Shown here: in pieces, positions 1 to 64,000 of the stretch
Layout: each line of letters starts with the position of its first letter
Numbering within the stretch: the stretch's first letter is position 1
Assembly: GCA_029225065.1 (NCBI GenBank)
Contig: JAQXVT010000027.1
Location: 62,001-126,000 of the forward strand
Source of the DNA: Lachnospiraceae bacterium
GTDB taxonomy: Bacteria; Bacillota; Clostridia; Lachnospirales; Lachnospiraceae
Direction of reading: 5' to 3'
Length of the DNA: 64,000 bases
The notes under the pieces: model-generated
What the model was told of the DNA's origin: nothing
Database searches by the model: none
The model's input: the letters and a program-made list of their open reading frames with translations, nothing else
Program-made: the position numbers and the translations under genes

Positions 1-333
1 CGGAAGCTGTGGAAAATACTCTTTCAGGAAACGCACCACACCGAAATCCTGTACAATCACGCCGTCCAGTCCCTCACAGTAATACGGGCGGATATAATTA
101 TACAGCTGCTCCTCCAGCTCTCTTTCCTTCAGAAGTGTATTCACGGTCAGATACAGTTTTCTTCCATGCAGATGACAGTAATCGATCCCGCGCAGCAGCA
201 CGTCTTCCTCCGGGTTATCCGCATAAGCTCTGGCCCCAAATCTGCTGCCGCCAATATAGACAGCATCCGCTCCCGCATTTACCGCCGCATACAGGCTCTC
301 ATAGCTTCCCGCAGGCGCAAGTAATTCTACCAT
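1..333 (-). CDS. U32 family peptidase, N-terminal part (runs off the left edge)
   Basis: The first 111 residues of a U32 peptidase-family protein are present and the rest lies beyond the window edge. The N-terminus reads MVELLAPAGSYESLYAAVNA, followed by GADAVYIGG, which is the characteristic start of this family (collagenase-like peptidases, including the RlhA/TrhP tRNA and rRNA hydroxylation proteins). The ATG at 331-333 is preceded by GGAGGAAAGAT, a good ribosome binding site. It follows zapA on the same strand after 150 bp, the usual zapA-U32 arrangement in Clostridia. The exact substrate cannot be told from this part; an RNA hydroxylation role is possible by family. Confidence 0.85.
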   Translation of the reverse strand, partial: MVELLAPAGSYESLYAAVNAGADAVYIGGSRFGARAYADNPEEDVLLRGIDYCHLHGRKLYLTVNTLLKERELEEQLYNYIRPYYCEGLDGVIVQDFGVVRFLKEYFPQLP

Positions 334-397
334 ATCTTTCCTCCGTCTTTTCATAACAGCCAAGCTGTAACCGTTCCCTCTTCCGTATGGAATAAAT

Positions 398-449
398 GTA
401 CTCCCGAAATCTTTTTGTGCCTGATTTTGTGCGAAGATTCCGAGAGTAC
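398..449 (-). other. 16-bp intergenic hairpin between zapA and the U32 gene
   Basis: Arms at 398-413 and 434-449 pair over 16 positions, including two G-U pairs on the minus-strand RNA. No run of U follows on the minus strand, so it does not look like a simple terminator. It may stabilise or process the zapA-U32 transcript. Confidence 0.5.
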
Positions 450-482
450 CTGTCATGCAGCTTTTCTGCACCTTACCTGTTT

Positions 483-893
483 TTACTTAACTTCCGTTTT
501 ATCCGTCTGCGCCCGAAGCCGGATCAGTTCTTCCTGAAGCTGTGCATTTTTCTCTTCCAGCGCATTTTTTTCTTTTTCTGCATTTTCAAGCCGAACCTGT
601 GTCGTGATCATCTCGTGCCGAAACTCGTATAACTCTTTTTCCTTCTCCGACAGCTCGTCCTCCAGCTCGCCAATCTTTTTGCGCACCTTAAAGTAATCAT
701 CCGCTATATTCAGATTCAGAAGGATCGACCGCATCTCCTGTGACAGCCTGTGGTATCCGTCCATTCCTCTGAATTCTGTAATCTTTCCGTTGAGATAGGC
801 CGCTACCTTCTGCAGATATTCCTCGCTCTCATAGCCGCTCAGCGTGTAGATTTTTCCTGCAATAATTACCTGTGTTTTATTTTTGGATGACAT
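483..893 (-). CDS. zapA: Cell division protein ZapA
   Basis: This 136-residue protein has the ZapA layout. An N-terminal globular domain of about 80 residues (TQVIIAGKIYTLSG, then a segment ending SILLNLNIADDYFK) is followed by a long Glu/Lys-rich coiled coil from about residue 80 to the end. ZapA binds FtsZ and promotes bundling of Z-ring filaments at mid-cell. The protein is longer than the roughly 85-110 residues of many ZapA proteins because of the extended coiled coil, which is common in Lachnospiraceae. A promoter overlaps the end of ruvB just upstream, and the U32 gene follows. Confidence 0.85.
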   Translation of the reverse strand: MSSKNKTQVIIAGKIYTLSGYESEEYLQKVAAYLNGKITEFRGMDGYHRLSQEMRSILLNLNIADDYFKVRKKIGELEDELSEKEKELYEFRHEMITTQVRLENAEKEKNALEEKNAQLQEELIRLRAQTDKTEVK

Positions 894-950
894 AAAGTCC
901 TGTTCCTTTCGCTGTAAATTCCCCTTTGTACGTAAACCATATCATAAAAC

Positions 951-978
951 ATTATAAACAATTCTCAGGGAATTACAA
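951..978 (-). promoter_or_regulatory. Sigma-A-type promoter for zapA
   Basis: On the minus strand TTGTAA (973-978) and TATAAT (951-956) are separated by 16 bp. The -35 box overlaps the ruvB stop codon, so zapA can be expressed separately from ruvAB. Confidence 0.6.
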
Positions 979-1974
979 CCTTTTTCTTTCCAGGTGCTCG
1001 TAGGCAAGATCTGTCGCCACCCGTCCCTTCGGCGTGCGGTTGATAAAGCCATTCTTGATCAGATACGGCTCGTAGACATCCTCGATCGTCCCGGAGTCCT
1101 CTCCAATCGCAGCCGAGAGTGTATCAAGCCCGACCGGTCCCCCTGAAAATTTGTCGATAATCAGCTCCAGAATTGCGCGATCCGTGCGGTCCAGCCCATG
1201 ACGATCCACCTCCATCAGATCAAGCGCTTCCGATGCGATCGGCGCGGTGATCCTTCCATCGTAACGCACCTGCGCATAATCGCGTACGCGCTTTAACAGG
1301 CGATTCGCGAGACGAGGCGTACCACGCGAACGCTTTGCGATCTCGAGTGCACCGCGGTTGTCAATCTCGACCTGCAGCACCTTAGCAGAGCGGTTCACGA
1401 TCGTCTGCAGCTCCTTTTCTGTATAAAATTCCAGATGATGAACCACGCCGAACCGGTCACGCAGCGGAGCCGTCAGCATTCCGGCCCGCGTCGTCGCCCC
1501 GATCAGCGTAAACTTCGGCAGATCCAGGCGAATGGAACGGGCCGCCGGGCCCTTGCCGATCATGATATCGATCACAAAGTCCTCCATCGCCGGATAAAGT
1601 ACCTCCTCCACCTGACGGTTCAGCCTGTGGATCTCATCGACAAACAGCACATCTCCCTCCTGCAGTCCGTTTAAAATCGCCGCAATATCACCCGGCTTCT
1701 CAATCGCAGGCCCGGAGGTGATCTTGATGTTGACGCCCATCTCATTTGCCACAATCCCGGCAAGCGTCGTCTTGCCAAGTCCCGGCGGGCCATACAGCAG
1801 CACGTGATCCAGCGAATCATGGCGCTGCTTTGCCGCCTCAATAAAGATTTTCAGCGTACTCTTTGCTTTTTCCTGCCCGATATAATCCGCCAGACGCTTT
1901 GGCCTAAGTCCCGGCTCGATCCGAATGTCATCCTCCGTGACGTCTGTCGTAATAATTCTCCGTTCTTTGCCCAT
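973..1974 (-). CDS. ruvB: Holliday junction branch migration ATPase RuvB
   Basis: RuvB is the hexameric AAA+ motor that, with RuvA, drives branch migration of Holliday junctions during recombination and repair. The 333-residue length is standard. Visible motifs are Walker [10 protein letters not shown] near residue 65, Walker B DEIH near residue 115, the sensor region [10 protein letters not shown] near residue 160, and a C-terminal winged helix ([16 protein letters not shown]). It lies 9 bp downstream of ruvA in the same operon. No ruvC is adjacent, as expected for Firmicutes, which use RecU. Confidence 0.97.
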
Positions 1975-1983
1975 AGTTTCTCC

Positions 1984-2604
1984 TTACAGAAAAGCCAGCT
2001 GCTTTAATGCCAGCTTCAGTATCGTCTCCGTATCCATATCCTCGGTGATCTCCGCGCGCCGCACCGCACGCAACGCATCGCTGTTTGCATAGCCAAGTGC
2101 TGTGAGCGCCTGAATCGCCTCTGTCTTCGCATCGCTCTCAACGATCGCCCCCGGCTCGGCTCCTGACGCGCCGTTTTCCAGCTTCTTCTCAAACGCCTCC
2201 TCCAACGTAAACTTGTCCTTCAATTCCAGAATCAGCTTTTTCGCCGTCTTCATACCAATCCCCGGAGCCTTTGCGATCGCTTTCGCATCATCGGAAAGCA
2301 CTGCAAACCGGACATCATCCGCGGTGAGCACAGAGAGAATTCCAAGTGCTGCCTTCGGTCCGACCCCGTTTACATTCAGCAGCAGCCTGTACATCTCCAG
2401 ATCGTCCTCCGACTGAAAACCAAACAGCTGCATTGCATCTTCCCTTACGTTGAAATACGTATAGATCTTAACCTCTTCCCCACGCCCCGGAAGCTCAGAG
2501 GCTTCTCGTGCTGAGATAAAAATTTCATACCCAATATTATTCACCTCCAGCACCAGTCTGGTCGGCGTCACTTCCGCTATGATACCCTTTAAATATGCAA
2601 TCAT
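1984..2604 (-). CDS. ruvA: Holliday junction binding protein RuvA
   Basis: RuvA binds the four-way junction as a tetramer and loads RuvB. The 206-residue protein starts MIAYLKGIIAEVTPTRLVLE, the OB-fold domain. Helix-hairpin-helix motifs (LLNVNGVGPKAALGIL and APGIGMKTAKKLILELKDK) occupy about residues 70-130, and a small C-terminal RuvB-binding domain ends the protein. It is first in the ruvAB pair. Confidence 0.97.
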   Translation of the reverse strand: MIAYLKGIIAEVTPTRLVLEVNNIGYEIFISAREASELPGRGEEVKIYTYFNVREDAMQLFGFQSEDDLEMYRLLLNVNGVGPKAALGILSVLTADDVRFAVLSDDAKAIAKAPGIGMKTAKKLILELKDKFTLEEAFEKKLENGASGAEPGAIVESDAKTEAIQALTALGYANSDALRAVRRAEITEDMDTETILKLALKQLAFL

Positions 2605-2687
2605 TGTATTCTTCCTTTTTCAGCTCGTCTGTATTCTATCTTTTTAAATTTTATACTTTCCGTTCACTCTTCCGTATTCTAACACAA

Positions 2688-2729
2688 AAAGAAAGCAAAA
2701 TCAATCATATGTTCGATTTTGCTTTCTTT
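2688..2729 (-). terminator. Rho-independent terminator after the SleB-like gene
   Basis: A 15-bp perfect stem (2688-2702 with 2715-2729) and a 12-nt loop are followed on the minus strand by a U-rich tail. It lies 19 bp past the stop codon of the cell wall hydrolase gene. Confidence 0.8.
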
Positions 2730-2747
2730 GTCTACACCTTGCCGCCT

Positions 2748-4055
2748 TTATCTTTTCACCCAGTTTGTAAAAAATACATGTCCACCAATCTGTGTATATT
2801 TCGAAGCAAGTCTGCAGGATCTATATGCTGCCGGTGTCATAAAAAACAGATGTGGAAAAACTGTATTCTTACCATTGATAGAAAGGTACACCTTCGCACC
2901 ACTTCGGTGCGTCTTCATCCGCCTCATTACTTCCGCAGCAGCTTTTTTGCAACTGGAGGTTACACGCGAAGGATTATTCAATGTACGGGTTAATACACCG
3001 GTACGTGCCGGTTCAAACTGCCAGTACTGATAAACCACTTCGCGCAGCTTTGATGGAAATCTGCTGTCATAAACACGATTCATAATTACAAGTCCCACTG
3101 CAAGCTGGCCTGTATAGGACTGATTGCCTGCCTCGCAGTAAATAATGGAAGCGAGCAGTGTCTCATCGTCTACGTATTTATCCGTATAGTAGGTGCTGTG
3201 CACATTCACCTTCGTAGCCGGAGCTTTATTCTCTTTCTTAATCGTCCCTTTTCCATTTGCATCAAAAACGTACGTCACACCGCCGGTTTTCACTGTGGTA
3301 TTCGTCACTTTTTCATATGTTTTTGTGCTGAAATAATAGTATACTCCACCGATCGTCTGCAGGCCGGAAACAGCTTTTCCAGTGCTTCCGTAATAGCACT
3401 TTCCTCTCCATGCATTTTTCACACGCGCACCGTTTACATCTACGTAGTAAACTCCGATTTTCCGGTTCTTCGCAGCCGCACCGTTTGAGCAAAAATAATA
3501 CTGATTCTTTCCCCAAGTACGCCACTGCGATGCAATGCGATGGCCCTGCAGTACCTGTGACTGCAAATCCTCTCCTGCTTTTGTCTCAAAGAAATAAGTC
3601 CGTCCGCCGCTCGTGTGCATTCCGGTCAGGCGCACGCCCTTCGCATCGAACAGGTAATAATAATCGTAAGATTTTCCCTGTGTTTTGACCCGTATTTTAT
3701 ACATTCCGTTGGCATACAGCGCGCCGTCAGAACCGGCACAGTATATTTTTCCATTTATCTTGAGCCACGTGCTTTTACATAATGCTCCGTCCTTTTTTTT
3801 GAAAAAATACCATTTGCCATTGATATAGCTTAATCCAGTCTGACGGATTCCCCTCGCATTTACATAGTAGCGGTTACCACTCTGCGTAATCCATTTACTT
3901 TTTACCAGTTTTCCATTCTCATAACAGGAATATGTACCGTTCGCATTTAATTTCCAGGTTGCTGCCGACGCATTCACATTCAATCCGAGCATCAGAACCA
4001 GAAAAAAAACAGCTGCTGCGTACTTTTTTATCCCGCTTTTGTGTCGTGCTGACAT
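2748..4055 (-). CDS. Secreted cell wall hydrolase: cell-wall-binding repeats plus SleB-type domain
   Basis: The 435-residue protein begins with a signal peptide (charged start, then AAAVFFLVLMLGLNVNASAA). About residues 30-290 carry imperfect aromatic/glycine repeats of the choline/glucan-binding type (YINGKWYFFKK, TGMHTSGGRTYFFE and similar). The last 135 residues match the SleB/CwlJ Hydrolase_2 domain: DDETLLASIIYCEAGNQS, with the expected catalytic Glu, and VGLVIMNRV. SleB-type enzymes are lytic transglycosylases cleaving peptidoglycan, often spore cortex. The neighbouring spoIVA fits a sporulation or germination role, but the consensus vegetative promoter argues for expression during growth as well. 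It is probably a single-gene unit bounded by a promoter and a terminator. Confidence 0.85.
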   Translation of the reverse strand: MSARHKSGIKKYAAAVFFLVLMLGLNVNASAATWKLNANGTYSCYENGKLVKSKWITQSGNRYYVNARGIRQTGLSYINGKWYFFKKKDGALCKSTWLKINGKIYCAGSDGALYANGMYKIRVKTQGKSYDYYYLFDAKGVRLTGMHTSGGRTYFFETKAGEDLQSQVLQGHRIASQWRTWGKNQYYFCSNGAAAKNRKIGVYYVDVNGARVKNAWRGKCYYGSTGKAVSGLQTIGGVYYYFSTKTYEKVTNTTVKTGGVTYVFDANGKGTIKKENKAPATKVNVHSTYYTDKYVDDETLLASIIYCEAGNQSYTGQLAVGLVIMNRVYDSRFPSKLREVVYQYWQFEPARTGVLTRTLNNPSRVTSSCKKAAAEVMRRMKTHRSGAKVYLSINGKNTVFPHLFFMTPAAYRSCRLASKYTQIGGHVFFTNWVKR

Positions 4056-4183
4056 AACTCTCTCCTTTGCTTTCTCCGAATCAAAACGGATTGTTTCCTA
4101 TCAAAGAGGTTTTATCTGATTCGGTTTCATAGTCTTAAGAAATAAACTTGAAAAACGTAACTTTTTTGTAACATTTAATTCAT

Positions 4184-4212
4184 ATTATAAGTCACATTTT
4201 CTTTTTTGTCAA
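4184..4212 (-). promoter_or_regulatory. Consensus sigma-A promoter of the SleB-like gene
   Basis: TTGACA (4207-4212), a 17-bp spacer and TATAAT (4184-4189) on the minus strand are a perfect match. The 5' leader is about 120 nt and contains a degenerate copy of the AAGCGGAT palindromic repeat family near 4079-4130. Confidence 0.85.
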
Positions 4213-4219
4213 TCGAAAC

Positions 4220-5686
4220 CTATAGAATAATACAGATCAGCCGCCCCCGCGATTCGTTCACAATCCGCTTCATCGTCTCCTGAAGCTTCTGACGGCTCTC
4301 CTCTCCGATTGAGGCCAGCTTCGTGCGGATTCCGTCCTCCACCATCTGCTCTACCGATTTTCCAAAGATCAGTGTATTCCACATGCTCTCCTCATCGCCG
4401 TCCCCTTTCATATAAGAAATCAGATCCTTTGCCTGCTCCTCGCTCCCGACGAGCGGCGCAATCTCTGTCTCGATTTCTGCGCGGATCAGATGAATGGACG
4501 GGGAGGTGGCGCGCAGCTTGACTCCATAGCGGTTTCCCTGCCGGATTACCGCCGGTTCCTCCATCTGAATCTCCTCTTTTTGCGGCACGACAACACCATA
4601 CCCTGTCTGCCTTACAGCCTCCAGAGCCGCCGCAATCGCTTCATACTCCTTTTTCCGTTTTGCCATCTCGCGCACGATCGCGATCAGCTGGTATTCACTT
4701 CGGATGTCTGCCCCCGTCATCTCGCTCAGGATCTGATAGTACAGCGCATCCTGAATCACCAGGCTGATTTCCGCCGTTCCGTCTGCAAGGTTGACCTTCT
4801 CCAGCTTTGACTGCCGGATATAAGGACTCTCCACATTCGCAGCCTCGCCGTACATATCGCGCACCGTATTTAAATGCTCCATCGTCTTTTTTACACTCTG
4901 AAACAGATCCTGTTTCAGCCAGTGATCCTCCTCCAGTGTTTCCGCCCAGCCCGGAATCTGGAAAATAACTCTCGTCAGCGGAAACTCCAGAAGGAACTGT
5001 TCAAACACCTCATTTAATTCCCGTTTTCCCATCTTTTCACAATTGAGAATCATCGGTGTGACATGATACTGCTCCTTTAAGTACTGCGCTGTCTCAAGTG
5101 CCGCCTCTCCTGAAGGTTCAGCAGAATTCACAATCACAAGAAACGGTTTTCCGATCGTCTGAAGCTCCGTGATCGTCTCTTTTTCCGCATCCAGAAAGCT
5201 GCTGCGCGGCAGTTCTCCGAAGCTTCCGTCTGTCGTAATCACAATTCCGATCGTCGCATGATCCCGGATCACCTTCTGCGTTCCGATCCGTGCAGCCTCC
5301 TGAAACGGCACCGGCGTCTCCAACCACGGTGTCTTTACCATACGCGGCACCTGATTTTCCTCCGTCCCCTCCGCCCCAGGCACCAGAAAACCGACACAGT
5401 CCACGACCCGTACGCGCATCACGGTTCCGTCGCCTGCTGCGATTTCCACGGCACTGCGCGGAATAAATTTTGGCTCCACCGTCGTCACGGTTCGCCCGGA
5501 GGCACTTGACGGCATCGTATCTTTCGTCATGCTGCGTTCCTTTTCGGAAAGCTCCGGAAGCACCAGATGTTCCACAAACTTCCGTGCAAATGCCGATTTT
5601 CCGGTCCGCACCGGTCCTACGATCCCGGCATAGATCTCTCCGCCTGTCCGCGACTGAATGTCTTTGTATAAATCAAATTTTTCCAT
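4220..5686 (-). CDS. spoIVA: Stage IV sporulation protein A, spore coat morphogenetic ATPase
   Basis: SpoIVA hydrolyses ATP to polymerise on the forespore surface and forms the base of the spore coat. The 488-residue length matches the family (about 490). The N-terminal P-loop is IVGPVRTGKSAFARKFVEH, followed by VRVVDCVGFLVPGA and ITTDGSFGELPR. The C-terminus, needed for localisation, ends SRGRLICIIL. The start ATG at 5684-5686 has its ribosome binding site inside the stem of a terminator-like hairpin. No sporulation sigma factor promoter could be assigned with confidence. The gene shows the organism is endospore-forming or recently derived from such an ancestor. Confidence 0.97.
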   Translation of the reverse strand: MEKFDLYKDIQSRTGGEIYAGIVGPVRTGKSAFARKFVEHLVLPELSEKERSMTKDTMPSSASGRTVTTVEPKFIPRSAVEIAAGDGTVMRVRVVDCVGFLVPGAEGTEENQVPRMVKTPWLETPVPFQEAARIGTQKVIRDHATIGIVITTDGSFGELPRSSFLDAEKETITELQTIGKPFLVIVNSAEPSGEAALETAQYLKEQYHVTPMILNCEKMGKRELNEVFEQFLLEFPLTRVIFQIPGWAETLEEDHWLKQDLFQSVKKTMEHLNTVRDMYGEAANVESPYIRQSKLEKVNLADGTAEISLVIQDALYYQILSEMTGADIRSEYQLIAIVREMAKRKKEYEAIAAALEAVRQTGYGVVVPQKEEIQMEEPAVIRQGNRYGVKLRATSPSIHLIRAEIETEIAPLVGSEEQAKDLISYMKGDGDEESMWNTLIFGKSVEQMVEDGIRTKLASIGEESRQKLQETMKRIVNESRGRLICIIL

Positions 5687-5738
5687 AAAAAGACCCCCTG
5701 CCTATACTACTTTAAATATATGCAGGGGGTGTCTTTTT
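5687..5738 (-). terminator. Terminator of the hyd operon, overlapping the spoIVA ribosome binding site
   Basis: ACCCCCTGC (5693-5701) pairs with GCAGGGGGT (5722-5730), and outer A/T runs extend the stem. The minus-strand U run abuts the spoIVA ATG. The downstream arm carries AGGGGGT, the only plausible Shine-Dalgarno of spoIVA, 6 nt from its ATG. Confidence 0.75.
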
Positions 5739-5841
5739 TATGTTGTCCTTATTTCTTCTTTCAGCCTTGCTTTATTGCTTCGGATATTTGGCCATATCAC
5801 TTTCACTGTCGCCGCAATGTCTGCAATCGCTTCGTGCTTAT

Positions 5842-7539
5842 TTACTTCGCCGCAAAGTACGGATTGTGGAGCAGCTCATGCTCCTTGCCCTTTAAGAAGC
5901 CTTCATACAGCGAAATAATCATCGGGTTCTCATCGGATTTCTTGATGACAGAAACTCGGTCTGCATTGTAGATGCCTCTTGCACGTGCCGCCTTGGTACG
6001 GTCACCGGCAAGTCTCGGCTGACCGCCGCCCATGATACAGCCTCTGCGGCAGGCCATAATCTCGATCAGGTGGTATTCCTTCTCACCGCTTCTCACCTGC
6101 TCCATCACCTTGCGCGCGTTGGCCAGACCGCTGGCGATACAGATTTTCACCTCGATGCCCTCATATGGGATCGAAAATTCGCGGATAAATCCTTCGTCGC
6201 GCACGCCGCACTCAGAAATCTCATCCAGTGTACTCATATTGTGATCCGGGGCAAGACGGCGAATCACTGCTTCTGTCACACCGCCAGTCACGCCGAAGAT
6301 AACGCCGCCGCCCGATCCGAATCCAAACGGGATATCGGAGGACTCCGGCTCCAGCGTTGCAAAATCAATACCGGTCATCCGGATCATCTTGATCAGCTCC
6401 GTGGTCGTGATAACGTAATCGGTGTCCTTTTCCTCTTTTGTATAGCTATTCGGACGGTTTGCCTCCATCTTCTTTGCCGTACACGGCATAATGGAAACCA
6501 TCACCGTCTTCTTTCCCTGGCCATTTGCCGGGTCGCGGAAATATTCTTTTACCACGCTGGACATCATGCCCTGCGGAGAACGGCACGTCGATACGTTGTC
6601 CTGATACTCAGGGAACTGATCGCCCACAAATTTTACCCAGGCCGGACAGCAGGAAGTCAGAAGCGGAAGTTTGCCACCATTCTTAATTCGGTTCAGAAAT
6701 TCCTGCGTTTCCTCGATGATCGTGAGGTCCGCACTGAATGTCGTATCGTACACCTCATCGAATCCCATCCGGTGCAGGACATTGACAATCTTGCCCATCA
6801 CACTCTTGCCCTTCGGCAGGCCGAACGCATCACCGACTGCCACACGTACTGCCGGAGCAATCTGCGCTACGACACGCACATCCGGATCACCGAGTGCATC
6901 CCATACCGCCTCCTCGTCGCTCTTGATGCTGATCGCACCGGTCGGACAGAAGACACGGCACTGACCGCAGTTGACACAGTCGGTCGCTGCGATCTGCTTG
7001 TCAAATGCAGGCATCACCATCGCGTCCGCACCGCGGTGTGCAAATCCAAGCACGCCTACACCCTGGAGTTCCTCACAGACACGCACGCAGTTGCCACACA
7101 GAATACATTTATTCGGGTCACGCACGATGGACGGAGAACTGAGATCAAGCGGAACCGGCTCCTTATAATTGTCAAACCGTACCTTTGTCACACCGAAGCG
7201 GTGTGCCAGTGTCTGCAGATTGCAGTCTCCGCTCTTGACGCAGGTCGTACAGTCTCTGCAGTGTGCCGCCAGAAGAAGTTCAATAATTATCTTGCGGTAT
7301 TTTTTTAATTTTGCAGTATTTGTATAAATTACCATCCCGTCTCTTGGTTTCTCGGAACAGGATGCAAATGTCTTTCCTCTGTCATCTTCCACTGTACAAA
7401 GCCGACAGGCGCCGAACGTTGAAAGTTCGGAATGGTAGCACAGCGTAGGGATATCGATACCGGCTTTCCGGATGACAGTGAGGACGTTTTTCTCATCGGC
7501 AAATTCTACCTTTCTGCCGTCAATGGTCATAGTACCCAT
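5842..7539 (-). CDS. hydA: [FeFe] hydrogenase catalytic subunit HydA
   Basis: This is the H2-activating subunit of the trimeric, cytoplasmic, NAD- and ferredoxin-linked hydrogenase. Its 565 residues comprise an N-terminal [2Fe-2S] domain (Cys in TLCYHSEL, GACRLC and SCSEKP) and a His-liganded [4Fe-4S] segment (HCRDCTTC, then GDC). A two-cluster ferredoxin domain follows (CILCGNCVRVC and CVNCGQCRVFCPTGAI), then the H-cluster domain with TSCCPAW, MPCTAKKME and EIMACRRGCIMGGGQP. All H-cluster cysteines are present. The extra C-terminal [2Fe-2S] domain of some HydA proteins is absent. AGGAGG lies 7 nt before the ATG. It is last in the operon after hydC and hydB, with hydB 13 bp upstream. Confidence 0.96.
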   Translation of the reverse strand: MGTMTIDGRKVEFADEKNVLTVIRKAGIDIPTLCYHSELSTFGACRLCTVEDDRGKTFASCSEKPRDGMVIYTNTAKLKKYRKIIIELLLAAHCRDCTTCVKSGDCNLQTLAHRFGVTKVRFDNYKEPVPLDLSSPSIVRDPNKCILCGNCVRVCEELQGVGVLGFAHRGADAMVMPAFDKQIAATDCVNCGQCRVFCPTGAISIKSDEEAVWDALGDPDVRVVAQIAPAVRVAVGDAFGLPKGKSVMGKIVNVLHRMGFDEVYDTTFSADLTIIEETQEFLNRIKNGGKLPLLTSCCPAWVKFVGDQFPEYQDNVSTCRSPQGMMSSVVKEYFRDPANGQGKKTVMVSIMPCTAKKMEANRPNSYTKEEKDTDYVITTTELIKMIRMTGIDFATLEPESSDIPFGFGSGGGVIFGVTGGVTEAVIRRLAPDHNMSTLDEISECGVRDEGFIREFSIPYEGIEVKICIASGLANARKVMEQVRSGEKEYHLIEIMACRRGCIMGGGQPRLAGDRTKAARARGIYNADRVSVIKKSDENPMIISLYEGFLKGKEHELLHNPYFAAK

Positions 7540-7552
7540 GGTTCACCCTCCT

Positions 7553-9436
7553 CTATGCTTCGATATAGATTGCCTCAAATGCACAGTTCTCCTTGCAGGA
7601 GCCGCACTTGATACAGATATTCGGATCAATATGGTAGCACTGCTTGCGCACGCCGGTGATTGCACCGACCGGACAGTTCTTCGCACACTTGCCGCAGCCC
7701 TTACAGAACTCCGGATTGATCACGAAGCGGCGCAGTGCCTGACATACCTTCGCGCGGCACTTCTTGTCGCGGATATGCTCCTCATACTCATCCCGGAACT
7801 CACGGATCGTCGAGAGCACCGGAAGCGGCGCACTCTTTCCAAGTCCGCAAAGCGCCATGCTCTTAATCATATTGCCGAGTTCCTGAAGCTCATCAATATC
7901 TTCCATCTCGCCGTTGCCTGCCACAATCTTTTCCAGAATCTCCAGCATGCGCTTCGTGCCCTCGCGGCACGGAACACATTTTCCGCAGGACTCACGTTGG
8001 GTAAAACTCATGAAGAAGCGGGCTACCTCAACCATACACGTATGCTCATCCATGACAACCAGTCCGCCTGAACCGACGATCGCACCATACTTTTTCACGG
8101 AATCGAAATCAAGCGGTACATCCAGATGCTTCTCGGTCAGACAGCCGCCTGACGGACCTCCGATCTGTACAGCCTTGAATTTTGCCCCGTCCTTTAATCC
8201 GCCGCCGATATCAAAGATGATCTCGCGCAGTGTCGTACCCATCGGCACCTCAATCAGTCCGGTATTTTCGATGGAACCAGTCAGGGAGAATGTCTTCGTA
8301 CCCGGTGATCCCTCTGTACCGATGCTGCGGTACCACTCCCAGCCGTTCAGAATAATCTCCGGCACATTTGCAAATGTCTCTACGTTATTTAATACAGTCG
8401 GCTTCTCCCACAGGCCTTTCTCAACCGTACGAGGCGGCTTTACACGCGGCATACCGCGGTTTCCTTCGATGGATGCCGTCAGTGCACTTCCCTCGCCGCA
8501 GACGAACGCGCCCGCGCCGCGGTTGATATGTAAGTGGAAACTGAAATCCGTGCCAAGGATATGATCGCCAAGCAGTCCTGCTTCCTCCAACACTGCAATC
8601 GCGTGGCGCAGTCTCGCGACGGACTGCGGATACTCTGCACGCACATAAATATAGCCGTCATGCGCACTGACTGCATATCCTGCAAGCATCATGCCCTCGA
8701 TCAGTCGGAACGGATCGCCCTCCATAACGGAGCCATCCATGAATGCGCCCGGATCACCCTCGTCGCCGTTGCAGACTACATACCGTGTCTTCTCCGGCTG
8801 TCTTGCCACCTGTTTCCATTTCTTTCCTGCCGGGAATCCTCCGCCCCCGCGGCCTCGGATTCCGGATTTGTCAACGCAGTCCACAACCTGATCCGGCGTC
8901 ATCTCGAAAAGCGCCTTCGTCAGTGCCGCATATCCACCGCTGGCAATGTACTCGCCAAGGGACTCTGCATCAAACTTTCCGCAGTTCTTTAATACGATTC
9001 GGGTCTGCTTTGCGATGAACGGAATATCGTTCGGTCCCTCATACGATTTGCCGCCCTTTTTATACAAAAGATGCTCGAGTACCTCTCCCTCAAGCACAGT
9101 CCGCTCAAAAATTTCTTCACAATCGGTAAGCTGCACCTTGGTGTACTGTACCACCTTGTCCCCCCGCTGAATCCGTACGAGCGGTCCAAGCTCACAGACG
9201 CCCTGGCATCCAGTCTTCTTTATTCCCACATGCAAGTCCTTGTCATGAGGTCCGAATTCGATCGTCACTCCCGGTGCATCCTTTGCAATCTCCAGAAAGC
9301 GCTCATAAATTTTCTGAGATCCCGTTGCGATACAGCCGGTGCCCGAACAGACGAGGATTCTGCAGTCACAGGCTTCTATTTTCTTCTGCTCTTCTTCCCG
9401 GATTTCGATCAGTTTTTCCCTGCTGTCAATCGTCAT
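7553..9436 (-). CDS. hydB: Hydrogenase flavoprotein subunit HydB (NuoF-like)
   Basis: This is the NAD(H)- and FMN-binding subunit of the electron-bifurcating type hydrogenase. Its 627 residues run as follows: an N-terminal thioredoxin-like [2Fe-2S] domain (CRILVCSGTGC); the NuoF core with glycine-rich GRGGGGFPAGKKWK and FMN site GDEGDPGAFMDGS; an N3-type [4Fe-4S] motif ESCGKCVPCREGTKR; and a C-terminal pair of [4Fe-4S] motifs, CKGCGKCAKNCPVGAI and CIKCGSCKENCAFEAI. The start overlaps the hydC stop in an ATGA tetranucleotide, so translation is coupled. Bifurcation is inferred from the HydABC architecture; a plain NAD-linked enzyme cannot be excluded from sequence alone. Confidence 0.96.
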   Translation of the reverse strand: MTIDSREKLIEIREEEQKKIEACDCRILVCSGTGCIATGSQKIYERFLEIAKDAPGVTIEFGPHDKDLHVGIKKTGCQGVCELGPLVRIQRGDKVVQYTKVQLTDCEEIFERTVLEGEVLEHLLYKKGGKSYEGPNDIPFIAKQTRIVLKNCGKFDAESLGEYIASGGYAALTKALFEMTPDQVVDCVDKSGIRGRGGGGFPAGKKWKQVARQPEKTRYVVCNGDEGDPGAFMDGSVMEGDPFRLIEGMMLAGYAVSAHDGYIYVRAEYPQSVARLRHAIAVLEEAGLLGDHILGTDFSFHLHINRGAGAFVCGEGSALTASIEGNRGMPRVKPPRTVEKGLWEKPTVLNNVETFANVPEIILNGWEWYRSIGTEGSPGTKTFSLTGSIENTGLIEVPMGTTLREIIFDIGGGLKDGAKFKAVQIGGPSGGCLTEKHLDVPLDFDSVKKYGAIVGSGGLVVMDEHTCMVEVARFFMSFTQRESCGKCVPCREGTKRMLEILEKIVAGNGEMEDIDELQELGNMIKSMALCGLGKSAPLPVLSTIREFRDEYEEHIRDKKCRAKVCQALRRFVINPEFCKGCGKCAKNCPVGAITGVRKQCYHIDPNICIKCGSCKENCAFEAIYIEA

Positions 9437-9912
9437 CTGCCCTCACCTCGCAATTCTTCAATTAATTCTGCCGCCTTCTCCGGCGTCATCTTTGGATGTA
9501 CATCTTCATTTACCATCATCGTCGGTGCAAGTCCGCACGCGCCAAGACAGGAAACGGTCTCAACAGTAAAAAGCATATCGTCTGTCGTATGCTTTTTCTT
9601 GCTCAGGCCAAGCTCCTTGAACAGTGCTTCCAGAATCGGCATCGATTTCCGGACATGGCATGCTGTACCATCACAGACCTTAATCACGTACTTTCCTTTT
9701 TGTTCGAACGAGAAATTCTCATAAAATGTCGCTACGCTGTAGGCCTTTGCCTCCTTCACACCGATCTCTCCGGCCACATATGTCAGTAATTCTCCCGGAA
9801 GATAACGATAGACTTCCTGGATATCCTGCATGATCGGTATCAGTGAAGACGGCTTTTTGCCATAACGTCCTATGATCTCATCCGCAACCTGATAATAAGA
9901 CTGATCCAGCAT
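9433..9912 (-). CDS. hydC: Hydrogenase subunit HydC (NuoE-like)
   Basis: HydC is the small thioredoxin-like [2Fe-2S] subunit of the HydABC hydrogenase. At 159 residues it has the NuoE length. The four cluster cysteines lie in CDGTACHVRKS and CLGACGLAP, with the family-typical continuation TMMVNEDVHPKMTPEKA. It is first in the hydCBA operon, about 57 nt after the inferred transcription start, and overlaps hydB by 4 bp. Confidence 0.95.
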   Translation of the reverse strand: MLDQSYYQVADEIIGRYGKKPSSLIPIMQDIQEVYRYLPGELLTYVAGEIGVKEAKAYSVATFYENFSFEQKGKYVIKVCDGTACHVRKSMPILEALFKELGLSKKKHTTDDMLFTVETVSCLGACGLAPTMMVNEDVHPKMTPEKAAELIEELRGEGR

Positions 9913-9975
9913 TCTGTTGATTCTCCTTTTCTCATTTATTCACTTTTGTGCTCCACGCACAACTATGTACTGATA

Positions 9976-10004
9976 ATTATACCGTATTTCGATATTTTAA
10001 ACAA
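9976..10004 (-). promoter_or_regulatory. Sigma-A promoter of hydCBA
   Basis: TTGTTT (9999-10004), a 17-bp spacer and TATAAT (9976-9981) lie about 65 bp before hydC. This promoter lies beyond the terminator of the upstream cobalamin riboswitch transcript, so hydCBA can be transcribed independently of it. Confidence 0.8.
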
Positions 10005-10213
10005 CCTTTTTCTTATATATTTATTATTTAACAATCATTTTTCTGTATTTTCTCGTCATTTTAAAGTTTTTATATGTATATTTTTTATAATACCAAACAG
10101 GAGAATCTGCAAAATCCATGTATCTTTTTCTCATTTAGTAAATCTATCCCTCTAACACCGTAAAATAAAAAAGACATCTGCCAGCAAAGTAGATATCTTC
10201 CTGATTCTAATCA

Positions 10214-10266
10214 GCAAACAAAAACACAGCCCCGGACTGTATTGCGGAGTACAGTCAGAAGCTGTG
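10214..10266 (-). terminator. Terminator ending the cobalamin riboswitch transcript
   Basis: A two-part stem is visible: GACTGTA/TACAGTC (10235-10241 with 10250-10256) and CACAGC/GCTGTG (10225-10230 with 10261-10266), separated by an internal loop. On the minus strand it is followed by TTTTTGTTT. It lies about 230 nt beyond the B12 box. Confidence 0.75.
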
Positions 10267-10497
10267 CAGTATAATCGTACAGATCGCCTGCGGAATGTCT
10301 CTCTGTACGAGGTCCAGAAATTTCCGGTGCTGCAACACCGAAAACCTGAACTCAAGGAGGTATATTGTGTATATTCATTGCCCTCGAGACAACATTCCTT
10401 CAAATTAATTTCATTTCGACTACCCATGTCTGAAATGACTGGCTTGTTTGCCAGTTCGGAGTGTTTCGCTCTACCGGGAGCGCTTCTCACATACCAA
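10266..10497 (-). ncRNA. Hairpin-rich non-coding segment downstream of the cobalamin riboswitch
   Basis: No frame longer than about ten codons with a plausible ribosome binding site exists here on the minus strand. Successive hairpins are visible: CGCTC/GAGCG, ACTGGC/GCCAGT (loop AAACAA), CATTTC/GAAATG, CTCGAGG/CCTTGAG, TTTCGGTG/CACCGGAAA and CGTACAG/CTGTACG. A CCUCC sequence, complementary to Shine-Dalgarno sites, lies near 10358-10362. It could be a riboswitch-controlled small RNA, a long expression platform, or the remains of a lost gene. Confidence 0.45.
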
Positions 10498-10665
10498 GCA
10501 GGTTTCCTGACTTACAGATCGATACTCGACTTCTCCTTCTCGCTCTATGGGGTAAGCAATGGAATCCTCGAAGTCTCATTCCCTGTATACAGTGGCCGGA
10601 CCGCTCAGGCATCTCACCTGATTCCCTCTCAGATACTCAAACGTTTTTCTGAATATCTTCACTTC
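10470..10665 (-). promoter_or_regulatory. Cobalamin (B12) riboswitch aptamer
   Basis: On the minus strand the conserved blocks occur in the right order: GAGGGAAT, GGTGAGATGCCTGAGCGG, GGCCACTG, then the B12 box AAGTCAGGAAACCTGC at 10498-10513. These match the cobalamin riboswitch consensus. A strong promoter lies just upstream. Boundaries are approximate because the P1 stem was not resolved with certainty. Confidence 0.9.
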
Positions 10666-10694
10666 GTACGGCAAATCTCATTTACACATTACGT

Positions 10695-10723
10695 ATGATA
10701 TCATGACTCCCTGCATGTGTCAA
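10695..10723 (-). promoter_or_regulatory. Sigma-A promoter of the cobalamin riboswitch transcript
   Basis: TTGACA (10718-10723), 17-bp spacer, TATCAT (10695-10700). The predicted transcript start is near 10688, about 25-40 nt before the aptamer. Confidence 0.85.
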
Positions 10724-10911
10724 GCATTTTTCACAAAAAAGCATTTTAAATGGCGGCTTATTTTGTAATTCTTTCCTACCTTCCCATATTTTTTCTTTCT
10801 TTTATCGCCTGATTTATGCAAAAACACAGGAACCTTTAAACTTCTTATTTTCACCTGACTTCAAGTCAAAACGAATGTTTCAGGTCCGCTTCGCTGCTGT
10901 CCCCTCTCAGT

Positions 10912-10954
10912 AAAAAAAACTGCACAGACCCGTAAATATCCGGATCTGTGCAGT
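10912..10954 (-). terminator. Terminator of the permease / kinase-like operon
   Basis: ACTGCACAGA (10919-10928) pairs with TCTGTGCAGT (10945-10954), with further pairing inside. Eight U follow on the minus strand. The stretch between it and the riboswitch promoter (10724-10911) holds nothing recognisable. Confidence 0.85.
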
Positions 10955-10969
10955 CTTTTTCAGTTCTTT

Positions 10970-11578
10970 TTATTTCTGTTCCAGTGCAGCCTTACGCGCA
11001 TCGATATATTCGCACATCATGCGCACCGTCTCATCAATGCCGAGCCTGCTGCTGTTGATAGAAAGCTCATAGCATCTGGAATCGCCCCAGTGCATCTCGC
11101 AGTGGCTGTTGTGGTATTTCTTACGTCTGCGGTCCTTCTCATCAATAAACACTTCCGCATCGTGATGGTTCATGTGATGCAGATTCATGATTCGCTGGAT
11201 CTTTGCTTCCTTGTCTCCAAGAATGAAGAACGTAATCAGACCATCTGTGATGCCTTTCAGCTTCGTCTCCGCGCATCGTCCGACTACTACGAACGACTCT
11301 CCCGCACTCGCCTTTTCCTTCAGGAAATTAAACTGAAGATTTGCGATGTTGTTCGCCGGTGAATTCGTCATCCCTCGCACGGTTCTTGTCAGAAACATGT
11401 TGCGCTTCTTTTCATCGTACTCCTGCAGTGTACTGACATCCAAATTTTTCTTTGACGCAATCTCATCAAGAATATTATGGTCGTACAGCGGCAGTTTGTA
11501 AATTTCTGCCAGCTTTGTAGCAATCTCATGTCCACCGCTTCCATATTCACGGCCGATGGATAAAATAATCTGTGTCAT
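10970..11578 (-). CDS. Cytidylate-kinase-like family protein
   Basis: The 202-residue protein starts MTQIILSIGREYGSGGHEIA, the P-loop variant (GREYGSGG) of the AAA_26 cytidylate-kinase-like family, followed by LYDHNIL and VVVGRCAE. It is not the canonical Cmk, which begins with a GPAGAGKST-type loop. Members are common in gut Firmicutes and their physiological substrate is unknown. GGGGGC lies 8 nt before the ATG. It follows the permease gene by 16 bp and ends at a strong terminator, so the two form one operon. Kinase activity on a nucleotide is only inferred. Confidence 0.85.
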   Translation of the reverse strand: MTQIILSIGREYGSGGHEIATKLAEIYKLPLYDHNILDEIASKKNLDVSTLQEYDEKKRNMFLTRTVRGMTNSPANNIANLQFNFLKEKASAGESFVVVGRCAETKLKGITDGLITFFILGDKEAKIQRIMNLHHMNHHDAEVFIDEKDRRRKKYHNSHCEMHWGDSRCYELSINSSRLGIDETVRMMCEYIDARKAALEQK

Positions 11579-11594
11579 ATGCAGCGCCCCCTTT

Positions 11595-12950
11595 TTAAAA
11601 GTATCTTACGAAGATTACAGCAATCGACACTGCGATTACAATCAGCGTGGCCGGAACCATCGCCTTGCAGTATCTGCCCCACTTAATAATATACCCTTCT
11701 TTTGCCGCAGTTGCAATACCAACTACGTTTGCAGAAGCACCGATCGGGGTTGCACTTCCTCCGATATCAGTTCCCATTGCAAGACCCCATGCAAGCACAG
11801 AGAGTGCCACTCCCTGGGAAGCTGACAGCGAACTGATAATCGGAATCATCGTCGCCGCAAACGGAATGTTGTCTACGAATGCGCTCGCAACTGCCGATAC
11901 AATTACAATAATCGCAATCATTAGCATCGCGTTGCCATCACTGATCTTTCCGATAAAATCTGCAAGAATTGCCAGTATACCGGTCTGCTCCAGGCCGCCA
12001 ACTACAACAAATAATCCAATGAAAAACAGCAGTGTTTTATAGTCAATCTTTTTCACAAGACCCACTGCTTCTTTCCCTGCTGCAAGCAAGGTCGCAATGG
12101 TAATGATCACACCAATACAGGAAACAGTCAGTCCGGTCTGTGCATGTGTCACAAGCATCACAACCGCACATGCAAAAATGATGCTGCTGATAATAAATCC
12201 CTTTTTATCTGTGATTGCCTCAGATGGGTTCGGAAAGCTTTCTGTATCAAGCTCGGCAGCAGCAGCTTCTTTCAGCTTTCTGCCAAACACAAAATAGAAA
12301 TATAATACGACCAGCACAAGAGAAATCACGGCAATTACACCGGTATTTGTCACAAAATCCGCAAAGGAAAATCCAAGGGAGGTACCGATAATAATGTTTG
12401 GCGGATCTCCGCACATCGTCGCCGAACCGCCCAGATTCGCACAGAAAATTTCCGACAGAATCATCGGAATCGGATTAAATTTAAGCAATTCTGCCAGTTC
12501 AATCGTAACTGCGGCCAGGAACAGGATAACCGTGATACTGTCAATGAACATTGCCAGCACGAAAGACAGCAGCATAAAGGTCAGGAACAGCGGTACTACC
12601 TGGTATTTTACCATTTTTGCAAGGCGCATGCACAACCAGCGGAAAAATCCTACTCTTGCCAATCCTTCTACCATAATCATCATTCCGGCTACAAAGACGA
12701 TTGTCTCCCAGTTGATTCCGCTCGATGTCTCAGAGCTTGTACCTCCCGTATACCAGAATCCTTTTGTAAAAAAGCATCCAAGATTGAGTGTTTCTGTCAC
12801 TGCACTCATGCTCCGAAGTCCTACTCCAAATACCAGTATGAGTGTCAGCAGTGCACACCCCAGTGTGATAATGTGTCGTTCCCATTTTTCTGTGATGATT
12901 AAAATGAACATCAGCAAAAACAGAACCACAGCCAAGATCTGTGCAAACAT
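11595..12950 (-). CDS. ArsB/NhaD superfamily permease (SLC13-like anion or Na+/H+ transporter)
   Basis: This is a very hydrophobic 451-residue membrane protein with about 11-12 predicted helices. It contains two related half-repeats, seen in the paired hairpin motifs GGSATMCGDPPNIIIG (about residue 170) and DIGGSATPIGASANVVG (about residue 400). These are typical of the ion transporter superfamily that includes ArsB, NhaD and citrate/dicarboxylate carriers. Motif similarity alone cannot fix the substrate: arsenite is unlikely without ars neighbours, and Na+/H+ antiport or a small anion is possible. AAGGAGG precedes the ATG. It is first in an operon with the kinase-like gene. Confidence 0.85.
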   Translation of the reverse strand: MFAQILAVVLFLLMFILIITEKWERHIITLGCALLTLILVFGVGLRSMSAVTETLNLGCFFTKGFWYTGGTSSETSSGINWETIVFVAGMMIMVEGLARVGFFRWLCMRLAKMVKYQVVPLFLTFMLLSFVLAMFIDSITVILFLAAVTIELAELLKFNPIPMILSEIFCANLGGSATMCGDPPNIIIGTSLGFSFADFVTNTGVIAVISLVLVVLYFYFVFGRKLKEAAAAELDTESFPNPSEAITDKKGFIISSIIFACAVVMLVTHAQTGLTVSCIGVIITIATLLAAGKEAVGLVKKIDYKTLLFFIGLFVVVGGLEQTGILAILADFIGKISDGNAMLMIAIIVIVSAVASAFVDNIPFAATMIPIISSLSASQGVALSVLAWGLAMGTDIGGSATPIGASANVVGIATAAKEGYIIKWGRYCKAMVPATLIVIAVSIAVIFVRYF

Positions 12951-13345
12951 AACCTTCCTCCTTTATCCCTTCTCGTTCTTACCAATCCTTCTTCGGATCT
13001 CTGCATTTGCTTTTCTTCGCAATTATGTACCGTGCGCCTCCACAGCGTGTCGACCACTGAAATGAAAGATTGATTTAATGCACTTTACTAATATATTCTT
13101 ATTTTTCCGTCTGTCAAGAAGAGTAAATTTTCGCCGTTTTTGTCTGTTTTTCCCTGATCTTTCAATCGTTTCGCGAACTGATTTGTTGAATTTTTTCTTT
13201 TCATTTTCGATTCGTTTTGTTTCAGTTCGCTATTTTTTTATTTTTTCTAAAATTTTCCTCCTTTTTGAGAAAAATTTTCTCCGTTTTTCATTATTTTTAT
13301 TTTCTGTTCAGATTTTGTTTATTTTTCTCTGCTCAGAGCCATTTT
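12951..13345 (-). other. 395-bp intergenic region: leader of the permease operon and A-rich upstream tract
   Basis: About 130 nt form the 5' leader of the permease mRNA (13083 down to 12951). Upstream of the promoter, 13118-13340 is strongly A-rich on the minus strand, with many runs of 4-7 A at short intervals, resembling an UP-element or bent DNA. No terminator for the convergent side, no RNA gene and no reading frame of interest was seen. Confidence 0.5.
13090..13117 (-). promoter_or_regulatory. Promoter of the permease / kinase-like operon
   Basis: TTGACA (13112-13117), 16-bp spacer, TATATT (13090-13095). It is preceded by a long run of A tracts that could act as an UP element. Confidence 0.7.
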
Positions 13346-14665
13346 TTAATAATAACAGTTGTGTACCTTCTGCCATTCACAGATCACATTGATATTCGAA
13401 AGCTCCAGCTCTGTGATATAAGTATAAAGCATCTCATTCGCAGACGTAGATGGGCAATACGGCTTCGCCGCCTCATACCAGGCCTTTCCGTTGAACTGAT
13501 TATACGCTTCTTCCGAGGAACCGCCATTTTCCGGATGGAAGACATAGCCGTATCTGGCAAGAATCTCATTGATCGCAAGCTGAGACCGGTAATGCTCCTC
13601 CTCTACACTGCTGCCTTCCAGCTTCACCAGATCTGCGTCCGTCAGTGCCTGTGTACTGCTGTACGGGAAAATAAAATCAGAGGCATCTGCCTGGATTCCG
13701 GCAATGACGGTAATCGTCTCCCCGCTGCCTGCCGGCGGCTGCTCCGCATTGTAATCGCTGCCGGAATCTCCACTTACCGGCGGCTGCTCTGCATTTTGTT
13801 CACTTCCGTCTCCTGATCCGCCCGTCACATCCGCTGCCGTCACAGTCACCTCCTGCGGACCTGCCGCATACGATGCCACGCCATATGCCGGAATACTCAC
13901 ATGCATACCATCCTGTGCCATCCAGTACTCCATGATATCAAACGCGCCGCGGATGCTCTCCTCCGTGATATTCTCCACCTGTCCGATGATATTTTTCCGG
14001 TAAGCTGCGACGACTGCTTCCTTTGCCGTCGCTTCATCACAGCCCATCAGATCTCCCATCGTAAGCTCTCTTCCGGTCAGCAGGTCGTAATTGCAGCCAA
14101 CATAATAACCATATCCGTGCGCACCGCCCAGATAGCTGTAATCATATAAAAGCACAGAATAGACACTGCCGCTGATATAGATCTGTGCGCAGTCTACATC
14201 GTAGGTCATCTGCACATCCGGATTGTATTCCGCGATCTCATCATACTGCTCTTTGATTGATGCCTCCTGCTCACTCTGTTTCATTTGCGCATCCTGCTGA
14301 AAGGTACGGTTGATCCCATCGATTACGGCCGAACTGCTTCCATCTGCCATCTGAAGTACCGGATATTCCACGCTGGTGTATTCACCCTCGATTTTTTTTG
14401 TCGTCGCGGTGTACGATGAGATTCCGCTTTCGTCTGTTTCGATATAAATATTCGTATCAAACGTATCCTTCTCCTCTTCTGCCTGCACAGAATATCCGCT
14501 CATTCCTGCCGCCATCCCCGCAGAGGATAAAAGCAACGCCGAGACAAGACACAGGGCGGTTTTTCCGGCGATGCCCCTGGCTCTTGATGCTCTGCTCCTG
14601 ACACCGATTTCTCTGTTGCGAGACTCCATTGCTTCCCTTTGATTTCTGAATTTCCGTCGTTTCAT
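13346..14665 (-). CDS. Exported DUF3298/RsiV-like protein with C-terminal YARHG domain
   Basis: The protein is about 439 residues with a basic N-terminus and one membrane segment (TALCLVSALLLSSAGMAAG), so it is anchored or secreted. The middle (about residues 75-270) resembles DUF4163/DUF3298 as in RsiV and PdaC: YPVLQMADGSSSAVIDGINRT, then VLLYDYSYLGGAHGYGY. A low-complexity linker with two EQPP repeats follows. The last 95 residues form a YARHG domain (LAINEILARYGYVF, later FNGKAWYEA). Function is unknown, possibly extracellular sensing or cell envelope binding. Two in-frame starts exist; 14665 is preferred because GGAGG lies 11 nt upstream, while ATG 14683 has no ribosome binding site. A roughly 320-nt structured leader precedes it. 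Confidence 0.75.
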   Translation of the reverse strand: MKRRKFRNQREAMESRNREIGVRSRASRARGIAGKTALCLVSALLLSSAGMAAGMSGYSVQAEEEKDTFDTNIYIETDESGISSYTATTKKIEGEYTSVEYPVLQMADGSSSAVIDGINRTFQQDAQMKQSEQEASIKEQYDEIAEYNPDVQMTYDVDCAQIYISGSVYSVLLYDYSYLGGAHGYGYYVGCNYDLLTGRELTMGDLMGCDEATAKEAVVAAYRKNIIGQVENITEESIRGAFDIMEYWMAQDGMHVSIPAYGVASYAAGPQEVTVTAADVTGGSGDGSEQNAEQPPVSGDSGSDYNAEQPPAGSGETITVIAGIQADASDFIFPYSSTQALTDADLVKLEGSSVEEEHYRSQLAINEILARYGYVFHPENGGSSEEAYNQFNGKAWYEAAKPYCPSTSANEMLYTYITELELSNINVICEWQKVHNCYY

Positions 14666-14818
14666 CTCTTCTTTTTCCTCCATTTTTCTGATCGCATTTT
14701 CTAACTTGTTTCATATCAGCGAAAATACCGATTTCTGCCTGCCCGCCACTGCCGTTTTGCTTCTTATTGCAGTTCATCTCACCACCTTAGAGGAAGGAGG
14801 TACCTTGCATTGTTTTGG

Positions 14819-15012
14819 TCAAAGCGGATATTCGCAATCCGCTTCGCTGCTTGTAGGATCATAAGGGATCCTCCCGCAAGCGGCTTCTTCCTTATAATAT
14901 TTCATAACCTTCATCGTAAGTAAGCTTGCCTTACTTATGATACAAGCAAGTCCCTACCCACACTTATTGCTCCTCGCAACCCCGCAGGGAACTTGCCTGA
15001 TTCGGTTAAATG
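14819..15012 (-). repeat. AAGCGGAT palindromic repeat, copy with central insertion
   Basis: The hairpin AAGCGGAT (14822-14829) and ATCCGCTT (14837-14844) has the loop ATTCGCA, identical to the copy near 56871. The far end CTGATTCGGTTAAA resembles the ends of the copies at 16838 and 31344. About 140 bp of other structured sequence lies between. Confidence 0.6.
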
Positions 15013-15037
15013 ATACCATGAATAATTGCCAGAGCAA
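15010..15037 (-). promoter_or_regulatory. Probable promoter of the YARHG-domain gene
   Basis: TTGCTC (15032-15037), 16-bp spacer, TATCAT (15010-15015) on the minus strand. The predicted leader is about 320 nt. Confidence 0.5.
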
Positions 15038-15104
15038 CTGCTTTACTTTTCACGAAGCTATATATAGCTCGTCTGCTTTTTGATTTACTTCATTTATAAC
15101 ATAG

Positions 15105-15132
15105 AAAAAGGACGCCGTAAAGAACGGCGTCC
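15105..15132 (-). terminator. Terminator after folD (end of the fhs-fchA-folD unit)
   Basis: GGACGCCGT (15110-15118) and ACGGCGTCC (15124-15132) form a 9-bp perfect stem with a short loop, followed on the minus strand by TTTTTC. It closes the Wood-Ljungdahl island. Confidence 0.85.
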
Positions 15133-15161
15133 CCTTAAAATCCTTAATGCTTTTGTAATTT

Positions 15162-16016
15162 TTACAGTCCTGCCTTCTTTGCAGCTGCATCTACAACATG
15201 GCTTACCAGAACGGAGGTGGTAACGCTTCCAACACCGCCCGGTACCGGAGTGATTGCATCTACAATCGGCTCTACTGCTGCGTAATCTACGTCTCCGCAA
15301 AGCTTGCCCTCTGCATTTACGTTGATTCCGACATCGATAACGGTCTGGCCCGGTTTTACGTACTCAGCGCCTACGACGCCTGCACGGCCTGCTGCTACGA
15401 TGATGATATCTGCCTCTCTTGCAACAGACGGCATATCAACGGTCTTCGTATGGCATACGGTAACGGTTGCATTCTTCTTGATCAGCATCATTGCTGCCGG
15501 CTTGCCTACTACAAGGCTGCGGCCGATGACTACTGCCTTCTTACCGGTGCAGTCGATTCCGTAATGATCCAGAATCTCCATGCAGGCCTGCGGTGTGCAC
15601 GGCGGGAATCCGATCGGCTTTCCGGTAAATACACCAGACATGGAACCATCTGTCATGCAGTCTACGTCCTTTGCCGGATCCAGTGCATTCTCAATTACGC
15701 TCTGATTTAAGTGCTTCGGAAGCGGACGGAACAGCAGAACGCCGTGAATTGCATCGTTCTTATTTACATCGTCGATAACTTTCAGCAGTTCTTCCTGTGA
15801 AACATCTGCCGGAAGAAGAATCTTCTCACATGCAACACCAAGAGTCTCGCAACGCTTTGTTGCGCCTCTCTCATAGGAAATATCGCTCTCATTCTCGCCA
15901 ACACGGATGATTCCAAGGGTCGGCTTTACTCCTTTTGCTTCCAGCTGCGCAACTTTTGCTTTGATACGCTCGTTGAGCGCTGCCGTAACTTCTTTTCCAA
16001 GTAACTGTTTTGCCAT
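15162..16016 (-). CDS. folD: Bifunctional methylene-THF dehydrogenase / methenyl-THF cyclohydrolase FolD
   Basis: FolD interconverts 5,10-methylene-THF and 10-formyl-THF in two steps, here as part of the methyl branch of the Wood-Ljungdahl pathway. The 284-residue length is typical. Signature motifs are DVDCMTDGSMSG and, for the Rossmann nucleotide site, KAVVIGRSLVVGKPAA. The C-terminus VDAITPVPGGVGSVTTSVL is also diagnostic. The start at 16014-16016 is chosen because AGGAGAT lies 6 nt upstream and MAKQLLGKEV aligns with family N-termini; a nine-codon extension upstream lacks a binding site. It is last in fhs-fchA-folD. Whether it uses NADH or NADPH cannot be read from the sequence. Confidence 0.95.
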   Translation of the reverse strand: MAKQLLGKEVTAALNERIKAKVAQLEAKGVKPTLGIIRVGENESDISYERGATKRCETLGVACEKILLPADVSQEELLKVIDDVNKNDAIHGVLLFRPLPKHLNQSVIENALDPAKDVDCMTDGSMSGVFTGKPIGFPPCTPQACMEILDHYGIDCTGKKAVVIGRSLVVGKPAAMMLIKKNATVTVCHTKTVDMPSVAREADIIIVAAGRAGVVGAEYVKPGQTVIDVGINVNAEGKLCGDVDYAAVEPIVDAITPVPGGVGSVTTSVLVSHVVDAAAKKAGL

Positions 16017-16053
16017 GATCTTATCTCCTTTTTGTATGGTCAACCTACCGATC

Positions 16054-16683
16054 TTATTTCAGTCTTCCGAGCACGCTCTGGAAAATCTCTTCTGCCATCG
16101 GTACGTATTTTTCAAGCATTGCGTCTGCTTTCTCATTCAGTCCTGCCGCATACTCTTTGTCTGCCATGGACTTTGTATTGATATAAACGTTCAGACTTGC
16201 ACCCTGAAGTGCTGCCTTGCAGAAAGCAGCTCCTACGCCCGCATCGCTGATTGCGAGGGTCGATCCCTTTGCTGCAAACTCTTTGATCAGATCGATGGCC
16301 TCACAGCATTTCTCCATGATTTCCATCGGTACGGAACATGCGTCCTTTAAAACAATCTCCATCACGCGTGCTTTCTCTGCCTTTTCTTCCTCTGTGGCAC
16401 GCGGCATGCCGTATGCCTTTGAAAGCGGCTCAAATACTTCTGCATCGCGCTCGATCAGCTGAAGCAGTTCTGCCTGAAGCTTGTCGCATTTTGCTTTCAG
16501 CTCATACATCTCTGCTTCTACGTCCGCATATTTTTTCTTGCCAACCGTCAGGCTGCCGACCATATTGCCAAGCGCCGTGCCGATCGCACCTACCAGTGCG
16601 GATGCTCCGCCGCCGCCCGGTACCGGTGCCTTGGAAGCAAGTACTTCCACAAATTCATTGCATGGTACAGTTGAGAATCCCAT
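16054..16683 (-). CDS. fchA: Formiminotransferase-cyclodeaminase family methenyl-THF cyclohydrolase FchA
   Basis: This 209-residue protein belongs to the cyclodeaminase family used by acetogens as methenyl-THF cyclohydrolase. The N-terminal motif SKAPVPGGGGASALVGAIG is diagnostic. It is followed by NMVGSLTVGKKKY and, near the C-terminus, ISDAGVGAAFCKAALQGA. GGAGGATATTT precedes the chosen ATG at 16681-16683. It lies between fhs and folD, so it acts on 10-formyl-THF made by Fhs. Because FolD normally carries the same cyclohydrolase activity, one step is apparently doubled. Confidence 0.92.
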   Translation of the reverse strand: MGFSTVPCNEFVEVLASKAPVPGGGGASALVGAIGTALGNMVGSLTVGKKKYADVEAEMYELKAKCDKLQAELLQLIERDAEVFEPLSKAYGMPRATEEEKAEKARVMEIVLKDACSVPMEIMEKCCEAIDLIKEFAAKGSTLAISDAGVGAAFCKAALQGASLNVYINTKSMADKEYAAGLNEKADAMLEKYVPMAEEIFQSVLGRLK

Positions 16684-16790
16684 GTAAATATCCTCCTTGA
16701 TTTTCCAGTACAGCACTTCGCAAACAGCAATATCACCCACGTAGGAGCGATATAGTCCTTTTACAAATACTGTACTTACTTTACACAGAA

Positions 16791-16821
16791 GACGTGCGGA
16801 ACGCCGCAGCCTCCGCACGTC
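16791..16821 (-). other. Hairpin between fhs and fchA, attenuator-like
   Basis: GACGTGCGGA (16791-16800) pairs with TCCGCACGTC (16812-16821). The tail on the minus strand is only weakly U-rich (TTCTGTG), so partial termination or RNA processing is more likely than full termination. Confidence 0.5.
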
Positions 16822-16837
16822 CTTTTCGGTCTGAGTC

Positions 16838-16899
16838 AAAGCGGATGTTCGCAATCCGCTTCGTAACCGAGCAGCTGCTTCACAGCTTATTCGGTTAAA
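16838..16899 (-). repeat. AAGCGGAT palindromic repeat, two-hairpin copy (fhs-fchA spacer)
   Basis: Hairpin one: AAGCGGAT (16839-16846) with ATCCGCTT (16854-16861). Hairpin two: AACCGA (16865-16870) with TCGGTT (16891-16896), enclosing AGCTG/CAGCT. The copy near 56871 has AACTGA/TCAGTT at the same place, a paired base change. Confidence 0.75.
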
Positions 16900-16908
16900 A
16901 TCAGGTGC

Positions 16909-18594
16909 TTAGAACAGTCCCGTAATCTTTCCGGTCTCGTCCACGTCGATCCGCTCTGCAGCCGGACGCTTCGGCAGACCAGGCATCGTCATAATCTCGC
17001 CGGTCAGGGCTACAATAAAGCCTGCACCTGCGGAAATCTTCAGGTTGCGCACGGTAATCTCGAAATCGGTCGGTGCACCGAGCTTCGTCTGGTCGTCGGT
17101 CAGGGAGTACTGTGTCTTCGCCATGCAGATCGGGCAGTCGCCATAGCCCATTGCCTCAAGCTGTTTTGCCTGCTTCTGTGCATTTGCAGTCAGAACTGCT
17201 TTCTTACCGCCGTAAATCTTCTGTACGATCTGGTTGATTTTCTCCTCGATCGTGCCTTCCAGCTCATAACTGTAGGTAAAGTCATTCGGCTCCTCGCACA
17301 GACGGATAACTTCCTCTGCCAGCTTGATGCCGCCTTCGCCGCCCTTTGCCCATACTTCAGACAGTGCAACGTTTACGCCGAGTTCTTTGCATTTTGCTTC
17401 TACGAAATCAAGCTCTGCCTTTGTATCGGTCGGGAATGCGTTGATTGCTACAACACACGGAAGCTTGTATACGTTCTTGATGTTGGAAACATGCTTGAGC
17501 AGGTTCGGGATACCTTTCTCCAGTGCTTCGATGTTTTCGTTGTTCAGGTCAGCCTTTGCAACACCGCCATTGTACTTCAGTGCACGGACGGTCGCTACGA
17601 TAACAACTGCGCTCGGATGCAGATCTGCCATACGGCACTTGATATCCAGGAACTTCTCTGCGCCAAGGTCTGCACCGAAGCCTGCCTCTGTGATCGCATA
17701 GTCAGCCAGCTTTAACGCCATCTTTGTCGCGATAACAGAGTTGCAGCCGTGTGCGATGTTTGCGAACGGTCCGCCGTGTACGATCGCCGGTACATGCTCC
17801 AGCGTCTGTACAAGGTTCGGCTTCAGAGCGTCTTTCAGCAGTGCACACATTGCACCCTCTGCGTGAAGATCACCTGCCGTTACCGGCTTCTGCTCTGCTA
17901 CCTTGCCATATGTATATCCGATTACCATCTTTGCAAGACGGTTCTTCAGGTCTGTAATGTCATTTGCAAGACACAGAACTGCCATGATCTCAGATGCAAC
18001 GGTGATATCGTAGCCATCCTCTCTCGGCATTCCGTTTGTCTTTCCGCCAAGTCCATCTACGACGAAACGCAGCTGACGGTCATTCATATCCACACATCTT
18101 CTCCAGGTGATCTTTCTCGGGTCGATGTTCAGCTCATTGCCCTGGTAGATGTGGTTGTCGATCATTGCTGCAAGCAGGTTGTTCGCTGCGCCGATCGCAT
18201 GGAAGTCACCGGTGAAATGAAGGTTGATATCCTCCATCGGGACAACCTGAGCGTATCCGCCGCCTGCTGCTCCGCCCTTTACACCGAATACCGGTCCAAG
18301 GGACGGCTCACGAAGTGCTACCATTGCCTTCTTGCCAAGCTTCTGCATACCGTCTGCCAGACCTACGGTCGTCGTGGTCTTTCCTTCTCCTGCCGGAGTC
18401 GGGTTGATTGCTGTCACAAGGATCAGCTTACCATCCTTTTTGTCTGTCTCTCTTAAAAGGTTGTAGTCGATCTTTGCCTTGTAATTTCCGTACTGCTCCA
18501 GGTACTTCGCATCAATACCTGCTTTTGCAGCGATCTCCGTAATCGGAGACATTGTTGTTTCCTGTGCGATTTCAATATCTGTCTTGAATCCCAT
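16909..18594 (-). CDS. fhs: Formate-tetrahydrofolate ligase
   Basis: Fhs joins formate to THF with ATP, giving 10-formyl-THF, the entry step of the methyl branch. At 561 residues it has the usual length. The P-loop-like site [17 protein letters not shown] and the conserved [20 protein letters not shown] and [13 protein letters not shown] are visible. The start at 18592-18594 has AAAGGAG upstream and gives [11 protein letters not shown]; a longer frame extends upstream but lacks a ribosome binding site. It is first in fhs-fchA-folD and has its own strong promoter, although read-through from the acs operon is possible. Confidence 0.97.
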
Positions 18595-18668
18595 GTGAAA
18601 AATTCTCCTTTCCCGCAATGAAACGCATCCGTTCCCGCGCATAGGCAGTCTTTGCCCTCTTACTTTCT

Positions 18669-18697
18669 AATATAATCGAAAAACTGGCTAATTTCAA
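18669..18697 (-). promoter_or_regulatory. Sigma-A promoter of fhs-fchA-folD
   Basis: TTGAAA (18692-18697), 17-bp spacer, TATATT (18669-18674). No clear terminator separates it from the DUF3786 gene upstream. Confidence 0.8.
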
Positions 18698-18830
18698 TAC
18701 TTATTTCATTTTTTAAAGGAGCTTTTTTGTAAAATATGTGCAATTCCTGCTTCTTTTACTCCTGCCTGCCGCTGCAGCACAAAATCTCCGGAACAGACGC
18801 GCATACTTTGCTTTTGCTGTATTACCATTC

Positions 18831-19466
18831 CTACTGCAAATTTTTCAGAATCATGATCAGCACGTCGCAGACCACCACCAGATCCTCCGCATGAAATCCT
18901 GCTGGGAAATTATCACTGAACAGGATCTGGGAAGACGGCGCAAATTCCTCATCGCCCTCCCACAGCAGAAACTGTACGAAATATCCGGGAAATACTTCCG
19001 CCTGGTATGCTGCATCGCCCGCCTTCACCGGCTGAGCATGCAGTGCCTCCATCGCCTTTTTGAACGAATCCAGCTTATTGCCAAAGCCATACGCCAGGCG
19101 CATCATACAGCGGCCATTGAACTGCCTGTAATAAACTTCGCCCCACGGCACCTCACGATACGTAAGGAATTTCCCGGTGCCATTTGCCGTCGCGCCCTCC
19201 AGCAGGAAGCGCACTACGAGAATCTTTGCCGGATTCATTTTTTCCAGTGCATCAAACGTGTATGCGTCATCCAGACACACCGCTGAAAACTCCGGCCAGG
19301 TCACCGCGTATTTTCGTCCAAAAAACGTCACCTGAAACTGCTGTTTCTCCTCATCGTACGGAAATCCGGTGCGGCTGCTCATCTCCTGCGGAGACGCTTT
19401 CGCGTATTCCTTCAGATAGTGCTCCAGCGGCACCAGTTCTTTGTTGTTGTTCTTTTCTATTTCCAT
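18831..19466 (-). CDS. DUF3786 domain protein linked to the corrinoid pathway
   Basis: This 211-residue soluble protein fits DUF3786, a family of unknown function often found beside corrinoid-protein and acs genes in acetogens. Recognisable segments are GFPYDEEKQQFQVTFFGRKY, ILVVRFLLEGATANGTGKFLTYREVPWG and, near the C-terminus, LLWEGDEEFAPSSQILFSDN. It has no signal peptide, no membrane segment and no cysteine cluster. It is the last gene of the acs run, directly after acsV, so a role in corrinoid protein handling or activation is plausible by context only. The ribosome binding site is weak (GAAGAG). Confidence 0.75.
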   Translation of the reverse strand: MEIEKNNNKELVPLEHYLKEYAKASPQEMSSRTGFPYDEEKQQFQVTFFGRKYAVTWPEFSAVCLDDAYTFDALEKMNPAKILVVRFLLEGATANGTGKFLTYREVPWGEVYYRQFNGRCMMRLAYGFGNKLDSFKKAMEALHAQPVKAGDAAYQAEVFPGYFVQFLLWEGDEEFAPSSQILFSDNFPAGFHAEDLVVVCDVLIMILKNLQ

Positions 19467-19564
19467 GCTCTTCTTGCTCTTCCTATCTTCTCTTTTTCTA
19501 TTTCCGGATCGGAACGTATTTAGAAAACAATTGCTTCACTTTTCTTGGACTTCCCATAACAATC

Positions 19565-19595
19565 AGGGCGGCAATACTGCCCACTCTGCCGCCCT
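19565..19595 (-). other. Intercistronic hairpin between acsV and the DUF3786 gene
   Basis: AGGGCGGCA (19565-19573) pairs with TGCCGCCCT (19587-19595). No U run follows, so it is more likely an RNA stability or processing element than a terminator. Confidence 0.5.
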
Positions 19596-19616
19596 TAACA
19601 CTTCAACAATCCGATT

Positions 19617-21545
19617 TTATTTAAATGTCAGCGACGGAAACAGGGTCGCATCCGTGTGCGGCAGGAAGCAAGACGCCACAAACTCATCCATATACGTCGG
19701 CTCGTTGGAGAGCTCGAGATACGTCATATTGTGTGCAATGTCATCCACTTTCTTCTCTGCCTGATTGGACAGCAGCATGATATAAGAACCGGACAGGGAG
19801 GAGTTTCCGATATAATGGAACTTCTCGATCGGGATATCCGGGAACATGCCGATATTGACCGCATTTTTCATGTCAATACCGCTTCCGATTCCACCGGCTA
19901 CGTATACATCATCGATCATATCTACCGTAAAATCAAGAGAATTGAGCATCACGCGGATGGCCGAGAAAATTGCTCCCTTGGCACGCATGAAGTTATCAAT
20001 ATCCACCTCATTGATCTCTACATCCTTGACCGATGCTGCGTCTTCCTTAAATACCAGCACATAGCTTCCCATACCGTATTTGTCGTGGCGGATCCGTTTA
20101 CCCTCGCGGATAAACTTGCCCTTCGGATTGATCATACCGCAGCGGAACAGCTCGCTGATCAGGTCAATAATTCCGGAACCGCAGACGCCAACTGCCTTCT
20201 GTCCTTTTTCTCCGATGATTGAGAGCGTTGGTTCCATCGTTTCTTTGTCGATCGTACATGCCTCGATCGCGCCGTCTGTCGCACGCATACCGCAGCTGAT
20301 GTCTCCGCCCTCAAAAGCAGGTCCTGCCGAGCAGGCACAGCTCATCATAAACTCATTGTTTCCGAATACCAGCTCGCCGTTTGTTCCAAGGTCGATAAAC
20401 AGCGACATGGTCGGCTGATTCCAGATACAGCTGGCAAACGTACCGGCTGTGATATCGCCGCCTACGTAGCTGCCGATGTTCGGCGCCATGATAATCCGCG
20501 CGTGCGGGAAAATATGGATTCCAAGATCCTGTGCATGGACATTCGTTGTCTCATAAAACGTCGGAATGTACGGCTCCATACGGATCGGATCAGCAAATAC
20601 GCCAACCAGAAGATGGTTCATCGTCGTATTGCCCGCCACGCACATCCGGTAAATACGGGTTGCCTTGATTTTTGCAGCCACACACATTTCTGTGATCAGC
20701 GGATTTAACGTTTCTTTGATGATCGCATCCTGCAGCTTTTTCTTTCCGCCCGGCTTTACCGCCTCAATGATACGGTTGATGACATCCGCGCCGTAACGGA
20801 TCTGACCGTTTCCGGTGGATGCCTTCGCCAGAATTGCGCCGGTTCTCATGTCGATGATCAGCGCTGCAACGGAAGTTGTACCTATATCCACTGCCAGACC
20901 GCAGACCTTCACCTCATCCTCAGGTCCCAGAATATCCAGCACTTCTACTTTATCGCATTCCCTGCGAATCACACACTGTACATCAAATTTATATTTCCGC
21001 AGCGTTTCCGCCATATTTTTCATTACAAAAAATGGTACCTTTACGTGTTCCGTACCGCAGACGTCTTCCACTGCCCACATCAGGCGCTCCAGATCCGGCA
21101 TGGTGTCATCCAGCGTCGGCTCCTGCATCGTGACACGGATCACATCCATGTCGTTTTTAAATTCGATACCGGCAGAGGCCACATCCGCCTTCGTCTTTTC
21201 AAAAATCTCGATTTCCTTTGCAGAATCCAGGTCCGCTACCTTCATCCTGCTTTTGTATGCAGATGCAATATCCGGCACTTCCACTTTAACATCTGCGATC
21301 ACCTTGCTGACACAGGACAACCTCCAACCCTGCGCATACTCTTCATCCGTAATATGGAGTGTCTGCTGGGAATCCAGTTCGCCCTCCAGAAGCTTTACTC
21401 TACATTTTCCGCAGGCTGCATTACCAGAACATGGTGCATCAATGGCAACGTTCGTCTTTCGTGCCACCTCAAGAAGGTTTTCACCCTCTGCGGCAAATGC
21501 TTCCACCGCACTGCCATTTTCAAACTTGAATGTAACTTTAAACAT
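19617..21545 (-). CDS. acsV: Corrinoid activation/regeneration protein AcsV (RACo)
   Basis: AcsV reductively reactivates the corrinoid iron-sulfur protein when its cobalt becomes oxidised to Co(II), using ATP and a low-potential [2Fe-2S] cluster. The 642-residue protein starts with a plant-type ferredoxin domain (APCSGNAACGKCRVKL, Cys 39, 45 and 48, with a further Cys near residue 80). A linker and an ASKHA-fold ATPase domain follow (CGLAVDIGTTSVAALIID; later LFIDLGTNGELVFGN and YVAGGIGSGIDMKNA). The start at 21543-21545 has AGAAAGGA upstream; an extra six-codon extension is not supported. It follows acsE after a 447-bp structured spacer. Confidence 0.94.
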   Translation of the reverse strand: MFKVTFKFENGSAVEAFAAEGENLLEVARKTNVAIDAPCSGNAACGKCRVKLLEGELDSQQTLHITDEEYAQGWRLSCVSKVIADVKVEVPDIASAYKSRMKVADLDSAKEIEIFEKTKADVASAGIEFKNDMDVIRVTMQEPTLDDTMPDLERLMWAVEDVCGTEHVKVPFFVMKNMAETLRKYKFDVQCVIRRECDKVEVLDILGPEDEVKVCGLAVDIGTTSVAALIIDMRTGAILAKASTGNGQIRYGADVINRIIEAVKPGGKKKLQDAIIKETLNPLITEMCVAAKIKATRIYRMCVAGNTTMNHLLVGVFADPIRMEPYIPTFYETTNVHAQDLGIHIFPHARIIMAPNIGSYVGGDITAGTFASCIWNQPTMSLFIDLGTNGELVFGNNEFMMSCACSAGPAFEGGDISCGMRATDGAIEACTIDKETMEPTLSIIGEKGQKAVGVCGSGIIDLISELFRCGMINPKGKFIREGKRIRHDKYGMGSYVLVFKEDAASVKDVEINEVDIDNFMRAKGAIFSAIRVMLNSLDFTVDMIDDVYVAGGIGSGIDMKNAVNIGMFPDIPIEKFHYIGNSSLSGSYIMLLSNQAEKKVDDIAHNMTYLELSNEPTYMDEFVASCFLPHTDATLFPSLTFK

Positions 21546-21992
21546 AACCCATCCTTTCTGCACTCAATATGCCGATACGGACAGCCACTGGTCCCTTCCG
21601 CTGTCCTTCTGATGTTCTGCAGTCCTTAATTTTTTATTTCATCCCACAGGTGACGTGCGGACACTGCGCAGGTATCCGATGCCTGCCAGGTAAAACGGGT
21701 ATAAACGCCCATCTGCTTAGTGTTCCTCGCACTTGAAGCAAAAGACCTGACCGACTCAGGTAAACCTGAACAGCCTAGTATCTGATAGAAAAGGCTGCTA
21801 CAGACCGTAATTTTCAGAAAACAATTCTGATGATTCACATGTCCGCAGCAGCCCTCTCTATTTCATGTCATCTCACGAACGCAGTCGCCTCATGACAGAT
21901 CTATGGGAGCTTGCACCCCACATCCACGCTCTCTTACTCAAATAGTATAAAGGTGGTGGATACCTATTTGCGTTCAGAAAATTATAACTGAA
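21546..21992 (-). other. 447-bp structured spacer between acsE and acsV
   Basis: No convincing gene is present; the one 70-codon frame at 21626-21838 has no family resemblance or ribosome binding site. On the minus strand the region folds well. GGCTGCT...AGCAGCC with CGGAC/GTCTG inside (about 21788-21854) is followed by TTTTCT and looks like a terminator or attenuator. TGTCAT...ATGACA and TGGG...CCCA hairpins lie upstream of it, and GGACAGC...GCTGTCC lies just before acsV. A possible -10 TATACT occurs near 21947 but has a poor -35. Confidence 0.5.
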
Positions 21993-22778
21993 TTAGATCT
22001 CCAGATAGGAATCTGCATACAGTGTATTGCCCTTGAATACGTCACAGGACTTGATAGTCTCCATCAGACGAAGGTCGTTCGGGTTTACGATTGCAGAAGT
22101 AAGACCCTGCATCATAGCCATAGCTACCAGTGCGGAATCCATGATCGGACGGATTGCTTTCGGCATACCGTTGGAGTTGTTGGACAGACCGCCAGTAGAA
22201 TTCAGTCCCATATCGCTGAACATCTTGATGCACTCAAGAACCTGCATCTGCTTGTCCTGCATTCCCTTTACAACGAGGAATAACGGATCGAACCAGATAT
22301 CCTCTGCTTCCATACCATGCTCCAGACCTCTCTCAAGAAGCAGCTGGCAGTAACCCATACGCTCGTCATTGTCCTTTGCGATTCCTTCGCCGTTGCAAAG
22401 TGCGATACAGATTGCATCGTTTGCAGCTGCCAGGTCAAGGTACTCAATACGTCCTGCAGCATCTGCAGAGTTTACGATCGGTTTTCCTTTTGCACGGTTG
22501 TATACAGCAATACCAGCCTCGATTGCTTTCTTGTTGGAAGTATCAAGTGCAAGCGGAACGTTGTCAAAGTTGCCCTGAAGGAGCTCTACTGCCCACTTCA
22601 TCAGATCCTCGCCATCGCTCTCTGCCGGTCCGATGTTTACATCAAGATAAGTAGCGCCAGCCTTCAGCTGCTGCTCTGCTCTTTTCAGAATCGGCTCCGG
22701 ATCTCTCTCTGTAAATGCCTTGTTGATAATCGGTGCGGTTGTGGAAAGTCTCTCACCAATTGCTACAAATTTTGCCAT
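21993..22778 (-). CDS. acsE: Methyl-THF:corrinoid iron-sulfur protein methyltransferase AcsE
   Basis: AcsE moves the methyl group from 5-methyl-THF to the cobalt of the AcsCD corrinoid protein. The 261-residue TIM-barrel (pterin-binding family) shows the folate-site motifs GATYLDVNIGPA, PLALDTSNKKAIEAG, KPIVNSADA and STGGLSNNSNGMP, which contains the conserved Asn. The length matches the Moorella enzyme (262). It lies downstream of acsC with a strong hairpin in the spacer, and AAAGGAG precedes the ATG. Confidence 0.97.
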   Translation of the reverse strand: MAKFVAIGERLSTTAPIINKAFTERDPEPILKRAEQQLKAGATYLDVNIGPAESDGEDLMKWAVELLQGNFDNVPLALDTSNKKAIEAGIAVYNRAKGKPIVNSADAAGRIEYLDLAAANDAICIALCNGEGIAKDNDERMGYCQLLLERGLEHGMEAEDIWFDPLFLVVKGMQDKQMQVLECIKMFSDMGLNSTGGLSNNSNGMPKAIRPIMDSALVAMAMMQGLTSAIVNPNDLRLMETIKSCDVFKGNTLYADSYLEI

Positions 22779-22807
22779 GGTATTTTCTCCTTTTATATTG
22801 GTTTATT

Positions 22808-22835
22808 CCGTCTGACCAGAAAGCTGGCCAGACGG
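22808..22835 (-). other. Intercistronic hairpin between acsC and acsE
   Basis: CCGTCTGACCAG (22808-22819) pairs with CTGGCCAGACGG (22824-22835) through 12 positions with one G-U and a 4-nt loop. No U run follows on the minus strand. It probably affects RNA stability upstream of acsE. Confidence 0.6.
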
Positions 22836-22914
22836 TTCTTTTACTGCTGCAATTTCCTGCGGCATTCTGCATTTGAATCTTATTTCGGTATCACTTCTGA
22901 TTCCGTTTCTGATC

Positions 22915-24261
22915 TTACTGCATATCCTTCAGGAATTTTACAAGCTGTACAGCCTCACGCGGAGCAACGATGATCTCCCAGCCCGGCATCTTTGCCTCGA
23001 GCTCGCCCTTTAATACGGCTACCTTGCCCGGGATGCAGAGCTTACGGCACTTAATCTTTCCTTCAATATCCTGCTCTTTGAAGAAGTTTGCAATAGATGT
23101 TGAGGAGAATTTTCCTGCTGCCCAGGAAGTCAGTACGGAAAGTCCGCCTGCGTCGTTGATGATGAGGTTGCACGGTACGCCGGAACGCTCCAGCTCACCG
23201 GATACTACGAAGTAAGTAAGTGCAAAGTCTACCGTTGTCAGGCAGATAGAATTCTCATCGCCGCCGTTGATCGGGTAAACGCCCGGTGCTACCTTCATCG
23301 GCTTCTGCGGGTCTGTGAAGACATTCTGTCTTAAACCGTAGAGCGGAAGTGCCTCTGCATAGCCGATATGCTCTGCAATTACGATGGAACCATATTTTAC
23401 AGTAAACAGGGACAGCAGTGCTGCCTGAAGGTGCCAGTCGCCCTTTGCGATCTTGGATACGTTTACGATGGACGGATAACCGCAGGTACGGTTGCTGTCC
23501 TTGATTGCTGCTTTACGGAACTGAACAGCAGTTGCGAATGCTGCCTTTGCAGATCCCTCGCAAGCATTGAACAGGAGGTTCTTGTTTCCAAGCTTCTCCA
23601 GTGCTGCCAGTGTATCGTACAGCTCGTCCTCGTTTGCTCCACGTACGCCAAGTGCTACGCCTGCCTCTGTTGCGATCTTGCTCATTTCTTCGTAGTTGGA
23701 CGGGTTTGCACCGTTCAGGATCGGCTTGGAAGCCTTGCAGATCTCAAGTGCTGCCTTTGCAACCTCAACATCCTGGCAATCCAGAATCAGTACTCTTCCA
23801 TGTCCATCTGCTTTCTTTACAAGTTCTACATACTTGTCTGCACCGCTTGCCGGATCGTATTCTACATCGATCATCTCAACATACATACGCTCTCCGATAC
23901 GGTCATAATCTACATGCTTCAGTTCTTCCAGTCTTGCATCGATCAGTGCATCGTCCATGCTGCTGCAAAGATCAACTGCATATCTGGTCTTGCTCACAAA
24001 CGTTTTCTCATGACGGAACAGAACGGTCTCGCCGCCCAGTGTCATTTCTGTATCGCCTGTGCCGACCTTGATGGTCTTCATTGGCGGAGCAGTTGCCTCA
24101 CTCATTGCTGCCTTTGCTTCTTCTGAGAAGTACGGGCATGCATCCAGACTTACCGCACCCTGTGCAACTTTCATAGAGAAAGCCATACATGTCGGTGAGC
24201 CGCACTCTTTACAGTTCTTTTTCGGTGACAGTTTAAATATATCAAGACCTTTTAATGCCAT
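22915..24261 (-). CDS. acsC: Corrinoid iron-sulfur protein large subunit AcsC
   Basis: This gamma subunit of CFeSP carries the [4Fe-4S] cluster used for reductive activation and shares the cobamide with AcsD. The 448-residue protein has the N-terminal cluster motif with Cys 17, 20, 25 and 42 (NCKECGSPTC, then DACPYF). A TIM-barrel middle and a C-terminal B12-binding domain with LIINDAGGLSVLTSWAAGKF follow. It lies 27 bp downstream of acsD. Confidence 0.97.
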   Translation of the reverse strand: MALKGLDIFKLSPKKNCKECGSPTCMAFSMKVAQGAVSLDACPYFSEEAKAAMSEATAPPMKTIKVGTGDTEMTLGGETVLFRHEKTFVSKTRYAVDLCSSMDDALIDARLEELKHVDYDRIGERMYVEMIDVEYDPASGADKYVELVKKADGHGRVLILDCQDVEVAKAALEICKASKPILNGANPSNYEEMSKIATEAGVALGVRGANEDELYDTLAALEKLGNKNLLFNACEGSAKAAFATAVQFRKAAIKDSNRTCGYPSIVNVSKIAKGDWHLQAALLSLFTVKYGSIVIAEHIGYAEALPLYGLRQNVFTDPQKPMKVAPGVYPINGGDENSICLTTVDFALTYFVVSGELERSGVPCNLIINDAGGLSVLTSWAAGKFSSTSIANFFKEQDIEGKIKCRKLCIPGKVAVLKGELEAKMPGWEIIVAPREAVQLVKFLKDMQ

Positions 24262-24288
24262 TGTTTTATTTCCTCCTCGTATTGTACA

Positions 24289-25230
24289 TTAAACCAGAGC
24301 TTTGATCATCTTGGAGATCGTAGCAACGGATACCGGGTGCTTCAGAATAACAGCGTTTGATCCGGAAGCAAGATCTGCTGCTGCAGTTTCAACTTCCATA
24401 TCAATTCCACGCTCTTCTGTCGGTCCCCATTCCGGCATATCTTCCTCGGTGGCAACAGACTCTTTTACGCCCCATGTCTCGGACGCAACCGGAGTAATAA
24501 TCGGCATCTGCAGTGTCGCATCACCCTGCTGTAATGCGGCTGCTTTGATTCGGTCCATTGTGGAAACTACATACTCATAGCCGTAACCAGCTGCTGCAGT
24601 ACCCACGTTCATAACGATAGATTTTGCATCAACGCCAAGCTGTGTCAGCAGTACGTTTAACTGTTTTGCAAGGTTGATATCATCGGCAGACTCAGCACCT
24701 ACGATCTGCTTGTAAGCAAGACCTGCTGAAGCGCCGACATTTTTGTAGTTCTCTTCTTTTGCTGCAAGCATAACAGCATTTTTTCCGTTGAGTACCTCAG
24801 ATGCCTTTGCAAAGATCTCAGCATCTTTCTCAACGTTCTTACATCCGCAAACCACGATCGGAAGATCTACCGCATCCGCAACTTCTTTTACGATATTGAT
24901 CAGTTCATCGGTTGGTTTGTTCTCGCCATTCGGATCTCCGCCTTCCAAATGGATGCTTAAGAAATCAACGCCTTCGAAGGTTGCAGCCTTCTTAGCCATG
25001 TCTACGACTGTTGAACATCCTTCATAATATTTCTTTACGCACTCCGGCTCAGCCTCAAGACCGCCGTCTGTGATCTCGATACCTACCTTCGGTGCGTTCT
25101 CGATCTCAGCATCGAATGTGTAAAATGGTAATACATTCTCTCCGCCAAGAACGATTGCTTTGTCGCCAGTGCCCATTGTCAGTGTATTGATATTGGCACT
25201 GAATTTTCCTGATTTTGCAGTAAACGGCAT
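24289..25230 (-). CDS. acsD: Corrinoid iron-sulfur protein small subunit AcsD
   Basis: This delta subunit of CFeSP is a TIM-barrel that helps bind the corrinoid and docks with AcsE and AcsB. The protein is 313 residues. Recognisable segments are NTLTMGTGDKAIVLGGENVL at the start and LSIHLEGGDPNGENKP in the barrel. The start at 25228-25230 is chosen because AAGGAGG lies upstream; a longer upstream frame is rejected. The spacer to acsB holds a row of hairpins. Confidence 0.96.
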   Translation of the reverse strand: MPFTAKSGKFSANINTLTMGTGDKAIVLGGENVLPFYTFDAEIENAPKVGIEITDGGLEAEPECVKKYYEGCSTVVDMAKKAATFEGVDFLSIHLEGGDPNGENKPTDELINIVKEVADAVDLPIVVCGCKNVEKDAEIFAKASEVLNGKNAVMLAAKEENYKNVGASAGLAYKQIVGAESADDINLAKQLNVLLTQLGVDAKSIVMNVGTAAAGYGYEYVVSTMDRIKAAALQQGDATLQMPIITPVASETWGVKESVATEEDMPEWGPTEERGIDMEVETAAADLASGSNAVILKHPVSVATISKMIKALV

Positions 25231-25318
25231 TGTTTCGTTACCTCCTTGATTGTACATGCCTTTATGGAACACGGAAAGGTGTCCCTATGGCAAATGAATA
25301 TGTAAAAAATTTATTTTA

Positions 25319-25500
25319 TATCGGAGAGTTAGTCCGATATCCGCCTGAATAAAATAAGGGGTGGAAAGGGCTGATCGCCCGTTTCTCAAAAATTTGGAAA
25401 ACCGGGAATGCTAATCACAGATTCCCGATATCGTGGCTGCTTTGCAGCCATGGGCCAGCGGGCATAGCCCGCCGCCCCACCCTGCGGCTATGCCGCAGGG
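25319..25500 (-). other. Array of six consecutive hairpins between acsB and acsD
   Basis: Stems, from the acsB side: CCCTGCGGC/GCCGCAGGG (25480-25500), GCGGGC/GCCCGC (25458-25472), TGGCTGC/GCAGCCA (25434-25450), CGGGAAT/ATTCCCG (25403-25427), GGGC/GCCC (25368-25380) and TATCGGA/TCCGATA (25319-25339). The last is followed on the minus strand by a U/A-rich tail ending in six U, so it is terminator-like. Three of the loops are only 3 nt. Confidence 0.75.
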
Positions 25501-25506
25501 CGATTT

Positions 25507-27630
25507 TTACATCATCGGCTCCATGGAAAGTGCCGGATGGCCCTTCTCCTCCAGGAATGCAAGCAGTGTTTCCGGATCCTCGGCTACTGTCTCGTCACCG
25601 ATCATATCACAGAAGTTCTCGATACCGTACAGCTCTTTTGCTGTCTCGTTCAGTCTCTCTGCTACCTGATCTTTCAGTTCCTTCGGCATCCATACGATAC
25701 GTGCTACGCCGCCTTCTGCCTTCATGAACTTCTTAGAAGCGATGAAGTGTTTGCCGTGTCCCATAAAGCCCGGAGTCTGAACTCCGCCGCCTGTCATGGA
25801 CGCCAGCTCTGAGAAGGTCATACCGATCGGTGTCATACCTGCATACTCACGGTTTGCGATGCACACGCCGTTTGACAGCGGCTCGATACCACAGATACAC
25901 TCGAAGCATCCACAAGATGTCATCGGCTTCTCAATGATAGAATACAGAGATACGTCATCCAGCGCACCCTGTGAGAATTTATTAACTGCCTCGTTTACAT
26001 CCTCGTACTCACCGATTCTCTCATCGATCGGTCTTTCCTTGGTGATAACCTGGCACGGTCCCTGCGGATCCAGCTCGTTGGTTGCCTTTGCATCCAGCCA
26101 TGAAACGGCACCGCAAAGTCCAAGACGCTCCGGAGTAACTACGCATACGTGGCTCGGTGAGAATGCCTGGCACATAATGCAGCTGTAGTATACATCTACG
26201 CTCTCGTCGGTCAGCGTATTCAGACGCTCATCACGCTTGTCAAATACCGGGATTGCCAGCTCATGACGAAGCTTTGTACAAAGATCTGCATCAGTAATAA
26301 CCTTTACCTGGCAGCGGTCAACGACTGCTGCGAACTCGCTCTTAACCTTTGCATAGAGGATCTCACCGATGTGCTTTGCACGGAAGCCCGCATTGAAGCA
26401 CTCTTTGCCAATACGGATACGGAACATATCACGCTGGCCAGTATGGTATGCACCCTCTACACAGTTCAGGTACGAGTGGAACTTACGCTCGATAACCGGC
26501 TCAAAATCCGGCTGCATGCTCTTACCTGCAACCTCTACAATGTATGCAAGAGAATGCTTGGAGCCAACCTCAAATGTATCAATATCCGGTCCGATTACTT
26601 CGATCTTGTGATCCTCTACCTCGCTCATATCCTTGGTCTGTACCAGCTCGAAGCAGTCCACACGGGAACCATCGAACTCAACCTGCATCTCTTTACGACG
26701 GATGATCTCGCCCTCGAATGCAGATGCATAAGCAACCGGGATATCGATATTTGTGATCTTGATCTTGATGTCTCTTGCCTCAAGTGAGGTAGCGTTAAAC
26801 TTGGAAACATCCGGCTGTACGATCAGGCTCTTCGGTACCTTGAAGGTATCCTCATTTGTAATTACCGGGAATCCAAGTGCGATTGCACCTGCGCCGCATG
26901 CTACGATAACCGGATCCAGCGGAGCAAATGCGTTTACGAATGCCGGTACACGCTTCATGGTGTACTCCATCAGAGCTGCTGCATCGCCTGCTGCAACGTT
27001 ACCAAAGATCAGAGCTGCACGGATTGCAACGGATACAACGTGGATTACAGATGTAACGTCTTTTCCAAGCGGGATAACACGTACATTTGCACCTGTCTTA
27101 TAACCAAGCTCTTCACACTGATCGATGATACCGCCTACCAGTGTAACCAGGATACCCTGTGCCTGGTAGCTCTTTACAAGAGCAACACCCTCTTCTGCGG
27201 TCGGCGCTGCACCAAGAATAACTGCTACACCCGGGATATCACCGGTAACAAGCGGAACACCCAGCTCACGAATTACTGCGTCTGCCAGATGGCCGTAGCA
27301 CGGAGCCTCGTACGGAGCTGCTCCATCGATATATTTCAGAACCTCAATAAACTCTGCGCAAAGTGCGGTAGCAACACCGGACATAAATGCATCGTTTAAT
27401 TTCTGCTCTCTTGTCATCAGGCTCTTTACTACGCCAAGAGCTGCTTTCAATTCACCAAGGTTGCCAACCTTAGTACCGGTTACACCATAGTAGCACGGAA
27501 GGCTGTAAGCGGTATCCGGAAATGCTACTGGCTTATCTTCGCCGTATTTTGCAATAGCTTCATTGATTGCGTTTTCGGTCAGACCGTAAACGGTATCATT
27601 TCCGCTGAATACAACATCAAATAATGTCAT
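25507..27630 (-). CDS. acsB: Acetyl-CoA synthase AcsB (CODH/ACS alpha subunit)
   Basis: AcsB joins the methyl group from CFeSP, CO from AcsA and CoA into acetyl-CoA at the nickel-containing A cluster. The 707-residue protein keeps all A-cluster cysteines: C484, C487, C496 and C506 (SCIMCQAF, HVCVV, LGLCGAV) and the C573-G-C575 motif in SCGCFECI. These correspond to the six known ligands of the Moorella enzyme with a constant offset of 22. The start at 27628-27630 has GGAGG 8 nt upstream; an ATG five codons earlier lacks a site. It follows cooC by 15 bp. Confidence 0.98.
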   Translation of the reverse strand: MTLFDVVFSGNDTVYGLTENAINEAIAKYGEDKPVAFPDTAYSLPCYYGVTGTKVGNLGELKAALGVVKSLMTREQKLNDAFMSGVATALCAEFIEVLKYIDGAAPYEAPCYGHLADAVIRELGVPLVTGDIPGVAVILGAAPTAEEGVALVKSYQAQGILVTLVGGIIDQCEELGYKTGANVRVIPLGKDVTSVIHVVSVAIRAALIFGNVAAGDAAALMEYTMKRVPAFVNAFAPLDPVIVACGAGAIALGFPVITNEDTFKVPKSLIVQPDVSKFNATSLEARDIKIKITNIDIPVAYASAFEGEIIRRKEMQVEFDGSRVDCFELVQTKDMSEVEDHKIEVIGPDIDTFEVGSKHSLAYIVEVAGKSMQPDFEPVIERKFHSYLNCVEGAYHTGQRDMFRIRIGKECFNAGFRAKHIGEILYAKVKSEFAAVVDRCQVKVITDADLCTKLRHELAIPVFDKRDERLNTLTDESVDVYYSCIMCQAFSPSHVCVVTPERLGLCGAVSWLDAKATNELDPQGPCQVITKERPIDERIGEYEDVNEAVNKFSQGALDDVSLYSIIEKPMTSCGCFECICGIEPLSNGVCIANREYAGMTPIGMTFSELASMTGGGVQTPGFMGHGKHFIASKKFMKAEGGVARIVWMPKELKDQVAERLNETAKELYGIENFCDMIGDETVAEDPETLLAFLEEKGHPALSMEPMM

Positions 27631-27645
27631 TTTCTTTTCCTCCAA

Positions 27646-28416
27646 TCAATTCTCTGAATGATCTATTTTTGCTTTAATGCTGCGTACTTCCTGTATCAGT
27701 GTATCGCTGAAGTCGTACGGGGACTGTCCCTGACGGTCCGCATCAATGACTTCGGAATTATAATGAATAAATCCAAGAAGATCCTCTGCCGGAATCTTTG
27801 AGCGGATAAATTCTTCGTCGTCCTCACTTCTGACCTTATTTGCAACAACCATTACCTGGCCAACTCCAAGATCCTTTGCAAGACGCTTTACGTTTTTGTA
27901 GGTCTGTACGCTGCGTGCGCCCGGTTCAATCACGACAATAAAAGCATCCATACCACTCGTCGTACCTCTGCCTAAATGCTCCAGACCGGCCTCCATGTCA
28001 AGAATAACCACATCGCCTGAGTGAAGCATCAGGTGATTGATGATGCGCTTCAGCATCACATGCTCCGGGCAGACACATCCGCTTCCGCCCGTTTCGATCG
28101 TGCCAAGCACCAGAAGCTTTACTCCATTGCAGCTTTTTGCATACTTATCAGGGATATCATCCACCTTCGGATTCAGTCGGAAAATCTTATTGAACTCGTC
28201 TGCTCCGGTCCGTTCCTCCACGAGTTTTCTCATTTTGGAAATCGGAACGATCGTATCCAGCTCCTCTTCAGAAAATCCAAGTGCCAGACCCAGGTTTGCA
28301 TCCGGATCGGCATCTGCCGCCAGAACCGGGTGTCCTTCATCCGCATAAAGCCGTGCCAGCGTCGCCGCAAACGTCGTCTTCCCAACACCGCCCTTTCCGG
28401 TTACCGCAATCTTCAT
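27646..28416 (-). CDS. cooC: CooC-type nickel insertion ATPase
   Basis: CooC is a MinD/ParA-fold ATPase that matures the Ni-Fe-S C cluster of CO dehydrogenase. The 256-residue protein has the deviant Walker A GKGGVGKTTFAATLARLYA, the switch region AADADPDANLGLALGF, and the Cys pair GSGCVCPEH used for metal binding and dimerisation. GAGGTGA lies 8 nt before the ATG at 28414-28416, and the GTG four codons upstream is rejected. It sits between acsA and acsB. A second homologue lies upstream of acsA. Confidence 0.93.
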   Translation of the reverse strand: MKIAVTGKGGVGKTTFAATLARLYADEGHPVLAADADPDANLGLALGFSEEELDTIVPISKMRKLVEERTGADEFNKIFRLNPKVDDIPDKYAKSCNGVKLLVLGTIETGGSGCVCPEHVMLKRIINHLMLHSGDVVILDMEAGLEHLGRGTTSGMDAFIVVIEPGARSVQTYKNVKRLAKDLGVGQVMVVANKVRSEDDEEFIRSKIPAEDLLGFIHYNSEVIDADRQGQSPYDFSDTLIQEVRSIKAKIDHSEN

Positions 28417-28429
28417 AAATTCAGTCACC

Positions 28430-28543
28430 TCATGTTACAGATTTTCTGTCTGTACGGGACATCTCCGACCCGTACAGGCATTTTTTGCACAGTGTGCATT
28501 TATTTTTTCAATCCTCAATCGTCACTTTCACAAAATCTGACAT
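28430..28543 (-). pseudogene. Small Cys-rich frame with one in-frame TGA (possible selenoprotein or decayed gene)
   Basis: Reading from ATG 28543 gives MSDFVKVTIED, a TGA at 28508-28510, then KNKCTLCKKCLYG and 15 more residues before a TGA stop 13 bp upstream of cooC. The TGA stands four positions before the first of three cysteines spaced CxxCxxC. A Cys there would complete a Cx3CxxCxxC metal site, so the codon could be a mutated Cys codon or a selenocysteine codon. The ribosome binding site is weak (CTGAG). The CTGTACGGG/CCCGTACAG hairpin (28450-28458 with 28469-28477) lies 30 nt past the TGA, farther than a usual bacterial SECIS. No family was recognised. Confidence 0.35.
28450..28477 (-). 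other. Hairpin in the acsA-cooC spacer
   Basis: CTGTACGGG pairs with CCCGTACAG around a 10-nt loop. It lies inside the small TGA-interrupted frame and 34 bp before cooC. It may be an RNA processing element or, less likely, a selenocysteine insertion signal. Confidence 0.5.
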
Positions 28544-28584
28544 CTCAGATCTGTTGCGACTGTGGATCACATTGCTTCTTGCGA

Positions 28585-30477
28585 TCAGATTCCGATTGCT
28601 GCTCTCTTCTCCTCGATACGCTCGATCATCTTATCACCAAGCTTGTCGATGTCTTTCTCTACCGTGTAAGCAGCCTCTACCCAGTCTCTGATACCGCTTG
28701 TCAACAGCTCAGCCACCTGATCAGAACCGCTTACGTACGGGTCAACGCCAAGGAAAGTATCGATACCGGTTGCTACTACGTAGTTTCCGATGGATACAGC
28801 CTTCTCGGACATCCACTCCGGTGCGCAGCCGACTACCGGAAGCTGAGAAATATTCAGTCCGGAATCCTTTGCCAGCTCAGCAACCAGAACCATCATACGG
28901 CTGATGTCTACACAGGAGCCCATATGCAGTACCGGCGGAATGTCAGCCAGCTCGCAGACTCTCTTCAGGCCTGCACCGCAGAGATCTTTTGCTCTCTTGT
29001 CCATCAGGCCAGCTTTTGCAGCTGCCTGTGCGGAGCATCCGGATGCTACGATAATGATATCGTTTGCGATCAGCTTCTTCATCAGCTCGATATGAGCGCT
29101 GTCCGGTCTTATCTTCGGGTTGTTGCAGCCTACCATTGCAACTGCTCCGCGGAGTACTCCGGAAGTAATGCACTCGATCAGCGGCTTTGTGGTACCGAAC
29201 TCATCTACCTGAGAGTTTGCTACGGTATCCAGCTGCTTTACGATTGCTTCAAAGGAATAACCAACCGTTGCTTTCTGTTTATTGGTCGGGATATGTACCA
29301 GCTCCGGTTTTCTGTTCTTGAAGTTCTCGATTGCCATCTTTACAATTGCTTTTGCATTCTCAGCTGCGTTCTCCGGTCTGAAGCGGATGAAATCTGCATC
29401 CGGCATCTGAGCAATCGGGGAAGTGGTCACGAATTTTGTATGGAAGCACTTGGACAGAGGCCCTAATGCCGGGAAAATACACTGAACGTCAACGACGATT
29501 GCCTCACAGGCTCCGGTCAGGACAACGTTCTCCTGCTGCAGGAAGTTACCTGCCATCGGGATACCACGGCGCATTGCAACCTCATTGGAAGTACAACATA
29601 CACCAGATACGGTAATTCCCTTTGCACCCATCTCTTTTGCGTATGCGATCATCTCCGGATCATCTGCATACTCACAGATCATCTCGGAAAGTGACGGGTC
29701 ATGTCCGTGTACAACGATGTTTACGTTCTCAGCGTTCATAACGCCAAGGTCTGCCTCGGTATCAATCGGCTTCGGAGTACCAAACAGTACATCGGAGAAC
29801 TCCGTACCTGCCATGGATCCTCCCCATCCATCAGAAAGACCTGATCTCAAGGACTGACGGATCAGTGCCTCCGGAAGAGAAGAACATCCCATATGGGTCA
29901 TATGCAGAGAACAGGAAACCTCACGGTCGATTGCCCGCGGAGCGATCTCCTGCTTCTCCCAGATATCCTGTGTATGCTGCGGAGCTCTCTTTAAGAAGTT
30001 CTGATAGCCGAATACCTTACCGTACTCACCCATACCGAGAACTGCCATCTCGTGAGCCAGATCATAAATATCTTTGCCCTCAGTCTCAACGCCCCACTCT
30101 TTTGCAATACGGATCAGTTTCTCCGGATCTTTTACCTTGTATGCTCCGTTCGGATCTGCACAGTACAGTGTATGGCAGATTTCACGGCCGTGATCGGAAT
30201 GTGTTGCTGAACCGCCTGCTGTAAACTTCAGATAGTTACGTGCTACAATACCGTGAGCATCGCATCCGCAGATTCCTCTCGGTGCCTTCGGTGTGATACG
30301 GCACGGTCCCATTGCACAGATACGGCAGCAAATACCGGTCTCACCAAATTTACAGTGCGGTGTCTGATTTTTTACACGATACTGCCATCCATCTGCGCCT
30401 ACTTTCTGGCCAGTTTCAAGAAGTCGGTTGGTAGCCGCTTCGAACTCTTCTACTGTTGTTAACTTAAAGTCGCCCAT
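28585..30477 (-). CDS. acsA: Anaerobic CO dehydrogenase catalytic subunit AcsA
   Basis: AcsA reduces CO2 to CO at the Ni-Fe-S C cluster and passes CO to AcsB. The 630-residue protein shows the N-terminal B/D cluster motif CKFGETGICCRICAMGPCRI, then RGICGCDAHGIVARNYL. Further conserved segments include VSGVCCTSNEVAMR, VDVQCIFPAL, MVGCNNPKIRPD and VASGCSAQAAAKAG. The length fits CODH of the CODH/ACS type. AAGGAGG precedes the ATG. It is flanked by two cooC genes. Confidence 0.98.
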   Translation of the reverse strand: MGDFKLTTVEEFEAATNRLLETGQKVGADGWQYRVKNQTPHCKFGETGICCRICAMGPCRITPKAPRGICGCDAHGIVARNYLKFTAGGSATHSDHGREICHTLYCADPNGAYKVKDPEKLIRIAKEWGVETEGKDIYDLAHEMAVLGMGEYGKVFGYQNFLKRAPQHTQDIWEKQEIAPRAIDREVSCSLHMTHMGCSSLPEALIRQSLRSGLSDGWGGSMAGTEFSDVLFGTPKPIDTEADLGVMNAENVNIVVHGHDPSLSEMICEYADDPEMIAYAKEMGAKGITVSGVCCTSNEVAMRRGIPMAGNFLQQENVVLTGACEAIVVDVQCIFPALGPLSKCFHTKFVTTSPIAQMPDADFIRFRPENAAENAKAIVKMAIENFKNRKPELVHIPTNKQKATVGYSFEAIVKQLDTVANSQVDEFGTTKPLIECITSGVLRGAVAMVGCNNPKIRPDSAHIELMKKLIANDIIIVASGCSAQAAAKAGLMDKRAKDLCGAGLKRVCELADIPPVLHMGSCVDISRMMVLVAELAKDSGLNISQLPVVGCAPEWMSEKAVSIGNYVVATGIDTFLGVDPYVSGSDQVAELLTSGIRDWVEAAYTVEKDIDKLGDKMIERIEEKRAAIGI

Positions 30478-30525
30478 TATAAACCTCCTTAATATTTTCT
30501 ATAAATGGGTATTTCCTGTTATTAC

Positions 30526-31296
30526 TTACAGATCAAGTCTGTCGATAATCTCATCAAGTGCCACACGCACCGGTGAGCTGTCCGGAAGTTCTACCGTTGG
30601 CTTTCCTTCGCAGTCGTATTCATATACCTGATCATCATGCGGTACGACACCGAGAAGCGTAAGTCCCTGCTTCTCGATTTCTTCCAGCGTACCGCTGTTT
30701 AATTTTCCGCCCGGCGCTCTGTTTACAATCAGTCCCATTGTCTTCGGATTCAGATTACAATCTTTTGCAAGTTCCGCAATCCTGCCTGCTGCCTGAACGC
30801 CTCTTCTGGAACAGTCACTTACGAGGATCAGCGTGTCGACCTTCGGTAAAATGCCGCGGCTGATATGCTCCATACCGGCCTCATTATCAACTACCATATA
30901 CTTGTATCCCGGAAGCAGCTTCTGCATCTGAGCCTGAAGCAGTCCGTTTACGTAGCAGTAGCAGCCCTTTCCCTGGGTCCGCCCCATCACAAGGAGATCA
31001 AAGTCATCATCCTCATTGAGGCAGCGCTGAAACATGATCTCTGCGTAATCTGCCTTTGACATTCCGGATGGAATCGGATTTTCTTTACTCACTTCTGCCC
31101 GCTCAATCTGTTCGCGGACGTCTCCGAGCGTCATATCCACATCCACTCCAAGCACCTCGTTCAGATTGGAATTTGCGTCTGCATCCACTGCCAGAATCGG
31201 AGCTTTCCCCGTCTGGCACATTCTCTGAATCAGCATTCCCGAAAGTGTGGTTTTACCGACTCCGCCTTTTCCTGCAATTGCTATTACGTGTGACAT
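30526..31296 (-). CDS. cooC: Second CooC-type accessory ATPase
   Basis: This 256-residue MinD-fold ATPase has MSHVIAIAGKGGVGKTTLSG, the switch motif AVDADANSNLNEVLG, and a GCYCYVNG cysteine pair equivalent to the CooC metal site. It differs clearly from the copy next to acsB. In other CODH/ACS systems paralogous CooC-like proteins (CooC, AcsF) serve CODH or ACS separately, so a division of labour between AcsA and AcsB is plausible. Which copy serves which enzyme cannot be told from the sequence. It lies between metF and acsA. Confidence 0.88.
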   Translation of the reverse strand: MSHVIAIAGKGGVGKTTLSGMLIQRMCQTGKAPILAVDADANSNLNEVLGVDVDMTLGDVREQIERAEVSKENPIPSGMSKADYAEIMFQRCLNEDDDFDLLVMGRTQGKGCYCYVNGLLQAQMQKLLPGYKYMVVDNEAGMEHISRGILPKVDTLILVSDCSRRGVQAAGRIAELAKDCNLNPKTMGLIVNRAPGGKLNSGTLEEIEKQGLTLLGVVPHDDQVYEYDCEGKPTVELPDSSPVRVALDEIIDRLDL

Positions 31297-31343
31297 GTCT
31301 TTTCCTCCTGGTATTACAAGTCTTTCTAAATTAATACGAGTTC

Positions 31344-31385
31344 AAGCGGATATCCGCATTCCGCTTCGCCTCCTGCCTGACCGAA
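31344..31385 (-). repeat. AAGCGGA palindromic repeat copy (metF-cooC spacer)
   Basis: AAGCGGA (31344-31350) pairs with TCCGCTT (31360-31366), followed by TGCCTGACCGAATTAG, which resembles the end of the other copies. The repeat ends at the metF stop codon. Confidence 0.6.
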
Positions 31386-32327
31386 TTAGATCAGTGTACG
31401 CATTCCGGACTCTTTGATGATGCGGGATACATCCTGCCACTTGTTCAGTGCATAGAGATGGATTCCGTCTACGCCAAGTGCACGATAAGCATCAATCTGC
31501 TTGATTGTGTACTCGATTCCTGCTTCCTTGAAGTCTTTTACCTTCTGCTCATAGAACATATCAAACGGCTTGCCCTCTGCATCCTTTGCTGCAAACGGGT
31601 TCGGGAACAGCCAGTACTTGGAGATCAGTCTTGCAAGCTCACGCTCCATTACACAGCCGTTGCGGGACAGTGCCATGTTGATGGTTGCTGCCTGATCCAG
31701 AATCGGCATGATTCCTACATCTACCGGCATGGTGATGCCTGCGGTACGGATCTTATCCAGCCATACCTTGAACTGCTCCATATCCCAGCACAGCTGAGTC
31801 ATGATGTAATCAGCGCCGTTGTCCTGTTTCATTTTCAGAACTGCGATATCAGCATCAAGGCTGCGGCATGCGATGTGGCCTTCTGGTGATCCTGCTACTG
31901 CGATCTCAAATTTATCACCAAACTCTTTACGGGTAAATGCAACGAGGTCTGTTGCATAATCAAAATCTCCGCAGGTTGTGGTCTCGCCAAGCGGGATATC
32001 GCCGCGCAGTGCCAGCATATGATCTACGCCCTCTGCAAGGTACTGCTCCAGCTGCTGCTTGATGCCCTCTTTTGTGTTCTTGATTACAGTAAAGTGGGTT
32101 ACCGGAACGGTACCAGCCTTGATGATCTCCTGACAAACCTCACGGTTACGGCCTACGTTTCCGCCGCCTGCTCCGTATGTACAAGAAATGTACTCCGGTT
32201 TGAACTCGCAGAGTTTCTCGATCGTTCCCGGGAGATTCTCCATGCCCTTGTCTGTCTTCGGCGGGAAAAGCTCGAAAGAAAGAAGCTGCTTTTCTTTCAT
32301 CAGATCAGTAAGTTTTACTTTTGCCAT
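31386..32327 (-). CDS. metF: 5,10-methylenetetrahydrofolate reductase MetF
   Basis: MetF reduces methylene-THF to methyl-THF, the last step before methyl transfer by AcsE. The 313-residue TIM-barrel flavoprotein has SFELFPPKTD with the catalytic Glu, CTYGAGGG, the FAD-contact segment LALRGDIP and DYIMTQLCWD. Many acetogens place metV, and sometimes rnfC2, next to metF. Here neither is present: the next genes are cooT and the His-rich gene upstream and cooC downstream. The electron donor is therefore open. Confidence 0.94.
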   Translation of the reverse strand: MAKVKLTDLMKEKQLLSFELFPPKTDKGMENLPGTIEKLCEFKPEYISCTYGAGGGNVGRNREVCQEIIKAGTVPVTHFTVIKNTKEGIKQQLEQYLAEGVDHMLALRGDIPLGETTTCGDFDYATDLVAFTRKEFGDKFEIAVAGSPEGHIACRSLDADIAVLKMKQDNGADYIMTQLCWDMEQFKVWLDKIRTAGITMPVDVGIMPILDQAATINMALSRNGCVMERELARLISKYWLFPNPFAAKDAEGKPFDMFYEQKVKDFKEAGIEYTIKQIDAYRALGVDGIHLYALNKWQDVSRIIKESGMRTLI

Positions 32328-32411
32328 TTGTTTATACCTCCGCTTTTATAATGTGTAATCTATCGCGCACAACCTGCCGGAAAAACAAGGCAGTTGTTGT
32401 CGATCCAGTTT

Positions 32412-32594
32412 TTAACAGTTGATTTTTACAACCCCGCCGGTGAGGTCAACCATTTTGATGGTACCTTCCACTGTTTTTGTATCACCAATCACGTCAGTCA
32501 GTGTAATCAGATTTCCTTCAACCTCGATCTTGCTGACATATTCCATGATGATGCTGTCCGGCTCACTTGTCTTATATGCAGTAGACAGACACAT
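32412..32594 (-). CDS. cooT: CooT family nickel-binding protein
   Basis: CooT is a small homodimeric Ni(II)-binding protein linked to CO dehydrogenase maturation. The 60-residue product starts MCLSTAYKTSEPD and ends MVDLTGGVVKINC, the family pattern. The Cys at position 2, used to bind nickel in Rhodospirillum CooT, is present. The ATG at 32592-32594 has GGAGGT 7 nt upstream; a GTG three codons earlier overlaps that site and is rejected, which keeps Cys2 next to the start. It lies between the His-rich gene and metF at the head of the acs operon. Confidence 0.88.
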   Translation of the reverse strand: MCLSTAYKTSEPDSIIMEYVSKIEVEGNLITLTDVIGDTKTVEGTIKMVDLTGGVVKINC

Positions 32595-32615
32595 ACCGTC
32601 CACCTCCTAATTGGT

Positions 32616-32951
32616 TTACTGCTCCTTTACAGTCGCAAGTGCAAGTCCCAGATAAAGATTTCCTTTTTTGAATTCATCGACTGCTTTTTTGATCTGATCC
32701 GCAGCTGCATCTTTGCCCTCAGCACGAAGCTTGTCTGCTACCTGATCAAGCTCGGCTGCATGATGCTCATTGTGCTTGAGCATATAATCGAGCAGCGCTG
32801 CTGTCTTATCTCCACAGTCAGTACTGCAGCTGCCGCAGCCTTCAGATACACAGCCATGGTCGTGATCATGTCCATGATCATGCGTATGAGCGTGCTCATG
32901 GTCGTGTCCATGTGCAATCGGATTGCCATTTTCATCATGAATGATATGCAT
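32616..32951 (-). CDS. His-rich metal-binding protein at the head of the acs operon
   Basis: This 111-residue cytoplasmic protein has three parts. Residues 1-14 are MHIIHDENGNPIAH. Residues 15-33 alternate His with Asp, Glu, Gly, Ala or Thr. A short Cys cluster follows (CVSEGCGSCSTDC). The remaining 65 residues form a helical domain without cysteine (LLDYMLKHNEHHAAEL...). Such His tracts bind nickel or cobalt in storage proteins and metallochaperones. As the first gene of the CODH/ACS operon, directly before cooT, nickel storage or delivery is the likely role, inferred from composition and context. AAGGAG lies upstream of the ATG; an upstream in-frame extension is rejected. Confidence 0.75.
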   Translation of the reverse strand: MHIIHDENGNPIAHGHDHEHAHTHDHGHDHDHGCVSEGCGSCSTDCGDKTAALLDYMLKHNEHHAAELDQVADKLRAEGKDAAADQIKKAVDEFKKGNLYLGLALATVKEQ

Positions 32952-33037
32952 ATCCGCTCTCCTTTCCGAATGCCTCCGGAATGTTCTTATTTTGTTAATT
33001 TTTTGACATTCCGAAATATTCTTTTGCATTTGGTCAT

Positions 33038-33066
33038 ATTATAACATAATACTTTTTTCTTCACAA
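33038..33066 (-). promoter_or_regulatory. Sigma-A promoter of the acs (CODH/ACS) operon
   Basis: TTGTGA (33061-33066), 17-bp spacer, TATAAT (33038-33043). It gives a leader of about 80 nt before the His-rich gene. It directly follows the gpsA terminator, so this is the true left boundary of the operon. Confidence 0.8.
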
Positions 33067-33104
33067 CAACTGCAATGTACTTTTTTGAAAACTTTACACG
33101 AAGA

Positions 33105-33140
33105 AGGAAAAAAACCTGCACGAACTTTTCCGTGCAGGTT
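33105..33140 (-). terminator. Terminator of the der-plsY-gpsA unit
   Basis: AACCTGCACG (33113-33122) pairs perfectly with CGTGCAGGTT (33131-33140) and is followed on the minus strand by seven U. Confidence 0.9.
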
Positions 33141-33232
33141 TACTATCCCTAACTCTGTTTTAAAATCATCTTCATGCAATCTGCATAAATTACGGCATTT
33201 GTTAAAAATTCTACATCTCCAAATCTGTTGCC

Positions 33233-34237
33233 TCACCACGGGATCAGTGAATTTTCTGTCTTTTTATCGCGCAGCATCAGATCTGCCACTACCTTTTTCG
33301 GATCTTTTCCCTCAAACAGAATCTGATTTACCTGCTCAATAATCGGAAGCTCTGTGTCATATTTCTTTGCAAGCGCCATTGCCGCTTTTGCAGAGTAAAC
33401 GCCTTCCACAACCATATTGACTTCCTTCATCGCCTCTTCCATCGTGTAGCCCCGGCCGAGCAGAATACCTGCCCTGCGGTTACGGCTGTGCATGCTCGCA
33501 CACGTTACAATCAGGTCACCGATTCCGGTCAATCCGAAAAATGTCTCCGGCTTTCCGCCCATTCGGATACCAAGCCGCCCAATCTCCACGCTGCCTCTCG
33601 TGATAAGCGCTGCCTTCGCATTGTCCCCGTAGCCCATGCCATCTGCGATGCCGGCTGCCAGTGCAATCACATTTTTGAGCGCACCGCCAAGCTCAATTCC
33701 GAGCATATCCGAGCTGATGTAGACACGGAACATCGGACCCATGAACAATTCCTGAAGAAAACGCGCCGTCTTCTCCGTATGAGCACCAATCACGCAGGTT
33801 GTCGGAAGCAGCTTTGCCACCTCCTCTGCATGACTCGGGCCGGAAAGAACTGCCACATCCGCCTGTGGAATCACCTGCTCAAGGATATCTGTCATCGTGA
33901 AGAGCGTCTCATCCTCAATGCCTTTTGCAGCACTGATTATGTAAGTCCCCGGAGTCACATACTCCTTCAGCAGCTCTGCCGTCTCACGCATGCACCTTGA
34001 CGGTACTACCATGACAAGCACCTGCTGTCCGGATACTGCCCGCTTCAGATCCGAGGTGATCTCCACTTTCTCCGGAATTTTAATCCCCGGAAGCTTTGAG
34101 CACTCTCTCGTCCTTTGCATATGCTCTGCCTCTGTTTCCCTGTGCGACCACAGCGTCACTTTATTTCCGTTTTCATTGAGCAGAATTGCAAGTGCTGTTC
34201 CCCAGCTGCCTGCTCCAATTACACCTATCTTCTCCAT
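33233..34237 (-). CDS. gpsA: NAD(P)-dependent glycerol-3-phosphate dehydrogenase
   Basis: GpsA reduces dihydroxyacetone phosphate to sn-glycerol-3-phosphate for phospholipid synthesis. The 334-residue protein has the N-terminal Rossmann motif GVIGAGSWGTALAILLNENG, the active-site region GIELGGALKNVIALAAGIADGMGYGDNAKAALI (split here by family convention around the catalytic Lys), and GLTGIGDLIVTC. It follows plsY, the enzyme that acylates its product. Confidence 0.97.
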   Translation of the reverse strand: MEKIGVIGAGSWGTALAILLNENGNKVTLWSHRETEAEHMQRTRECSKLPGIKIPEKVEITSDLKRAVSGQQVLVMVVPSRCMRETAELLKEYVTPGTYIISAAKGIEDETLFTMTDILEQVIPQADVAVLSGPSHAEEVAKLLPTTCVIGAHTEKTARFLQELFMGPMFRVYISSDMLGIELGGALKNVIALAAGIADGMGYGDNAKAALITRGSVEIGRLGIRMGGKPETFFGLTGIGDLIVTCASMHSRNRRAGILLGRGYTMEEAMKEVNMVVEGVYSAKAAMALAKKYDTELPIIEQVNQILFEGKDPKKVVADLMLRDKKTENSLIPW

Positions 34238-34352
34238 TGTTTCACCTCCGCCTTGTCGCTGTCTGACTCAATATTTAGGTCTGTTTTTTGAGCGGCCACC
34301 GTCAGGCAGCCTGCTCAACTTCATCCATTCCTGGCTTTATCCGTTTTCTTAC

Positions 34353-34997
34353 TCACTGCTTCTTGTGAAAAAGATACGTTTTCCGTTCTTCCCCATGTAC
34401 CAGCCGTACAATATTTGCGCGATGCATCCAAAAAGCGAGCACAGCAAGTACAAGTGCCACCAAATACATCTCATTTAAATAGCGCTGTGTCATGCCAAAC
34501 ATTCCACTTTGCCCGAAAAAAATGAGCTCTGCAAGAAAGCTGACGTACACCAGAAGAGATCCGAGCGATACGTAATGTGTCAGCGCCACCGTACCTCCGA
34601 ACACAAGAATTCCAAGCAGTGTCATCTGCCAGCTCATTGACATGATCAGCCCGGCCGTCGCTGCAATTCCTTTTCCGCCGCGAAAATTCATATAAAACGG
34701 AAAATTGTGGCCGAGGATTACCCCTGCGGCCGTGTAGATTGACAGCAGCGGCAGAATCTCCTCATACTGTGTGTGAAACAACGCACGCACTACAAGCACA
34801 GCGATCACGCATTTAAACGCATCACCAAGCAGTGTGATTGCGCCGGCTTTCGTCCCAAGTGTCCGGAGCATATTGGTCGTTCCGGCATTTCCGCTTCCAC
34901 ATTTGCGGATATCAATTCCATGCATTTTTCCATAGATATAGCTCGTCTGGAACAGGCCAAACACATATCCAATAGCAATACAAATCAAACGTTCCAT
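34353..34997 (-). CDS. plsY: Glycerol-3-phosphate acyltransferase PlsY
   Basis: PlsY is the membrane enzyme that transfers the acyl group from acyl-phosphate (made by PlsX) to glycerol-3-phosphate. The 214-residue protein has about five membrane segments and the three family motifs: GSGNAGTTNMLRTLG, GHNFPFYMNFRGGKGIA and the C-terminal RHRANI-like segment, here MHRANIVRL. It lies between der and gpsA. The substrate partner plsX is at 57.2 kb. Confidence 0.95.
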   Translation of the reverse strand: MERLICIAIGYVFGLFQTSYIYGKMHGIDIRKCGSGNAGTTNMLRTLGTKAGAITLLGDAFKCVIAVLVVRALFHTQYEEILPLLSIYTAAGVILGHNFPFYMNFRGGKGIAATAGLIMSMSWQMTLLGILVFGGTVALTHYVSLGSLLVYVSFLAELIFFGQSGMFGMTQRYLNEMYLVALVLAVLAFWMHRANIVRLVHGEERKTYLFHKKQ

Positions 34998-35096
34998 TTT
35001 TCTTTCCTCAATTCTCTTCTGCTTCTGGTCATGTCATCACACGCGGCTGTCTGATTCACGGGCAGCCACGCCTGTCATGAACATCTGCTTTGTCCC

Positions 35097-36425
35097 TTAG
35101 TTCTCCCCGTCCTTGCGCTCACGGATGATAAACTTCAAAGACGTTCCCTTGAATCCAAATGTATCGCGAATCTTGTTTTCCAGATATCTCGTGTACGAGA
35201 AATGCATCAGCGCCTTGTCATTGACAAAAATGACGAATGTCGGCGGCTTGACCGCAACCTGTGTAATATAGAAGAGACGCAGTCTCTTTCCTTTATCTGT
35301 CGGCGGCTGCTGCAGTGCCACGGCCTCTGCCATGATCTCATTGAGTACACCGGTTGCCACACGCATCGACTGATTTGCGAGCACCATATCGATTGTCTCA
35401 AACAGTCTGGAAACACGCTGTCCCGTCTGTGCAGAGATAAAAAGGATCTCCGCATACGGCATGTAGGAGAGCACCTGACGCACCTCCTGCGTGTATTTAT
35501 AAATTGTCTTGTCATCCTTCTCGACTGCATCCCACTTGTTGACTGCAATCACGATTCCTTTTCCGCGGTCGTGCGCAATGCCGGCAATCTTCGCATCCTG
35601 TTCCGTCACACCCTCTACTGCGTCAATCAGAATTACCACAACATCCGCGCGGTCAACTGCCGTCACAGTACGGATGATGCTGTAGCGCTCCAGCTCTTCC
35701 TTAATCTTGCTCTTGCGGCGCAGTCCTGCCGTATCGATAAAGACGTATTCATGACCATTCCATTTTACGCTCGTATCTACCGCATCACGCGTTGTGCCTG
35801 CGATATTGGAAACGATCAGACGATTTTCACCAAGGATCCGGTTGATCAGGGATGATTTTCCGACATTCGGTTTTCCGACAATCGCGATACGCGGCCGCTC
35901 GTCCTGCTCCTCCTCGCCGTGATCCTCGCCGAAACATTCGATCACATGGTCGAGCATATCACCGACACCAAGCTTATTGCTCGCAGAGATCGGGTACGGA
36001 TCCCCAATGCCGAGATTGTAAAATTCATAGACGTCTGCCATGCTTTTATCAAAATTATCAACCTTATTTACAACGAGTACAACCGGTTTGCGGGAGCGGC
36101 GCAGCATATCTGCCACCTTTGCATCCGCATCGACAAGTCCCTGCTTGCAGTCTGTCAGAAACAGGATGACATCTGCCGTATCAATCGCGATCTGTGCCTG
36201 GTCACGCATCTGCGCCAGAATCACATCACTGCTGTCCGGCTCGATTCCTCCGGTGTCAATCAGGGTAAAATTCACATTCAGCCACTCTACATCTGCATAA
36301 ATTCGGTCACGCGTTACGCCCGGCGTGTCTTTTACAATGGAAATATTTTCTCCGGCAAGCGCATTAAACAGCGTCGACTTGCCCACATTCGGCCTTCCTA
36401 CAATTGCTACAATTGGTTTGCTCAT
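35097..36425 (-). CDS. der: Ribosome assembly GTPase Der (EngA)
   Basis: Der is a tandem GTPase needed for 50S subunit maturation. The 442-residue protein has two G domains: [16 protein letters not shown] with DTGG and NKVDN in the first, and [18 protein letters not shown] with [10 protein letters not shown] and NKWD in the second. A KH-like C-terminal domain follows. It is the first known gene of the der-plsY-gpsA run; DUF512 lies upstream beyond a 132-bp repeat element. Confidence 0.97.
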
Positions 36426-36449
36426 GTGTCTCCTCCTTATATTTGTTAT

Positions 36450-36581
36450 TGTTCAAAGCCGGATGAAATTTTATAAAGTGAACGTAAAACACCTGCGTTT
36501 TTAAAGTCACTTTTAAAATTTTATCTGGCGGATACGCCAAACCAACGAAATGCGCAGCACTTCGGAGGTTGGCTTTGAACA
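36450..36581. repeat. Dispersed palindromic repeat, TGTTCARAGCC family, long copy
   Basis: Perfect 11-bp terminal inverted repeats TGTTCAAAGCC (36450-36460) and GGCTTTGAACA (36571-36581) bound a 132-bp element. Its reverse complement aligns with the copy at 58330-58421, sharing the GCATTTCGTYGGT and GGCGTATCCGCCA blocks. It fills the whole der-DUF512 spacer. Confidence 0.7.
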
Positions 36582-36592
36582 GTTACTTATAT

Positions 36593-37924
36593 TTAATTTG
36601 CCTGTCCAGTCACCGCACACACCAGATCCCTTCCCCCTGATTCCACGATGCGGATCGGAATATCCAGAGCCTCCTCTACATCTTCGATCGTCAGATCATC
36701 GAGAAATACGCGTTCTCCGGAGCGGATCATGTTGGTTGGAAGAAGCAGCTCCTCCCCCAGATCCTGATCCTTCAGCTGTGCAAGCAGATCCTGCGCAGTA
36801 ATCAGTCCGGAAACCGTGATCGATTCCCCAAAGAAATCATTTCGAATTTCAAAAATCTGCAGCGTGATATTTCGATATACCGCCTCAATTTTTTTGCCTA
36901 ATTCCTTTAAAAATGGCCCGGCAAGCCGCCCGGTTGCAATCGAAACACACCGTTTCGGCGCCTGAGCATCAGGCTGCGCTTCCGCAAGCGTCGCCTCGAC
37001 CTCTTCCTTTAAAAGGCGCAGCATCCCGACGCCATTTTCCAGCTGAAGATAACCGTCGTACCGGTCCTCCTCCGGAAGCGGCCGTCCGGCGAGCAGATAC
37101 CACTCATCCGACGCGTGAATAAAATGCACTCCGTATTTGGGATAAATTTTCTTCTGCCACGACTCGATCAGATCAATCACTTCACCCGCCGACTGTGCAT
37201 CGAACGGTTTCAGCGGATACAGACCCTCCCGGTACTTTGAAAGTCCGACCGGCACAACAGAAACACTGCGCAGCGCCGGAAGATAGGAGGTCATATCCCG
37301 GATGGAGCGCTCGAGTTCCGCCCCGTCGTTGATATCGCGGCACAGCACGATCTGACCATTTAATTCAATTCCCGCGTCCGCCAGTCTGCGGATCTTCGGA
37401 AACACATCTCCGGCAAAACGGTTGTGCAGCATCTTACAGCGAAGCTTTGGGTTCGTCGTCTGGAACGAAATATTGATCGGTCCGAGATGGTAGTGGATGA
37501 TACGGTCAATGTCATGGTCACTCATATTGGTCAGCGTCACATAATTACCCTGTAAAAACGACAGTCTTGAATCGTCGTCCTTGAAATACAGGGTCTCCCG
37601 CATCCCCGGCGGCATCTGATCGATAAAACAGAAAATACAGTTGTTTCTGCAAGAACGGTAATCGTCCATCAGCGAACTCTCAAACTCGATCCCGAGATCC
37701 TCCTCAAATTCCTTTTCGATCTCCAGCTCCCATTCCTCTCCGTCCGGTTTGCGCACAAGAACCGTCAGATATTCCTCGTTCGTATAATAATGATAGTCAA
37801 AGACGTCCTCGATCTCATGGTCGTTGACAGCCAGCAGAACGTCTCCCGGCTCCAGTTCCAACTCCTCCGCAATGCTTCCGGGGAGAACGGTGCGGATCTT
37901 ATGCTCAAAATTCTTTTTTTTCAT
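36593..37924 (-). CDS. DUF512 radical-SAM-like iron-sulfur protein with PDZ-like N-terminus
   Basis: This 443-residue protein has a PDZ-like N-terminal domain (VLPGSIAEELELEPGDVLLA) and a CRNNCIFCFIDQMPPGMR motif near residue 90. That Cx3CxxC pattern is typical of radical SAM [4Fe-4S] binding. A C-terminal DUF512 domain follows (TGRLAGPFLKELGKKIE). The family is widespread in Firmicutes and Cyanobacteria, usually beside der as here, but its function is not established. A link to ribosome or translation-related modification is only suggested by the neighbour. Confidence 0.88.
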   Translation of the reverse strand: MKKKNFEHKIRTVLPGSIAEELELEPGDVLLAVNDHEIEDVFDYHYYTNEEYLTVLVRKPDGEEWELEIEKEFEEDLGIEFESSLMDDYRSCRNNCIFCFIDQMPPGMRETLYFKDDDSRLSFLQGNYVTLTNMSDHDIDRIIHYHLGPINISFQTTNPKLRCKMLHNRFAGDVFPKIRRLADAGIELNGQIVLCRDINDGAELERSIRDMTSYLPALRSVSVVPVGLSKYREGLYPLKPFDAQSAGEVIDLIESWQKKIYPKYGVHFIHASDEWYLLAGRPLPEEDRYDGYLQLENGVGMLRLLKEEVEATLAEAQPDAQAPKRCVSIATGRLAGPFLKELGKKIEAVYRNITLQIFEIRNDFFGESITVSGLITAQDLLAQLKDQDLGEELLLPTNMIRSGERVFLDDLTIEDVEEALDIPIRIVESGGRDLVCAVTGQAN

Positions 37925-38104
37925 TCTTGTTGTTTCCTTAATAAATATAAGTAAATCGCATTCTCCGAAGCACGCCCTAAAAGGCTTCCTGTTATGTGCC
38001 CAAAATTGCAGCCTGCTTCTCTTTCATTCAATCAGTATCACTTTATAAATAAGCCAATGATATTTCATCGTCATCTTACAAACACCCTGTAAACATACGC
38101 CGAC

Positions 38105-38134
38105 AAAAAGGAGCTGTGCCACCCGCATAGCCCC
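38105..38134 (-). terminator. Terminator after prs
   Basis: GGAGCTGTGC (38110-38119) pairs with GCATAGCCCC (38125-38134) with one mismatch and one G-U pair. Five U follow on the minus strand. Confidence 0.75.
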
Positions 38135-38149
38135 TCTTTTGCAGTCATT

Positions 38150-39331
38150 TTATTTCTGCTTCAGGATCCGCATGGAATTCAGAAGCTCGTTAATCTTTTC
38201 CGTCGGTGATTCAATCTTGCTTAAGGTCACGTCATGATTCAGATGATCGATGATCATTGCCAGGAAACGGGTCATATCTGCTTCTGCATAATACGGCTTC
38301 GTGAAAAGCTCCGGCATGCGGTAATTCAGGTTTGTCGTCACTACCTTTGTAATGTAGCCCTTCTCATAAAATTCATCAAAGCGCTCCAGCCCGTCTGTAA
38401 AGAGTCCGAACGTCGTGCACACAAATACACGCTTTGCGCCCCGCTGCTTGATCTGCTTGGCCACATCGAGCATACTGTCACCCGAAGAAATCATGTCATC
38501 GACGATGATAACGTCCTTGCCCTTCACCGAATCGCCGAGAAACTCATGCGCTACGATCGGGTTGCGGCCGTTTACTACGGTCGAGTAATCTCTTCGCTTG
38601 TAGAACATACCCATATCCACGCCAAGAATACTGGAAAAATAAACGGCACGGCTCATCGCACCCTCATCCGGGCTGATGACCATCAGGTGATCGTTGTCAA
38701 TCCGGAAATCCTCCACAGTATCGACAAGCGCCTTCAAAAACTGATACGTTGCCATGAACGAATCGAATCCACTCAGCGGAATCGCGTTCTGCACACGCGG
38801 GTCGTGTGCATCAAATGTAATAATATTGGAAACGCCCATGCTCACGAGCTCCTGCAAAGCGAGCGAGCAGTCCAGAGACTCTCTCTTGGTACGCTTATGC
38901 TGGCGGCCCTCGTACAAAAACGGCATCACGACGCTGATTCGCTTTGCCTTTCCGGTCGCCGCCGAAATGATACGCTTCAGATCCTGAAAATGGTTGTCCG
39001 GTGACATATGATTTTCATATCCGCAAACCGAGTACGTCAGACTGTAATTGCAGACATCCACCAGAATGTACAGATCCGCGCCGCGCACAGAAGCATTGAT
39101 CTGTCCCTTGCCCTCGCCGGAGCCAAATCTCGGACACTTGCAGTCGAGCAGGTACGAATCCTCGATGTAACCGGGCATCCTCGCCAGCGTCGCATTCGCC
39201 TGCGCCGTCTCCTTGCGGGTCTGTATCAGATAACGGTCAACCGTTTTTCCAAACTCCCGACAGCCTTCCAACGCCGCGATCTTCAGCGGTCCTACCGGCA
39301 GGAGATTTTCCAGATTGTCGTATTCATACAT
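38150..39331 (-). CDS. prs: Ribose-phosphate pyrophosphokinase (long Lachnospiraceae form)
   Basis: This enzyme makes PRPP from ribose-5-phosphate and ATP for nucleotide and amino acid synthesis. The 393-residue protein is longer than classic Prs (about 315) but keeps the PRPP loop VIIVDDMISSGDSMLDVA, the flexible region MPFLYEGRQHKR and FDAHDPRVQNAIP. A longer upstream frame to 39415 exists, but the -10 box at 39415-39420 would place the transcript start near 39408. Translation must therefore begin inside; ATG 39331 is chosen because GGAGG lies 11 nt upstream and family members start here. Confidence 0.88.
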   Translation of the reverse strand: MYEYDNLENLLPVGPLKIAALEGCREFGKTVDRYLIQTRKETAQANATLARMPGYIEDSYLLDCKCPRFGSGEGKGQINASVRGADLYILVDVCNYSLTYSVCGYENHMSPDNHFQDLKRIISAATGKAKRISVVMPFLYEGRQHKRTKRESLDCSLALQELVSMGVSNIITFDAHDPRVQNAIPLSGFDSFMATYQFLKALVDTVEDFRIDNDHLMVISPDEGAMSRAVYFSSILGVDMGMFYKRRDYSTVVNGRNPIVAHEFLGDSVKGKDVIIVDDMISSGDSMLDVAKQIKQRGAKRVFVCTTFGLFTDGLERFDEFYEKGYITKVVTTNLNYRMPELFTKPYYAEADMTRFLAMIIDHLNHDVTLSKIESPTEKINELLNSMRILKQK

Positions 39332-39414
39332 AGATGAGCCATCCTCCACAAATAAATTTTTCATTTTCATCGCCAACCATCGATTTTCATCGAACCATTG
39401 GCATTTTCCCTTCA

Positions 39415-39443
39415 TTTATAACATTTTGTAAAATGCACGTCAA
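39415..39443 (-). promoter_or_regulatory. Sigma-A promoter of prs
   Basis: TTGACG (39438-39443), 17-bp spacer, TATAAA (39415-39420). It fixes the prs start downstream of 39408. Confidence 0.8.
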
Positions 39444-39502
39444 GAATAATCAGGGAAAATGTCAGAATTTCCCGAAAAAAGTGTTACTGTTCAGAGCAAA
39501 AC

Positions 39503-40321
39503 TTACCCGCGAACGCCGAGAAATCCGGCCAGATTTCCGCGGTGTCCTTTTGAACCGCGATGAGAAAACAGAATATCCGGATTGCAGCAGGTACAAAGAT
39601 CCGTCACCTGAATATGCTCCGGCAAAAGTCCCGCGCGCAGCATATTCTGCCTACAGGCTTCCCACAGGTTCAGCTGATACTTTCCATTCGCTTTTTCTGT
39701 ATAGAGAATCGGATACAGCGACGAATCATACCGCGCCTGCACCTCGCGGATCACGTCCTCACTCACCTCGTAGCAGTCCTGACAGATCGACGGGCCAACT
39801 GCGCCAAGCAGATCCACCGGATCGGTCCCGTACATCTCCCGCATCACTCTTACCGTCTCTCCCGCAATGTCTGCCACAGTCCCACGCCAGCCGGAATGGG
39901 AAAGTCCCACGGCCCGGTGCACCGGATCCACAAAAAACAGCGGCACACAGTCCGCGTAGTACGTCGCGAGCACCAGTCCCGGAACATTCGTGACAAGCCC
40001 GTCCACATCATGATAATCCTTCTCCCGGTCAAAGCCCTTTCCGCGGTCCTCCTCCGTCACGACGCGCACATGGTTCGTGTGTGTCTGATCCGAGCAGACA
40101 AGATTTTCCGCCCGGAAGCCGACCGCAGCGGCAAACCGGCGATAATTTTCCGTCACATGCTCCTTCGTATCCCCGCGGCTTATGCTGAAATTCATCGCAT
40201 ACAGATCTCCGGTGCTCACACCGCCAAAGCGGCTGCTGAACGCATGAATGAAATCACCTGAAACTCTATCCAGATTTGAGAACGTAAAATAGAGAACACC
40301 GTCTTTCTCGTGTTCCTGCAT
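39503..40321 (-). CDS. pgeF: Peptidoglycan editing factor PgeF / YfiH laccase-domain protein
   Basis: This is a 272-residue multicopper-polyphenol-oxidase-fold protein. Members act as peptidoglycan editing factor in E. coli and as purine nucleoside-active enzymes in other bacteria. Conserved metal-site segments are present: SSRFGGVSTGDLYAMNFS, QTHTNHV, TYYADCVPLFF, GLSHSGWRGTVADI and GPSICQDCYEVSEDV. ATG 40321 with GGGAG 9 nt upstream is preferred over a TTG 51 bp earlier with no site. It follows yraN on the same strand. Confidence 0.9.
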   Translation of the reverse strand: MQEHEKDGVLYFTFSNLDRVSGDFIHAFSSRFGGVSTGDLYAMNFSISRGDTKEHVTENYRRFAAAVGFRAENLVCSDQTHTNHVRVVTEEDRGKGFDREKDYHDVDGLVTNVPGLVLATYYADCVPLFFVDPVHRAVGLSHSGWRGTVADIAGETVRVMREMYGTDPVDLLGAVGPSICQDCYEVSEDVIREVQARYDSSLYPILYTEKANGKYQLNLWEACRQNMLRAGLLPEHIQVTDLCTCCNPDILFSHRGSKGHRGNLAGFLGVRG

Positions 40322-40496
40322 GACGCTTTGCTCCCGTTTTTTCCTGATCAGCACTCTTTCTTCCTTTTTCAATCGCGATTCTCCTGACTTTCTCTCTTAT
40401 AAAGCGAACACTGGCAGCCTGTTTTTACTGCTTACAGGATCACAAGAAATCCTCCCAGCTTACTATCTCTCACGAAAACAGACATCGTTCCTTTCC

Positions 40497-40838
40497 TCAC
40501 CTGCACTCAAACGCATTCCGGATAAGAGTAATCTCCTCTCCATTGATTGCCACCACATCAAAACGGCAGGGGCACATCCCATGCTCCATCAGATACCACC
40601 TGGCCACGCCCGAAATACGGCGCTGCTTATTTGCATTCACCGCTTCTGCCCCGGTGCCAAGTCTTGACGTCCTCCGGTATTTTACCTCGACAAAGACGAG
40701 ATATCCGTTTTCTTCCGCAATCAGATCAATCTCACCCAGGGGGCAGCGATAATTCTTTTTCAGAATATGATACCCTCTGCCCTTCAGATATGCAGCAGCC
40801 TTTTCCTCGTAGGCTGCTCCCATTTTTCGTTTATTCAC
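40497..40838 (-). CDS. yraN: YraN/UPF0102 family nuclease-like protein
   Basis: This 113-residue protein has the restriction-endonuclease-like fold signature [20 protein letters not shown], with the D...E-x-K residues. It begins [20 protein letters not shown]. YraN proteins are usually encoded beside rnhB, as here with a 38-bp spacer. A role in DNA or RNA repair is suspected but not proven. Confidence 0.92.
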
Positions 40839-40876
40839 CTGCTCTGCCGTTCTCTCCCCGTCAGACAGTGTCTCTT

Positions 40877-41650
40877 TTATTCCTCTACAAAATGTCCGAT
40901 AAAGCTTCTGCGGTGGATCGGCGAAGGGCCGTATTTCTGCAGCGCCGCAATGTGGGCTGCACTTCCGTATCCCTTATGTGCCGCAAAGCCATACTCCGGC
41001 AGCACTTTATCATATTCCCGCATCAGTCGGTCCCTCGTCACCTTTGCGAGCACACTTGCCGCCGCAATTGACAGGCTCTTTGCATCGCCCTTGATGATTG
41101 GCACCTGGCGAAATGCCAGATCCGGAATCCTCACCGCGTCGTTGAGCAGCACCTGTGGCTGCGGGTCAAGCGCTGCGACCGCCTCACGCATCGCTTCATA
41201 CGTCGCCTGCAAAATATTGATTTCATCAATTCTCGCCGGTGAAGCCATGCCGATGCCCCACGCAATCGCTTTTTCTTTAATCTCGTCGAACAGCTCCTCC
41301 CGCTTCTTTTCGGAAAGCTTCTTCGAGTCATTGAGATAAAGAATCTCGCAGTTCCGTGGAAGAATTACCGCACCGGCCACCACCGGTCCGGCCAGCGGTC
41401 CTCTGCCTGCCTCATCGATTCCACACACAAGTCCCAGATCCTCATATTTGTGCTCATAGATCCGCATCGTCTCCAGACGGCTGCGCTCCTGTTCCAGCTT
41501 TTGAAGCTTCTTTTTTTCCGATTCGATCAGCTTTGCAACGCCCGCCCTTTTGTCATCCGCATACTGGACAAAAAGTGCTGTCATCTGATCCGCGGGAGCT
41601 GCTGCAAACTCCGCTTTGATTTCCGCAATGCTTTTCATTTCTGCTTTCAT
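40877..41650 (-). CDS. rnhB: Ribonuclease HII
   Basis: RNase HII removes RNA from RNA-DNA hybrids and misincorporated ribonucleotides. The 257-residue protein has an N-terminal extension of about 70 residues, common in Firmicutes, before [20 protein letters not shown] with the catalytic Asp and Glu. Further acidic residues occur in [15 protein letters not shown] and [11 protein letters not shown]. It is first in the rnhB-yraN-pgeF run. The exact start is uncertain between ATG 41650 and the ATG four codons later. Confidence 0.95.
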
Positions 41651-41766
41651 CCTGCTTTCATCTGTACTGCTGTACTATTCGTTCTGCTCAATACACTTCC
41701 TCAAAAACGCTGCACTGTGATGTCGTGAAACAAGATTTTGCAATCGTTTGACTGTCATTTTGAATA

Positions 41767-41789
41767 AAGCGGACATTCACAATCCGCTT
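41767..41789 (-). repeat. AAGCGGA palindromic repeat copy (lepB-rnhB spacer)
   Basis: AAGCGGA (41767-41773) pairs with TCCGCTT (41783-41789) around CATTCACAA, the same design as the other copies. Confidence 0.55.
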
Positions 41790-41810
41790 CTCGGCTTACC
41801 TCGTCTGCAC

Positions 41811-42368
41811 TCAATTCAGGAACCCAACCCCATCAAATGGCCAGATCCGAAATATCGCCCGTCCAATCATATCCTGCCTCAAAATCGTCCCGACGCTTGG
41901 CTCCCGGCTGTCCGCGCTGTTGTTGCGGTTGTCGCCGAGTACAAAATACTCATCCTCACCGAGCGTGATCGCCTCCGACGCAAGACCCGCACTGCGGATC
42001 GGCTCAAAATCGTTGGACTTCTCCAGCACTTTGCCGTTGATATAAACCTTTCCGTCATAGATCTGTACCTGCTCACCCGGCAGACCGATGATCCGTTTGA
42101 TATAGTAGGTTCCCTTCTGATACTGAAACGGAAAGACCACGATTTCAAATCGTTTAGGCGCACGAATGCGGTAAGAGAGTTTGTCCACAATCAGATTGTC
42201 GCCGTCGCTTAAGGTCGGGGACATTGAGTCCCCGCTCACGACCGTGCATTCTCCGACGAAATGCACCAGCACAAATGCCACTGCCACAAGGATGGCCAGA
42301 TACAACAGCCATCCCATCACTTCTCTTACCGCACTTTTCTTCTTTTTTTCCTGTTCCACAAATTCCAC
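41811..42368 (-). CDS. lepB: Signal peptidase I (first of three)
   Basis: This 185-residue type I signal peptidase cleaves signal peptides from exported proteins on the outer membrane face. It has one N-terminal membrane helix (LLYLAILVAVAFVLVHFVG), the catalytic Ser in VSGDSMSPTL, the catalytic Lys in YYIKRIIGLPGE, and the DEYFVLGDNRNNSADSRE box. The start is a GTG preceded by GAAGGCG. It is most similar to the next copy at 42567, consistent with tandem duplication. Confidence 0.95.
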   Translation of the reverse strand: MEFVEQEKKKKSAVREVMGWLLYLAILVAVAFVLVHFVGECTVVSGDSMSPTLSDGDNLIVDKLSYRIRAPKRFEIVVFPFQYQKGTYYIKRIIGLPGEQVQIYDGKVYINGKVLEKSNDFEPIRSAGLASEAITLGEDEYFVLGDNRNNSADSREPSVGTILRQDMIGRAIFRIWPFDGVGFLN

Positions 42369-42566
42369 CGCCTTCGGTTTTTCTGCTCACCGCCTCCGGT
42401 GAAACCTGTCTTTTTTTATCAAAGTCAAGCATTCTCCCCGCGAATTTCTGCCGAACGGCAAACCGCAGGCAGGGACTGCTGTTTTTTCCAAAGCCAGGCA
42501 AGCGACAAAATAGATGTAAAGCTGACACTCACAATCCTCTTTGCTGCTTCGCTGCTTCGTTTCCCT

Positions 42567-43154
42567 TTATTGATGCTTCAGTACACCAATCTTCGACAGC
42601 GGCCAGATCCGTACCCATGCACGTCCGATAATCTGCGAACGGCTGACGTTTCCGACATCCTCTGAGCGGCTGTCCTTACTGTTGTTCCGGTTGTCGCCCA
42701 TGACAAAGTACTCATCCTCGCCAAGTGTGATCGGCTTTGAAGCTCTTCCGGCGCTGCGGATTGTCTCCGCGCCATAATTCTCCTCCAGTACCTCACCGTT
42801 GATGTAGATTTTTCCGTCTTCATCGATCTGAACCGTCTCTCCCGGCAGTCCGATGATTCGCTTGATGTAGTATTCCTTCTCATTTTCATACGGACGAAAT
42901 ACAATGATATCAAACCGCTCCGGATCTCCGAACCGGTAAGAAAGCTTCTCGACGATCAGATTGTCGCCATCACTTAAGGTATTCATCATGGATCTTCCGT
43001 CTACACGCGTACGCTGTCCGACAAACGTAATAATCACGTACGTCAGTGCCACTACAAAAAGAATATAAAATACCCAGCTTAAGATTTCTTTTTTCATATC
43101 CTTCTCGCCGTCCTGGCTGTCTTTTACAGAACCATTTTGTTTTTCCTGATTCAT
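42567..43154 (-). CDS. lepB: Signal peptidase I (second of three)
   Basis: This 195-residue type I signal peptidase has a single N-terminal helix (ILSWVFYILFVVALTYVIITF), the catalytic Ser in VDGRSMMNTLSDGDNL, Lys in YYIKRIIGLPGE, and EDEYFVMGDNRNNSKDSRS. It is a close paralogue of the gene at 41811. Its upstream region is occupied by a MITE-like element. Confidence 0.95.
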   Translation of the reverse strand: MNQEKQNGSVKDSQDGEKDMKKEILSWVFYILFVVALTYVIITFVGQRTRVDGRSMMNTLSDGDNLIVEKLSYRFGDPERFDIIVFRPYENEKEYYIKRIIGLPGETVQIDEDGKIYINGEVLEENYGAETIRSAGRASKPITLGEDEYFVMGDNRNNSKDSRSEDVGNVSRSQIIGRAWVRIWPLSKIGVLKHQ

Positions 43155-43251
43155 TCCTTCACCACTTTCTGTCTTTTATTTTCGTTACCTTTCATGTATT
43201 GTACCCCCTCGGGTTGCAGATGTCAAATAATTCCACATTTCCTCTGGCTTT

Positions 43252-43417
43252 TTAGAGTATATTTGAAAAATGCTTTCTGCAAGATATACGTCACAATTTG
43301 TGGGAGAATTTATCTGAATGAGGGCGGCGTAGCGGGCTGCGTCAACCGAATGAAGGCAAAATATACCGCGAATTGGGGCGTATAGATTGCGGGAATGATT
43401 TTTCAAACACACTCTAA
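43252..43417. mobile_element. MITE-like element with 20-bp terminal inverted repeats
   Basis: The ends TTAGAGTATATTTGAAAAAT (43252-43271) and its counterpart at 43398-43417 match at 18 of 20 positions. The outermost TA at both ends would fit TA target duplication, as for IS630/Tc1-type elements. It contains no transposase. The right end overlaps the last four sense codons and stop of rbgA. Confidence 0.65.
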
Positions 43418-44242
43418 CGTGATTCGCCCAAGCCGTCCGCTGCGGAAGTCCTCGACGATCAGAGCCGCCGTCTTCGGATAATCCGGCAGATTGCCCTTCA
43501 GCTTGCAGCCTCTCGACTGTGCAATCTGCTCCAGAATCTCAAGGTCCGTTCCGTCCTCCTCGATCTGATAGCGCTCCGCTAAAAGCCCCGCGTACTCGCC
43601 GCGCAGATAACCGATCAGCCACATCGCAAGCTCCTCTGACTGTAAAAGCTCATCCTTGATCGAACCGACTACTGCGAGCTTCAGTCCGACCAGCTGATCC
43701 TCAAATTTCGGCCACAGGATTCCAGGTGTGTCAAGCAATTCAATGTTTTTATTCAAACGGATCCACTGCTTGCCCTTTGTGACACCCGGCTTGTTGCCGG
43801 TCTTCGCGCAGGCCTTTCCGGCCAGCGTATTAATAAAGGTAGATTTTCCCGCGTTCGGGATACCGACTACCATCGCGCGCACCGGACGATTCATGATGCC
43901 CCGCTTGCGATCGCGCTCAATTTTCTCTTTGCAGGCCTCCTGGATCGTATCCTGAATTTTCTTCATCCCGGTGCCGCTTCTCGCGTTCACCTTTGCGGTG
44001 AAGCAGCCCTTCTCCTGAAACCAGGCTGCCCAGGCATCATTTTTCTTCTCATCCGCGAGATCGGATTTGTTTAAAATAATCAGACGCGCCTTGTTTTTTC
44101 CAAGCTCGTCAATATCTGGATTGCGGCTGGAAAGCGGCACACGCGCATCGATAATCTCGATAACCAGGTCGATCAGTTTGATATCTTCCTGCATCATCCG
44201 CTTTGCCTTTGTCATATGGCCCGGATACCACTGATAATTCAT
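43403..44242 (-). CDS. rbgA: Ribosome biogenesis GTPase RbgA (YlqF)
   Basis: RbgA is a circularly permuted GTPase for late 50S assembly. The 279-residue protein begins YQWYPGHMTKAKRMMQED and has the permuted order: G4 LNKSDLAD near residue 60, G1 GIPNAGKSTFINTLAG near residue 125, and G3 DTPGILWPK. A C-terminal RNA-binding domain follows. The final residues LECV and the stop lie inside the terminal repeat of a MITE-like element, so the original C-terminus may have been altered. It sits between two lepB genes. Confidence 0.95.
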   Translation of the reverse strand: MNYQWYPGHMTKAKRMMQEDIKLIDLVIEIIDARVPLSSRNPDIDELGKNKARLIILNKSDLADEKKNDAWAAWFQEKGCFTAKVNARSGTGMKKIQDTIQEACKEKIERDRKRGIMNRPVRAMVVGIPNAGKSTFINTLAGKACAKTGNKPGVTKGKQWIRLNKNIELLDTPGILWPKFEDQLVGLKLAVVGSIKDELLQSEELAMWLIGYLRGEYAGLLAERYQIEEDGTDLEILEQIAQSRGCKLKGNLPDYPKTAALIVEDFRSGRLGRITLECV

Positions 44243-44325
44243 GCTTTTCCTCCATCATTTTCCATGTATCTCGTTTACATTTCAGGTACACTTGTCCCGG
44301 CAATCCGGCGTTTGTGACCGCCGCA

Positions 44326-44868
44326 TCACCCATTCAGAAAGCCTCTGTGCTCCGACGGAGAAAGTACAAACCAGACCTTTCCCTCAATATCAGAGCTTTT
44401 TACCATTCCGATATCCGCAAAACGGCTGTCCACGCTGTTGTTGCGGTTGTCACCGAGCACAAAGTACTCCTTATCGCCAAGCTTTAACTCCTCCGCGGCA
44501 AGCCCAGGATTGGTAATCACCGGATAATCCTTCTGCTCCAGATACAGTTCCCCATTGATATAGATCATGCCGTCCCTGATCTGAACCGTCTCACCCGGCA
44601 GCGCAATGACCCGCTTGATGCTCGAGTGGCTCGTCGTGCTTCCGTTTGGCTTAAAGGCGATCACGTCCCCGCGCTTCGGCGCACTCACCTGATACGTCAG
44701 TACGTTGAGCAGCACCGTATCTCCGCCGGAAAGTGTCACATCCATCGACTGTCCGATGTTCGTGCGCGACTGCCCGAAAAAATAGACCAGCACGTACGCA
44801 AACAGGATCACGATCAGAATCTCAAACGTCCACAGCAGGATCGTTTTGATCACGCTTTTCTTTTTCAT
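44326..44868 (-). CDS. lepB: Signal peptidase I (third, more divergent)
   Basis: This 180-residue type I signal peptidase has one N-terminal helix (ILLWTFEILIVILFAYVLVYF), the catalytic Ser in NIGQSMDVTLSGGDTV, Lys in SSIKRVIALPGE, and KEYFVLGDNRNNSVDSRF. It is more distant from the other two copies. Placement between rplS and rbgA is the conserved Firmicute arrangement, so this may be the ancestral copy of the set. Confidence 0.95.
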   Translation of the reverse strand: MKKKSVIKTILLWTFEILIVILFAYVLVYFFGQSRTNIGQSMDVTLSGGDTVLLNVLTYQVSAPKRGDVIAFKPNGSTTSHSSIKRVIALPGETVQIRDGMIYINGELYLEQKDYPVITNPGLAAEELKLGDKEYFVLGDNRNNSVDSRFADIGMVKSSDIEGKVWFVLSPSEHRGFLNG

Positions 44869-44906
44869 CCGGCTCCTTTCCGACCGAAAAGGTCCTCATA
44901 CGCAAA

Positions 44907-44940
44907 CAGGGACAAGATACATAAGATGTATTTGTCCCTG
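44907..44940 (-). terminator. Terminator after rplS
   Basis: CAGGGACAAGATACAT (44907-44922) pairs with ATGTATTTGTCCCTG (44926-44940) with one bulge. The U run on the minus strand is short (TTTG), so read-through to lepB is likely. Confidence 0.6.
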
Positions 44941-44950
44941 ATCGGATTTC

Positions 44951-45298
44951 TTATTTCACCAGTTCTTTTACTCTTGCGCTCTTTCCTACACGTTCCTTTA
45001 AGTAGTTCAGTTTTGCACGTCTTACTTTACCGTATCTGATAACTTCTACTTTCTCAACAGACGGAGAATGAAGCGGCCATGTCTTCTCAACGCCGATGCC
45101 GTTGGAGTTCTTGCGAACAGTGAAGGTAGCTCTTACACTTCCGCCCTGCTTCTTTACTACAACGCCCTCAAATACCTGGATTCTTTCACGGTTTCCCTCT
45201 TTGATCTTACCGTAAACCTTAACGGTATCTCCTACGGAAAACTGCGGTACTTCTGCTTTGAGCTGCTCAGCTTCGATGCTCTTAATAATATCGTTCAT
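44951..45298 (-). CDS. rplS: 50S ribosomal protein L19
   Basis: L19 sits at the 30S-50S interface. The 115-residue protein has standard length and motifs: [53 protein letters not shown] and [27 protein letters not shown] precedes the ATG. It is the last gene of the ylxM-to-rplS translation operon. Confidence 0.98.
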
Positions 45299-45382
45299 TG
45301 TGTTCCTCCTTCATATTCGGATGTTCTTAATACATTATTTGTAACAGAGGACCATCTCTTTTTCACAACGAGTTTTATTTTA

Positions 45383-46195
45383 TCATGTTTTGCTTTGAAT
45401 TGCAAGAAGTTTTCGCAAAAAGTGCGCTTCTTCTTCGGTAATCGGGTATTCCCCTTCCATTTCCGGCTGTTCGGTCAGCATCCGCAGAAATTTCCGGTCT
45501 TTTTTGTCCAGGGTGACACCCTCCATCAGATCCCTGCGGCTCTTTAAGGTGCGGTACAGCGACTGGTCACGCCGCCATCTGTCGACATTGCCGTGATGCC
45601 CGGAAAGAAGCACCGGCGGCACTGCCTTCCCCCGCCAGACCTCCGGACGGCTGTACTGCGGATACTCCAGCAGATTTCCGGCAAAGCTCTCCGTCTCGCC
45701 CGACTCCTGATTGGAAAGTACCCCTGGTACCATGCGCGAGATCGAATCCATCATCACCATCGACGGCAGTTCACCGCCGGTCAGCACGTAATCGCCGATC
45801 GAGACGAAATCCGTTGCAATCTCCTCCAGCACGCGTTCATCGATCCCCTCATAATGGCCGCACAGAAAGACGAGATCCTTTTCCTGTGCAAATTCTTTTG
45901 CCATCTGCTGGTTAAATACCTTTCCCTGCGGAGTCAGGTAAATGAGCCGCGGCCGGTAGCCAAGCTGCTCCGAGAGCGCTTCATACGTCCGGCAGACCGG
46001 CTCCGCCTGCATCACCATCCCGGCACCGCCTCCGTACGGATAATCGTCGATCCGTCCGTCGCCGCGCACCGAGTACTCCCGAATGTTGAGCGTCGTCAGG
46101 GTCAGCAGTCCCTTTGCCATCGCCCGTCCAATGATGCTCGTGTTCATGCCCTGCTCGATCATCTCCGGAAAAAGTGTCATCACATAGTAGTTCAT
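45383..46195 (-). CDS. trmD: tRNA (guanine-N1)-methyltransferase TrmD
   Basis: TrmD makes m1G37 in tRNAs using SAM bound in a deep trefoil knot. The 270-residue protein has YVMTLFPEMIEQGMNTSIIG, YGGGAGMVMQAEPV, FLCGHYEGIDERVLE and the knot motif SIGDYVLTGGELPSMVMMDS. The C-terminus is slightly longer than in E. coli (255). The start overlaps the rimM stop by 4 bp (ATGA), implying coupled translation. Confidence 0.98.
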   Translation of the reverse strand: MNYYVMTLFPEMIEQGMNTSIIGRAMAKGLLTLTTLNIREYSVRGDGRIDDYPYGGGAGMVMQAEPVCRTYEALSEQLGYRPRLIYLTPQGKVFNQQMAKEFAQEKDLVFLCGHYEGIDERVLEEIATDFVSIGDYVLTGGELPSMVMMDSISRMVPGVLSNQESGETESFAGNLLEYPQYSRPEVWRGKAVPPVLLSGHHGNVDRWRRDQSLYRTLKSRRDLMEGVTLDKKDRKFLRMLTEQPEMEGEYPITEEEAHFLRKLLAIQSKT

Positions 46196-46701
46196 TCCAA
46201 CAGTCCCTCCAGCAGATGCACCTTCATGACATTATTTTCCACGTCCACATTCAGAATACACTGATGAATCGCCGGAATCAGGACATCCTTTCCATTTTCC
46301 ATCCGAACCTCGTAAACATCGTTTGCGCCGGTCGCAAGCACGTCATTTAAAACACCAAGATACGCTTCGTCCTCGGTATACACCTTCATGCCGATCAGAT
46401 CTGCGATAAAATACTCATCCTTTTTCAGCTTCACCGCATTCTCTCTTGTCACAAACAGATTCCTGCCTTTAAAGCCCATGACATCCTCGATTTTGTCGTA
46501 GCCTTTAAATTTCAAAATAACCATCTGTTTGAAAAATTTCACCTGCACGATCTCAAGCGGAAGAAGTTCCTTCCCGGTATCGAGCAGCACATGCTTCAGT
46601 TTCTTAAAACGCTTCACATCGTCCGTGGTCGGGAAGACCTTTACCCCACCGGCCAGACCATGCGTGGAGGTAATCGCCCCCACCTGCAGAATATCGTTCA
46701 T
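46192..46701 (-). CDS. rimM: 16S rRNA processing protein RimM
   Basis: RimM helps mature the 30S head by binding S19. The 169-residue protein has the N-terminal RimM domain (VGAITSTHGLAGGVKVFPTT) and a PRC-barrel C-terminal domain (EYFIADLIGMKVYTEDEAYL, later ENGKDVLIPAIHQCI). ATG 46701 has AAGGAG close upstream; an ATG five codons earlier is less likely. It overlaps trmD by 4 bp. Confidence 0.95.
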   Translation of the reverse strand: MNDILQVGAITSTHGLAGGVKVFPTTDDVKRFKKLKHVLLDTGKELLPLEIVQVKFFKQMVILKFKGYDKIEDVMGFKGRNLFVTRENAVKLKKDEYFIADLIGMKVYTEDEAYLGVLNDVLATGANDVYEVRMENGKDVLIPAIHQCILNVDVENNVMKVHLLEGLLE

Positions 46702-46812
46702 ATTCTCTCCTTCCATTGCTCTTTCCTGTCAAATCTATATCAATTTCTTTTTTAGCCTGACGCAAAAGAATCTGCCTCAAAAGCAGATTCTGCTTTCGGG
46801 ACAGACTCGAAT

Positions 46813-47052
46813 TTACTGTAAAATATCCACAATTACTTTTCTGTCTTCTTTCGAAGCTGCGGCTTTTACAACGGAACGAATCGCTTTCGCAATTCTTCCC
46901 TGCTTACCGATAACCTTGCCCATATCGGACGGGGCTACCTTCAGCTCCAGAACGAGTGATTTGCCGCTTTCTTTTTCGGTGACCTCCACCTCGTCCGGAT
47001 TATCGACCAGAGATTTTGCAATTACTTCTACCAGTTCTTTCATTCTGCTCAC
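46813..47052 (-). CDS. khpA: KH-domain RNA-binding protein KhpA (YlqC)
   Basis: This 79-residue single KH-domain protein has the core SDMGKVIGKQGRIAKAIRSV, with the GxxG loop GKQG. KhpA works with KhpB in RNA binding and cell elongation in other Firmicutes. It lies between rpsP and rimM, its conserved location. A gap of about 110 bp separates it from rimM. Confidence 0.95.
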   Translation of the reverse strand: MSRMKELVEVIAKSLVDNPDEVEVTEKESGKSLVLELKVAPSDMGKVIGKQGRIAKAIRSVVKAAASKEDRKVIVDILQ

Positions 47053-47062
47053 CTCTAATCAA

Positions 47063-47308
47063 TTATTTCTCGATGCCAGCTGCCTTGAAGAGCTTTCCTA
47101 CTACCTCTGTCGGCTGAGCACCGTTTGCAAGCCACTTCTTTGCAAGCTCCTCGTTGATCTTGAACTCGCTCGGATCGGTGTTCGGATTGTAGGTACCGAT
47201 CTCCTCGATACATCTTCCATCTCTCGGGGATCTGGAATCAGCTACAACGATTCTATAGAAAGGAGCCTTTTTCTGTCCCATTCTTCTTAATCTGATCTTT
47301 ACTGCCAT
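47063..47308 (-). CDS. rpsP: 30S ribosomal protein S16
   Basis: This 81-residue S16 begins [20 protein letters not shown] and continues [20 protein letters not shown], full length for the family. AAGGAGGTG precedes the ATG. It lies between ffh and khpA. Confidence 0.98.
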
Positions 47309-47401
47309 TTCATTTCACCTCCTTATTTTATTCACAGCCGGTATTTTCACGAAGTCTGTCACTCCGAACTCATCCCGGCCGACCTGTCTTACATTTATTT
47401 G

Positions 47402-48751
47402 TTAAAAGGGAAGTTTAAACTTGCCTCTTTTACCTGATTTTCCACCGAGCATTCCGGAATACTGCTTCATCATCTTCCTGCTCTGCTCAAACTGCTTCAC
47501 CAGCTTGTTGACCTCTCCGATATCCACACCGGCTCCGTCCGCGATCCTTCGCTTGCGCGATGGATTTAAAAGATCCGGATTCGCCCGTTCCTTCGGAGTC
47601 ATGGAAAGGATAATTGCTTCGATCCGCGCCATCTGCTTTTCGTCGACCGCGTCCTCCAGCTGCTTGAGCTGTGATCCGCCGACGCCTGGCATCATGCTGA
47701 GAATCTTTGAGATGCCGCCCATGTTCTTCATCTGATTCATACTCTCAAGGTAATCATCGAATCCGAACTGTGCCTTGCGCAGCTTCTGCTCCATCTCTTT
47801 TGCTTTTGTCTCATCGATCGTATCCTGTGCCCGCTCGATCAGTGACAGCACATCACCCATGCCAAGGATTCTTGAAGCCATACGGTCCGGATAAAACTGC
47901 TCCAGATCGGAGAGCTTTTCGCCCATACCAGCGTAAAGAATCGGTTTGCCGCAGGTCGCTTTGATCGAAAGTGCCGCACCGCCTCTCGTATCGCCGTCCA
48001 GCTTTGTCAGGATCACACCGTCAATGCCGATCTTCTCCTGGAACATGGATGCCACGTTCACCGCATCCTGTCCGGTCATCGCATCGACCACCAGCACTGT
48101 CTGGTCAACTGCAACTGCTTCCTTGATGTCCTGCAGTTCCTGCATCATGGATTCATCCACATGAAGACGTCCTGCCGTATCGAGAAAGACGAGATTGAAA
48201 CCGTTTGCCTTCGCATACTCCACTGCGCGCTTTGCAATCGTCACCGGGCTTTCCTTGTCGCCGAGGGTGAATACCTCAACGCCAACTTTCTCTCCGTTGA
48301 CCTGCAGCTGTTTGATCGCAGCGGGACGATATACGTCGCAGGCTGCCAGCAGCGGTCTGCGTCCCTTCGACTTGAACTTGGCTGCGAGCTTCGCTGTCGT
48401 CGTCGTCTTACCGGCTCCCTGAAGTCCGGCCATCATCACGACCGTCACCTCGCTCGCCGGACGAAGCGCAATCTCCGTCGTCTCCGACCCCATCAGCGCG
48501 ACCAGCTCGTCATTTACGATCTTGATCACCATCTGTCCCGGATTCAGTCCGTTCATCACGTCCTGTCCGATCGCTTTCTCCTGCACGGATTTAACAAACT
48601 GCTTGACCACCTTGAAGCTGACATCTGCCTCGAGAAGCGCCATCTTGACTTCCTTCAGCGCCGTCTTCACGTCCGCCTCTGTCAGTCTTCCCTTACCGCG
48701 AAGATTTTTAAATACATTCTGAAGTTTTTCTGACAAGCTTTCAAATGCCAT
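47402..48751 (-). CDS. ffh: Signal recognition particle protein Ffh
   Basis: Ffh binds signal sequences and 4.5S/6S RNA and docks with FtsY for co-translational targeting. The 449-residue protein has an N domain, the G domain with GLQGAGKTTTTAKLAAKFKS, DVYRPAA, DTAGRLHVDE and TKLDGDTRGGAAL, and a Met-rich M domain ending SGKRGKFKLPF. It begins 1 bp after the ylxM stop. Confidence 0.98.
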   Translation of the reverse strand: MAFESLSEKLQNVFKNLRGKGRLTEADVKTALKEVKMALLEADVSFKVVKQFVKSVQEKAIGQDVMNGLNPGQMVIKIVNDELVALMGSETTEIALRPASEVTVVMMAGLQGAGKTTTTAKLAAKFKSKGRRPLLAACDVYRPAAIKQLQVNGEKVGVEVFTLGDKESPVTIAKRAVEYAKANGFNLVFLDTAGRLHVDESMMQELQDIKEAVAVDQTVLVVDAMTGQDAVNVASMFQEKIGIDGVILTKLDGDTRGGAALSIKATCGKPILYAGMGEKLSDLEQFYPDRMASRILGMGDVLSLIERAQDTIDETKAKEMEQKLRKAQFGFDDYLESMNQMKNMGGISKILSMMPGVGGSQLKQLEDAVDEKQMARIEAIILSMTPKERANPDLLNPSRKRRIADGAGVDIGEVNKLVKQFEQSRKMMKQYSGMLGGKSGKRGKFKLPF

Positions 48752-48752
48752 T

Positions 48753-49097
48753 CTATAACTCCTCTAAAATCTTTCCTGATAGTTCTCTTACGCCCGATGC
48801 AAGTGTTTCCTTATCGATGAAATCAATCTGTGATGCCATCTCCTGGATCTGCTTTACCATCTCACGGATCTGTACAAACCGCTCTACCAGATGCAGCTTC
48901 GACTCATATTCACTCAGGATCTTATTGCACCGCTTCACCAGCTCATGCACGCCCTGACGGCTGACTCCGAACATCTCAGCAGCTTCCGAATAAGACAGGT
49001 CATTCAGCACAACCTCCTCATATACCTTCCGCTGATGCTCTGTGAGCAGTTCTCCATAAAAATCATAGAGCAGCGTCTGCTGTAAAAACTCTTCCAT
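48753..49097 (-). CDS. ylxM: YlxM-family helix-turn-helix SRP-associated protein
   Basis: This 114-residue protein has a helix-turn-helix (LSYSEAAEMFGVSRQGVHEL) and YDFYGELLTEHQRKVYEE at the N-terminus, matching the YlxM/p13 family that modulates SRP activity in Gram-positive bacteria. It is first in the operon and separated from ffh by one base, so the two are translationally coupled. A strong promoter lies about 20 bp upstream. Confidence 0.93.
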   Translation of the reverse strand: MEEFLQQTLLYDFYGELLTEHQRKVYEEVVLNDLSYSEAAEMFGVSRQGVHELVKRCNKILSEYESKLHLVERFVQIREMVKQIQEMASQIDFIDKETLASGVRELSGKILEEL

Positions 49098-49114
49098 TTC
49101 GCGTCACCTCTGGT

Positions 49115-49143
49115 ATCTTAACCGAAAAGAAGGAATCTGTCAA
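49115..49143 (-). promoter_or_regulatory. Sigma-A promoter of the ylxM-ffh-rpsP-khpA-rimM-trmD-rplS operon
   Basis: TTGACA (49138-49143), 17-bp spacer, TAAGAT (49115-49120), very close to the ylxM start. Confidence 0.85.
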
Positions 49144-49216
49144 GTATTTTTTGTTGACAAACTTTATTTTATTTTCCTGCGGATACCCGAGCAAAGAACT
49201 GCGGCTTCCTTCCACA

Positions 49217-49957
49217 CTAATCAATTATCTTCTCCGGCCTGAAATTTAAATAATCCCCAGATACCAGATGATACTGTATTCCATGATGCATTCCACGGAT
49301 ACTGTCACCAAAGCGCGCTTCGCCATGGCAGTGAGAATAGACAACATGTTCTGCTCCGTACGTCTCAGCCATCTGTGTAAAGATACTTTCTTTCTCCAGA
49401 ATATTTGTCGGTGGATAATGAAGAAACAGAATATATTTTTTGAAACCATCCGTTCTTGCAGCTTCAAAGGAAACACGCAGTCTCTCAGCTTCCCGCTTTA
49501 CCAGCTTCTGCGCCCTCATCTCATCTTCTTCCTTCCAGCCGACGATCTGACCTCCCGTATTGATGAAAAACGGACCCTCAAACGTATATCCTTTTGTTCC
49601 GACAAGCGCATAGTCCCGGTAACTGTAATAATTATTCTGCAGAAAACAAAGCCGTGACTCATACCTTTTATTCAGAGACGGAGTTTTTTTGACATCCCAG
49701 AACATATCGTGATTTCCTCTCAGCATAATTTTTCTCCCCGGAAGCCCTGCAATAAAGTCAAGATCTTTCTCTGCCTCCGACAGCTTTCTTCCCCAGGAAT
49801 GATCGCCTGTGATAACAAAAGTATCTCCATTTTGAATCATTGTGCCACAGTTCTTTACTATTTTCTCCTCATGTCTTCTCCAGATCTTTCCAAACCGATC
49901 CATCGGCTTATCCACTGAAAAAGCCAGATGCATATCTCCCATCGCATATAATGCCAT
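49217..49957 (-). CDS. Calcineurin-like metallophosphoesterase
   Basis: This 246-residue predicted phosphoesterase carries the metal-binding blocks in order: YAMGDMHLAF, FVITGDHSWG, IMLRGNHDMFW, LFLHYPP and YSHCHGEARFGDS. These give the two-metal site of the family. The substrate is unknown. It stands alone between ilvA and ylxM. Confidence 0.88.
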   Translation of the reverse strand: MALYAMGDMHLAFSVDKPMDRFGKIWRRHEEKIVKNCGTMIQNGDTFVITGDHSWGRKLSEAEKDLDFIAGLPGRKIMLRGNHDMFWDVKKTPSLNKRYESRLCFLQNNYYSYRDYALVGTKGYTFEGPFFINTGGQIVGWKEEDEMRAQKLVKREAERLRVSFEAARTDGFKKYILFLHYPPTNILEKESIFTQMAETYGAEHVVYSHCHGEARFGDSIRGMHHGIQYHLVSGDYLNFRPEKIID

Positions 49958-50173
49958 ATCGTCACCTCCATATTACACCTGCCGCTTATCAGAAAAACTG
50001 ATTGATTTCCAGTACCCGGCGAACGTGACTGCGCAAATCCCATACAGAAAAACAGCCCCAAAGCAGGGCCACCCTTCAGTGCACACGCGAAAGTGAACAC
50101 AATGGGCAGCTCCCGCTTCGGGGCGTCCGGCATACCAGTCCATAATCAATTAAACAGCTGCCAGATATCTTTT
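49958..50173 (-). other. Spacer with GC-rich hairpins downstream of ilvA
   Basis: GGCCCTGCTTTGGGGCTGTTTTT on the minus strand, split around 50060-50080, looks like a weak terminator for ilvA. A 91-codon frame crosses this spacer into the phosphoesterase gene, but it has no supported start or family and is not called. Confidence 0.35.
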
Positions 50174-51391
50174 TTACAGGCTTGCCGTCTTCTGCACAGG
50201 ATCATACCCGTGATCCTTCAGAGCCTGAATAATACTCATCTTATGTTCCGTACCAAACGCCTCCAGTGTAATCCGCAGCTCTACTGCCGCATTGCGATTT
50301 GTGGAAACAAACTGATTGTGCTCCAGCTTGATGACGTTGCCCTGCTGCTCGGCGATGACACTTGCCACACGCACCAGCTCGCCCGGACGGTCCGGAAGCA
50401 GAACAGATACTGTGAAGATACGGTCTCTCTGAATCAATCCTCTCTGTACAACAGACGCCATCGTGATGACATCCATATTTCCGCCGGAAAGCACGGAAAC
50501 AATCTTCTTGCCGCGCACATTCAGATGCTTGAGCGCTGCCACAGTCAGAAGCCCGGAGTTCTCCACAACCATCTTGTGATTCTCTACCATATCAAGGAAC
50601 GCCACGATCAGCTCGTCATCGCTTACTGTCAGAATCTCATCCACATTCTTCTGGATATATGGGAAAATATTGTGGCCCGGTGTCTTGACTGCCGTGCCGT
50701 CTGCGATCGTGCTGACCTTCGGAAGCGTCGTCACCTCTCCGCGCTCCAGAGACGCCTTCATGCAGGCTGCCCCCTCCGGCTCCACACCGATCACCTTGAT
50801 CTTCGGATTCAGATATTTCGCAAGCGTGGAAACACCGGTTGCCAGTCCGCCTCCACCGATCGGTACCAGGATATAGTCCACAAGCGGAAGCTCTTTTACG
50901 ATCTCCATTGCAATCGTACCCTGGCCGGTTGCAACCGCAGGATCGTCAAACGGATGAATAAACGTATAGCCATTCTCCTCCGCAAGCTGATAAGCATACT
51001 CACATGCCTCGTCGTAAACATCGCCATGCAGCACCACTTCAGCGCCGTAGCCTCTCGTGCGGTTTACTTTGATCAGCGGAGTCGTCTCCGGCATTACGAT
51101 CACTGCCTTGCAGCCGTAAGCCTTTGCCGCATATGCAACGCCCTGCGCGTGATTCCCGGCAGACGCAGTAATCAGTCCCTTTGCGCGCTCTTCCTCACTC
51201 ATCGTACTGATCTTATAATATGCACCGCGAATCTTATATGCACCTGTTACCTGCATATTTTCAGCCTTCAGATACACTTTATTGCCAGTCTGATTGCTGA
51301 AATATTCGCTGTATACAAGCTTGGTCTCCTGAGTCACACGCTTCACGCACTCGGAAGCCTCCTCAAATGCCTCTAATGTCAACATTTCCAT
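50174..51391 (-). CDS. ilvA: Threonine ammonia-lyase
   Basis: This PLP enzyme deaminates threonine to 2-oxobutanoate for isoleucine synthesis or threonine catabolism. The 405-residue protein has the PLP lysine in TGAYKIRGAYYKI, SAGNHAQGVAYAA, and the glycine-rich phosphate loop VPIGGGGLATGVS. A C-terminal ACT domain (FTVSVLLPDRPGELVRVASV) suggests feedback control. The length matches the one-ACT form of the IlvA/TdcB group; biosynthetic versus catabolic use cannot be decided here. The 130-bp spacer from ftsY has no clear promoter. Confidence 0.93.
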   Translation of the reverse strand: MEMLTLEAFEEASECVKRVTQETKLVYSEYFSNQTGNKVYLKAENMQVTGAYKIRGAYYKISTMSEEERAKGLITASAGNHAQGVAYAAKAYGCKAVIVMPETTPLIKVNRTRGYGAEVVLHGDVYDEACEYAYQLAEENGYTFIHPFDDPAVATGQGTIAMEIVKELPLVDYILVPIGGGGLATGVSTLAKYLNPKIKVIGVEPEGAACMKASLERGEVTTLPKVSTIADGTAVKTPGHNIFPYIQKNVDEILTVSDDELIVAFLDMVENHKMVVENSGLLTVAALKHLNVRGKKIVSVLSGGNMDVITMASVVQRGLIQRDRIFTVSVLLPDRPGELVRVASVIAEQQGNVIKLEHNQFVSTNRNAAVELRITLEAFGTEHKMSIIQALKDHGYDPVQKTASL

Positions 51392-51521
51392 CTTATCTTA
51401 CCTGTCCTTTTCTTATCGCTCAAAACGGATCTCTGAAATCCGCCTCCTCATTTCCGGCCGACAACTATCCCGCGGCTCATTCCTTCTCACAGTCCTGCCA
51501 TGTCATTTCGCAATTCGGACT

Positions 51522-52457
51522 TCAATTCTCCTGCTTCACATCAAACAACGCATTCACAAACTCATCCGCATTAAACTTCTGCAGGTCATCAATTGTCTCC
51601 CCGACACCGATGTATTTTACCGGAATCCCAAGTTCGGAATGGATTGCCACCGCAATGCCGCCCTTTGCCGTACCGTCCAGCTTCGTCAGGATAATGCCTG
51701 TGATTTCAGCCACTTCCTTAAACTCCCGCGCCTGTGCAAGTGCATTCTGCCCGGTCGTGCCATCCAGAACAACGAGCGTCTCACGGAATGCCTCCGGATA
51801 CTCACGGTCAAGAATCCGGTTGATCTTTCCAAGCTCGTTCATCAGGTTCTTTTTATTGTGAAGCCGTCCGGCCGTATCAATCAGCAGAACATCTGCATTT
51901 CTCGCTTTCGCTGCCGAAATCGCGTCGTATACGACAGAGGCCGGATCAGACCCGTCCTGCCCGCTGATGATATCCACATCCGCACGTTTTGCCCACTCGA
52001 TCAGCTGCTCCCCGGCTGCTGCACGGAACGTATCGGCTGCTGCAAGCACAACCTTTTTGCCCTGATCCTTCAGTTTCCCGGCCAGCTTTCCGACGCTTGT
52101 CGTCTTTCCAACTCCGTTTACGCCGATCACAAGAACCACTGACTTTCTGTTTTCAAATTCATAAGCCGTCTCTCCGACATCCATTTCCTGCTTAATGCTG
52201 TCGATCAGAAGCTGCTTGCAGGCCGCCGGATCCTTGATACCGCGATCCTTTACTTTTTGCTTCAGATCCTCAATAATAGAGGTCGTCGCATTGATTCCGA
52301 TATCCCCCATCACGAGAATTTCTTCTATTTCATCATAAAAGTCATCGTCAATACTTGAAAATCCATTAAAAATTGCATCAATTCCGGAAACAATGTTTTC
52401 TCTGGTCTTCGCAAGACCGGCTACCAGACGTTTGAAAAAACCCTTTTTTTCTTCCAT
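51522..52457 (-). CDS. ftsY: SRP receptor FtsY
   Basis: FtsY is the membrane-associated GTPase receptor for Ffh. The 311-residue protein lacks a long acidic A domain. It has the N domain and the G domain with [46 protein letters not shown] and [12 protein letters not shown]. It follows smc, the usual Firmicute order smc-ftsY. Confidence 0.98.
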
Positions 52458-52546
52458 TCCTGTTTCCTCCTCTTCTTCTCTTTCTGATACTGCTCTATCT
52501 TATCACCGATGTTTCACAAATACAACCATATCTTATACAACCTGCC

Positions 52547-55500
52547 CTACGCATCCAGATCATCCTCGATCAGATTTACGGAAACGAGGGCCGACACACC
52601 CTTTTCCTGCATCGTGATTCCGTACAGCCGGTCGGCCGCCGTCATCGTGCCTCTTCGGTGTGTGATAATGATAAACTGCGTATTCTTCGTCAGCTTGTGA
52701 AGGTATCTCGCATAGCGGTCAACGTTGCTCTCGTCAAGCGCCGCCTCAATCTCGTCAAGCAGACAGAACGGAGACGGTTTCAGGTTCTGGATCGCAAAGA
52801 GAAGTGCAATCGCGGTCAGGGATTTCTCCCCGCCGGAGAGCTGCATCATATTCTGCAGCTTCTTTCCGGGCGGCTGCGCCGTAATCCTCACGCCTGCTTC
52901 CAGAATGTCTTCCCCTTCAACCAGTTCCAGTGTGCCATGGCCTCCGCCAAACAGCTCCTTGAACGCTTTATCGAACTCTGTCTGAATTTTCGCAAACTGC
53001 TCTTTAAACTGAATGCGCATTCCCTCGTCCAGCTCGGCAATAATCCGGATCAGGGCCTCCTCTGCCTTTAACAGATCCTCATGCTGCGTCGTCAGGAATG
53101 TATGACGCTCCAGAAGCTCCTTATAATCCTCGATCGCATTGACATTGACGCTGCCAAGTCCTCTGATCTCGCTTTTTAATGCGGCAATCGCCTTTTTCAG
53201 CTCCGGAACGTTTGTCTTCGACGGATCACGATACTCCTGCGCACTGCCAAACGTCAGCGTATATTCCTCCCACATGTAGGATACCTGGCTGTCCTGACTC
53301 TCTGTCATCTTCTCAATCTGCTCATTCAAGCGGAAATTTTCACGATCCAGAAGACTGATCCGTTCTGAGAGATCCTCGCGCGCCTGCAGTTTCTTTTTGT
53401 GCGCCTCGTTTTTCTCGTCTTTTTTCTTTCCGAGCACCTCAATCTCATCCCGCGCCGTCTGTTCTTCCCCGGCAAATGCTTCGATTGTTCCGCGAATTTC
53501 ACGAATCTGCGCTTCCTTTTCGGCCACGTCCCTTGCCGCCTGCGCAATCCCTTCTGTATACTGTGAGCGCTCCTCATTCAGGCGCTCCTGCTCCTGCTGA
53601 ATTCGCGCCACATTCTGATGAATAAACTGCTCTTCCTGGCGCAGGCTTGCCAGTGCCAGATGCAGCTGCTCCGTATCTGCCATCGAGCTTCGCTCTTCTT
53701 CCCTTTTGGAGTCCAGCTCACTCTGATGTGCAAGCACCGCCTGTTCTGTCTCTTTCTCCTGTGCCTCGGATGCTTCCAGTGCCTCCTGCTCCTGATCCTG
53801 CCGGTCTTTGATCTCCCGGATCTGCTCTTCAAGTTCCCCGGCCTCGCGGCGGATCTTTTCATAGCCTTCGGTCACATTTCCGGTCTTTTCTTTGATTTCA
53901 TTCCACTTCATCTTCGCCGTATTCTGACGAAGGTATTCCTTCTGCATATCCTCCTTCTGCCTTACGATCTCGTCACGCAGTGCGTTTCTTCTCGTGCGGC
54001 AGGCATCGATCTGCTCCTGCATCTCTTTCAAAACATCACCGCGGTGCTTTACCTGACGCTCCAGCTCCTCAATCTCTCTGCGTCTTCCGAGCAGATTGCT
54101 GGAATTACGGAATGCACCTCCGCTCATCGAACCGCCCGGGCTTAAAAGCTCTCCGTCCGTCGTTACGATTCGCAGCGAATGACGGTATTTCCGGGCAAGC
54201 GCAATCGCCGCATCAATATTCGTCGCCACAACAGTCTTTCCGAGCAGATACTGAATCAGCCCCGCATACTCCGCTTCCGCATGCACCAGTGAAGAGGCCA
54301 GTCCGATCACACCCGGCTCTTTTAACGCCTGCGGACTTGAGATACCGCCCTTTCCGGAAATACCGGAAAGCGGAAGGAACGTCGCCCTTCCATATTTATT
54401 CCTTTTCAGGAATTCGATCAGCTTTTTGGCCGTCTCCTCTGTGTCTGTCACGATGTTCTGAATGCTTCCGCCAAGCGCCGTCTCGATCGCGGTCTCATAC
54501 GCCTTATCCACCTTGATGATATCAGCCACAACACCGAGGATTCCAGGCACACGCTCTTTCTGCTCCATCACACGGCGAATACTGTTGCCATAGCCGTCAT
54601 ACCGCTCTGTGATGTTGCGCAGCGATTCAAGTCTGGATGCTTCCCGGTGATACTCGATCTGCTCCTGCTCGATCGTGTGATTGTAATCCGTCAGCTTCTG
54701 CTGTACCTCACCGAGCTGCTTATTTGTCGCCTCGCTCTTTTCCGTCAGAATCCGGATACGATCTGTCACGGCATCGTACTCTTTTTTTACCTCAGCCAGA
54801 CGCTCTGCCTGTTCTGACTCCTCCGAGCGGAGCCGCAGCGCTTCCTGTGAAATCTGTGCCTTGCGGATCTGTGTCTGCTCAAGCATCGTCGCATGGCGCT
54901 GCATTCGCCCTTTGACTCCGGCACGCCCGTTTAAAATCTCAATAATTCTGCTCTTTCCGTCCGCCACGGCCTGTTCGAGCAATGCGATCGTTTCCTGCAG
55001 CTGCTGCGCCGCCTCTGTCGCCTGCTTTTCTTTTCCGGCAGCCTCCTTCACCTGCGCCCGCAATTTTGATAACTGCTGTGCCGCCTCTTCCTGCTGCGCC
55101 GTCTTTTCTTTCTGTTCCTCATCGATCAGTGTAATCCTGGATTTCAGGTGTGCGTCGCTCGCATGTGCCGTGTTGATCTGTTCCTTTAACAGTTCAATCT
55201 GGCTTTCCAGCTGCTGCTTTTTCAGCTGACCGGCCGTGATGCCGTCCCGTTTCTCCTGCAGCTGTCCTGCCAGCACCTCAATCTCCTGCGCCAGCGTCTC
55301 ATATTCCGTCTTTGTCTTTTCGTACTCAGCTTTCGTATCCTCCAGCTGTGATTGCGCAACCTCCTGTTTTTCCCGGGTCGCTTCCAGCTCTTTTGCGATC
55401 TGTTCATACTCGGTCAGAAACAGATTGATGTCATATGACTTCAGCTCTTCTTTTTTCTGAAGGTAAATACGTGCGGTCGCCGCCTGCTTTTCCATCGGCT

Positions 55501-56107
55501 CCAGCTGGCGCGTCAGCTCTTTCAGAATATCGTTGACACGCACGAGGTTCTGCTTTTCATCCTCCAGCTTTTTCTGCGCCGCGCATTTTCTTCTCTTAAA
55601 CTTTACGATACCGGCCGCCTCATCAAAGAGCTCACGCCGCTCCTCCGGCTTGCCGCTGATGATCTTTTCGACCTGACCCTGTCCGATGATCGAGTAGCCC
55701 TCTTTGCCGACACCGGTATCGTAAAACAGCTCATTGATATCCTTCAAACGCACCTGCGTCCCGTTGATCAGATATTCACTCTCTCCGGAGCGATACACCC
55801 GGCGCGTCACCGTCACTTCATCGTAGGCAATCGCAAGCTGATGGTCTGAATTGTCCAGTGTGATCGATACCGACGCATAGCCAAGCGGTTTCCGCAGCTC
55901 GGTTCCGGAAAAAATAACGTCCTGCATGCTCGCACCGCGCAGCTGCTTTGCGCTCTGTTCACCGAGCACCCAGCGCACCGCGTCTCCGACGTTGCTCTTT
56001 CCGCTTCCGTTCGGTCCGACAATCGCCGTGATTCCATTGTGAAACTGAAATACGATCTTGTTCGCAAAGGATTTAAAGCCATGGACTTCAATGCTTTTCA
56101 GATACAT
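52547..56107 (-). CDS. smc: Chromosome segregation protein SMC
   Basis: SMC is the condensin ATPase that compacts and separates chromosomes with ScpA and ScpB. The 1186-residue protein has the head Walker [21 protein letters not shown], two long coiled-coil arms (about 170-500 and 680-1000), and a hinge with a Gly-rich motif ([12 protein letters not shown]). The C-terminal signature [16 protein letters not shown] and Walker [16 protein letters not shown] complete the head. It lies 43 bp downstream of rnc. Confidence 0.98.
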
Positions 56108-56150
56108 ACCTTTGTGGTTTCCTTTCGATACTCATTTTCCATGCTGTGTC

Positions 56151-56846
56151 TCACTGATTTCCTTTGAGTGCAATGATTGCACGGTAAGCTGCCTCCTGCT
56201 CTGCCGCCTTTTTCGTGCTTCCCTTTCCGGTGCCTGCCGTCTTCTCTCCGATCCGCACCTCCACGATAAAACGCTTCGCATGATCCGGTCCCTCTTCCCC
56301 GATGATCACATAGTGGATTTCCTCTTCCTTGAAATCCCGCTGTACGATCTCCTGCAGGATAGTCTTGCTATCATAAAAGAGCTTCTTGTGCTCAATGTCC
56401 GTCAGAATAAATTTCTCGACAAACTCTTTTGCATTAGCAAAACCACCATCAAGATAAATAGCCCCGATCAGCGCTTCCATCGCGTCGGACACAATCGAAT
56501 CACGGTAACGCCCGCCGGTGTGCTCCTCGCCTTTTCCAAGCAGCAGATGCTGTTCCAGATGAATCTCTCTCGCGCACAGCGCAAGTGTCGGTTCGCACAC
56601 AATGCTTGCGCGCAGCTTCGTCAGCTTTCCCTCCGGCATCTGCGGATACTGATGAAACAGGAAATCGCTGCTCGCGATCTCCAGCACCGCATCGCCCAGA
56701 AATTCCAGCCGCTCATTGTCATGCATCTGCTTCTGCCGGTGCTCATTCGCATAAGAGCTGTGACACATCGCGGTCAGAAGCATCTGCTGGTCGTGAAACG
56801 TGTAACCGATCGTCTGCTCCAGTTCTTTAATTTTCATGTCTGCCAT
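56151..56846 (-). CDS. rnc: Ribonuclease III
   Basis: RNase III cuts double-stranded RNA in rRNA and mRNA processing. The 231-residue protein has the catalytic signature NERLEFLGDAVLEIASSDFL, the second acidic residue in DAMEALIGAIYLDGG, and a C-terminal double-stranded RNA binding domain (GTGKGSTKKAAEQEAAYRAI). GAGGGAAG precedes the ATG. It lies downstream of an acpP terminator and a two-hairpin repeat. Confidence 0.97.
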   Translation of the reverse strand: MADMKIKELEQTIGYTFHDQQMLLTAMCHSSYANEHRQKQMHDNERLEFLGDAVLEIASSDFLFHQYPQMPEGKLTKLRASIVCEPTLALCAREIHLEQHLLLGKGEEHTGGRYRDSIVSDAMEALIGAIYLDGGFANAKEFVEKFILTDIEHKKLFYDSKTILQEIVQRDFKEEEIHYVIIGEEGPDHAKRFIVEVRIGEKTAGTGKGSTKKAAEQEAAYRAIIALKGNQ

Positions 56847-56870
56847 AATTCTTCCCTCTTCTCGTTGTTA

Positions 56871-56940
56871 AAGCGGATATTCGCAATCCGCTTCGCTACT
56901 TGCTCATAACTGAGTAGCTGCTTTGCAGCTTATCTCAGTT
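56871..56940 (-). repeat. AAGCGGAT palindromic repeat, two-hairpin copy (acpP-rnc spacer)
   Basis: Hairpin one: AAGCGGAT (56871-56878) with ATCCGCTT (56886-56893), loop ATTCGCA. Hairpin two: AACTGA (56908-56913) with TCAGTT (56935-56940), enclosing AGCTGC/GCAGCT. It matches the fhs-fchA copy in layout with a compensatory change in the outer stem. Confidence 0.75.
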
Positions 56941-56964
56941 AAAAAGGGGGCCGTTTCAGCCCCC
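56941..56964 (-). terminator. Terminator after acpP
   Basis: GGGGGC (56946-56951) pairs with GCCCCC (56959-56964), and five U follow on the minus strand. It separates plsX-acpP from rnc-smc-ftsY at least in part. Confidence 0.8.
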
Positions 56965-56975
56965 TTCGTCTTCTC

Positions 56976-57206
56976 TCAGCCAACTGCAGCTTTGATCGCC
57001 TCTGCCGCATCACCGACGGATACGATCTTCTCCGCTTTCTCCTGCGGAATCTCGATATCAAATTCTTCCTCAATTCCCATTATGATCTGAAACACATCCA
57101 GTGAATCCGCACCAAGATCATCCACGAACGTGGTCTCCGGTGTGATTTCATCCGCATCGACATTCAATACTTCAGCAATAATACTCTGCAATTTTTCAAA
57201 TTCCAT
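56976..57206 (-). CDS. acpP: Acyl carrier protein
   Basis: This 76-residue acidic carrier protein of fatty acid synthesis has the phosphopantetheine serine in [20 protein letters not shown]. It is 15 bp downstream of plsX and followed by a strong terminator. Confidence 0.98.
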
Positions 57207-57221
57207 AACAAAAATCTCTCC

Positions 57222-58241
57222 TTACTTTGATTCTTCGTTTTTATGTATTGCCATCTCAATCTTCTCACTGATCTTCTGCTGCTTGAACTGGACACACTGA
57301 TATACGGAGTGCTCCACTTCCACCGCCTTCGCACTGCCGTGTGTTTTAACAACAAGTCCCTTCAGTCCAAGAAGCGGTGCACCGCCGTACTGCGATGCAT
57401 CAAAGGACTTCAATGTCTTTTTCAGTGCCGGCTTGATCAGCATGCCGCCGATCGCTGTCTTTACGTCTGACTTCAGGCCTTCCTTGATCTTTTTGATCAT
57501 CACGCCGCCGACACCTTCGTAAAGCTTCAAAATGACATTTCCTACAAACGCCTCACATACGACTACATCGCATGCCCCGGCCGGAATATCCCTTGCCTCA
57601 ATGCTTCCGGTGAAATTGATATCATCACACTGCTTCAGAATCGGAAATGTCTCTTTGACCAGCGCATTTCCCTTTTCTTCCTCCGCACCAATGTTGACAA
57701 TACCCACTTTCGGCTGTTTTACGCCCACAACATGTTCCATATAAATAGAACCCATCTTTGCAAACTGAACAAGATGAGAAGATCTGGCATCCACATTGGC
57801 TCCGCAGTCGATCAGAAGCGCTACGCCGTCCTTCGTCGGAATCAGCGGTGCAAGTGCCGGACGCTCAATTCCTTTGATTCTTCCGACAATCGCCTGCCCT
57901 CCTACAAGTACTGCGCCTGTGCTGCCTGCAGATACAAATGCATCCGCCTGGCCCCGACGTACCATCGTCAAACCGACCACGATCGAAGAATCCTTCTTCG
58001 TTCGGATCGCAGCCACCGGCGGCTCTGCGGTCTCAATTACCTGTGAAACAGGCACCACTTCAACCCGGTCAGCGGGATACGTGTATTTTTTCAGCTCACG
58101 TTCCACTGCGTCCTGTAAGCCGGTAAGGATCAGATGAATATCCTCATGATTGTTGACCGCTGCAATCGCGCCCTTCACAATCTCTTCTGGTGCATTGTCG
58201 CCTCCCATTGCATCGACGACTACACGTACTATTTCACTCAT
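57222..58241 (-). CDS. plsX: Phosphate acyltransferase PlsX
   Basis: PlsX converts acyl-ACP to acyl-phosphate, the substrate of PlsY. The 339-residue protein has VVVDAMGGDNAPEEIVKGAI, the conserved SAGSTGAVLVGGQAIVGRI and CEAFVGNVILKLYEGVGG. The start at 58239-58241 has GGAGG upstream. The -10 box at 58270-58275 puts the transcript start near 58263, which rules out a longer upstream frame. Confidence 0.96.
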   Translation of the reverse strand: MSEIVRVVVDAMGGDNAPEEIVKGAIAAVNNHEDIHLILTGLQDAVERELKKYTYPADRVEVVPVSQVIETAEPPVAAIRTKKDSSIVVGLTMVRRGQADAFVSAGSTGAVLVGGQAIVGRIKGIERPALAPLIPTKDGVALLIDCGANVDARSSHLVQFAKMGSIYMEHVVGVKQPKVGIVNIGAEEEKGNALVKETFPILKQCDDINFTGSIEARDIPAGACDVVVCEAFVGNVILKLYEGVGGVMIKKIKEGLKSDVKTAIGGMLIKPALKKTLKSFDASQYGGAPLLGLKGLVVKTHGSAKAVEVEHSVYQCVQFKQQKISEKIEMAIHKNEESK

Positions 58242-58269
58242 AATTTTTCCTCCTGCATTTCTATTACAT

Positions 58270-58298
58270 AATATACTAAACATCATTCTAAAAAGCAA
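58270..58298 (-). promoter_or_regulatory. Sigma-A promoter of plsX-acpP
   Basis: TTGCTT (58293-58298), 17-bp spacer, TATATT (58270-58275). Confidence 0.75.
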
Positions 58299-58329
58299 CA
58301 GAAAATTATCGGGCTTTTATTGCCGGTTG

Positions 58330-58421
58330 TTTTTGTTCAGAGCCTGCACCTCCAAAATGCTCCGCATTTCGTCGGTGCGGCGTATCCGCCAAATGAAATT
58401 TCACTTGGCTCTGAACAAAAA
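58330..58421. repeat. Dispersed palindromic repeat, TGTTCARAGCC family, short copy
   Basis: Perfect 15-bp inverted ends TTTTTGTTCAGAGCC (58330-58344) and GGCTCTGAACAAAAA (58407-58421) bound a 92-bp element. It shares internal blocks with the reverse complement of the copy at 36450-36581. It lies between the plsX promoter and the rpmF terminator. Confidence 0.75.
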
Positions 58422-58422
58422 C

Positions 58423-58459
58423 AAAAAATCTGCCGCCGGATAAACTCCGTACGGCAGAT
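58423..58459 (-). terminator. Terminator after rpmF
   Basis: ATCTGCCG (58428-58435) pairs with CGGCAGAT (58452-58459), followed on the minus strand by six U. Confidence 0.8.
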
Positions 58460-58482
58460 CCTCTGTTACCTTCCCACGAGGA

Positions 58483-58665
58483 TTAATCCTCTACCGGGAT
58501 GATTTCTTTCTTGTTGTAAGTTCCACAAGCCTTGCAGACTCTGTGCGGAAGCATCAGCGCTCCACATTTGCTGCACTTTACAAGATTCGGAGCAGTCATT
58601 TTCCAGTTTGCTCTTCTCTTATCTCTTCTTGCCTTGGAAGTTTTATTCTTCGGACAGATAGACAC
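58483..58665 (-). CDS. rpmF: 50S ribosomal protein L32
   Basis: This 60-residue L32 begins MSICPKNKTSKARRDKRRAN and has the Cys4 zinc site CSKCGALMLPHRVCKACG. All four zinc cysteines are intact, so it is the zinc-containing form. It follows the DUF177 gene, the usual pairing. Confidence 0.97.
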   Translation of the reverse strand: MSICPKNKTSKARRDKRRANWKMTAPNLVKCSKCGALMLPHRVCKACGTYNKKEIIPVED

Positions 58666-58748
58666 GGTAACACCTCCTTAAAGCTCTAATTTACTCAAAA
58701 TCAGAACCACAGAAACTGCGGCTTCTGTTTATCAGGAAACTGCTTTCG

Positions 58749-59237
58749 CTACTTTCCTGCATTGTTGAAAATATCAAGGATTTTTGCCATTCTTGGATCA
58801 CGCACTGTCGTATCACAATCGCAGGAACCAAGGTTCTGGTTCTTCCCGCATACCGGGCAGAGACCTTTACAGTCCTCTTTGCAGAGTATCCGCTCCGGCC
58901 ATACCAGCAGTGCCTCGTCATGAACAAGCTGATCAGTATCCAGGCTGTATCCATCAATATAATCTTTGTCTTCTGCATCCAGCTCATTTTCAAACTGAAT
59001 GTCTATTCCGGAAACCACCGGTTCCAGACACCGCGCACAGGGAATCAATACTTCCAGGGACGCCTGACCACTTATCATCAGCTTTTTTTCTCCTTTATTC
59101 TCTATTGTAAGAGAAAGCGGAGACGCACTTTTGATCTTGAAATCGCCAAAACGATAAGACAATGCACTCAGCGTGATGTCAGCCTCGCGTTTTATCACCT
59201 TGCCGTCGGTTAAAAGAACTTCCGTAAGGTCTACCAA
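58749..59237 (-). CDS. DUF177 (YceD family) protein
   Basis: This 162-residue protein has a DUF177 core (LEVLIPCARCLEPVVSGIDI) and the C-terminal CxxC pairs in LCKEDCKGLCPVCGKNQNLG typical of the family. YceD in E. coli affects 23S rRNA accumulation, and the gene is normally co-transcribed with rpmF, as here. Its biochemical role is not settled. Confidence 0.9.
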   Translation of the reverse strand: MVDLTEVLLTDGKVIKREADITLSALSYRFGDFKIKSASPLSLTIENKGEKKLMISGQASLEVLIPCARCLEPVVSGIDIQFENELDAEDKDYIDGYSLDTDQLVHDEALLVWPERILCKEDCKGLCPVCGKNQNLGSCDCDTTVRDPRMAKILDIFNNAGK

Positions 59238-59267
59238 GACATATTCCTCCTTTAACGCACTTTTTAG

Positions 59268-59296
59268 ATTATACCCGTATGACAGCTGTTTGTCAA
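59268..59296 (-). promoter_or_regulatory. Consensus sigma-A promoter of DUF177-rpmF
   Basis: TTGACA (59291-59296), 17-bp spacer, TATAAT (59268-59273), a perfect match about 30 bp before the DUF177 start. Confidence 0.9.
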
Positions 59297-59315
59297 CAAA
59301 TTTTTCAGAAAATTT

Positions 59316-60518
59316 TTACTTTGCAGCTGTTACAAGCTCTACGGTCTCACGGCAGATTGCCAGCTCCTCGTTGGTCGGGATAACTGCAACCTTTACCTTG
59401 GAATCCTCAGTGGAAAGTACGAAGTTCTCGCCGCGCTTCTTGTTCATCTCCGGATCCATCTTGATTCCGAGGTATCCAAGATAGGACAGAACCTTTGCAC
59501 GTACTACGTCTGCATTCTCGCCGATACCGCCGGTGAATGCGATTGCATCAACGCCGTTCATTGCTGCTACATAGGAACCAACGTATTTTGCTACGCGGTA
59601 GCAGAATGCATCGATTGCAAGTGCTGCTGCCTCGTTTCCGTTGTCCATTGCCTCTTCCAGATCACGGAAATCGCTGGACAGACCGTTTGACAGTGCCATA
59701 ACGCCGGACTCTTTGTTCAGAATGCGAACCATCTCTTTGACATCGATGTTCTCTTTCTTGCATACGAACTCAAGAACTGCCGGATCCAGATCACCGGAAC
59801 GTGTTCCCATGATCAGGCCCTCCAGAGGAGTCAGACCCATGGAAGTATCTACGCATTTTCCGTTCTCTACTGCACTGATGGAAGCACCGTTGCCCAGGTG
59901 GCATACGATCACTTTGCTGTTGTCCTTGTCAAGTCCAAGATATTTGATGGTCTCTTTGGATACGAAGCTGTGAGAAGTTCCATGGAAGCCGTACTTACGT
60001 ACTGCATATTTCTCATAATACTTGGTCGGGATTGCATAGCGATATGCCTTCGGCGGCATGGTCTGATGGAATGCGGTATCGAATACTGCTACGTTCGGCT
60101 TGCCCGGCATCAGCTCCATGCAGGCACGGATTCCCATCAGGTTTGCCGGATTGTGCAGCGGTCCAAGATCACAGCACTCGTCGATAACAGAGATTACTTC
60201 GTCGTTGATGATAACGGACTGTGTAATCTTGGAACCTCCGTGCAGTACACGGTGTCCGATCGCCTCTACCTCGTCCAGACTCTTTAATACGCCGGTCTTC
60301 GGATTTACGAGTGCATCCAGTACCATTTTGATTGCCTCGGTATGGGTCGGCATCGGAGCCTCTGTGATCTCCTTCTCTCCGCCTGCCGGCTGATATACCA
60401 GTCTTCCGTCAAGTCCGATACGCTCGCAGAGACCCTTTGCCGCAACAGCCTCTGTCTCGGAATTGATCAGCTGGAATTTCAGGGAAGAACTTCCGCAGTT
60501 GACTACTAATACGTTCAT
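59316..60518 (-). CDS. ackA: Acetate kinase
   Basis: AckA converts acetyl-phosphate and ADP to acetate and ATP, the substrate-level ATP step of acetogenesis. The 400-residue ASKHA-fold protein starts MNVLVVNCGSSSLKFQLINS and has RVLHGGSKITQSV, FHGTSHSFVS, HLGNGASISA and the C-terminal IAFTGGIGENADVVRAKVL. It lies downstream of pta after a 127-bp spacer that contains a palindromic repeat. Confidence 0.98.
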   Translation of the reverse strand: MNVLVVNCGSSSLKFQLINSETEAVAAKGLCERIGLDGRLVYQPAGGEKEITEAPMPTHTEAIKMVLDALVNPKTGVLKSLDEVEAIGHRVLHGGSKITQSVIINDEVISVIDECCDLGPLHNPANLMGIRACMELMPGKPNVAVFDTAFHQTMPPKAYRYAIPTKYYEKYAVRKYGFHGTSHSFVSKETIKYLGLDKDNSKVIVCHLGNGASISAVENGKCVDTSMGLTPLEGLIMGTRSGDLDPAVLEFVCKKENIDVKEMVRILNKESGVMALSNGLSSDFRDLEEAMDNGNEAAALAIDAFCYRVAKYVGSYVAAMNGVDAIAFTGGIGENADVVRAKVLSYLGYLGIKMDPEMNKKRGENFVLSTEDSKVKVAVIPTNEELAICRETVELVTAAK

Positions 60519-60569
60519 TTCTAATATCCTCCTGGGTTTGTGTATATCTTTATTCTTTTATTGTAACTG

Positions 60570-60635
60570 CTTAGAGCCAGCTTCCAGCACACCGGCATCC
60601 ACCCCTGTGTCCTGAAATTTCGTCTGGCTCTTAAG
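60570..60635. repeat. Dispersed palindromic repeat, divergent copy in the pta-ackA spacer
   Basis: AGAGCCAG (60573-60580) and CTGGCTCT (60624-60631) form perfect 8-bp inverted ends. The interior TGAAATTTC near the right end resembles the copy at 58330-58421. Membership in that family is tentative. Confidence 0.45.
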
Positions 60636-60645
60636 ATTACTTTTA

Positions 60646-61641
60646 TTATTTATTCTGGCACTGTACTGCTGTGATTGCTACTACGCCTACGATGTCGTCT
60701 GCGGAGCATCCACGGGACAGGTCATTGACCGGAGCTGCGATACCCTGGGTAACCGGGCCGTATGCCTCTGCCTTTGCCAGTCTCTGTACAAGCTTGTATC
60801 CGATGTTTCCTGCATCCAGGTTCGGGAAGATCAGGACATTTGCCTTGCCTGCAACGTCGCTGTCCGGAGCCTTTGCTGCACCTACGCTCGGAACGATTGC
60901 TGCATCAAGCTGCATCTCTCCGTCGAGTTTGAGATCCGGATTCTGCTCTTTTGCGATCTTTGTTGCCTCTACCACTTTGTCTACCAGTGCATGCTTTGCA
61001 CTTCCCTTTGTAGAGTGGGAAAGGAATGCTACCTTCGGCTCTGCACCTACGAGGGAACGGAAAGACTCCGCAGAAGATGCTGCGATTGCTGCCAGCTCTT
61101 CCGGTGTCGGATCCTGATTCAGACCGCAGTCTGCAAATACGAATGTGCCGTTCTCGCCAAACTCGCAGTTCGGAACTTCCATCAGGAAGAATGCGGAAAC
61201 GAGCTTTGTACCCGGCTTTGTCTTCAGGATCTGAAGGCACGGTCTTAATGTATCGGCGGTAGAATGGCATGCGCCGGATACCATACCGTCTGCATCGCCC
61301 ATCTTTACCATCATAACACCATAGTACAGGTACTGATTCAGAAGAATCTCCTTTGCCTGCTCCGGTGTCATACCCTTTTTGGATCTTAATTCAACCAGTT
61401 TGTCAATATATGCAGCCGTTCTGTCAGAAGTAGCCGGATCTACAACCTTGATTCCTGTCAGGTCAAGACCCTCTCCGTTTTTCTTTACATCCTCCTCGGT
61501 ACCAACCAGGATAATGTCTGCGATACCTTCCTTGAGGATCTTTGCAGCTGCCTCATAGGTTCTTCTGTCTTCAGACTCCGGTAATACAATCGTCTTTTTG
61601 TCTGCTTTTGCTTTCTCTTTCAGAACATCAATAATTGCCAT
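60646..61641 (-). CDS. pta: Phosphate acetyltransferase
   Basis: Pta converts acetyl-CoA and phosphate to acetyl-phosphate. The 331-residue short form has ILVGTEEDVKKNGEGLDLTG, MVSGACHSTADTLRP, FLSHSTKGSAKH and the C-terminal NVLIFPNLDAGNIGYKLVQR and PVNDLSRGCSADDI. It is first in the pta-ackA operon. Confidence 0.97.
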   Translation of the reverse strand: MAIIDVLKEKAKADKKTIVLPESEDRRTYEAAAKILKEGIADIILVGTEEDVKKNGEGLDLTGIKVVDPATSDRTAAYIDKLVELRSKKGMTPEQAKEILLNQYLYYGVMMVKMGDADGMVSGACHSTADTLRPCLQILKTKPGTKLVSAFFLMEVPNCEFGENGTFVFADCGLNQDPTPEELAAIAASSAESFRSLVGAEPKVAFLSHSTKGSAKHALVDKVVEATKIAKEQNPDLKLDGEMQLDAAIVPSVGAAKAPDSDVAGKANVLIFPNLDAGNIGYKLVQRLAKAEAYGPVTQGIAAPVNDLSRGCSADDIVGVVAITAVQCQNK

Positions 61642-61753
61642 GACTCATGGACTCCTTTCGTATTGTAACTGCCGCTTCTCCTGCGCCCGGCAAAGCCGCC
61701 TGCTGACCTGTTTTTGCGCGCAGGTATACAGTTATCGTGTTTCAGCTATCACG

Positions 61754-61782
61754 ATTATAACCCAAATTCTTACAGCGGACAA
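61754..61782 (-). promoter_or_regulatory. Sigma-A promoter of pta-ackA
   Basis: TTGTCC (61777-61782), 17-bp spacer, TATAAT (61754-61759). It is divergent from the tmcAL promoter; the two -35 boxes are 13 bp apart. Confidence 0.75.
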
Positions 61783-61795
61783 GATGAAATTTGCG

Positions 61796-61824
61796 TTGCG
61801 AACCGCTTTTTTGTCTGATAAAAT
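61796..61824 (+). promoter_or_regulatory. Sigma-A promoter of tmcAL
   Basis: TTGCGA (61796-61801), 17-bp spacer, TAAAAT (61819-61824), about 70 bp before the tmcAL start. Confidence 0.65.
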
Positions 61825-61897
61825 GGGTTTTACACGTATTGTTTTGAAAAGAAAACAAAGTACCGTCTGAAATGACGGCAGCCACAAAGGAGGTTCC

Positions 61898-63286
61898 ATG
61901 CGTACCGTCGGTATCATCGCAGAATACAATCCGTTTCATTCCGGTCACGAATACCATTTAAAAGAGGCAAAAAAGAAAGCGGCGGCAGACTATGCCGTCG
62001 TCGTCATGAGTCCGGATTTTGTCCAGCGCGGCACCCCGGCCATTTTTGACAAATATACCCGTGCCGAAATGGCGCTTCGCTCAGGCGCCGATCTCGTGCT
62101 CGAGCTGCCCGTCTGTTACGCCTGCGGAAGTGCGGAATTTTTCGCAGAAGGTGCTGTGGCACTGCTTGACCGGATTGGTGTTGTGGATGCGCTGTGTTTC
62201 GGGAGTGAGGCAGAAGAATCTGCATTTCTTTCCGAAAACAGGAATATTGAAGTTTCTTCCTTCAGGGAGTCTCCGGATATCTGTGCTTTTTCTGAATTTG
62301 AAAATACTAAAATATCCCTTTTTATGCGCGCGGCCGATTTTCTTTTAAATGAACCGGAGTTCTATCGCCATCGTCTCCAAAGCCTGCTTCGCGCCGGAAA
62401 AACGTTCCCGCAGGCGCGCGCCGAGGCACTGCAGGCGGAAGATCCCGCTCTCGCTGCCCTGCTTGGTACCCCGAACAACGTACTCGGCGTCGAATACTGC
62501 AAGGCGCTGCAGAAATTTTCTTCTGCGATCCGCCCGCTTCCGATCCGAAGAGAGGGAAACGGGTATGACAGTACTTCTCTTGAGGGGGATTTCTGCTCAG
62601 CAACGGCACTGCGGCAGGCGCTGCTTACCGATTTCTGCCAGGAATCTCTGACCTACATTCCGGAAAGCTGCCGTCCCCTCTTTGAAAAAGCTGCTTTGGC
62701 TCCCGTCTCGCCGGACGACCTGCTCCCGTTTCTGATTCCGAAGCTTTTAGAACGCAACGATTTTTCTGACATTCTCGATATCTCCTCCGACCTGTCCGAC
62801 CGCATCGCAAAAAATCGTTTTTCCTGTATCGGGCATTCTTACGATGAGATCATCGATCTGCTCAAAACGAGACAGCTGACACAGGTTCGGATTCAGCGCG
62901 CACTGCTGCACCTGATTCTCAGTCTTCGCACCAAAGACCTGTGTACATTCCGTGCAGATGGGATGATCTATTACGCAAAGGTGCTCGGTTTTCGATCTGA
63001 GGCTTCCCCACTGATGCATGAAATTAAAAAAAGCAGCCGGATTCCGCTGATCGTAAAACCAGCGAAGGCTGCTTCTCTTTTAAAAGAATACTGGGGCGAC
63101 GAATGCCAGAGTGCATCAAATGCGGAGCAGATGCTCCGTCAGGATTTTATGGCCTCTCACCTTTACCGCAGTATTCTTTCCTACAAATATCAGGTTCCGT
63201 TTCGATCGGAATATCAGTTAAGCCCGGTGATTTTTACCAGTATCTTCTCGCACACACCGGCGTCTGATAATATGCGTCGGAAATAA
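61898..63286 (+). CDS. tmcAL: tRNA(Met) cytidine acetate ligase TmcAL
   Basis: TmcAL makes N4-acetylcytidine at the wobble position of elongator tRNA(Met) directly from acetate and ATP. The 462-residue protein starts with the nucleotidyltransferase motif GIIAEYNPFHSGHEYHLKEA, then VVMSPDFVQRGTPAIFDKYT and LGTPNNVLGVEYCKAL, which match the family. AAAGGAGG precedes the ATG. It is the only plus-strand gene. It lies beside pta-ackA, fitting the acetate link. Its 3' end overlaps the convergent NlpC/P60 gene by 53 bp. Confidence 0.93.
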   Translation: MRTVGIIAEYNPFHSGHEYHLKEAKKKAAADYAVVVMSPDFVQRGTPAIFDKYTRAEMALRSGADLVLELPVCYACGSAEFFAEGAVALLDRIGVVDALCFGSEAEESAFLSENRNIEVSSFRESPDICAFSEFENTKISLFMRAADFLLNEPEFYRHRLQSLLRAGKTFPQARAEALQAEDPALAALLGTPNNVLGVEYCKALQKFSSAIRPLPIRREGNGYDSTSLEGDFCSATALRQALLTDFCQESLTYIPESCRPLFEKAALAPVSPDDLLPFLIPKLLERNDFSDILDISSDLSDRIAKNRFSCIGHSYDEIIDLLKTRQLTQVRIQRALLHLILSLRTKDLCTFRADGMIYYAKVLGFRSEASPLMHEIKKSSRIPLIVKPAKAASLLKEYWGDECQSASNAEQMLRQDFMASHLYRSILSYKYQVPFRSEYQLSPVIFTSIFSHTPASDNMRRK

Positions 63287-64000
63287 TGATTCCCTTATTT
63301 GAGTTGGCCGCATGCACGATCTGGCCGCCTCCGATGTAGATTGCCACATGATCGATGCTTCCCGTCGAATTGTAGAAGAGCAGGTCACCCGGCTGCAGGC
63401 TGCCAAAATCAACGGATGTTCCTCCGTAGGACTGTGCCTCTGCCGTTCTGGAAAGCCCGATTCCAAAGTTGGCAAATACAGAAAGGGTAAATCCGGAACA
63501 GTCTGCTCCATTTGTCAGGCTGGTACCGCCCCATACGTATGGATTGCCGACAAACTGTACTGCGTAGTTCGCGATCTGCTGACCCACATCATAAGACGGT
63601 GCCTCCGTCTCCGGTGCACTTGTCTCCGGTTCTGTCCACGGTGTATCCGTTTCCGGCGCACTTGTCTCCGGCTCGGTCCACGGTGTATCTGTCTCTGGTG
63701 CACTCGTCTCCGGCTCGGTCCACGGTGTATCTGTTTCTGGTGCACTTGTCTCTGGCTCGGTCCATGGTGTATCCGTTTCCGGCGCACTTGTCTCCGGCTC
63801 GGTCCACGGTGTATCCGTTTCCGGTGCACTTGTCTCTGGCTCGGCCCACGGTGCCTCCGTTTCCGGTGCACTTGTCTCCGGCTCGGTCCACGGTGTATCC
63901 GTTTCCGGTGCACTCGTCTCCGGCTCGGTCCACAGCGCCTCCGTCTCCGGTGCACTCGTCTCTGGTTCGGTATATGGTGCCTCGGTTTCTGGTACGGTCT
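63234..64000 (-). CDS. NlpC/P60 cell wall peptidase with tandem repeat linker, 3' part (runs off the right edge)
   Basis: The C-terminal 120 residues form an NlpC/P60 domain: catalytic Cys in GADCSGFTLSVFANFG, His in SIDHVAIYIGGGQIVHAA, with PGDLLFYNSTG between. These are papain-like D-Glu/diaminopimelate endopeptidases acting on peptidoglycan. The frame continues open to the window edge through at least nine 14-residue repeats (APETDTPWTEPETS and variants). Any N-terminal signal peptide or binding domain lies outside the window. It converges on and overlaps tmcAL by 53 bp. Confidence 0.88.
   Translation of the reverse strand, partial: TVPETEAPYTEPETSAPETEALWTEPETSAPETDTPWTEPETSAPETEAPWAEPETSAPETDTPWTEPETSAPETDTPWTEPETSAPETDTPWTEPETSAPETDTPWTEPETSAPETDTPWTEPETSAPETEAPSYDVGQQIANYAVQFVGNPYVWGGTSLTNGADCSGFTLSVFANFGIGLSRTAEAQSYGGTSVDFGSLQPGDLLFYNSTGSIDHVAIYIGGGQIVHAANSNKGIIISDAYYQTPVCARRYW
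63601..64000 (-). repeat. 42-bp tandem repeats inside the NlpC/P60 gene
   Basis: At least nine units with exact 42-bp spacing run to the window edge; the TCCAC-type landmark recurs at about 63635, 63677, 63719, 63761, 63803, 63845, 63887, 63929 and 63971. Each unit codes for 14 residues rich in Pro, Glu and Thr with one Trp. Variation among units is mostly synonymous or conservative (DTP/EAP/EAL). Confidence 0.9.

Follow-up and report, generated by a model that had tools for sequence, protein, structure and literature searches.

A putative B12-responsive small RNA of acetogenic Lachnospiraceae with acsD as candidate target

A cobalamin aptamer and its tail upstream of hydCBA

The element described here lies on the minus strand of the window, i.e. 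the whole stretch of 64,000 nucleotides that was analysed. In its own direction it reads as a promoter-like sequence, a cobalamin riboswitch aptamer, a P13-like hairpin, a conserved core and two terminator-like hairpins, followed by hydC (Table 1). An earlier note, made by reading the sequence, had claimed a strong promoter, a well-formed B12 aptamer and a good terminator at this place, and all three were recovered. The covariance search that it had proposed matches RF00174 as a full model (positions 1-189) at E 6.4e-21, with 89.9 bits where the gathering score is 31.5. The first terminator-like hairpin was given by a scan, for which the chance expectation in that stretch is 0.7 terminator-like hairpins and 3.5 promoter-like sites; the second was recognised by eye and is missing from the scan list because its loop exceeds the length allowed by the tool.

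Table 1. Features of the element and of its candidate target in the window
Feature	Positions	Strand	Basis or remark
Sigma-70-type promoter TTGACA-17-TATCAT	10695..10723	-	11/12 consensus match, with TG
Cobalamin riboswitch aptamer RF00174	10480..10681	-	covariance-model match
P13-like hairpin, loop GGGUA	10411..10438	-	could kiss aptamer loop L5 (UACCC)
Conserved non-coding core GGAAUGUUGUCUC..GCAA..UACAC..UACCUCCUU..P-B hairpin..P-C	10276..10398	-	alignment and covariance model
Proposed pseudoknot helix, 5' strand	10388..10398	-	pairing in aligned sequences
Proposed pseudoknot helix, 3' strand, within P-C loop	10292..10299	-	pairing in aligned sequences
P-C hairpin CGUACAGA/UCUGUACG, UUCCGCA in loop	10276..10309	-	alignment
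Seed UACCUCCUUGA	10352..10362	-	complement of acsD ribosome-binding site
Intrinsic terminator-like hairpin, loop CUCCGCAA	10223..10243	-	hairpin scan and alignment
Second terminator-like hairpin and U-run	10167..10199	-	by eye
Candidate target site UCAAGGAGGUA at acsD Shine-Dalgarno	25239..25249	-	complementarity
acsD, CFeSP / acetyl-CoA decarbonylase-synthase subunit delta, proposed target	24289..25230	-	NF040759

A non-coding tail of about 250 nt separates the aptamer from the first terminator-like hairpin. The tail (10500-10205) has a folding z of -3.86 relative to shuffled sequences, and the "six further hairpins" that the earlier note had counted in it are roughly right. hydC starts at 9912, past both terminator-like hairpins. 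That hydCBA has its own promoter beyond the terminator is only plausible, the candidate TTGTTT-17-TATAAT (10004-9976) having been seen by eye and being absent from the promoter scan list. Judged by these consensus matches, the unit would be a non-coding RNA with its own promoter and terminator and without an ORF, and we infer that it is transcribed. On the other side, between folD and the element, the window contains a PF13189 cytidylate-kinase-like gene and a CitMHS/ArsB-type transporter gene (10970-12950), a pair that was found in only one of 39 other loci (G025).

The claim that the transcript has no reading frame held up, as the core has no constant frame in relatives. Two ORFs overlap the tail, one of 112 aa on the minus strand and one of 144 aa on the plus strand, and neither has a Pfam match. 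As seen by eye, in-frame stops and indels of 1-2 nt in the core differ among relatives; the frame of the window stops after six codons where other loci read on, and the indels are not multiples of three. A coding tail was rejected because of these varying stops and indels and the lack of a Pfam match. Nor did we retain a possible gene on the other strand, behind the invariant AAGGAGGUA: read by eye, its frame meets stops within few codons in L163 and L063.

The tail gave no match above any Rfam gathering score, and its annotation is possible now. A full-length match to the FTHFS motif (10342-10237, minus strand) reached 19.8 bits against a gathering score of 72.6 (E 2.7) and was discarded as probably due to chance; fhs is present in the same cluster as this weak match. 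Searching the literature by title and beginning of abstract, among papers outside subscription, we found no report of such an RNA. Two acetogen transcriptome papers, in the parts available, describe cobalamin riboswitches with intergenic start sites and name no such RNA (PMC6239172, PMC5651825).

Conservation, genomic context and company with acsB

Using the 531-nt element as query in 47 same-genus genomes, we obtained matches in 42, some of them chiefly in the aptamer. The context was read at 40 loci, one per genome and including our own; G006 and G008, where the element is split at contig ends, belong to the 42 and are outside the 40. Downstream of the aptamer, 39 of these loci have the core word GGAAUGUU[N]UCU, and the exception, L150, ends at a contig end. 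Two alignments (A1, A2) were built from 37 sequences, leaving out L134 and L150 (cut at contig ends), L135, and the second aptamer of L120. The 37 aligned tails share 52 invariant columns and the invariant or nearly invariant blocks GGAAUGUU[G/A]UCUC, GGCAA, UACAC, UACCUCCUU, GUACAGA, UUCCGCA and UCUGU, with variable stems between them.

Compared with shuffled sequences, the local stems are stable, with a mean z of -3.2 for P-B and -5.8 for the terminator region (n = 38). The proposed pseudoknot helix is paired in 99.4% of cells over 36 distinct sequences; four of its nine pairs never vary and five vary on one side only. Together with P-C, pairing is found in 99.0% of cells, mostly through invariance, and covariation therefore tells little. 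RNAalifold on the whole core yields a weak consensus because P-B aligns poorly. The non-coding tail is probably pseudoknotted.

This conservation bears on one reading of the earlier note, in which the tail is what remains of a riboswitch-controlled transport gene. The genome has seven RF00174 matches, and for each of the six other aptamers a gene start can be read by eye in the 420 nt that follow, as would be expected if a gene had once stood here too; the core covariance model finds a single copy in this genome, the element itself. However, the invariant columns of the tail and the lack of a common reading frame in aligned relatives speak so strongly against such remains that we consider them extremely improbable. 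Another gene at this place together with an unconserved tail, named by the note as counter-evidence to its small RNA, was looked for, and none of the 40 loci read shows it.

Promoter-like sequences upstream of the aptamer are shared by part of the genus. At 22 of 38 loci, our own included, the score is at least 10/12, and at the 16 others it is below 10; the mean is 9.0 compared to 7.6 for shuffled sequences. The words are mostly TTGAC[G/T]-17-TATAGT, those of the window being TTGACA and TATCAT.

Within the stretch fetched, folD is found upstream at 28 of the 40 loci, mostly together with fchA. Downstream, hydC is present at six (our own and those of G004, G025, G026, G031 and G036) and spoIVA without hydC at 24, where in L120, L123, L144 and L153 it appears only past a gap of 1-4 kb; neither gene was seen at the remaining ten, several because the contig ends. 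Since folD and fchA are kept upstream and the downstream gene varies, the unit retains a Wood-Ljungdahl neighbourhood while the next gene changes. The earlier note had also proposed a very long cis leader of hydCBA, the genes downstream here. Indeed, hydC comes next in the window and at five further loci of the genus, as well as outside it (L043, L063 and, by eye, L161), but terminator-like hairpins intervene, spoIVA takes its place at most same-genus loci, and in L163 (by eye) and L061 the next gene is convergent. With hydC downstream at so few of the 40 loci, this candidate was rejected and a cis leader is very unlikely; the tail is neither debris nor a hydC leader. In three other loci of the genus (L136, L142 and L145), a gene about 40% identical to hydA lies directly upstream of the aptamer.

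The element is also found outside the genus. A sequence pattern matched six of 397 family genomes, namely G005 and five from outside the genus, compared to one for the reversed control; it misses our own genome, which has an extra G, and its count is therefore too low. The five other Lachnospiraceae genera (G167, G186, G224, G249, G295) carry shorter versions of the core, each directly 3' of an RF00174 aptamer (L160, L161, L163, L168, L169). The core covariance model, run on 299 family genomes, matched nine: our own, G005 and seven others. Among these seven, the matched locus has an aptamer only in G167, G224 and G295, and none was found at the matched loci of G072, G173, G196 and G186. A search by hydC gave three more loci (L044, L043, L061), all with an aptamer; L043 belongs to the Hominisplanchenecus lineage. 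At aptamer loci, the model scores 20.9 bits in L063, whose core is the same as the G186 copy, 20.3 in L044 and 8.4 (E 0.25) in the divergent L061; it did not detect the tail of L043, which was recognised by eye.

Carriers of the element mostly have acetyl-CoA synthase (acsB, PF03598). Genomes of the genus have it in 15 of 16 cases and carriers from other genera in 5 of 5, compared to 2 of 20 controls; the 16 and the 20 were hand-picked, mostly for completeness. The one same-genus genome without acsB, G029, is also without the element; G073 and G074 have acsB and lack the motif as searched. The main idea of the earlier note, a B12-responsive small RNA in an organism whose carbon fixation depends on corrinoids, gains support from this comparison, and we are highly confident that acetogenic Lachnospiraceae have here a conserved non-coding RNA linked to a riboswitch.

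acsD as a candidate base-pairing target

The earlier note had also remarked that a CCUCC stretch could pair with Shine-Dalgarno sites and had proposed a target prediction, from which a specific candidate emerged. Among 58 ORF starts scored in the window, acsD has the lowest duplex energy with the core (-23.2, the next being -21.7), and its ribosome-binding site UCAAGGAGGUA is a perfect complement of the seed UACCUCCUUGA. The gene (NF040759, 486 bits for a cut-off of 430) is the first of the acsD-acsC-acsE block, which encodes the corrinoid iron-sulfur protein and its methyltransferase. In the predicted folds, the openness of the seed exceeds that of an average base only slightly: 0.49 compared to 0.35 when the core is taken by itself (higher in 31 of 37), and 0.45 compared to 0.38 with the whole tail (higher in 27 of 37).

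In the whole of its own genome, the 11-mer TCAAGGAGGTA has two occurrences, one within the element and one at acsD, compared to four for the reversed control. In G005, G006, G028 and G045, which have the seed UACCUCCUUGUG, four of five non-self hits to the complement are at acsD. For CACAAGGAGGTA, 9 of 11 non-self hits in nine same-genus genomes are at acsD; these genomes were chosen knowing that most have it there, and the informative figure is therefore the small number of other sites, 2 of 11. The 11-mer ATGAAGGAGGT is not unique in G295 and G224, where two and seven further sites are present in addition to those at acsD and in the element.

AAGGAGG is a generic Shine-Dalgarno sequence, and 7-9 nt of the match between seed and acsD are therefore unspecific. 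A base-pairing RNA with other or many targets, acting as a general anti-Shine-Dalgarno RNA or mainly on acsC, fchA or a gene outside the window, would agree with a seed that fits any strong AAGGAGGU, with the weaker cognate excess of acsC described below and with one fchA site that pairs over 15 nt. Against it, AAGGAGGTA has only 20 sites in the genome, the element included, and none of them that precedes an ORF of at least 100 aa has a longer match than acsD; we judge such other or wider targeting improbable. The pattern AAGGAGGTATN{0,8}ATG had no match in this genome. In L161 (G224), the hydC start carries AAGGAGGAUUGCGGAUG, for which CCUCCUU and UCCGCA of the RNA are both potential partners; this does not apply to the hydC start of the window.

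Seed and target site vary together in part. Across most of the genus, a seed that runs on as ...CCUUGUG is matched by CACAAGG in acsD, and G167, G224 and G295 combine ...CCUUCAU in the seed with AUGAAGG in acsD. Smaller fitting swaps are GUA/UAC in G001 and G030, GUU/AAC in G046 and GA/UC in G000 and G025. Over 43 genomes (the duplicate L063g removed, G035 left out for want of upstream sequence), contiguous pairing averages 10.63 for cognate and 9.76 for swapped partners, and the observed sum was reached by 0 of 5000 shuffles overall and by 127 of 5000 within groups. A comparison of 11 genes was made with a separate start finding, on 38 genomes for acsD and leaving out cooS, fhs and hydB, which had too few genomes. 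There acsD ranks first and gives the clearest signal (10.53; 0 of 2000 overall, p 0.006 within groups), with spoIVA at 9.45 (p 0.019 overall, 0.0205 within groups), acsC at 9.08 (0.0065 and 0.02) and acsE at 6.86 (0.037 and 0.19). Given the weak signal within groups and the values near 0.02 for spoIVA and acsC, shared ancestry accounts for part of the covariation; the G:C/C:G swap between genera may be one event.

Some genomes do not fit. In G032, G037, G038, G041 and G042, a seed with UUA faces CACGAGG in acsD, a mismatch beside the seed core. The pairing extends over 10-11 in G002, G003, G004 and G023, over 9 in G249 and L043g and over 5 in L061g. Apart from these, the conserved seed appears to be matched by a conserved complementary site at acsD. 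The divergent version of L061 (G444) has CCUCCAUCAA and a seed that does not match its acsD, and its target may differ. acsD was not found in the element carriers G026, G034, G040 and G043, and it is present in G012 and G039, where the search found no element; gaps in these six assemblies, which are 71-92% complete, may explain part of this mismatch.

The RNA could instead bind a protein, as a sponge or antagonist, with the match to acsD being incidental. Pairing with acsD does not account for the strongly conserved structured parts, nor for the UUCCGCA or UCCGCA loops that recur in the P-C loop (37 of 37), near the terminator hairpin (31 of 37) and in P-B (18 of 37; 10300-10223 in the window, and relatives). 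These repeated loops have the look of additional seeds or of a mark for protein binding, and a second target for them, sought within the window, gave no clear result. EutX of Enterococcus and Rli55 of Listeria offer a precedent: as far as the consulted parts of the sources go, a B12 riboswitch there precedes a stand-alone non-coding RNA, which is shortened by B12 and sequesters the protein EutV via ANTAR hairpins. However, a complement of 11 or 12 nt that is almost confined to acsD in our own genome and in G005, G006, G028 and G045, and that changes with acsD between genera, speaks against an incidental match, and we hold a protein-binding role to be unlikely, though less so than other or wider targeting. 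For the dual-hairpin site of EutV, no pair of 6-base loops of that type was seen by eye in the RNA. All in all, acsD seems a reasonably probable base-pairing target.

A proposed cobamide-dependent switch and its relatives

The explanation that we prefer, with moderate confidence and on the strength of sequence comparison, is a trans-acting base-pairing small RNA, gated by a B12 riboswitch, that would repress acsD when corrinoid is scarce. In such a mechanism, the 5' cobalamin riboswitch would gate the production or the folding of the conserved tail, which would be ended by the intrinsic terminator. With plentiful cobamide, the bound aptamer would stabilise P13 through L5-L13 kissing and form a terminator ahead of the core, and with scarce cobamide the full RNA would be made. 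The anti-Shine-Dalgarno segment UACCUCCUU, together with a few lineage-specific bases, would then pair in trans with the acsD ribosome-binding site and block translation, and the cell would halt synthesis of a corrinoid protein that it cannot fill. More broadly, we put forward with guarded confidence that this B12-switched RNA matches CFeSP synthesis, and hence Wood-Ljungdahl flux, to cobamide supply, the seed and the acsD site coevolving.

The P13-like hairpin, just ahead of the core, could kiss aptamer loop L5. L5 carries CCC in all 42 loci where it was extracted, of 46 (L061, L154, L155 and L156 not extracted), and the P13 loop is GGG(U/G) except in L149, where it was not found so; the two covary little. 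Kissing between L5 and L13 has been described in cobalamin riboswitches, in the part of the source available (PMC9600662). At least five of the eight bases after the P13-like hairpin are T at 6 of 8 other-genus loci and at 8 of the 37 loci of the genus in which the hairpin was found; most loci of the genus, that of the window among them, have a weak U-run. With such a U-run, the hairpin resembles the B12-stabilised terminator of EutX and Rli55, and P13 as such a terminator predicts an RNA that is on without B12 and off with it. As the U-run of the window is poor, termination may be weak or gating structural. B12-OFF precedents exist in Rli55, EutX and AspocR, according to the same partial sources, and repression of acsD under low B12 is the polarity to which we give slightly better than even credence.

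The element thus resembles EutX and Rli55, judged here by sequence, in having a B12 aptamer and a stand-alone non-coding RNA near the B12-dependent pathway served. It differs from them in its candidate action, pairing at the acsD ribosome-binding site in place of EutV capture, and in its neighbours, which are Wood-Ljungdahl genes. The Listeria AspocR, as its report describes in the part available, is a 1,400-nt antisense RNA of pocR with an upstream B12 riboswitch, made at full length without B12 and thought to base-pair and affect translation. Such pairing is what we propose too, but our RNA would be short and trans-encoded, with a short seed; no recognised gene lies opposite, the ORF on that strand having no Pfam match. 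The Listeria SAM riboswitches SreA and SreB, also from a partial source, give RNA that pairs in trans with the leader of another mRNA, as a riboswitch-derived RNA is proposed to do here. SreA is the terminated product of an operon's cis riboswitch, made at high ligand, whereas no gene seems to be controlled in cis by the riboswitch of the window.

RsaE/RoxS and LhrC are Gram-positive small RNAs with C-rich loops, whose C/U-rich single-stranded segments cover Shine-Dalgarno sequences. They share such anti-Shine-Dalgarno segments with the RNA of the window and, unlike it, are not known to have a metabolite-gating riboswitch.

B12 riboswitches driving non-coding RNAs are thus already known; those reported, in the parts of the literature consulted, belong to the use of ethanolamine and propanediol and either target a protein or work as a long antisense RNA. 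If true, a short B12-gated trans-acting RNA aimed at the corrinoid protein of CO2 fixation would be new both in its mode of action and in the pathway it serves. It would also provide a post-transcriptional link from cofactor to apoenzyme in acetogenesis, and gut acetogenesis would depend on cobamide supply via a testable switch. Finally, one same-genus locus, L120 (G023), contains a second B12 aptamer-like match (2045-2174), which lies after folD, without the core, about 3.5 kb before the element.
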